Shown in pieces: positions 1 to 23,792 of a DNA stretch of 23,792 bases (the stretch's first letter is position 1; the number at the start of each line of letters is the position of its first letter). The stretch is from a virus, in the IMG/VR virus record IMGVR_UViG_3300043772_000259, positions 1 through 23,792 of that record; one strand, written 5' to 3'. The notes below the pieces were generated by a model, which searched no databases, had not been told where the DNA came from, and saw only the letters and a list, made by a program, of their open reading frames with translations. The position numbers and the translations under genes were made by a program.

Positions 1-170
1 AAAGTCTTCATCCCATCGTTCGTTCCGTTTGCAATCAATTCATACTGTTTTCTGCTGAATGTGTACGTTTGGACAATTTTTCTCTTATTGTCTGCTTCGA
101 TTTTTTTGTTGCTAGTGGTTGATTTGCTTATTACTTGCAATGTATCACCAATTCTAAATACTAATTTCAT
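1..170 (-). CDS. Small hypothetical protein, C-terminus cut by window edge
   Basis: The ATG lies at 168-170 on the minus strand and the frame stays open to the window edge, giving at least 56 residues, beginning MKLVFRIGDTLQVISKS. The visible part is mixed and charged, with the short strand-like start LVFRIGDTLQVI and a basic middle (TSNKKIEADNKRKIV). I do not recognise a family. It is the most distal visible gene of a minus-strand operon of very small genes and starts 5 nt after the stop of the gene before it, in a junction repeated exactly at the preceding gene border. The tight tiling and normal codon use support a real gene; function unknown. Confidence 0.7.
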   Translation of the reverse strand, partial: MKLVFRIGDTLQVISKSTTSNKKIEADNKRKIVQTYTFSRKQYELIANGTNDGMKT

Positions 171-175
171 GATTT

Positions 176-322
176 CTATTTTTTAAATTGTTTAAATACT
201 TGTTTCTCAAATCGAATTTGTCTAGACTTATTCCAATTAGAAAATTCTTCTTTGGTTAATTTTTTCTCTACTGCTCCCCTAATAAATATCTTAGAGTGCA
301 AATGATATTGTACTTGATTCAT
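176..322 (-). CDS. Small hypothetical protein, 48 aa, basic
   Basis: This 48-residue ORF begins MNQVQYHLHSKIFIRG and ends in a lysine-rich helix-like tail (RFEKQVFKQFKK). It has no membrane segment or motif I recognise. The start is the only ATG that fits the gap, and the leader before it is the same 21-bp junction found before the next gene. It lies 5 nt after the 24-aa gene and 5 nt before the partial 56-aa gene, so all three are probably co-translated from one mRNA. Function unknown; probably an early phage accessory protein, inferred from position only. Confidence 0.7.
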   Translation of the reverse strand: MNQVQYHLHSKIFIRGAVEKKLTKEEFSNWNKSRQIRFEKQVFKQFKK

Positions 323-327
323 GATTT

Positions 328-402
328 CTATTTTTTAAGTGTTATTATTTTTAATGTTGCTATTACTGAATACAGTAATAGTAAATAAACAAATGTTCCC
401 AT
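328..402 (-). CDS. 24-aa hydrophobic micropeptide, predicted single membrane helix
   Basis: A 24-residue ORF, MGTFVYLLLLYSVIATLKII followed by TLKK. Residues 3-20 form one hydrophobic stretch long enough to cross a membrane, and the basic end would face the cytoplasm. It starts 2 nt after the upstream stop and its stop is 5 nt before the next ATG. Being this short it could be chance, but it fills its slot in a contiguous operon exactly and has a coherent membrane-peptide composition. A host-membrane-targeting early protein or leader-type peptide is possible; no family recognised. Confidence 0.5.
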   Translation of the reverse strand: MGTFVYLLLLYSVIATLKIITLKK

Positions 403-404
403 GA

Positions 405-551
405 CTAGTAGTATATTTCGTTTAACGTGTAATTATATTTCTTTACGACATACTTAATGAAGTTATTCATGTGGTTGATATCGTTAAATTCCCTGTTGAT
501 TACAACTATATCTTTGTGATATGGTTTGTAAAATTCTATTATTGCTTGCAT
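405..551 (-). CDS. Small hypothetical protein, 48 aa
   Basis: A 48-residue ORF beginning MQAIIEFYKPYHKDIVVINR. The order IIEFYKPYHKDIVVINR / FNDINHMNNFIKYVVKKYNY suggests two beta strands followed by an amphipathic helix; residues 28-48 are rich in tyrosine, asparagine and lysine. A second in-frame ATG at 470 (residue 28) would give 21 aa, but the longer start sits 2 nt after the upstream stop, the usual spacing here, so I prefer it. The opposite strand also has an open frame here (471-686), which I read as a shadow because the minus-strand genes tile end to end. Function unknown. Confidence 0.65.
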   Translation of the reverse strand: MQAIIEFYKPYHKDIVVINREFNDINHMNNFIKYVVKKYNYTLNEIYY

Positions 552-553
552 GA

Positions 554-664
554 CTATCTATTGTTAAAAGGTATTAATACTTTTCTTGTTTTAATTAACG
601 TTCCGTTCAAAAAGAATCCCCAAATTTCGAAACGTCCTTCGATCTTTAAAATTTTTGTTGACAT
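554..664 (-). CDS. Small hypothetical protein, 36 aa
   Basis: A 36-residue ORF beginning MSTKILKIEGRFEIWGFFLN and ending in the basic segment LIKTRKVLIPFNNR. The alternating hydrophobic pattern (KILKIEGRFEIWGFFLNG) suggests a small beta hairpin or sheet. It starts exactly 10 nt after a TAACCAATTAA element that itself lies 2 nt after a stable hairpin, the same leader as the 38-aa gene upstream, and this supports the start. The next gene's ATG is 2 nt past its stop. No family recognised. Confidence 0.6.
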   Translation of the reverse strand: MSTKILKIEGRFEIWGFFLNGTLIKTRKVLIPFNNR

Positions 665-674
665 GGCTAAAAAA

Positions 675-708
675 TTAATTGGTTAAGACGACATCTTGTG
701 AATGTCGT
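675..708 (-). promoter_or_regulatory. Structured leader: hairpin plus TAACCAATTAA element
   Basis: Read on the minus strand, a perfect 7-bp hairpin (ACGACAT, 7-nt loop, ATGTCGT; 708-688) is followed after 2 nt by TAACCAATTAA (685-675), then 10 nt, then the ATG at 664. The same arrangement precedes the ATG at 856. With no U-tract directly after the hairpin, I read it as an RNA-stability or translation-initiation element within the operon rather than a terminator. Confidence 0.55.
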
Positions 709-739
709 TTCGGATATTGAATCCATCTTCAGTTAACCT

Positions 740-856
740 TTAGAATGAAATAACGTTACCCAGTGCAACGTTAATAAATCCGATAGTGATTGCTAAAAAT
801 GCTCCTATACCCATTGCATAGGTAAACGCTGTAAATAAAAAATCTACTGTTTTCAT
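740..856 (-). CDS. 38-aa small membrane protein
   Basis: First gene of the minus-strand operon: 38 residues beginning MKTVDFLFTAFTYAMGIGAF. Residues 5-34 form a long hydrophobic segment with small residues (GIGAFLAITIGFINVALG), consistent with one or two short membrane helices. There is no signal-peptidase site or lipobox. The ATG follows TAACCAATTAA by 10 nt and is preceded by a three-way-junction RNA. It lies about 440 nt downstream of the predicted promoter at 1304-1333. Candidate early membrane-acting protein such as superinfection exclusion, inferred only from size and hydrophobicity. Confidence 0.65.
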   Translation of the reverse strand: MKTVDFLFTAFTYAMGIGAFLAITIGFINVALGNVISF

Positions 857-866
857 GATTGTTGGT

Positions 867-925
867 TTAATTGGTTAGTGCTGCCGTTCGTATCGCTCGA
901 ATAAAATTGTCATTCAATCGGCAGC
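867..925 (-). ncRNA. Three-way-junction RNA in operon leader, followed by TAACCAATTAA
   Basis: On the minus strand GCTGCCG (925-919) pairs with CGGCAGC (886-880). Between them are two further perfect hairpins: ATTG/CAAT with a 5-nt loop (918-906) and TTCG/CGAA with a 7-nt loop (901-887). The second stacks directly on the closing stem, leaving 4 nt single-stranded. Two nt later comes TAACCAATTAA (877-867), 10 nt before the ATG at 856. This could be a processed small RNA, a translation-control element or a stability structure. I recognise no riboswitch or ribozyme core. Confidence 0.5.
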
Positions 926-946
926 TATTGTGTTAACTTGCACCTC

Positions 947-1076
947 GCTTATATAGATGGAATCGAACCACCACAAGTTATTAAAGTTTAATTTTCAATG
1001 GTATATTATCGAAACAATAGAGAAAATTTAGGTCTATTGTACCAAGGTCTTCCACCTCTAGAACAAGCATATAAGC
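947..1076 (-). ncRNA. tRNA-like element with oversized central arm
   Basis: On the minus strand GCTTATAT (1076-1069) pairs perfectly with ATATAAGC (954-947). Just inside the 3' side is a textbook T-arm: GGTGG, loop TTCGATT, CCATC (972-956). Read as a tRNA, the 7-bp acceptor is TTATATG/TATATAA with discriminator G and no encoded CCA. A D-arm-like GTTC...AGAC with a GG in its loop lies at about 1064-1047. The middle is not a normal anticodon arm: TGGTA-CAATAG (1044-1034) pairs with CTATTG (1020-1015) and TACCA (1003-999). At about 120 nt it is too long for a plain tRNA. It may be a decayed tRNA, a tRNA with an insert, or a viral tRNA mimic; the anticodon cannot be assigned. Confidence 0.4.
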
Positions 1077-1233
1077 AACTATTTTACGTTCTATCTTTTT
1101 GTTGCAATCTTTTTCACTTGCCGAGAATCAAAGAACTTTAATTTTATTTGATTAACACTGATTTACTTTAAACCACTTTTTGAATTGTTTATCCTCGAAA
1201 GGCAATCCAGTAAAGCTTTATTGTTTCAATCAA

Positions 1234-1272
1234 CCTCTAGCAATCTAATCTCATCAATCGTACATCTAGAAG
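1234..1272 (-). promoter_or_regulatory. Inverted repeat in the 5' end of the leftward leader RNA
   Basis: CTTCTAG (1272-1266, minus strand) pairs with CTAGAGG (1240-1234), a 7-bp stem with one G-T pair and a 25-nt loop. It starts about 25 nt downstream of the expected transcription start of the minus-strand promoter, so it would form the 5' structure of the early mRNA. Between this stem and the tRNA-like element (1077-1233) I see no ORF and no other clear structure. Confidence 0.3.
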
Positions 1273-1303
1273 TTTGTGTTATTATTAGCTCGTTTGCTTA
1301 TAA

Positions 1304-1333
1304 CAAAGATACGTCGGTTTTTCAGATTATCAA
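1304..1333 (-). promoter_or_regulatory. Bacteroidota-type promoter for the leftward micro-gene operon
   Basis: On the minus strand there is a -33 TTG at 1333-1331, a 19-nt spacer, then TATCTTTG at 1311-1304, matching the Bacteroidota consensus TTG-N19-TAnnTTTG. Transcription would start near 1298 and run through the leader RNAs into the small genes from 856 leftward. It is the best-spaced promoter in this end of the window. Confidence 0.65.
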
Positions 1334-1570
1334 CAATTTTCAACAATAAGATTATAAAAATACGTGTTTACACTTAGATTGATCTACGTAGTTTCACGTA
1401 GTTAAGACATCTAACGTGTCTGATGTGATAACGTAAATTGCTGTGAATCAGTAAGTTATGCGATAAAATTATAATTGATATCGAAATTGTTTAAAGATGT
1501 GCAAAATGAATAAGACCTAACCCCCTCATTCAAAGCGCGCGAAAGATGGACCGAACGAAGTTTGCTAACC

Positions 1571-1658
1571 GATTGGTTTTCAGTCAGTCACGCAGATTGG
1601 TCGGCATTTCTATTTAACATAATGACAATTATAATACAGATCGATCGGAAGGTCGGCA
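1571..1658. repeat. Short direct repeats (GATTGGT and GGTCGGCA, two copies each)
   Basis: GATTGGT occurs at 1571-1577 and 1595-1601; the first is part of the palindrome AACC-GATT-GGTT. GGTCGGCA occurs at 1599-1606 and 1651-1658. The second GGTCGGCA continues into CGGCAGCTGTATTG, which resembles CGGCAGCTATTG at 919-930 in the leader RNA. They lead into the G-rich repeats to the right. Confidence 0.45.
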
Positions 1659-1686
1659 GCTGTATTGGTCTCAAGGTAGGCAGATA

Positions 1687-1768
1687 GGACGGCAGGCAGA
1701 ACAACATACAACGTAGGTAGGTAGGGGGATCTAACAAGACGGCAGGCAGGCAGGCAGGACGGCAGGCA
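1687..1768 (+). repeat. G-rich tetranucleotide repeats (GGCA, GGTA) with GACGGCAGGCA motif
   Basis: GACGGCAGGCA occurs three times (1688-1698, 1738-1748, 1758-1768); the last two flank extra GGCA units. GTAGGTAGGTAGGGGG lies at 1713-1728. Almost all G lies on the plus strand, and both GGTAGGTAGGTAGGGG and the GGCA tract have four or more GG runs spaced by 2 nt, enough for a two-layer G-quadruplex. Candidate replication-origin iterons, packaging-recognition site or recombination-prone tract. Confidence 0.6.
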
Positions 1769-1803
1769 AAAAGCTGAAAAGTTCTGCATAAAAATCTTAA
1801 ATC

Positions 1804-1868
1804 AATACCCCCCAGTCAAAATCTAGATCGTTTTCCCCGCGCGTAATTTTTCGTGGAATGGGGGTATT
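1804..1868. repeat. 9-bp inverted repeat AATACCCCC / GGGGGTATT
   Basis: AATACCCCC (1804-1812) is perfectly repeated inverted at 1860-1868 with a 47-bp spacer holding CCCCGCGCG. It lies just upstream of the first rightward gene, so it may be an operator pair or a leader stem. C/G runs are rare in this AT-rich sequence. Confidence 0.45.
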
Positions 1869-1903
1869 ACCCAAAAATTATGTATATTTACCAAAAAATA
1901 GAT

Positions 1904-2254
1904 ATGCCAAGAGAGATAAAGGTAGTTGACAAGACTATGCGTAAAGACCCGACTACTGGTAAGATGGTTAAGAATGAGAACTACAGGGGTGTTAATTGGA
2001 CTGAGAAAAAGACCTATGTAAAGAGGGGAGATGTTGTTCGCAAGAAGATTACTGGTGAGAGCTTTGAGGCCATTAGGGGAGGTAAGCCAGTAAGTGAGAA
2101 GAATGTAAAGATTGAGAAGTTCGACAGGTCTGGTAAGTTGAGAAAGACGATTGACATTTCTGATGGTAAGAAGGTAGTAAGCCGACCTGGCAAGAAGGTA
2201 GTTGAGAAGTCTATAAATGTGATTGACAGAATTAAATTAAAGAAAAATATTTAA
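1904..2254 (+). CDS. Lysine-rich hypothetical protein, 116 aa
   Basis: First rightward gene. An upstream in-frame ATG at 1853 exists, but it overlaps the inverted repeat and a TATATTTA promoter-like box (1883-1890), so I prefer the ATG at 1904 (MPREIKVVDKTMRKDPTTGK). The protein is strongly basic and full of short beta-like stretches (TYVKRGDVVRKKITGESFEA, VKIEKFDRSGKLRKTIDIS), with no membrane segment or catalytic motif. It precedes another very basic protein, and such genes in phage structural regions often encode DNA-binding or internal head proteins; that role is inference. No family recognised. Confidence 0.7.
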   Translation: MPREIKVVDKTMRKDPTTGKMVKNENYRGVNWTEKKTYVKRGDVVRKKITGESFEAIRGGKPVSEKNVKIEKFDRSGKLRKTIDISDGKKVVSRPGKKVVEKSINVIDRIKLKKNI

Positions 2255-2259
2255 CTTTG
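2252..2259 (+). promoter_or_regulatory. Promoter -7 box TAACTTTG
   Basis: A perfect TAnnTTTG box overlaps the stop codon of the 116-aa gene. A TTG at 2223-2225 could be the -33 element but the 26-nt spacer is long. If active it would drive the small ORF after it and the 389-aa gene, and would place the transcript start around 2265. Confidence 0.4.
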
Positions 2260-2388
2260 CATATAATCATTGACATACCTCAAGGATTGCTAGTTGGTTT
2301 CGAGTATTATGGGCCTGACGATGAGTTTGATTTCAATGAGTTGCAGATAAGTTTATTAATTATAAGATTTACGTTAACATGGCACTAA
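2257..2388 (+). CDS. Small conserved-looking protein, 43 aa, non-ATG start
   Basis: The frame reads IIIDIPQGLLVGFEYYGPDD then EFDFNELQISLLIIRFTLTWH and stops at 2386-2388, overlapping the ATG of the next gene by 10 nt. The pattern (GxxxGFxYY.PDDE..FNELxI + hydrophobic end with Trp) resembles a tiny protein I recall from Bacteroidota phages, but I cannot name a family. No ATG or GTG is available. TTG at 2257 gives 43 aa, and the next TTG (2287) gives 33 aa. The overlap with the downstream ATG suggests translational coupling. Function unknown. Confidence 0.55.
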   Translation: MHIIIDIPQGLLVGFEYYGPDDEFDFNELQISLLIIRFTLTWH

Positions 2389-3548
2389 AGAGAATTACTA
2401 AGGGTGATGAACCTAAGAAAAAATCTACATGGAAGGATGTAGAGGAAAATGCTTCTATACAAGAAAGAAATAAGTCTGCTAAAAGTAAGTATGAAAGTGA
2501 AATGAGTTCTTACAATAAACAGATGAAGGTTTACAATGAGAAGAATGTAAAAGGTAGAAGGGATATGACTTTTTTTCAAGATGGAAGTAGATATTTAAAT
2601 CCTCAAGAGTTAGATGAATATAACAAGCGTAAGTCTGAAGAGTATGGTGGGTTAAAAGCATCTAAGGTTATGGTATCAAAAGGATACGGTAAGAGTAATG
2701 TTGATGTTATTTCTAAAGGTGAAAAAGGTTCATATAGTGGTTATTTAGGTGCTGCTCACGAGTGGTTTAATAAACCAAGTGCACCTACTGGTCCTGTATA
2801 TGAGAAAGAAAAGGAAATCAATAGAAATGAATTGGAGATACCTAGAATGAGGAATTTAAAAAAGAATGAGACATTTGAAGGCATAAATACAAAAAAGAAT
2901 GTTGGTAATATAATAGAAAAGCCAAAAGGTAAAATATCTATCACTAAAAAAACAGAAGAGCAAGCTCCTGAGTGGCAAGCACCATCACGCAGATATACTG
3001 AGACGAAGGTAACAAAGAGTACTGCTAGGAATGCTGCTAGGAATGAAGGTAAGTTGAAGAGTGCTAGAGTTTCTGACATCAGTTTAAAATCTAAGGTTGC
3101 TGGTCTTTCTTACAACAAGGAGGGTAAAGAAGCTAAGGCATATTACGGTGGTTTTGAGGGTCAGACAAAATCTGACATTACTGAGAGACGTGGTGCTATT
3201 AAGGCTGAGAAGAGAGAGTTACGTCAAGGAATTAAGGATGTAAGGAGAGGAGTTACTCCTGCTTCTGAGTCTTTATCAAAATCTGAGAGAATACAAGGAT
3301 ATCGTAAGGAGATAAAGAATTTAAGAGCTGAGAATAAGCAGGCAAAGCAAGCTGGTAAATATTTCGATAAGAACCTTGAGGCTAGAAGTTTTTATGATGA
3401 AGGTAGAGAGGTTGTTAGAGCTCAAGCTAAGGAGAAGCCAGGAGCAAAGTTCTTCACACCTGAGGCAATGAAGGGATATCGTGAGTCTATGAATAATCCA
3501 GCGAATCGAAATACGATATCAGCAAAGATTAAGAAAGAAAAGAAATAG
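2379..3548 (+). CDS. Large lysine/arginine-rich hypothetical protein, 389 aa
   Basis: Highly basic and hydrophilic throughout, with no membrane segment. Residues 1-60 are lysine/glutamate-rich and helix-like; the middle (about 130-215) has low-complexity basic linkers; residues 275-330 form a strongly helical Arg/Lys/Glu segment (IKAEKRELRQGIKDVRRG), probably coiled coil; the end is KKEKK. The mixed-charge make-up is typical of internal virion or DNA-binding proteins, and the gene ends at a strong terminator, closing the 1904-3548 unit. The start is supported by overlap with the small upstream gene. No enzymatic motif or family recognised; virion location is inference. Confidence 0.8.
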   Translation: MALKRITKGDEPKKKSTWKDVEENASIQERNKSAKSKYESEMSSYNKQMKVYNEKNVKGRRDMTFFQDGSRYLNPQELDEYNKRKSEEYGGLKASKVMVSKGYGKSNVDVISKGEKGSYSGYLGAAHEWFNKPSAPTGPVYEKEKEINRNELEIPRMRNLKKNETFEGINTKKNVGNIIEKPKGKISITKKTEEQAPEWQAPSRRYTETKVTKSTARNAARNEGKLKSARVSDISLKSKVAGLSYNKEGKEAKAYYGGFEGQTKSDITERRGAIKAEKRELRQGIKDVRRGVTPASESLSKSERIQGYRKEIKNLRAENKQAKQAGKYFDKNLEARSFYDEGREVVRAQAKEKPGAKFFTPEAMKGYRESMNNPANRNTISAKIKKEKK

Positions 3549-3553
3549 TTTTC

Positions 3554-3577
3554 TTACATATTTAGACAAATATGTAA
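3554..3577. repeat. Perfect 10-bp hairpin (TTACATATTT/AAATATGTAA)
   Basis: A perfect AT-rich inverted repeat with a 4-nt loop (AGAC) lies between the stop at 3548 and the GC-rich terminator. It may protect the 3' end of the mRNA or be a protein-binding operator. Confidence 0.5.
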
Positions 3578-3581
3578 CAAA

Positions 3582-3606
3582 CCCCGATAAAAAGTCGGGG
3601 TTTTTT
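3582..3606 (+). terminator. Rho-independent terminator
   Basis: CCCCGA (3582-3587) pairs with TCGGGG (3595-3600) around a 7-nt loop and is followed by six T. It ends the 1904-3548 unit just before the chaperonin promoter. Confidence 0.9.
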
Positions 3607-3636
3607 GTTTTATATAGCAAATATTTGCTATTTTTG
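3605..3636 (+). promoter_or_regulatory. groEL promoter with overlapping 18-bp palindromic operator
   Basis: A -33 TTG at 3605-3607, a 21-nt spacer and the -7 box TATTTTTG at 3629-3636 fit the Bacteroidota consensus. The perfect 18-bp palindrome ATAGCAAATATTTGCTAT (3614-3631) fills most of the spacer and touches the -7 box, the position expected for a repressor or activator dimer. The AT-rich leader ending in AATAAA-ATG also precedes the genes at 13064 and 19867. Confidence 0.65.
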
Positions 3637-3653
3637 TGACAAAATATAATAAA

Positions 3654-5210
3654 ATGATAGTAAAAGAGATCCATTTTGGCGATGATGGCCAAAAAAAGCT
3701 CAAGAAAGGCATCAAAAAGATAGCTGGAGCTGTAAAAAGTACGTTAGGAGCGAGAGGTCGTACTGTATTGATTGAATCTGAGAACCATGTTGGAGGTTTG
3801 ACTGTCACAAAGGACGGTGTAACGGTAGCAAAGTCGATCAACTTGTATGATCCGACTGAGAATTTGGCTGTTATGATGATGCGTCAGGCGGCAGAGCGCA
3901 CTGCTACTGTTGCTGGTGATGGCACTACGACAAGTATTGTGTTAGCTGAGGCTATTATTGACGCATCTGACAAGTATTTGTCGGAGACTGACAATGTAAC
4001 TGAGGTGATACGTGAGATTAATCAGATCACTGGTCAAGTTGTTGCGCAACTAGACAAGAAGTCCAAGAAGTTATCAGGCAAAAAGTTAGTTGACGTGGCT
4101 ACTATCAGTGCTAATAATGACAGGGAGGTAGGTAAGATGATCGCTGATGCCTTTAGTGAGGTTGACATGGTGACAGTTGAGAACAGTATGACGACAAGCA
4201 CATATGTTGAGATAATTAAGGGTATGAAGATCGACAGGGGATATTCCTCAAGACTATTCATCAACGACCACAAGAAGCAGGAGTGTGTGTTAGACAATCC
4301 GTATATCTTGATCACTGACCATGAGATAAACAACATACAGAATTTAGAGAAGATATTGATACCAATTGTAACGCAGCAGAAGTCATTGTTGATTATTGGT
4401 GAGTTAGGTCAGAACGCGTTGAATACTTTAAATGCGAATGTTGCGGCAGGTAAGATTAAGGCTTGTGCTATTATGCCTCCATCGTTTGGATACAGGAAGA
4501 AAGACTTATTGGAGGATCTGTCAGTCGCTTTGGGAGGTGTTTATTTCTCTGAGGACACTGGTGATGACTTGTCGTTAATTGACCTTGACCATTTGGGTAG
4601 AGCTGTTAAGGTTATTGTTAGTAAGGGTATGACAGTATTTATGCATAGCGAGTCAAGAGATGAAGCGATCAATCAGAGAGTTGAGGAGTTGAAGGGTATG
4701 CGTGATGAGAGTACAAATTCTGAGGACAAGGCGTTTTTAAATGAGCGTATTGCCAACTTGTCGGGTGGTGTTGGTGTCATCTATGTAGGTGCGTTGAGTG
4801 ACATTGAGCAGAAGGAGAAGAAGGACAGGATTGACGATGCTGTGTGTGCGGTTCAAGCTGCTTTGGAGGATGGTATATTGCCTGGTGGTGGTGTAGCGTT
4901 GTTGGATGCGAGCATATCTACTGATTATTCAAGTACTGCACTTGCTATAATGTGTGATGCGCTAGAAGCACCATTTAGACAGATTGTCACAAATGCTGGT
5001 AAAAATTGTGACGATATATTGGCTAACAGACCCTTTGGATGTGGCTATGACGTGAAGAGTGAACAGTATGGCGACATGATGAAGCTTGGAATTATTGATC
5101 CGACCAAAGTTACAAAGAACGCACTATTAAATGCTGTGTCAGTTGCAACAACTATTATGAGTACAAATGCTATTATCACAAATGTAAGAGACTATGAAGG
5201 TTCTAAATAA
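3654..5210 (+). CDS. groL: Phage-encoded group I chaperonin GroEL, 518 aa
   Basis: A full-length 60-kDa chaperonin subunit that would assemble into a folding ring. Hallmarks are in order: TLGARGR (30-36), TKDGV (52-56), GDGTTT (88-93, nucleotide binding), apical KGMKIDRGYSS, RIDDAV (392-397, with the aspartate matching E. coli D398), PGGGVALL (410-417) and DPTKVT near the end. Two oddities: the near-invariant proline of TLGPKG is alanine, and the C-terminal GGM-rich tail is absent (ends VRDYEGSK), leaving it about 30 residues short of E. coli GroEL. I chose ATG 3654 over in-frame GTG 3636 because the latter lies in the -7 box. It is followed by an overlapping groES, the reverse of the usual bacterial order. 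It probably folds capsid or tail proteins. Confidence 0.96.
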   Translation: MIVKEIHFGDDGQKKLKKGIKKIAGAVKSTLGARGRTVLIESENHVGGLTVTKDGVTVAKSINLYDPTENLAVMMMRQAAERTATVAGDGTTTSIVLAEAIIDASDKYLSETDNVTEVIREINQITGQVVAQLDKKSKKLSGKKLVDVATISANNDREVGKMIADAFSEVDMVTVENSMTTSTYVEIIKGMKIDRGYSSRLFINDHKKQECVLDNPYILITDHEINNIQNLEKILIPIVTQQKSLLIIGELGQNALNTLNANVAAGKIKACAIMPPSFGYRKKDLLEDLSVALGGVYFSEDTGDDLSLIDLDHLGRAVKVIVSKGMTVFMHSESRDEAINQRVEELKGMRDESTNSEDKAFLNERIANLSGGVGVIYVGALSDIEQKEKKDRIDDAVCAVQAALEDGILPGGGVALLDASISTDYSSTALAIMCDALEAPFRQIVTNAGKNCDDILANRPFGCGYDVKSEQYGDMMKLGIIDPTKVTKNALLNAVSVATTIMSTNAIITNVRDYEGSK

Positions 5211-5451
5211 GTTTATAATTATAGAGAAAATAGCTGACAGTAAAGAACGCAGCTCAGGTCTTATAATGACAGTTGAGGACACTCGTGAGTTGAGGTATAA
5301 TAAGGCTAAAGTTTTGTCTGTTGGATCGATGGTATCTGGTATAACTGAAGCCAACGAGATATATTTTGACAAGGCGGCAGGTCATGACGTTTTGATAGAT
5401 GACAAACGTCTTACCGTAATTCAAGAGAAGGACGTTGTTTGTGTTCTTTAA
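5194..5451 (+). CDS. groS: Phage-encoded GroES-like co-chaperonin, 85 aa
   Basis: Small GroES-type lid protein. Residues 15-33 match the mobile loop, with SSGLIMT (20-26) at the place of SAGGIVLTG in E. coli; LIM would be the hydrophobic tripeptide that docks on GroEL. The flanking strands fit: LNKFIIIEKI at the start, AKVLSVG (38-44), and a C-terminal strand ending KDVVCVL. It is about 10 residues shorter than bacterial GroES and lacks a clear roof-loop sequence. The ATG lies inside the last codons of groEL (17-nt overlap), so the two are probably coupled. Its 3' end overlaps the convergent minus-strand gene by 41 bp with no terminator visible. Confidence 0.88.
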   Translation: MKVLNKFIIIEKIADSKERSSGLIMTVEDTRELRYNKAKVLSVGSMVSGITEANEIYFDKAAGHDVLIDDKRLTVIQEKDVVCVL

Positions 5452-5926
5452 GTTCTTTGTTATGTCTTTTAATTGCTATGGCTAGAGTCTTGTGAGAAAA
5501 TGGGGCTTTCTCTTTGAACACTACATTACGTCTATCTGACTCAGGTATAGGCTCTAGTCCAAGCAATTTTTTATAGATGGAGTTAACTAACTTTTTCCCT
5601 TTATACGACACCTCGTATAAGTTAGCTTCTTGGTGGCTGCGTTTGCGCCAAATATAAATCCAATCATCTTTCAGGAGTCTGTTGAACCGTTCTCGATCCC
5701 AAGACATTATATTTGAGTAGTTATCGAATTGTGTTCTGGTGAATAGTTTTTCTGAGTATAGGAACAGAATCATTTCTAGGTCGGCTGTTGATTTAAGTCC
5801 GTTGTTTGCTATAGCCCACTTTCTAATAATTGTCCAATGTTTTAAGAAGTCGTAAGCACCTTCTTTTCTAGCGTATAATTTTTCTGGACGTCTATACGTT
5901 ATTTTCTTTTTTACTTTAGGAATCAT
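5411..5926 (-). CDS. Winged-helix-like protein, candidate regulator, 171 aa
   Basis: The only clear minus-strand gene between 1904 and the right end. An earlier in-frame ATG (6103) lies inside other genes and codes for implausible sequence, so I use MIPKVKKKITYRR at 5926. Residues 25-125 have a MarR/winged-helix pattern: helices at WTIIRKWAIANNG and ADLEMILFLYSEK, a recognition-helix-like SWDRERFNRLLKDDWI (75-90), a wing (IYIWRKRSHQEANLYEVS) and a closing helix YKGKKLVNSIYKKLLG. The C-terminus is basic. DNA binding and regulation are inference; a virion role is possible. It faces the operon at 5957 and converges on groES. Confidence 0.85.
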   Translation of the reverse strand: MIPKVKKKITYRRPEKLYARKEGAYDFLKHWTIIRKWAIANNGLKSTADLEMILFLYSEKLFTRTQFDNYSNIMSWDRERFNRLLKDDWIYIWRKRSHQEANLYEVSYKGKKLVNSIYKKLLGLEPIPESDRRNVVFKEKAPFSHKTLAIAIKRHNKELKEHKQRPSLELR

Positions 5927-5931
5927 TTTAT

Positions 5932-5939
5932 TATATTTG
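5932..5939 (+). promoter_or_regulatory. Rightward -7 box TATATTTG for the small basic gene operon
   Basis: TATATTTG lies 17 nt upstream of the ATG at 5957, inside the 30-bp gap between two divergent genes. No good -33 TTG is visible, because that position lies in the coding sequence of the minus-strand gene. Confidence 0.5.
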
Positions 5940-5949
5940 TATTTCAAAA

Positions 5950-5957
5950 CAAAGTTA
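5950..5957 (-). promoter_or_regulatory. Leftward -7 box TAACTTTG for the winged-helix gene
   Basis: On the minus strand TAACTTTG (5957-5950) lies 23 nt before the ATG at 5926. It touches the start codon of the rightward gene, so the two divergent promoters overlap physically. A TTTG 24-25 nt further upstream is a weak -33. Confidence 0.45.
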
Positions 5958-6094
5958 TGAAAAAGATAGTTGAAAAGAAAACAAAAGAGGTATATCCTTC
6001 TAAAAAGGCTATGATTAAACATGAGAAGTCTGAGTCTATGAAGGAGCGTATTATGGAGTATGGAAAGAAGTCTCCAAAGGTTAAGAAAAAATGA
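5957..6094 (+). CDS. Small lysine-rich protein, 45 aa
   Basis: A 45-residue ORF beginning MKKIVEKKTKEVYPSKKAMI and ending YGKKSPKVKKK. It is extremely basic and probably helical in the middle (KHEKSESMKERIMEYG). The ATG follows a TATATTTG box by 17 nt, and its stop overlaps the next ATG (ATGA), so it heads an operon of basic proteins. An open frame covers the same DNA on the minus strand, but its residues look random and the promoter arrangement favours the plus-strand gene. Possibly a nucleic-acid-binding internal protein (inference). Confidence 0.7.
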   Translation: MKKIVEKKTKEVYPSKKAMIKHEKSESMKERIMEYGKKSPKVKKK

Positions 6095-6393
6095 AAGACC
6101 CAAGATTAGAAAGAGCAGGTGTTGAGGGATTTAATAAGCCCAAGAGAACGCCCAGTCATCCGACCAAAAGTCATATTGTTGTGGCAAAAGAAGGTGACAA
6201 AATAAAGACTATTCGTTTTGGGCAGCAAGGTGTTAAGACCAACCAAACGGTAGGTCAGCGTGAGGCGTTTAAGAGCCGTCACGCTAAGAACATTGCTAAA
6301 GGTAAGATGAGTGCAGCATATTGGGCTAATAAAGAAAAATGGGCCGCTAGTGACACTAAGAGTCCAAGTAAAAAATGGGTTAAGGGAAGCTAG
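6091..6393 (+). CDS. Conserved phage protein, basic, 100 aa
   Basis: The sequence KSHIVVAKEGDKIKTIRFGQ, then HAKNIAKGKMSAAYWANKEKW (residues about 70-91) matches a small protein I have seen repeatedly in phages of unrelated hosts. It pairs a short beta segment (HIVVAKEGDKIKTIRFGQQG) with a basic helix ending in an aromatic YW..KEKW motif. It is strongly basic with no catalytic signature. It overlaps the previous gene by ATGA and precedes the DUF5872-like gene by 1 nt. Function not established; a DNA- or capsid-associated role is inferred. Confidence 0.85.
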   Translation: MKDPRLERAGVEGFNKPKRTPSHPTKSHIVVAKEGDKIKTIRFGQQGVKTNQTVGQREAFKSRHAKNIAKGKMSAAYWANKEKWAASDTKSPSKKWVKGS

Positions 6394-6394
6394 T

Positions 6395-6784
6395 ATGTCT
6401 GTAGCCAAGAAGAAAAACCCAGCGTTATGGGATCGTGTTGTGTCAAGCGTTAAGGCTAGCAGTAATGGAGGTGAGCCAGGGTCTTGGTCCGCGAGAAAAG
6501 CACAGTTGGCAGTAGCTAAGTATAAAGACGCAGGCGGCCAATATGTCGGCAAGAAGTCCAAGTCAAATGATTTGACTAAGTGGACTGATCAGAAGTGGCG
6601 AACTAAGAGTGGTAAGCCTAGCAGTGAGACAGGCGAGAGGTATTTACCTGAGAAGGCTATCAAGTCATTAAGCAGTTCTGAGTACGCAGCTACAACAAGA
6701 GCAAAGAGGCAAGGTGGTGGTACAGGTAGTGTTGTTAAGCAGCCAAAGAGTATTGCAAGTAAGGTTAAGAAATATAGAGACTAA
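6395..6784 (+). CDS. DUF5872-like phage protein, 129 aa
   Basis: The open frame extends back to 6311, but that part overlaps the previous gene. The ATG at 6395, one base after the upstream stop, gives MSVAKKKNPALWDRVVSSVK. The order LWDRVVSSVK / GGEPGSWSARKAQLAVAKY / DLTKWTDQKWRTKSGKPSSETGERYLPEKA / YAATTRAKRQGGG fits the pattern I associate with DUF5872, found in many phages and some large DNA viruses. It is very basic and ends KSIASKVKKYRD. Function unknown. Membership is from memory of the motif and should be checked with a profile search. Confidence 0.88.
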   Translation: MSVAKKKNPALWDRVVSSVKASSNGGEPGSWSARKAQLAVAKYKDAGGQYVGKKSKSNDLTKWTDQKWRTKSGKPSSETGERYLPEKAIKSLSSSEYAATTRAKRQGGGTGSVVKQPKSIASKVKKYRD

Positions 6785-7044
6785 TGGGAGCAAGTAAGAC
6801 ATCGAAATATTATGCAGCCAATCCTAAAGCTGCTGAGAAGAGGAGGGAATATCAGCGTGAGTTGAATAAGACTGATGAGTCTAAGAAATATAGAGCTGAG
6901 CATGTGAAGGTCAGAAGAGAGGAAGGAATTTATGGCAAGGGTGGTCCTGACATGAGTAAGAAAAAAAATGGTAACTTTGTAAAAGAAAAAGCTTCTATCA
7001 ATAGAGCTCGAAATGGAGCTAATGGTAAGAGCACTAAAAAATAA
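6784..7044 (+). CDS. Conserved small basic phage protein (YYAANP type), 86 aa
   Basis: Begins MGASKTSKYYAANPKAAEK and ends KASINRARNGANGKSTKK. The YYAANP...YQRELNKT start, central RREEGIYGKGGPDMSK and C-terminal NRARNGxxGKSTKK recall a small protein common in tailed phages with no assigned function. It is about 35% charged and likely disordered or helical. Its ATG shares one base with the upstream stop. Together with the three genes before it, it forms a run of four very basic proteins. Confidence 0.85.
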   Translation: MGASKTSKYYAANPKAAEKRREYQRELNKTDESKKYRAEHVKVRREEGIYGKGGPDMSKKKNGNFVKEKASINRARNGANGKSTKK

Positions 7045-7049
7045 ATAAG

Positions 7050-7325
7050 ATGGCAAATTTAAAATTACAAACGAGTAGAGCTGCTGCTGTAACACCTAAT
7101 GATACTGTAAACATACCATTTCCTGGTGATGCGACAGCGTCTCCAAATGAGGCTAGATGGCCTTGTGTATTGTATGTAGGAACAGGTGGCACATTGCGAA
7201 TTATGACAGCTGATGGTGATGATGTAACGTTGGTTAATGTTGCTGACGGAACGTTTATTCCTATTCAAGTTATTCGAGTATTTTCGTCAACTACAGATGC
7301 TACTAACATTATAGCTCTTTGGTAA
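7050..7325 (+). CDS. Small beta-rich virion protein, 91 aa
   Basis: Begins MANLKLQTSRAAAVTPNDTV. It is rich in short strands with glycine turns (CVLYVGTGGTLRIMTADGDD, VTLVNVADGTFIPIQVIRVF) and ends NIIALW. This recalls small beta-sandwich proteins often found in phage virion modules. No catalytic residues. It starts the adsorption module and lies 3 nt before the LamG-like protein. A decoration or tail-tip role is plausible but inferred. Confidence 0.85.
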   Translation: MANLKLQTSRAAAVTPNDTVNIPFPGDATASPNEARWPCVLYVGTGGTLRIMTADGDDVTLVNVADGTFIPIQVIRVFSSTTDATNIIALW

Positions 7326-7328
7326 TAT

Positions 7329-8153
7329 ATGCCTTTACAAATATCCATATCAAACGCTATAGGTTCTAGAGGTGTAACTGCTGCTGGCGGATACGATCCT
7401 GACGCACAAGCATTCATAACAGCGGCTTCAATTACTAACCCTACTCAACAAAGTGCTATTAATCAGTTAGTGCTGGACTTAAAAGGGTATTCTATTTGGA
7501 CAAAGATGAAGGCTTTGTATCCGTTTGTTGGCGGTACAGCTTCAACTCATAAATGGAACCTCAAAGACCCACGCGACTTGGATGCTGCGTTTAGATTAGT
7601 GTTTAGTGGCGGTTGGACACATAGCTCAACGGGTGCTACTCCAAATGGGACTAATGCTTATGCTGATACTAAATTAGACTTAATAAATAATACTACATTA
7701 AACTCAACAAGTTTTGGTGTATATTCAAGAACTAATAGTAACGGTACTGAAGTAGAAATTGGAGCTGAAGGAAACTCACCTGCTTCGGGTAGTAATATTT
7801 TTATAAGATTTTCTAACGTTACATACGCTCGTGTTAATTCTTTGCAGGCGTGGATAAGTTATTCTGATACTGATTCAAGAGGTTTCTATATTTCTAATAG
7901 GACGGCTTCAAATGTTGTAAATACTTGGAGAAATAATGTTAAAAAAGCAACAGGAACAACAGCTTCTTTACTTCCTATTGGTAATGTAAGTTACACTTTA
8001 GGAGTTAATAATAACGCAAGCGGAACAAAACAATATTACTCTACTAAAGAACAAGCATTTGCATTTATTGGTGACGGTTTAACAGATACCGAAGCTGGTA
8101 ACTTTTACACAGCCGTACAAGCATTCCAAACAACTTTAGGACGTCAAGTATGA
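7329..8153 (+). CDS. LamG/concanavalin-like tail adhesin, 274 aa
   Basis: The N-terminal ~50 residues (ISNAIGSRGV...DAQAFITAASITNPTQQSAI) look like a helical anchor seen on Bacteroidota phage adhesins. They are followed by MKALYPFVGGTASTHKWNLK / DLDAAFRLVFSGGWTHSSTG, a signature I associate with concanavalin A-like lectin (LamG-type) domains covering about residues 60-265. The body is beta-rich with many Asn, Ser and Thr. Probable role: receptor or glycan binding at the tail. Its stop overlaps the next ATG (ATGA). Confidence 0.85.
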   Translation: MPLQISISNAIGSRGVTAAGGYDPDAQAFITAASITNPTQQSAINQLVLDLKGYSIWTKMKALYPFVGGTASTHKWNLKDPRDLDAAFRLVFSGGWTHSSTGATPNGTNAYADTKLDLINNTTLNSTSFGVYSRTNSNGTEVEIGAEGNSPASGSNIFIRFSNVTYARVNSLQAWISYSDTDSRGFYISNRTASNVVNTWRNNVKKATGTTASLLPIGNVSYTLGVNNNASGTKQYYSTKEQAFAFIGDGLTDTEAGNFYTAVQAFQTTLGRQV

Positions 8154-8404
8154 AACTAACACAACTAACAGCAGAACAAAAGTTAACCTATGTAGGTTTA
8201 CTTACAGAGGTACAAAAAGACGAATTAGTCGGTCAATGGTATGCACCTGACAGCTACTTTAATCCTATTCAGGACTTGAATGATAATTGGGTTATATCAG
8301 TAGAAGAAATGGAGCAATGTGTTAACCCTGATTATCTTTGGGTAAAAGACTTAGATTTGATACCATACGAACCTAAACCAACCCCACCACCTTTTGAAAA
8401 TTAA
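8150..8404 (+). CDS. Small acidic companion of the tail adhesin, 84 aa
   Basis: Begins MKLTQLTAEQKLTYVGLLTE; helix at 6-28, then YFNPIQDLNDNWVISVEEME and a proline-rich end (YEPKPTPPPFEN). A protein of this type, with the IQDxNDNWVIS motif, often follows the LamG-like adhesin in Bacteroidota phages. It overlaps that gene by 4 nt and is probably translationally coupled. Chaperone-like or adhesin-associated role inferred from position; no enzyme motif. Confidence 0.82.
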   Translation: MKLTQLTAEQKLTYVGLLTEVQKDELVGQWYAPDSYFNPIQDLNDNWVISVEEMEQCVNPDYLWVKDLDLIPYEPKPTPPPFEN

Positions 8405-8410
8405 TAAGAT

Positions 8411-9049
8411 ATGAGCGTACCAGCAGGAACAAGATTTATAGGAATTTTACCAGGTGTAGACATGGTAGAAAGAAAGTCCACACAGGCTAACAGTCCGACT
8501 GAAGTTTATACAATTGAGGATATAACTCCACCTACAACAAATTTCGGTTTGTTCGCTCAAACGGCCAATAGCACAATAATAACTAATACTAATGTAGAGA
8601 CATCGTTAATAAATGGTGGAGTAGGTAGTTTGTTTGTTCCAGCGAATGGTTTTCAGGTAGGTGATAGCTTTAGGGCTGTGATTGCTGGTGTTATTAATGT
8701 TGGTAACAATCAGACAATTAGAATAAAGGTTAAGGACGGTAACACTATATTAGCTGACAGTGGAGCTAAAACAATATCGAATATCACTAATAATGTATTC
8801 TCTTTAAATATTGATTTTACAGTAAGAGCATTAGGAGCGGCAGGTGTAGCATCTATTGTAGCGTTGGGCACATTTCATTTCACCAAGACATCGAATGGTG
8901 CTACAGAGGGGTTTGCATTTAACCAAGTTAATAGCACGACATTCGATACAACTGTTGGCAATACTTTAGATGTAACTGTTCAGTGGGGAGCTGCATCTAC
9001 ATCTAATTCAATTTATTCAGATATCTTTGTATTAAATAAAACATATTAA
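8411..9049 (+). CDS. Tail fibre/virion protein with shared N-terminal anchor, 212 aa
   Basis: Residues 1-38 ([20 protein letters not shown] ... YTIEDI) are nearly the same as the start of the next gene, so this is probably the domain attaching both to the tail. Residues 45-212 are beta-rich and Asn/Thr-rich ([19 protein letters not shown]), like a C-terminal head or jelly-roll receptor-binding domain. No lysis or enzyme motif. 2 nt separate its stop from the next gene. Adsorption role inferred. Confidence 0.82.
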
Positions 9050-9051
9050 AA

Positions 9052-10401
9052 ATGAGCATACCAGTAGGAACAAAATTCATAGGGATATCTCCAAATGTAA
9101 ATATGACAGAGAGAAAGTCAGCTCAGGCTAACAGTCCATCAGAGGTTTACACTATTGAGGATATTAAAGATGGAGGTGTTCCTGATAGTAGAACGATTAC
9201 TATTAATGGTACTACGCAAGATCTATCGGCTGATAGGACTTACACAGTTACAGATGCAAATCTTTCAACAAGTGATATAACTACAAATAATGTAAGTACA
9301 TCGAAACATGGATTTGCACCTAAAGCACCGAATGACATAGGTCAATTTTTATCAGGCGATGGAACTTGGAGAACTATTAATACTGGTATTACAGTAGGAA
9401 CAACAGCTGTAACATCAGGAACAGATGGTAGAGTATTCTTTCAAGCTGGTGGAGTAGTTCAACAAGATGGTGCATTCAATTGGGATAATACTAATAAGAG
9501 ATTAGGTATTGGAATAGCAGTGCCAACTGAAAAACTTCATGTATCAGGAAATATAATTGTATCTACAACAGGTATTAATAGATATGTAAGAATAGGCAGT
9601 TCAACTAACTATTGGTATGATTTACAATCTACTGGAGATACATTTCAAATAATTGATGGTGGTGGTGTTACAAGATTACATATAAGTTATCCAAATGGAA
9701 ATGTAGGAATTGGAACAACAGCTCCAGGATCAAGATTAGATATTAGAGCACAAGGTGCATTATCAACTGACATAGCATTTAGAGTTAGGAATAGTGCTGA
9801 TAGTGCTACATTTTTTACAGTTAGAGGGGATCAAGCAATAGAAATGATAAGAGAAAATCCTGCAACTAATGGAGGAATTCTTATTACAAAAGGTGATGCT
9901 TATAATTCTCCTAATATTAAGTTATATAGTGTATTCAGTTTGTTGGGTGAGATAGATGGTGCATCAAGTACTGCAAGATTTAATAACTTAAGAAGTGGTA
10001 CAACATCAGGTAATGGATATATGGGTATAGTTAACCCAACAAGTCAAAATAGATTTTTAAAATTTGTTGATGTTTTTGGAAATGAATATATCTCAATGGG
10101 TGGTAGTAATTATGATGGTGGAGGTGGTGTATCATTTACATTAAAAACAAGTACAAATACTGGAGCTAATTTTATTACATTTAGCAAAAGTGATAATACT
10201 AATAAATTTGTAGTTAGTGACCAGGCTAATGTGGGAATAGGTCAGGATACATTTGGTACTTCATCAAAGTTTGTTTTAGCAATGGCTAATGCTACAGCAC
10301 CAACAACTTCTCCAGCTGGATGTGGTCAGTTATATGTAGAAGGTGGAGCACTGAAATATAGAGGTAGCTCAGGAACAATCTCAGTTATTGCACCTGCATA
10401 G
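9052..10401 (+). CDS. Tail fibre protein with repeated GIG-type beta motifs, 449 aa
   Basis: The first 38 residues match the anchor of the 212-aa neighbour ([24 protein letters not shown]). Residues 60-110 hold the fibre-like segment [20 protein letters not shown] ... [11 protein letters not shown]. Repeats typical of trimeric fibres follow: [20 protein letters not shown] (about 150-170), [16 protein letters not shown] (about 218-233) and ANVGIGQD (near 390). There is no Peptidase_S74 catalytic tail; the end [20 protein letters not shown] resembles common fibre tips. Predicted tail fibre for host recognition. Codon use is very AT-rich. Confidence 0.88.
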
Positions 10402-10417
10402 TTTTTTATTATCTTTA
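10388..10417 (+). promoter_or_regulatory. Candidate promoter before the 103-aa virion gene and lysis cassette
   Basis: TTG (10388-10390), 19-nt spacer, TATCTTTA (10410-10417): good spacing but the last -7 base is A rather than G. It lies in the 30-bp gap after the fibre gene and could boost lysis-gene expression. Confidence 0.4.
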
Positions 10418-10430
10418 CAAAAAAAATATT

Positions 10431-10742
10431 ATGGCAATTTTAATTAAAGCAACAGAAGAAAAAAAGATTACAATCTCAGGAACAGGTATTGAATTACCAG
10501 AGGTTTATGGTAGAATCCGTTTTGTAGGTGATTTCACAGGAACTACAATTCAAGGTGAGGTAGCAACATTTGCTAATGCAGAAACATTTGCAGAAGGTAA
10601 AATGCTTTATACTGATGTTCCTATTGGAAGTTATCAAGCTAATCTTGAAGAAGGTGAAGTTCAATCTTTAGAGACAGCTCACAAATATGCTAAGATAGCT
10701 TATGAGCAACAAGGGTATGAAGTCATCATTGATATGGCTTAA
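10431..10742 (+). CDS. Small virion-type protein, 103 aa
   Basis: Begins MAILIKATEEKKITISGTGI. Alternating strands (TISGTGIELPEVYGRIRFVG, TTIQGEVATFAN) are followed by a helix (SLETAHKYAKIAYEQQGYEV) and IIDMA. Similar small proteins follow fibre genes in Bacteroidota phages, but I cannot name the family. Its stop overlaps the spanin ATG (TAATG), so it leads into the lysis cassette. Accessory tail protein is the best guess. Confidence 0.82.
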   Translation: MAILIKATEEKKITISGTGIELPEVYGRIRFVGDFTGTTIQGEVATFANAETFAEGKMLYTDVPIGSYQANLEEGEVQSLETAHKYAKIAYEQQGYEVIIDMA

Positions 10743-11191
10743 TGCGATATATTGCTCCATTACTTTTTTTAATAATAGCCTGCACGCCTCAAAGAAGATT
10801 TGATAGGTTAGTAAAGAAGTATCCATATCTTTTGACTAATGATACATTAGTTGTAAGAGATACAATTAGAGATACAATTCGTATTACTGTTCCTGAGGTT
10901 GAAGTTGATACTATTGTAAGTGTAAAGGAGCTTTATGATACGATTATATTAGAGAAAGATCGTATTAAAGTAAAGGTATGGCGAGTAAAAGATAAGGTAT
11001 ATATAAATGGAAGATGTGACACTATTTATATAGAAAAACCAATAGAAAGAATAGTATATAGGAAGATTCCTGTTAAGTATTATCAAAAGACACCTTGGTA
11101 TAAAATACTGTTGAATAATGTTCTAGGAATTTTATTAATTTTGCTACTAATATATATTACGTACAGAATTATAAAAAACTACTTACTTTGA
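10742..11191 (+). CDS. Predicted one-piece spanin (u-spanin), lipoprotein plus C-terminal TM, 149 aa
   Basis: The N-terminus MRYIAPLLFLIIAC is a short lipoprotein signal with lipobox IIAC; Cys14 would be lipidated and sorted to the outer membrane. Residues 35-110 are periplasmic, with DT(I/V) repeats (VVRDTIRDTIRITVPEVEVD) suggesting extended beta structure. Residues 122-141 form a membrane helix (LLNNVLGILLILLLIYITY) with a basic end (RIIKNYLL). Lipid anchor at one end and membrane helix at the other is the layout of unimolecular spanins such as T1 gp11, which fuse inner and outer membranes in the last lysis step. The following holin and amidase support it. Confidence 0.8.
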   Translation: MRYIAPLLFLIIACTPQRRFDRLVKKYPYLLTNDTLVVRDTIRDTIRITVPEVEVDTIVSVKELYDTIILEKDRIKVKVWRVKDKVYINGRCDTIYIEKPIERIVYRKIPVKYYQKTPWYKILLNNVLGILLILLLIYITYRIIKNYLL

Positions 11192-11613
11192 AAACAAAAC
11201 TATTACTCTTAGCAACATCATTCTTAGCTGTAATCTCTCCAGTAAAGCCAATGATATATATTGCGATACTTGCAATTATTTTAGATACTTGCTTTGGTAT
11301 TTGGAGAAGCGTTAAAAAGGGAGGCTGGAAGGCTATAAAGAGCAGAAGGTTATCACATGTATTAAGTAAATCACTTCTTTATTGTGGAGCTATATTGTTT
11401 GTATTCTTGTTAGAGAAATATATAGCTGCTGATTTACTTGCTCACTTTATAGCTGTTGATTTAGTAATGACAAAGATAGTAGCATTTTTCTGTGTGGCTG
11501 TAGAGGTTAAATCTATCAATGAGAAATATGAGGAGGTCACAGGAACTAACTTATTAAAATCATTAAGACATTTTGTAACAAGAGCAAAAGAAGAGGCAGA
11601 TAAATTATCATGA
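11188..11613 (+). CDS. Phage holin (holin_4/PF05105-like), TTG start, 141 aa
   Basis: Membrane protein with hydrophobic segments at about 4-18, 22-38, 60-76 and 85-105. The signature ILDTCFGIWRSVKKGGWKAI ... SRRLSHVLSKSLLY matches the phage holin family 4 pattern. The only start giving the first segment is TTG at 11188, which overlaps the spanin stop as TTGA; the next ATG (residue 22) would remove a helix. It likely makes inner-membrane holes to release or activate the amidase. Its stop overlaps the amidase ATG. Confidence 0.88.
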   Translation: MKTKLLLLATSFLAVISPVKPMIYIAILAIILDTCFGIWRSVKKGGWKAIKSRRLSHVLSKSLLYCGAILFVFLLEKYIAADLLAHFIAVDLVMTKIVAFFCVAVEVKSINEKYEEVTGTNLLKSLRHFVTRAKEEADKLS

Positions 11614-12257
11614 GTTTAGATACAACAAAAATAGTTCAGAGTCGATTAAAAAAGACTCAGTATTTTCAGGACGAGACTCCTAAGAATCAGATATATTTAC
11701 ATCACACAGCAGGTGGCGGTAATCCAGTTGCAGTTGCTAAGTATTGGGACAATACATCTGACAGAGTAGCTACTGCTTTTGTTATTGGTAGTAATGGCAC
11801 AATCGTTCAGTGTTTTTCATCAAGAGAGTGGGCATACCATCTTGGTTTAAAGAAGAACATTTTCACAAAGCATAATGTGCCATATAAATCTCTTGACAAG
11901 TTTTCAGTAGGTATTGAGGTATGTAACTTTGGTCCACTTAAATTAAAGAACGGTAAGTTCTATACATATGTAAATAGTGTTGTTGATCCGAGTGATGTAA
12001 CAACTTTAGATAAGCCATATAAAGGGCATATATATTGGCAGAAGTATACAGATAAGCAGATCGATAGTTTAAAAGATCTTGTTGAATATCTGTGTGATAC
12101 TTACAATATACCTAGAGAATATAACGAGGACATTTGGGATATTACTCCGAGGGCATTAAAAGGTGAGGATGGTATATTCACTCACAATTCAGTTAGGACT
12201 GACAAGTCTGACATGTATCCATGTCCGCGAGTAATTGAGATGTTAAAGAGCTTGTAA
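11610..12257 (+). CDS. Endolysin: N-acetylmuramoyl-L-alanine amidase (Amidase_2), 215 aa
   Basis: Cuts the amide bond between muramic acid and the peptide stem in peptidoglycan. Expected zinc ligands: His31 in YLHHTAG, His192 in FTHNSVR and Cys205 in DMYPCP, matching the H-H-C set of T7 lysozyme-type amidases. VATAFVIGSNGTIVQCF (53-69), AYHLG (75-79) and SVGIEVCNFG (99-108) are typical of the family. There is no signal peptide, so holin help is expected. It is somewhat longer than T7 lysozyme, with an insertion at about 110-145 (TYVNSVVDPSDVTTLDK). ATGA overlaps join it to the holin before and the small basic gene after. Confidence 0.94.
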   Translation: MSLDTTKIVQSRLKKTQYFQDETPKNQIYLHHTAGGGNPVAVAKYWDNTSDRVATAFVIGSNGTIVQCFSSREWAYHLGLKKNIFTKHNVPYKSLDKFSVGIEVCNFGPLKLKNGKFYTYVNSVVDPSDVTTLDKPYKGHIYWQKYTDKQIDSLKDLVEYLCDTYNIPREYNEDIWDITPRALKGEDGIFTHNSVRTDKSDMYPCPRVIEMLKSL

Positions 12258-12394
12258 TGAAAAAGCAGAAGGATATATCATCATTTATAGCAAAGCCAAA
12301 GGTAAGTAGACCAGGTGTTCATGCTAAGACAAAGACCTCTAAGACTAAGAGCTCTAAGAATTATAAAAAACAATATAAAGGACAAGGCAGATGA
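12257..12394 (+). CDS. Small very basic protein, 45 aa
   Basis: The ORF begins MKKQKDISSFIAKPKVSRPG and continues VHAKTKTSKTKSSKNYKKQYKGQGR. The RPGVHAKTKTSKxKxSKNYKK..GQGR pattern is one I have seen as a free-standing small protein in many phages. Its ATG shares a base with the amidase stop and its TGA overlaps the next ATG, giving strong operon support. Probably disordered; function unknown, possibly nucleic-acid binding. Confidence 0.82.
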   Translation: MKKQKDISSFIAKPKVSRPGVHAKTKTSKTKSSKNYKKQYKGQGR

Positions 12395-13032
12395 AAGTAA
12401 ATAATTATCCAGTTAAGACACCTGAAGCAGGTGATAAACTATTTGGAAGCGATTCAAGTGGTGATCAAGTTCAGTTTGACATGACTAATGTAAGTAATAA
12501 TGTATTTACTTATGAAATAGGTGAGTATGTTGAGGATGAAGGTGGAGTTATCTTTCATAGATATATTGATGACAATGTTCAATATTATTTAGTTGTCGAT
12601 ACAGCTAATTTGAGCACAGGGTCAGCATGGAGTAATGTTATTTCGCCATTAATTGGTTCAACTGCTCAAAGTACTTGGGATGGATTAAGTAATTCAAATG
12701 CAATAGTTAGTCAATCAGGATTTACAAGTGGAGCTGCTAAGTTATGTTTGGATTCAACAAATAATAGTAAATCAGATTGGTATTTGCCTTCTATGGATGA
12801 ATTAAGTTTAATTTCAAAAAGTAGATTTAACTTAAATATAACTTTATCAGGAAATTCTTCTTTTGGTTCAATAACTGGTGCTTCACAAATTTCAAATAAT
12901 ATATATTGGAGTAGTACTGAATCTACTAGTCCTGGAAATGCCTATCAATATGGATTTAATAGTGATTATATGTTTGAAAATGGTAAATCTGGTTCTTTTT
13001 ACGTTCGCGCAGTAAGAAAATTTAGCATATAA
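12391..13032 (+). CDS. DUF1566/C-type-lectin-like virion protein, 213 aa
   Basis: Residues 1-31 (VNNYPVKTPEAGDKLFGSDS) resemble an N-terminal tail-attachment segment. The C-terminal half has a DUF1566/Lcl_C pattern: DWYLPSMDEL (129-138), IYWSSTES (171-178), then a variable-looking NAYQYGFNSDYMFENGKSGS and YVRAVRKF (204-211). This is the formylglycine-enzyme/C-type-lectin fold of many phage receptor-binding proteins and of diversity-generating retroelement targets. No reverse transcriptase or template repeat is visible here. Likely an adsorption or cell-surface-binding protein in the lysis-adsorption operon. Confidence 0.82.
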   Translation: MKVNNYPVKTPEAGDKLFGSDSSGDQVQFDMTNVSNNVFTYEIGEYVEDEGGVIFHRYIDDNVQYYLVVDTANLSTGSAWSNVISPLIGSTAQSTWDGLSNSNAIVSQSGFTSGAAKLCLDSTNNSKSDWYLPSMDELSLISKSRFNLNITLSGNSSFGSITGASQISNNIYWSSTESTSPGNAYQYGFNSDYMFENGKSGSFYVRAVRKFSI

Positions 13033-13048
13033 TTGCTATATTTGCAAT
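13032..13048 (+). promoter_or_regulatory. Promoter -7 box TATATTTG inside ATTGC/GCAAT inverted repeat
   Basis: TATATTTG (13037-13044) lies within ATTGC...GCAAT (13032-13036, 13044-13048) in the 31-bp gap before the pre-terminase genes. This resembles the palindrome over the groEL promoter (GCAAATATTTGC) and may share a regulator. No clear -33 TTG. The leader ends TTTAATAAA-ATG. Confidence 0.6.
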
Positions 13049-13063
13049 ATAAAATTTAATAAA

Positions 13064-13300
13064 ATGAAAAAAATTGAACAAGATGAACTGTCTAAATTGA
13101 CAGAGCTAAACCGAAGTTTTAGAGATTTAAAATTTGAGGTTGCTGACATTGAGCTTTCATTCGAAAGACTTAAAAGCAAAAAGAAATCAACGTTATCTAA
13201 TTTAGAAATAGCTGCCCATGATTTAGCAAAGTATCAAGAAGAGATTGTTGCTAAGTATGGTGACATTACTATCAATCTACAGACAGGTGAATATAATTAG
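13064..13300 (+). CDS. Coiled-coil protein, 78 aa
   Basis: Residues 3-62 form one long amphipathic helix (LSKLTELNRSFRDLKFEVAD ... LSFERLKSKKKSTLSNLEI), likely a coiled coil, ending YGDITINLQTGEYN. Small coiled-coil proteins with the YGxxxINLxTGE end recur upstream of terminase genes in Bacteroidota phages as I recall them. First gene behind the 13037 promoter; its end overlaps the next gene. Function unknown. Confidence 0.82.
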   Translation: MKKIEQDELSKLTELNRSFRDLKFEVADIELSFERLKSKKKSTLSNLEIAAHDLAKYQEEIVAKYGDITINLQTGEYN

Positions 13301-13505
13301 AAAGATATCGGTTGGTCCTGACTATATGAAGTCAATGAACTACACTGTTGGTCAGGAAGTTCTTGATAAGAGTTATTCTATCTATCAAATTATAAGAAAT
13401 GAGGACGGAGTAAAGCTATATATAATTAAGGATGATGAGATTACTCTGTGGAAAGAGTTTTCAAATAATGTGCCTGTATCAATTGAATTTAATATAAATT
13501 TCTAA
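13287..13505 (+). CDS. Small conserved pre-terminase protein, GTG start, 72 aa
   Basis: The frame opens at 13245 but the family-like start is NIIRKISVGPDYMKSMNYTV, so I choose GTG 13287, which overlaps the upstream gene by 14 nt. ATG 13326 is an alternative that would lose the RKISVG strand. The rest is beta-rich with YSIYQIIRNEDGVKLYIIKD and LWKEFSNNVPVSIEFNINF, a pattern (WKxF...PxxIExNI.F) I recall from Bacteroidota phages. Function unknown. Its stop shares a base with the next ATG. Confidence 0.75.
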   Translation: MNIIRKISVGPDYMKSMNYTVGQEVLDKSYSIYQIIRNEDGVKLYIIKDDEITLWKEFSNNVPVSIEFNINF

Positions 13506-14065
13506 TGAAATCACCATACTGTTTTATCATCAAGCCAATTGATGGTAGGAGGTATGACAACATAAGAACTTACGGACAAACTGAGTTCATTGTAAGTGCC
13601 TCCCAAGAAGATCATACTGTATCAAATAGATTTGCAGAAGTAGTATCTGTTCCAATTTATTATAATGGGCCAATAGCACCTAAAGACATTGTGGTAGTGC
13701 ATCACAATGTTTTTAAGTTTTACTATGATATGCGAGGCAGACAGAAGAGTAGTTGGCATCATTTAAAGGATGACCTATTTATAGTTGAGCCTGAGCAAGT
13801 GTATCTATACTCCAAAGATAAAAACCTTTGGAGTGCACCATCTCCATTTGTTTTTATTAGACCTATTCCATCTGAGGATAAAATATTCAGCCCGATAAAT
13901 GGGCTTGAGGAGTTGTGGGGTGAATTGGTTTTTAAGAATGATGAATTGGATGAAGTAGAGGTTGGTGATATTGTATCATTTACTCCAGATAGTGAGTATG
14001 AGTTTAGAATTAATAACGAGATTATTTATAGAATGTATAATCGGAATATATGTCTAAAAAAATAG
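13505..14065 (+). CDS. Conserved phage protein with two GroES-like lobes, 186 aa
   Basis: Two similar halves can be seen. Residues 1-70 read FIIKPI ... RFAEVVSVP ... GPIAPKDIVVVHHNVF; residues 115-184 read FVFIRPIPSED ... ELWGELVFKNDELDEVEVGD ... FRINNEIIYRM. Both follow the GroES order: entry strand with Pro-Ile, a mobile-loop-sized stretch, a (G/A)EVV strand, a turn, then (G/K)DIV. It could be a second co-chaperonin (compare T4 gp31 in role) or a capsid-assembly factor of the same fold. It overlaps the next gene by 16 nt, just upstream of TerL. CDS sure; fold moderately supported; function inferred. Confidence 0.85.
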   Translation: MKSPYCFIIKPIDGRRYDNIRTYGQTEFIVSASQEDHTVSNRFAEVVSVPIYYNGPIAPKDIVVVHHNVFKFYYDMRGRQKSSWHHLKDDLFIVEPEQVYLYSKDKNLWSAPSPFVFIRPIPSEDKIFSPINGLEELWGELVFKNDELDEVEVGDIVSFTPDSEYEFRINNEIIYRMYNRNICLKK

Positions 14066-14319
14066 AAATACTTGAGGCCGCTAAGGTTGCAATTGATGAG
14101 TTAATAAAGGTATTAAAAGAACCTATTATTACTCGATCTGAGGATGATATATCTGCTGATAAGTTAAAGAATGCAGCGTCAGCTAAAAGATTAGCATTTG
14201 AGGATGCTTTGAATATGTTGCAAAAGATTGAGGAGGAGGAGAACAAAAGTAATAACATTGTAACTACAGTAACTGCTGGCACAGGAGGATTCGCAGAAGG
14301 AAGAGCTAAAAAGAAGTAA
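14050..14319 (+). CDS. Small helical protein upstream of TerL, candidate small terminase, 89 aa
   Basis: Predicted mostly helical: KKIEILEAAKVAIDELIKVL (3-22), then TRSEDDISADKLKNAASAKR (29-48) and a third helix to about 68 (LAFEDALNMLQKIEEEENK), then a glycine-rich basic tail (GTGGFAEGRAKKK). Position directly before TerL, size and helical make-up fit a small terminase subunit, but there is no clear helix-turn-helix, so this is positional inference. It could instead be an assembly helper. Confidence 0.8.
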   Translation: MSKKIEILEAAKVAIDELIKVLKEPIITRSEDDISADKLKNAASAKRLAFEDALNMLQKIEEEENKSNNIVTTVTAGTGGFAEGRAKKK

Positions 14320-14350
14320 CATTAAATACTTTTTGCAAAAGCATATATAA

Positions 14351-16570
14351 ATGGAAAATAATCTTTACAAAATACTTGATGATTATATTGCAAAAAATGT
14401 AATACTAACTAAGAACAGAAATAAATCTTGGGAGTATGGCTATGATCCAAAATATGATTTGGTAGTTATATCAAAGGATGGAACTATTGGCGAGATATAT
14501 GAGATTAATAGTGTAAAGATAGCTATACCATCAAAACCTGAAAAAATTGCAAGTTTCGATAATAAGTGGAAGCCACAAGAATATCCATCAGAACTGCAAA
14601 AGATAAAGACAATATTTGATTGGAATAGAAGAGATAATGCTTTTAAATCAAAGTATGTTGACTTAATTGAAGGTGAGTTTGACAAAAGGGAGAATGGTTA
14701 TTGGTTTATGAATAATAGTGTTCCTACTTATATAACAGGAACGCATTATATGTATTTGCAATGGACAAAGATTGATATTGGTCTACCTGACTTCCGAGAA
14801 TCAAATAGGATATTCTATATTTATTGGGAAGCATGCAAAGCTGACAATAGGTCATTTGGTATGTGTTACCTAAAGAACAGGCGTTCTGGATTCTCGTTTA
14901 TGTCTAGTTCTGAGATAAGTAATACAGGCACAATAGTTCGAGACTCAAGGATTGGTATACTATCAAAGACAGGATCTGATGCCAAGAAAATGTTTACTGA
15001 TAAAGTTGTTCCAATTGTAAGAAACTATCCATTTTTCTTCAAGCCAATTCAGGATGGTATGGACAATCCAAAGACTGAGTTAGCGTTTCGCGTTCCTGCT
15101 AGTAAGATTACTCGTAAGAATATGGATCAAGAGAATCAAGATGATATTGATGGACTTGATACAACAATTGACTGGAAGAACACAGCTGACAACAGTTATG
15201 ACGGTGAGAAGTTATTAATGCTTGTTCATGACGAAAGTGGTAAATGGGAGAAGCCTGAGAATATATTAAACAACTGGCGAGTAACAAAGACATGTCTTAG
15301 ATTAGGTAGTAAGATAGTTGGTAAGTGTATGATGGGTTCTACATCAAATGCATTGTCAAAGGGTGGAGAGAACTTTAAGAAGTTATATAACGATAGCAAT
15401 CCAACATCAAAGTCTGCCAATGGACAAACTAAAAGTGGATTATATTCTTTATTTATACCAATGGAGTGGAATATTGAGGGGTATATAGATGAATATGGTT
15501 GGCCTGTATTTGAAGATCCTGAGAAATCAGTAAAGGGTATTGATGGAGAGATGATATCTCAAGGAGTTATTACTTGGTGGAATAATGAGGTTGCTGCATT
15601 GAAAAGTGACTCAGATGCATTGAATGAATTTTACCGACAGTTTCCAAGGACTGAATCACATGCATTTAGGGATGAATCAAAACAGTCAGTATTTAACTTG
15701 ACAAAGATATACCAACAGATTGACTACAATGATTCGTTGATTAAGGATCACGTTTTAACAAGAGGTTATTTCCATTGGAAGAATGGTAAGTTAGATAGTG
15801 AGGTAGTCTGGACACCTGATAAGAATGGTAGATTTTTAGTATCTTGGATTCCAAATCAGCAACTGAGAAATAGAGTTATAACAAGAGGTGGGAAAAAGTA
15901 TCCTGGTAATGAGCACATGGGTGCTTTTGGATGTGACCCTTATGACATATCAGGAGTTGTTGGTGGAGGAGGTTCGAATGGTGCGTTACATGGTATGACT
16001 AAGTTTCATATGGAGGAAGCACCAACGAATGAGTTCTTTTTAGAATATATAGCAAGACCTCAGACTGCTGAGATATTTTTTGAAGATGTTTTAATGGCTT
16101 GTATTTTTTATGGTATGCCATTATTAGCTGAGAACAATAAGGCTAGGTTGTTGTATCATTTTAAGAACAGAGGATATAGGGCTTACTCAATGAATAGACC
16201 TGACAAGCATAAGACAAAGCTGTCTAAGACTGAGATAGAGATAGGTGGTATACCTAACTCATCTGAAGACGTAAGGCAGGCACATGCGTCAGCAATTGAG
16301 ACATATATTGAGGAGTATGTGGGTCTTGATACTGAGGGAACTTATAGAGATCCTGACTGTATGGGATCTATGTATTTTACAAAGACTTTAGAAGATTGGG
16401 CTAGATTTGATCCAAATAATAGAACAAAACATGATGCTTCTATTAGCTCAGGTCTAGCTATAATGGCTACACGTAAGCATTTATTTGAAACAGAGAAAAA
16501 AGAATCGAAAATAAGTATTAAATTTGTAAAATACGACAATCGTGGAATTAGAAGCGAAATACTAAAATAA
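14351..16570 (+). CDS. terL: Terminase large subunit (packaging ATPase-nuclease), 739 aa
   Basis: Drives DNA into the prohead and cuts it. The ATPase half has a deviant Walker A at CYLKNRRSGFS (172-182), Walker B LLMLVHDE (288-295, with Asp294-Glu295) and coupling motif MMGST (327-331). The nuclease half shows the three metal-binding acidic residues: Asp529 (GCDPYD), Glu594 (LLAENN) and Asp695 (KHDAS). An N-terminal ~150-residue extension makes it longer than many TerL and fits crAss-like versions. FYRQFPRTESHAFRDES (427-443) is typical of phage TerL. Stop and next ATG share a base (TAATG). Confidence 0.95.
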   Translation: MENNLYKILDDYIAKNVILTKNRNKSWEYGYDPKYDLVVISKDGTIGEIYEINSVKIAIPSKPEKIASFDNKWKPQEYPSELQKIKTIFDWNRRDNAFKSKYVDLIEGEFDKRENGYWFMNNSVPTYITGTHYMYLQWTKIDIGLPDFRESNRIFYIYWEACKADNRSFGMCYLKNRRSGFSFMSSSEISNTGTIVRDSRIGILSKTGSDAKKMFTDKVVPIVRNYPFFFKPIQDGMDNPKTELAFRVPASKITRKNMDQENQDDIDGLDTTIDWKNTADNSYDGEKLLMLVHDESGKWEKPENILNNWRVTKTCLRLGSKIVGKCMMGSTSNALSKGGENFKKLYNDSNPTSKSANGQTKSGLYSLFIPMEWNIEGYIDEYGWPVFEDPEKSVKGIDGEMISQGVITWWNNEVAALKSDSDALNEFYRQFPRTESHAFRDESKQSVFNLTKIYQQIDYNDSLIKDHVLTRGYFHWKNGKLDSEVVWTPDKNGRFLVSWIPNQQLRNRVITRGGKKYPGNEHMGAFGCDPYDISGVVGGGGSNGALHGMTKFHMEEAPTNEFFLEYIARPQTAEIFFEDVLMACIFYGMPLLAENNKARLLYHFKNRGYRAYSMNRPDKHKTKLSKTEIEIGGIPNSSEDVRQAHASAIETYIEEYVGLDTEGTYRDPDCMGSMYFTKTLEDWARFDPNNRTKHDASISSGLAIMATRKHLFETEKKESKISIKFVKYDNRGIRSEILK

Positions 16571-18999
16571 TGGAGAAATTATCAGTTGTAATTTATCAAT
16601 CACCATTTCCAAATCAAATGGCTAGTGACGAGGAAAAGTCAACTACCGAGTATGGATTAAAGGTAGCCAAGTCTATTGAGGGTGAGTGGTTTAAACGTAA
16701 AGCAAATACATGTCGGTTCTATGATCAATGGGGTGAATTCCATCGTTTAAGATTATACGCAAGAGGTGAACAACCTGTACAAAAATATAAGGATGAGTTA
16801 TCAGTAAATGGAGATATGTCTATGTTAAATTTAGACTGGACTCCAATTCCTATTATACCTAAGTTTGTTGATATTGTTGTCAACGGAATGAATGATAGGC
16901 TTTTTACAATTAAAGCTGAATCTCAAGATGTTATGTCTGCTGAAAAGAAAAACATATTTCAAGATATGATTGAGGCTGACATGATAGCTAAAGATTTCTT
17001 ACAGATGACAAAAGATCAATTTGGTATTGATGCCTTTAATGTTAATCCTGATGAGTTGCCTGAGAATGATGAAGAGCTTTCATTATATATGCAGTTAAAA
17101 TATAAACCTTCTATAGAGATTGCTGAGGAGGTTGCTATTGACACTATTCTTAAAATGAATGAATACTCAAAAATAAAGAAGTTAATCGATTATGATTTAA
17201 CTGTTTTGGGTAAGGCTGTTGCAAGACATACATTTTTAGTTAACGATGGATTAAAAGTTGATTATGTAGATCCTGCAAACTTCATTCATAGCTACACTGA
17301 ATTGAATGACTTTTCAGATTGCTATTACTTTGGTGAGGTTAAGCAAGTTCATTATACTGAACTTTTAAAAATTAATCCAAACTTAACTGACGATCAATTA
17401 AAAGAAATACGTAATGCTTCATCTGCTTGGTATGACTACTTTCCTATTATTAGAAACTATCAAGATGATGCATTCTTAAATGAGGTTGTAACATTACTTT
17501 ATTTAAACTATAAAACCACTAAAAGATTTGTTTGGAAGAAGAAAATTCTTGAGAATGGTGGTGAGCGAGTTATCAGAAAGAATGATACATTCAATCCTCC
17601 TGTTGAGGAAGGAATGATGTTTGAAAAAGTTGAGACAGTTCGTGATGTATGGTATGAAGGTATATTGGTAGGTGGTTCTAATATTATGCTGAAGTGGGAC
17701 ATGATGAAGAACATGGTTAGACCTAAGTCAGCTACACAAAGAGCACTTCCTAACTATGTAATGTTCGCACCTAGAATGTATAAAGGAAATACTGAGTCAT
17801 TAGTAAGACGTATGATTCCTTTTGCTGATCAGATACAATTGACTCACTTAAAGTTACAGCAAGTAATGAATAGAGTAGTTCCTGATGGGGTGTTTATTGA
17901 CGCTGATGGTATCAATGAAGTTGACCTAGGAACTGGAGCAGCATACAATCCAGAGGACGCTTTAAAACTATATTTTCAGACTGGTAGTGTTATTGGTAGA
18001 AGTTACACGCAAGATGGTGAGTTTAATAATGCTAGAGTTCCTATACAAGAGTTGAATTCAAATAGTGGTCAATCAAAAATGGCTGCATTGATAGGTAACT
18101 ATAATCACTATCTAAATATGATACGTGATGTGACTGGTATTAATGAGGTAAGGGATGGGTCTACACCTAGTCCTGACGCTTTGGTTGGAGTTCAGAAGCT
18201 AGCTGCATTGAATTCAAATACAGCTACTAGACATATATTAGAAGGTGGTTTAAATATAACAAAAAGATTAGCTGAATGTCTATCTATAAGAGTTGCTGAT
18301 ATATTAGAGTACTCTGACTTTGCTGAAGAGTTTGCAATGCAGATTGGTAAATATAATGTTGCGATACTTAATGACATAAAGGATCTTTATTTGCATGACT
18401 TTGGTATCTTTATCGAGTTAGCTCCAGATGAAGAACAAAAACAAATGCTTGAGGCAAATATTCAAGTTTCATTACAACAACAGACAATCGACTTAGAGGA
18501 TGCTATTGATATTAGAATGATTAACAATATTAAGTTAGCAAATGAGTTATTAAAGTTGAAGAGAAGAAAGAGAATGGAGCAGAAGCAGAAAGAACAAGAA
18601 ATGCAGTTCCAAATGCAAATGCAAAGTAACATTCAATCTCAACAAGCTGCTGCTGAATCTAAAGCTCAATTGATTCAACTTGAAGCTCAGTCTAAGATTC
18701 AGTTAAGAGAGGCTGAGATGAATTTTGCTGTTCAACAAATGCAAGCTGAAGCAGCTATTAAAGCTCAATTAATGGATCAAGAATTCCAATACAATATGCA
18801 GTTAAAGGGTATTGAGACGGATAACTTAATGAAGCGAGAAGAGAAAAAAGAAGAAGCTAAAGATAAGCGAGTTGATCTTCAAGCAACAAGACAATCTGAA
18901 TTAATTAATCAAAGAAAGAATAACTTACCACCATTGAACTTCGAATCGAGTGAAGATTCTTTGGATGGCTTCGATTTAGAATCATTTAGTCCTAAATAG
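16570..18999 (+). CDS. Portal protein, crAss-like, 809 aa
   Basis: Forms the dodecameric DNA channel at the capsid vertex. The core has MIPFADQIQLTHLKLQQVMN, LNMIRDVTGINEVRDGSTPS, VGVQKLAALNSNTATRH and NITKRLAECLSIRVADI, the order and wording I associate with crAss-like portals. Residues about 640-790 are a long Gln/Glu/Lys-rich helical tail (MQFQMQMQSNIQSQQAAAES ...), probably coiled coil and internal. The end is acidic (FESSEDSLDGFDLESFSPK). The length is typical of this portal group and well over the ~500-550 aa of many podoviruses. Its stop overlaps the GTG of the next gene. Confidence 0.92.
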   Translation: MEKLSVVIYQSPFPNQMASDEEKSTTEYGLKVAKSIEGEWFKRKANTCRFYDQWGEFHRLRLYARGEQPVQKYKDELSVNGDMSMLNLDWTPIPIIPKFVDIVVNGMNDRLFTIKAESQDVMSAEKKNIFQDMIEADMIAKDFLQMTKDQFGIDAFNVNPDELPENDEELSLYMQLKYKPSIEIAEEVAIDTILKMNEYSKIKKLIDYDLTVLGKAVARHTFLVNDGLKVDYVDPANFIHSYTELNDFSDCYYFGEVKQVHYTELLKINPNLTDDQLKEIRNASSAWYDYFPIIRNYQDDAFLNEVVTLLYLNYKTTKRFVWKKKILENGGERVIRKNDTFNPPVEEGMMFEKVETVRDVWYEGILVGGSNIMLKWDMMKNMVRPKSATQRALPNYVMFAPRMYKGNTESLVRRMIPFADQIQLTHLKLQQVMNRVVPDGVFIDADGINEVDLGTGAAYNPEDALKLYFQTGSVIGRSYTQDGEFNNARVPIQELNSNSGQSKMAALIGNYNHYLNMIRDVTGINEVRDGSTPSPDALVGVQKLAALNSNTATRHILEGGLNITKRLAECLSIRVADILEYSDFAEEFAMQIGKYNVAILNDIKDLYLHDFGIFIELAPDEEQKQMLEANIQVSLQQQTIDLEDAIDIRMINNIKLANELLKLKRRKRMEQKQKEQEMQFQMQMQSNIQSQQAAAESKAQLIQLEAQSKIQLREAEMNFAVQQMQAEAAIKAQLMDQEFQYNMQLKGIETDNLMKREEKKEEAKDKRVDLQATRQSELINQRKNNLPPLNFESSEDSLDGFDLESFSPK

Positions 19000-19640
19000 T
19001 GGCATATATAGAACATAATTTTTTTCCTTTGAAGGTATTCGTTAGAAATGAGTACATGTATCAATTTAAAAAAGGGTATGGTGAATTTACAGAAGGCGTA
19101 ATTATATCGGTAAGATGTATGCCAGGTCAAGCTGCATTATTTCAAGTTTTACTTGAGAATGGTGTTATGAGAGATAAGTTACCTAGCCATGCGTTACTAA
19201 CTGAACCAGAGTTACCAAATCCCGATCTACCTTTCCATTACTTACAGATATGGAACTGTTTTAGCTATCGTTTTACATTGACACAACTTTCTTATGTGTA
19301 TGATACAAATGTTGATGTATATATGAAAGATAGGCAGTGGCACAAAGGAACTTATTACGCTACAATAAATTGGGGGTCTAACGATATAAATACTGATATT
19401 ACATTGGCTGAAGATCCACTAGAGCACAAATCACATCATATAATATTACTTGATAACGGTCAGATAGCCTTACAGCCAAACAATAGAGTACGTTGGTATG
19501 AGCCTTCATTTGTTACAAAAGAGTTTCCATCTAAGCCTGACTACTTGGTTAATAACGCTTGGTTTAACTGCGAAGGGTTTGATAAGTGGCATACTGAAGA
19601 TTCAGACGCTATGTTTTATGACAACATAGACCTAGATTAA
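18999..19640 (+). CDS. Conserved phage structural-region protein, GTG start, 213 aa
   Basis: GTG at 18999 overlaps the portal stop (TAGTG) and gives MAYIEHNFFPLKVFVRNEYM. Distinctive stretches are VISVRCMPGQAALFQVLLEN, DITLAEDPLEHKSHHIILLD and NRVRWYEPSFVTKEFPSKPD. The latter two recall a protein repeatedly found between portal and scaffold/capsid genes in Bacteroidota phages; I know no assigned function. Trp/Tyr-rich beta make-up and position suggest a head-completion or connector component (inference). The last gene before a regulatory gap. Confidence 0.9.
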   Translation: MAYIEHNFFPLKVFVRNEYMYQFKKGYGEFTEGVIISVRCMPGQAALFQVLLENGVMRDKLPSHALLTEPELPNPDLPFHYLQIWNCFSYRFTLTQLSYVYDTNVDVYMKDRQWHKGTYYATINWGSNDINTDITLAEDPLEHKSHHIILLDNGQIALQPNNRVRWYEPSFVTKEFPSKPDYLVNNAWFNCEGFDKWHTEDSDAMFYDNIDLD

Positions 19641-19741
19641 TCGGATTTTTACCGATTATTTACTTGCCAAATTGCATGAATTTTTCCAGATTTGGCAACT
19701 GAGAAACAGCCAAAACATCAAAAAAAATCTTTATTTTGGCT
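19638..19741. repeat. Three successive inverted repeats downstream of the portal operon
   Basis: TAATCGG/CCGATTA (19638-19644, 19652-19658) starts on the stop codon and could act as a weak terminator, though no T-run follows. TTGCCAAAT/ATTTGGCAA (19664-19672, 19690-19698) and AGCCAAAA/TTTTGGCT (19708-19715, 19734-19741) follow, with A- and T-rich loops. The last two share a GCCAAA/TTTGGC core, suggesting related binding sites or stacked mRNA-end structures. Confidence 0.55.
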
Positions 19742-19743
19742 CA

Positions 19744-19800
19744 TGCATAATATATTAGCTATATTGCCTAAAATTATATGCTTTTGCATAATATATTAGC
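19744..19800 (+). repeat. 16-bp direct repeat TGCATAATATATTAGC
   Basis: Exact copies at 19744-19759 and 19785-19800, 41 bp apart (about four helix turns). They lie upstream of the scaffold-capsid promoter, placed like activator or repressor sites on the same helix face. Confidence 0.65.
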
Positions 19801-19837
19801 CATTATTAGCAGTTTATACGTAATAAAATATAATTAT

Positions 19838-19845
19838 TATATTTG
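19838..19845 (+). promoter_or_regulatory. Promoter -7 box TATATTTG for scaffold-capsid unit
   Basis: TATATTTG 21 nt before the ATG at 19867, leader ending TTTAATAAA-ATG as before groEL and the 13064 gene. No TTG lies at the -33 position, so an activator at the upstream direct repeats may be needed. Confidence 0.6.
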
Positions 19846-19866
19846 TAAAAAAATAAATTTAATAAA

Positions 19867-20976
19867 ATGGAAGGAGAATTTAAAGTAAGAGCAGTTGAGT
19901 TCGAGGAGAAGTCAGTTGCAGAGATAGAACAGCAATTGTTGGACGAACATGCTGAAGAAACAGGACAAGTTCAAGATGAGCCACCTGTTGATAAAGTTGA
20001 TGTTAGTGCACCAATAGATACACCAGTTGAACCTCAAGAGATTGAGATAGACGACAACAAAGTTCTTTCATATATTGGAAAAAGATATAACAAAGAGATT
20101 AGCAATCTTGACGAGTTGTTTGAGCAAAGATCAAGCAATGATGATTTAGATCCAGAGGTTGCTACCTATTTGAAATATAAAAAAGAAACTGGTCGTGGTA
20201 TCGAGGACTTTATTCAATTAAATAAAGACTATGATTCTATGGATCAGGACCAATTGCTATTTGAATATCGCAAGAACAAAGATAGAGATCTTGATATTGA
20301 TGATATTAAATTCGATCTTGATACTCAGTTTGGATATGATCCAGACTTTGATGACGAGAAAGAGATTAAGAAAAAGCAGTTGGCTAAGAAAAAAGAACTC
20401 ACTAAAGCTAAGGAGTACTTTAACGGATTAAAAGAACAGTATAAAGTTCCTCTTGAGTCAAGAGAATCTTTTGTTCCGCAAGAAGAAAAAGAAACTTACG
20501 AAGCTTACAAGAGTTATAAACAAGCTACGACTCAAGCGGAGGAGGAGCAAGCAAAAAGGTCAAAGTATTTCGCTGACAAAACTTCTGAGTTATTCTCTGA
20601 AAAGTTCGAAGGTTTCGGATTTAGTTTGGATGAGAATAAGAAATTAGTTTATAAACCATCTGAAGCACCTGACCTACTAAAAGAGCAATCTAATCTTCAG
20701 AACTTTGTATCAAAGTTTTTAAATGATGAAGGTTATCTTAAGGACGCTGAATCTTTCCATCGTGCTATTGCAGTGGCTTCGAACCCAGAGAAGTTTGCCA
20801 AGTTCTTTTATGAGAAAGGAATGGCAGATGCGGTTGACAATGTGGCTAAAGAGTCAAAAAATATTGATATGACTCGACAAGCTACACAAGTTACACCAGC
20901 TCCAGGTTTCAAAGTTACAGCTATAGATGATGATCGTGGCAACAGATTAGTAATTAGAAACAAAAACAAAAATTAG
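19867..20976 (+). CDS. Probable scaffold protein, 369 aa
   Basis: Acidic, helix-rich and Glu/Asp/Lys-dominated, directly upstream of the capsid gene, the usual place for a scaffold. The N-terminus (about 1-65) is acidic and proline-containing (DEPPVDKVDVSAPIDTPVEP), with a charged coiled-coil at about 165-260 (IKKKQLAKKKELTKAKEYFN ... TTQAEEEQAKRSKYFADK). The C-terminal 30 residues (APGFKVTAIDDDRGNRLVIR) may bind capsid. No protease motif is visible. It is 5 nt from the MCP ATG. Function inferred from position and composition. Confidence 0.85.
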   Translation: MEGEFKVRAVEFEEKSVAEIEQQLLDEHAEETGQVQDEPPVDKVDVSAPIDTPVEPQEIEIDDNKVLSYIGKRYNKEISNLDELFEQRSSNDDLDPEVATYLKYKKETGRGIEDFIQLNKDYDSMDQDQLLFEYRKNKDRDLDIDDIKFDLDTQFGYDPDFDDEKEIKKKQLAKKKELTKAKEYFNGLKEQYKVPLESRESFVPQEEKETYEAYKSYKQATTQAEEEQAKRSKYFADKTSELFSEKFEGFGFSLDENKKLVYKPSEAPDLLKEQSNLQNFVSKFLNDEGYLKDAESFHRAIAVASNPEKFAKFFYEKGMADAVDNVAKESKNIDMTRQATQVTPAPGFKVTAIDDDRGNRLVIRNKNKN

Positions 20977-20981
20977 AAAAA

Positions 20982-22379
20982 ATGGCTGGTACATTACAAG
21001 CGAGTCCTGGTGTAAATATTACACCTAGCTCCGTTAAGGCAACATTGCCTACAAACTACATCACTAACTTCAATTTCTTGAATCAGTATCTTCCTGATAC
21101 TTATGAGCAAGAATTTGAGCGTTATGGAAACCGATCTATCGCATCTTTCTTGCGTATGGTTGGTGCTGAAATCCCTTCTAACTCTGACTTAATTAAGTGG
21201 GCGGAGCAAGGTCGTTTACATACTAAGTATACTGCTGTTACAGCTGTAGGTGCTTCAGGTGGTGATGACTCTGTAACTTTTGACATTGGTACAGGAACTT
21301 GTGTTTTCCGAATAGGTCAAACTGTATTCTTATCAAACAATGCTTCTGCATCTTCATCTTACAAAGGTATTATCACTGCTTTACCTGCTTCTGATCGTTT
21401 TACAGTAGCTTTCTATAATGCAGGTGGTATCTTAGCAGGTGATACTGGAGCTACATTTACTGCTTTCGTTTATGGTTCTGAATTCAAAAAAGGAGCTAAC
21501 GGAATGAGCGGTTCTTTAGAAGCTGAAGATAGCTTTTTTGAAGTATCTCCTATCATCATCAAAGATAAATATGTTGTATCAGGATCTGATATGGCTCAAA
21601 TCGGATGGGTTGAGGTAACTACTGAGAATGGAGCTACTGGTTATTTGTGGTATTTGAAATCAGAGCACGAGACTCGTCTACGTTTTGAAGATTATCTTGA
21701 AATGGCAATGGTAGAAGGTGTTATTGCTGAAACTGGTTCTGGTGCTATAGCTGCAACTGGTGATATTGGTAACAAAGGAACTCAAGGTTTATTTGCTTCT
21801 ATCGAATCAAGAGGAAATGTATGGGCTGGTGGTAATCCATCTGCTTTGGCTGACTTTGATACTATCGTACAACGTCTTGACAAGCAAGGAGCTATCGCTG
21901 AGAATGCATTGTTCTTGAATCGTCAATTCTCTTTCGATATCGATGATATGTTAGCTGCTCAAAACTCTTACGGAGTTGGTGGTACATCTTACGGATTATT
22001 CGATAACAGCGAGCAAATGGCTTTAAATCTTGGATTCACAGGATTCCGTAGAGGTTATGAGTTCTACAAAACTGACTGGAAATATCTTAACGATGCTACT
22101 CTTCGTGGTGGTCTAGTTGGTGGAGCTGTAAACGGAGTTTTAGTTCCTGCTGGTACAACTACAGTTTATGACCAAGTTCTTGGTAAAAACGCAAAACGTC
22201 CATTCTTACACGTTCGTTACCGAGCTTCTGAAGCTGAGAACAGACGTTACAAAACTTGGATGACTGGTTCTGCTGGTGGTGCTGCAACTAGCGATCTTGA
22301 TGCAATGGAGGTTAACTTCTTGTCTGAAAGAGCTCTTTGTACACTTGGTGCAAACAACTTCTTTATCTTCAAAGGATAA
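20982..22379 (+). CDS. Major capsid protein, crAss-like, 465 aa
   Basis: HK97-fold capsid subunit by inference. The segment FERYGNRSIASFLRMVGAEI / SNSDLIKWAEQGRLHTKY (about 45-83) closely recalls crAss-like capsid proteins. Residues 85-170 look like a beta insertion domain (DSVTFDIGTGTCVFRIGQTV). The C-terminal half reads ALFLNRQFSFDIDDMLAAQN and MALNLGFTGFRRGYEFYKTD. Codon choice differs from most neighbours: many CGT, ATC and TTC codons where others use AGA, ATA and TTT, as expected for the most expressed gene. It is followed by a terminator. Confidence 0.94.
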   Translation: MAGTLQASPGVNITPSSVKATLPTNYITNFNFLNQYLPDTYEQEFERYGNRSIASFLRMVGAEIPSNSDLIKWAEQGRLHTKYTAVTAVGASGGDDSVTFDIGTGTCVFRIGQTVFLSNNASASSSYKGIITALPASDRFTVAFYNAGGILAGDTGATFTAFVYGSEFKKGANGMSGSLEAEDSFFEVSPIIIKDKYVVSGSDMAQIGWVEVTTENGATGYLWYLKSEHETRLRFEDYLEMAMVEGVIAETGSGAIAATGDIGNKGTQGLFASIESRGNVWAGGNPSALADFDTIVQRLDKQGAIAENALFLNRQFSFDIDDMLAAQNSYGVGGTSYGLFDNSEQMALNLGFTGFRRGYEFYKTDWKYLNDATLRGGLVGGAVNGVLVPAGTTTVYDQVLGKNAKRPFLHVRYRASEAENRRYKTWMTGSAGGAATSDLDAMEVNFLSERALCTLGANNFFIFKG

Positions 22380-22400
22380 GAATAAACACACAATAAATAC

Positions 22401-22430
22401 AGAGAGGGTCTTTATTGGCCCTCTCTATTT
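22401..22430 (+). terminator. Hairpin terminator after the capsid gene
   Basis: AGAGAGGG (22401-22408) pairs with CCCTCTCT (22419-22426) around a 10-nt loop, then ATTTT. The T-run is short, so some read-through into the next gene is likely. Confidence 0.8.
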
Positions 22431-22451
22431 TAAAAATTTAAATTATATAAA

Positions 22452-23231
22452 ATGGAAAAATTAACAATTAAGAGAGTTGCTCTCGAACCAAAAGACAGAA
22501 CTTATATTCTGCGAAACAATCAATCACCTTTGTCTTATTATATATCTTCAAAGGATACACCTAGACAACGTTTACTTTACTATTGTCAAGAAACTAATAC
22601 AAATCACCCACTTCGTTACGCAAGAAACTCAAATACTCCTTTTCAGGAAGAGCAAGACCAAAATGTAATTGTTGAACCAATTGTATTTGAAGATGGTGTT
22701 TTGACAGTTCCTAGAACAAATCCAGTTTTACAACAATTCTTACATTACCATCCTGGTAATGGAAGTGAATTTTTTGAATTTGACAATGAAAAAGATGCTG
22801 AAGAAGATATTCAATCAATTTATTCAGAACTTGATGCACAGTTGGCCGCTAGAGATTTGGCTGCAAATGACTTTAATACATTAGAAGCTGTTGCTCGTAT
22901 TTTAGTTGGTGGACAAGTTGATAAAATGAGTAGTTCTGAAATTAAAAGAGACATGATGATTTATGCTAAGAGATATCCACAAGATTTCTTGGAAGCTGTA
23001 AATGACCCATCATTAAAAATAAACAACATAGCAGCTAGAGCTATATCAGATGGTTATTTGGTATTAAAGAATAATGGAAAGGACTTGTATTTCAATTTGA
23101 AAGAAAACAAAAAGAAATTGTTAACTATTCCATTTGGTGACAATGCAACATCTGTTTTAGCTTCATATTTACATTCAGATGAAGGTATTGAGCTGTATCA
23201 GTTCTTGGACGATAAGTTATCAAATAATTAG
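22452..23231 (+). CDS. Conserved virion-region protein downstream of MCP, 259 aa
   Basis: Begins MEKLTIKRVALEPKDRTYIL. The first ~110 residues are beta-rich (RLLYYCQETNTNHPLRYARN, PFQEEQDQNVIVEPIVFEDG, VPRTNPVLQQFLHYHPGNGS); then an acidic helical stretch (EKDAEEDIQSIYSELDAQLA), and a C-terminal part with SSEIKRDMMIYAKRYPQDFL. I recall related proteins (LRYA.N..PF.DEQ ... LQ.FL..HP) after capsid genes in Bacteroidota phages. Probable virion or head-vertex protein; no enzymatic motif. Expression probably by read-through of the capsid terminator. Confidence 0.88.
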   Translation: MEKLTIKRVALEPKDRTYILRNNQSPLSYYISSKDTPRQRLLYYCQETNTNHPLRYARNSNTPFQEEQDQNVIVEPIVFEDGVLTVPRTNPVLQQFLHYHPGNGSEFFEFDNEKDAEEDIQSIYSELDAQLAARDLAANDFNTLEAVARILVGGQVDKMSSSEIKRDMMIYAKRYPQDFLEAVNDPSLKINNIAARAISDGYLVLKNNGKDLYFNLKENKKKLLTIPFGDNATSVLASYLHSDEGIELYQFLDDKLSNN

Positions 23232-23239
23232 TATATTTG
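23205..23239 (+). promoter_or_regulatory. Promoter before the 106-aa gene
   Basis: The -7 box TATATTTG (23232-23239, followed by C) starts right after the previous stop. TTG at 23205-23207 could be -33 with a 24-nt spacer, slightly long. It would express the 106-aa gene as its own short unit ended by the terminator at 23616. Confidence 0.55.
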
Positions 23240-23270
23240 CATCGTTATTAACTTTTAAAACGTTTTAAAA

Positions 23271-23591
23271 ATGAACAGAAAATTTTTGCAATTTACGATT
23301 GGAGCTGCTGATGCACTTCCAAAGGCATTAATTTCAGCTAATGCTGATTATTTAATTACAATGCCATCTACATCAACATTAGTTCTTACCGCTATTGGTG
23401 GTGTTGCTACTGCTGATGTAATTACAATTACATTTACTACTGCTGATGCTACTTATTCATCTCACTATGCTGTAGTTAATGCTTTAGCTTTAGCTAATAG
23501 CGCAGCATCAAATCCTGATGCTATTATTGTTCCTGCATTACCATTGGTTGGTGCAACTCAACAGTTAATTACATCTGTAGCTATTGCTTAA
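23271..23591 (+). CDS. Small Ala/Thr-rich structural-type protein, 106 aa
   Basis: Begins MNRKFLQFTIGAADALPKAL. It is rich in Ala, Thr and Ser with repeated strand patterns (STLVLTAIGGVATADVITIT) and no charged clusters, typical of small abundant capsid-associated proteins. It has its own promoter and terminator, suggesting high, independently set expression. A capsid decoration or head-fibre role is inferred; no family named. Confidence 0.82.
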   Translation: MNRKFLQFTIGAADALPKALISANADYLITMPSTSTLVLTAIGGVATADVITITFTTADATYSSHYAVVNALALANSAASNPDAIIVPALPLVGATQQLITSVAIA

Positions 23592-23615
23592 TAAGTTATC
23601 AAACTAGAAAGGAAG

Positions 23616-23643
23616 AGGCACTTTTATTAAGTGCCTTTTTTTA
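23616..23643 (+). terminator. Rho-independent terminator
   Basis: AGGCACTT (23616-23623), 5-nt loop, AAGTGCCT (23629-23636), then a T-tract to 23642. Strong stem and T-run. Confidence 0.9.
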
Positions 23644-23645
23644 TT

Positions 23646-23653
23646 TATCTTTG
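23646..23653 (+). promoter_or_regulatory. Promoter -7 box TATCTTTG
   Basis: TATCTTTG lies directly behind the terminator and 15 nt before the ATG at 23669. No -33 TTG is seen because that position lies in the terminator stem. Confidence 0.5.
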
Positions 23654-23668
23654 TAAAAAGACATTTCG

Positions 23669-23792
23669 ATGATAAATGAAGTTAGAAATACAGTTCTATC
23701 TATATTAGCTAAAGACAATCGAGGATATGTAACTCCATTTGAGTTTAACCTTTATGCTAAGCAAGCACAACTTGAAGTGTTTGAGAGATATA
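23669..23792 (+). CDS. Conserved phage structural protein, N-terminus only (cut by window edge)
   Basis: 41 residues are visible, beginning MINEVRNTVLSILAKDNRGY then VTPFEFNLYAKQAQLEVFERY. The NEVRNTVLSI.....GY(V/I)xPxxFNLYAKQAQ(L/M) start is a pattern I recall as common after capsid genes in crAss-like and related Bacteroidota phages. There it belongs to a virion (connector/tail-joining region) protein. The start is supported by the TATCTTTG box. Confidence 0.8.
   Translation, partial: MINEVRNTVLSILAKDNRGYVTPFEFNLYAKQAQLEVFERY

Follow-up and report, generated by a model that had tools for sequence, protein, structure and literature searches.

A conserved groEL-groES pair that likely forms a phage-dedicated chaperonin in a tailed-phage lineage of Bacteroidota

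We examined a window of 23,792 nucleotides that corresponds to an IMG/VR virus record (23.8 kb), probably a fragment. We found that its plus strand carries a groEL gene (3654..5210), whose 518 aa product is a group I chaperonin matching PF00118 and PHROG_5725, followed by a groES gene (5194..5451) for an 85 aa co-chaperonin that matches PF00166 and PHROG_3188, bears GLIM in its mobile loop and is without the roof hairpin. The two genes overlap by 17 nt (5194..5210, plus strand), and an identical overlap is found in 71 of 78 loci, comprising the window and 77 relatives in each of which both genes are complete. An earlier note on this DNA had described a phage groEL preceding an overlapping groES, which the coordinates and family matches bear out, with the correction that the span it gave, from 3605, takes in the tail of a terminator and the promoter, the groEL ATG lying at 3654. 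It had also placed the pair between capsid-type modules, which holds only loosely, as the directly flanking genes are of unassigned function and the terminase, portal and capsid genes start ~9 kb downstream. The latter genes, all on the plus strand, encode the terminase large subunit (14351..16570; PHROG_6681, E=5.2e-176), the portal protein (16570..18999; PHROG_6547, E=1.8e-152) and a virion structural protein that is probably the major capsid protein (20982..22379; PHROG_13704, E=5e-107); we use this last product as the marker of the capsid module, the PHROG_13704 annotation itself saying virion structural protein only.

Upstream of groEL, a scan revealed a terminator-like hairpin with a T run (3579..3603, plus strand; 10 pairs, 5 of them G-C), closing the upstream transcription unit, and a Bacteroidota-type -7 box for groEL-groES, TATTTTTG (3629..3636, plus strand), at a conserved upstream position. 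The motif TAnnTTTG is the -7 element of Bacteroidota promoters. Of 77 loci, 75 have it within 45 nt upstream of the groEL ATG, in nearly all of them at a distance of 16-19 nt, as opposed to a mean of 3 and a maximum of 10 in shuffled upstream sequence, and it is also enriched across the entire window (45 occurrences vs 31 ± 5 expected). A scan for sigma-70-type promoters gave a result not clearly above shuffles. The number of terminator-like hairpins in the stretch scanned does not exceed that in shuffles, and a T6 run lies 15-75 nt upstream of groEL in 49 of 77 loci. The private promoter proposed in the earlier note is thus corroborated by the conserved box and the hairpin, and this promoter would serve both genes, the overlapping pair being translated together. 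A GTG at 3636 was rejected as the groEL start because it overlaps the promoter box at its final base, which makes the ATG at 3654 the likelier start; the palindrome GCAAATATTTGC (3617-3628), considered as an operator, was dropped since relatives do not conserve it. On the minus strand, a small convergent ORF (5411..5926; PHROG_17028, E=8.1e-9) slightly overlaps the end of groES, and an opposite-strand match to this family adjoins groES in 79 loci; the minus-strand ORF in the same position of the phage record MW202828 is annotated as 'repressor protein'. Two TAnnTTTG boxes on opposite strands, ~10 nt apart, lie at 5932-5957 and may drive divergent transcription of the minus-strand ORF and of the genes to its right.

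Next, we investigated the GroEL protein. It matches PF00118 over residues 23-510 (E=5.9e-54; 184 bits, cut-off 34.3) and PHROG_5725 with E=4.4e-131, and the best structural match of its predicted model (pLDDT 81.6, with residues 41-61 poor) is E. coli GroEL (Z 38.8, 502 residues, rmsd 4.0). The equivalents of D52, D87 and D398 are intact, with no variation among 58 phage and 36 bacterial sequences, and the two hinge glycines are also kept. Judged by its full-length domain and catalytic aspartates, the protein is a group I chaperonin, and the phage ring would bind and hydrolyse ATP via the usual catalytic residues. Its nucleotide loop reads TLGARG in place of the near-invariant, though not strictly defining, TLGPKG; the alanine that the earlier note had spotted in the window proves to be lineage-wide, with Ala at position 33 in 58/58 distinct clade members and Pro in 36/36 bacterial references. 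Altered ATP kinetics, which the earlier note had suggested, are conceivable. Pro33 is kept by the related GroELs of MW202828 and of one further locus (L078), and the loop varies in other phage GroELs too. The C-terminus ends in ITNVRDYEGSK; the GGM repeats are absent, as had been stated, and this absence is weakened as a distinguishing mark by the bacterial references, of which just 17 of 36 hold GGM in their last 30 residues.

The GroES protein matches PF00166 (E=1.5e-9; 38.2 bits, cut-off 21.1) and PHROG_3188 (E=1.6e-13), and the best match of its model (pLDDT 86.9) is Thermus Cpn10 (Z 11.5, 75 residues, rmsd 2.5), which places it in the Cpn10 family by sequence and predicted fold. In agreement with the earlier note, this short lid keeps a mobile loop: the hydrophobic triplet is present as GLIM in the window and as GLLL, GLIL, GLLM, GFMY or a GGLL/GGLI form in relatives, and the low model confidence in this stretch is expected of a flexible loop. 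Lineage members are 85-86 aa long and are missing the roof beta-hairpin, seen as a nine-residue gap against cellular GroES in those viral rows of the alignment that were displayed. The hairpin is not strictly defining for Cpn10, since the accepted analogue T4 gp31 is also without it, and as Bacteroidota GroES roofs are already some five residues shorter than that of E. coli, part of the shortening may be inherited and the step smaller than it appears. As a phage Cpn10 lid without roof loops, gp31 resembles the window GroES (PMC6318259); it is needed for the folding of the capsid protein gp23, and the absence of roof loops is thought to be helpful for the large gp23 (PMC6318259). It differs in having a longer mobile loop and in its partner, the host GroEL, no phage ring being involved. 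By analogy with gp31, the roofless lid would open the dome or make it roomier, to the benefit of phage proteins whose size or awkwardness defeats the host machine.

We scanned IMG/VR with the window GroEL and obtained 119 relatives, 80 of which, 53-98% identical, were kept. For pairs of close relatives, groEL has an omega of 0.05-0.11 and groES has values mostly of 0.07-0.37, synonymous sites being near saturation for more distant pairs, and both genes are under purifying selection. The distances of GroEL and GroES correlate with r=0.84, a value that ignores shared ancestry. That the pair is decaying or non-functional might be suggested by the loss of the canonical Pro33, the GGM tail and interface residues, but with purifying selection, intact catalytic residues, unbroken frames and a conserved promoter we consider this very improbable. 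Still more improbable is an origin by host contamination or misassembly, the outcome that the earlier note had named as refuting its reading, and we reject it: 80 viral contigs carry such a GroEL, the pair lies amid phage genes, the locus and its overlap are conserved in independent contigs, and the GroELs of this lineage form a clade apart from all sampled cellular GroEL (100/100).

The structural protein of the window is present in 20 of 20 GroEL-carrying records checked. When records were fetched via this protein, irrespective of chaperonins, all nine of at least 58 kb encoded GroEL and GroES, while among seven records shorter than 58 kb two had both genes and five had no GroEL and no above-cut-off GroES; some of these shorter records may be fragments. 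Two phages whose capsid protein is distant (24% identity) were also checked and gave no GroEL match. Capsid or portal proteins may be substrates, as the earlier note had suggested; the link of capsid and chaperonin goes no further than correlation, the pair being carried by near-complete genomes whose capsid protein is close.

Upon comparison with deposited phages, GroEL matches were found in 252 of 50,697 records, a clonally biased count. The earlier statement that few phages encode a chaperonin therefore holds as a fraction; within this lineage it does not, and the rarity was overstated. A tblastn search of INPHARED with GroES returned MW202828 as its sole match, and annotation and profile searches revealed more, the low yield being due to a short and divergent protein. 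MW202828.1 (Podoviridae sp. ctfjg026, 60.8 kb, Manatee Spring) resembles the window in having groEL then groES, a terminase and a structural protein of 70% and 66% identity, and a Cpn10-related gene upstream of the terminase; in contrast, its GroEL is just 49% identical and keeps Pro33 (TLGPRG), and its genes are separated by 4 nt where those of the window overlap by 17. Similarly, the Flavobacterium elemo phages (Elemovirus) and Maribacter phage Panino, which are isolated Bacteroidota phages, have groEL then groES, whereas their GroELs are at most 40% identical and carry TMGYRG or TLGASG in the P-loop. In the 2017 study of Marine et al., the order of the two genes reportedly tracks the phylogeny of GroEL, so a description of the reversed order probably exists already. 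Both chaperonin genes have been reported for Panino (PMC11590407), and a passage of PMC7185714, citing Marine et al. 2017, mentions some phages with both GroEL and GroES. Marine viromes likewise hold widespread viral GroELs, some of them with GroES, and Nishimura et al. 2017 linked GroEL from 36 genomes with phages of the Cellulophaga type (PMC5332604). The novelty that the earlier note saw in carrying both genes, in reversed order, is hence lost to MW202828, the elemo phages, Panino and the literature: the pair is of a known kind, and what is distinctive are the lineage-specific changes. Pseudomonas phages EL and OBP and Bacillus phage AR9 also have GroEL homologs, with single-ring states reported for theirs; these are much more distant from the window GroEL (19% identity for AR9) and are reported to be co-chaperonin-independent (PMC9598537, PMC5934643). 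Lid-independent working of that sort is unlikely for the window GroEL because its groES is adjacent and co-inherited.

Further differences concern the apical groove that binds the lid. In each of 58/58 sequences of the phage clade, L234 is replaced by Glu and V263 by Asn, where bacteria have L/V/I and V, respectively, and the hydrophobic F204, L237 and L259 are largely retained. The GroEL residues that meet the IVL triplet in the mobile loop of GroES are L234, L237 and V264 (PMC3514286). Because the groove is altered at L234 and V263 and the phage lid carries GLIM, we propose that ring and lid may be mutually matched and separate from the host pair; the altered groove would fit the phage's own lid, so that swapping with host GroES would be unlikely. 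These features are in line with the dedicated machine suggested in the earlier note, with a co-inherited ring and lid, an altered lid-binding groove and a roofless lid, and we consider it likely that the genes encode a working group I chaperonin pair, dedicated to the phage and core to a 58-68 kb tailed-phage lineage of Bacteroidota. The pair might alternatively aid proteostasis in general, supplementing host GroEL/ES in infection with no special phage substrate, as the retained F204, L237 and L259 would allow and as befits genes often called auxiliary; we regard this as rather unlikely, the lineage-wide changes of groove and lid and the linkage with one capsid lineage indicating specialisation. 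A dedicated pair that is possibly orthogonal would be a candidate for folding phage proteins, and it bears on how privately a ring and a lid can work beside a resident pair.

Group I chaperonins usually consist of two stacked heptameric rings, although single rings are known. We also examined the ring-ring face at eight interface positions, picked beforehand from knowledge of E. coli GroEL. In the phage clade, K105, A108, A109, R452, S463 and V464 fall in the 88th-98th percentiles of variability and E461 in the 73rd; the stretch that aligns with E434 has been deleted. Entropy at the ring-ring positions averages 2.42 vs 0.77 in random equatorial sets (p=0.0001), and in the bacterial set the same positions give 1.42 vs 1.24 (p=0.30), a comparison that is imperfectly matched since the bacterial controls are mostly Planctomycetota and more diverse (60% mutual identity vs 72% in the phage set). 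Position 464 is Glu or Asp in 31/58 phage GroELs, as is position 105 in 23/58. The substitutions R452E/E461A/S463A/V464A convert E. coli GroEL to a single ring, and S463A and V464E are among the changes of a resurrected ancestral single-ring GroEL (PMC12696368). As the ring-ring residues vary, the E434 segment is lost and position 464 is often acidic, as in the resurrected single-ring GroEL, a single ring is a fair prediction for the phage GroEL; loss of ring-ring contacts would lead to single-ring working at least partly, and the dedicated chaperonin is quite possibly single-ring. The fuller combination, a phage GroEL that is naturally single-ring and folds proteins beneath a roofless GroES of its own, with a lid-binding groove orthogonal to that of the host, is proposed only tentatively. 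If true, a single ring, as is habitual among phage chaperonins, would be joined to genuine encapsulation by a lid, and the free ring face would evolve fast because it is exposed.

A serious possibility, if not quite a probable one, is that this GroEL is an ordinary double ring with a re-tuned interface between its rings, for example against mixed rings with the GroEL of the host or of another phage. The interface residues vary without being uniformly disruptive, the window GroEL retains Arg452, and the EL phage chaperonin, itself divergent, makes double rings without nucleotide (PMC7185714); the acidic residues at V464 (31/58) and K105 (23/58) and the deleted E434-aligned segment speak against such re-tuning and for the single ring. 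Positive selection at the ring face was considered and is unproven, as windowed pN/pS peaks at 0.72 (groEL residues 421-440) and stays below 1 throughout, suggesting relaxed or mildly diversifying change instead. In dozens of natural sequences of this lineage the ATP site is fixed and the lid gene overlaps the ring gene, while the ring-ring face has been free to change; the lineage thereby bears on whether chaperonins need two rings.

Phylogenetically, the phage clade forms one group (100/100) outside every cellular GroEL sampled, among them those of Bacteroides, Prevotella and Parabacteroides, whose sequences in the tree come from records filed as plasmids; the phylogeny that the earlier note had called for finds, for GroEL, no nesting within a sampled host genus. 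The elemo and Panino GroELs adjoin the window clade (support 99/92), a sister placement that is unsure because their branches are long. The GroELs of Bacteroides phage DAC16 and of LR756501, on the other hand, group with Bacteroidota GroEL, apart from the window clade, so phages have probably acquired such chaperonins more than once. Terminase and structural protein have relatives in phages of Flavobacterium, Cellulophaga and Maribacter, and in phages of Tenacibaculum via the terminase only. The host is very likely a member of the Bacteroidota, given that related phages infect Bacteroidota and that the TAnnTTTG box precedes groEL. A contig of 3,184 bases, assigned by binning to a Planctomycetota MAG (L085), has groEL then groES at 420-2558, opposite to the usual bacterial order; its GroEL is 39% identical to that of the window and could be of cellular or phage origin.

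Upstream of the terminase, the window encodes a second Cpn10-related protein of 186 aa (13505..14065, plus strand), which matches PHROG_13932 'co-chaperonin GroES' over residues 1-182 (E=1.1e-14), and Cpn10 profile searches of related phages gave additional matches immediately upstream of the terminase. Its C-terminal half aligns with the GroES profile at an hhalign probability of 95.6% and its N-terminal half, for which a Cpn10 relation is unsupported, at 18%, so that a tandem Cpn10 duplication was rejected. The solved structures it matches are Cpn10s only, with weak E-values of 0.0075 and up, and Pfam Cpn10 matches 3 of the 15 aligned members (best E=8.5e-8), the window copy being unmatched. 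It may not be a lid because an evident mobile-loop triplet is absent. With 576 confirmed stretches vs 119 for GroEL, it is apparently more widespread; its gene usually ends 244-289 nt upstream of the terminase, and the Cellulophaga phages phi18:3 and phi19:3 have a protein of this type and a small GroES, with no GroEL match. Possibly, the Cpn10 fold has here been reused in packaging. Elsewhere in the window, a 213 aa protein encoded between the portal and capsid genes (18999-19640) matches PHROG_3704 (E=7.5e-63), whose label 'ferredoxin' is probably wrong because Pfam gives no ferredoxin match for this protein. Directly 3' of the amidase and holin genes, the product of 12391-13032 contains an Lcl C-terminal domain (PF07603, E=9.5e-11) and is possibly a receptor-binding or variable protein.
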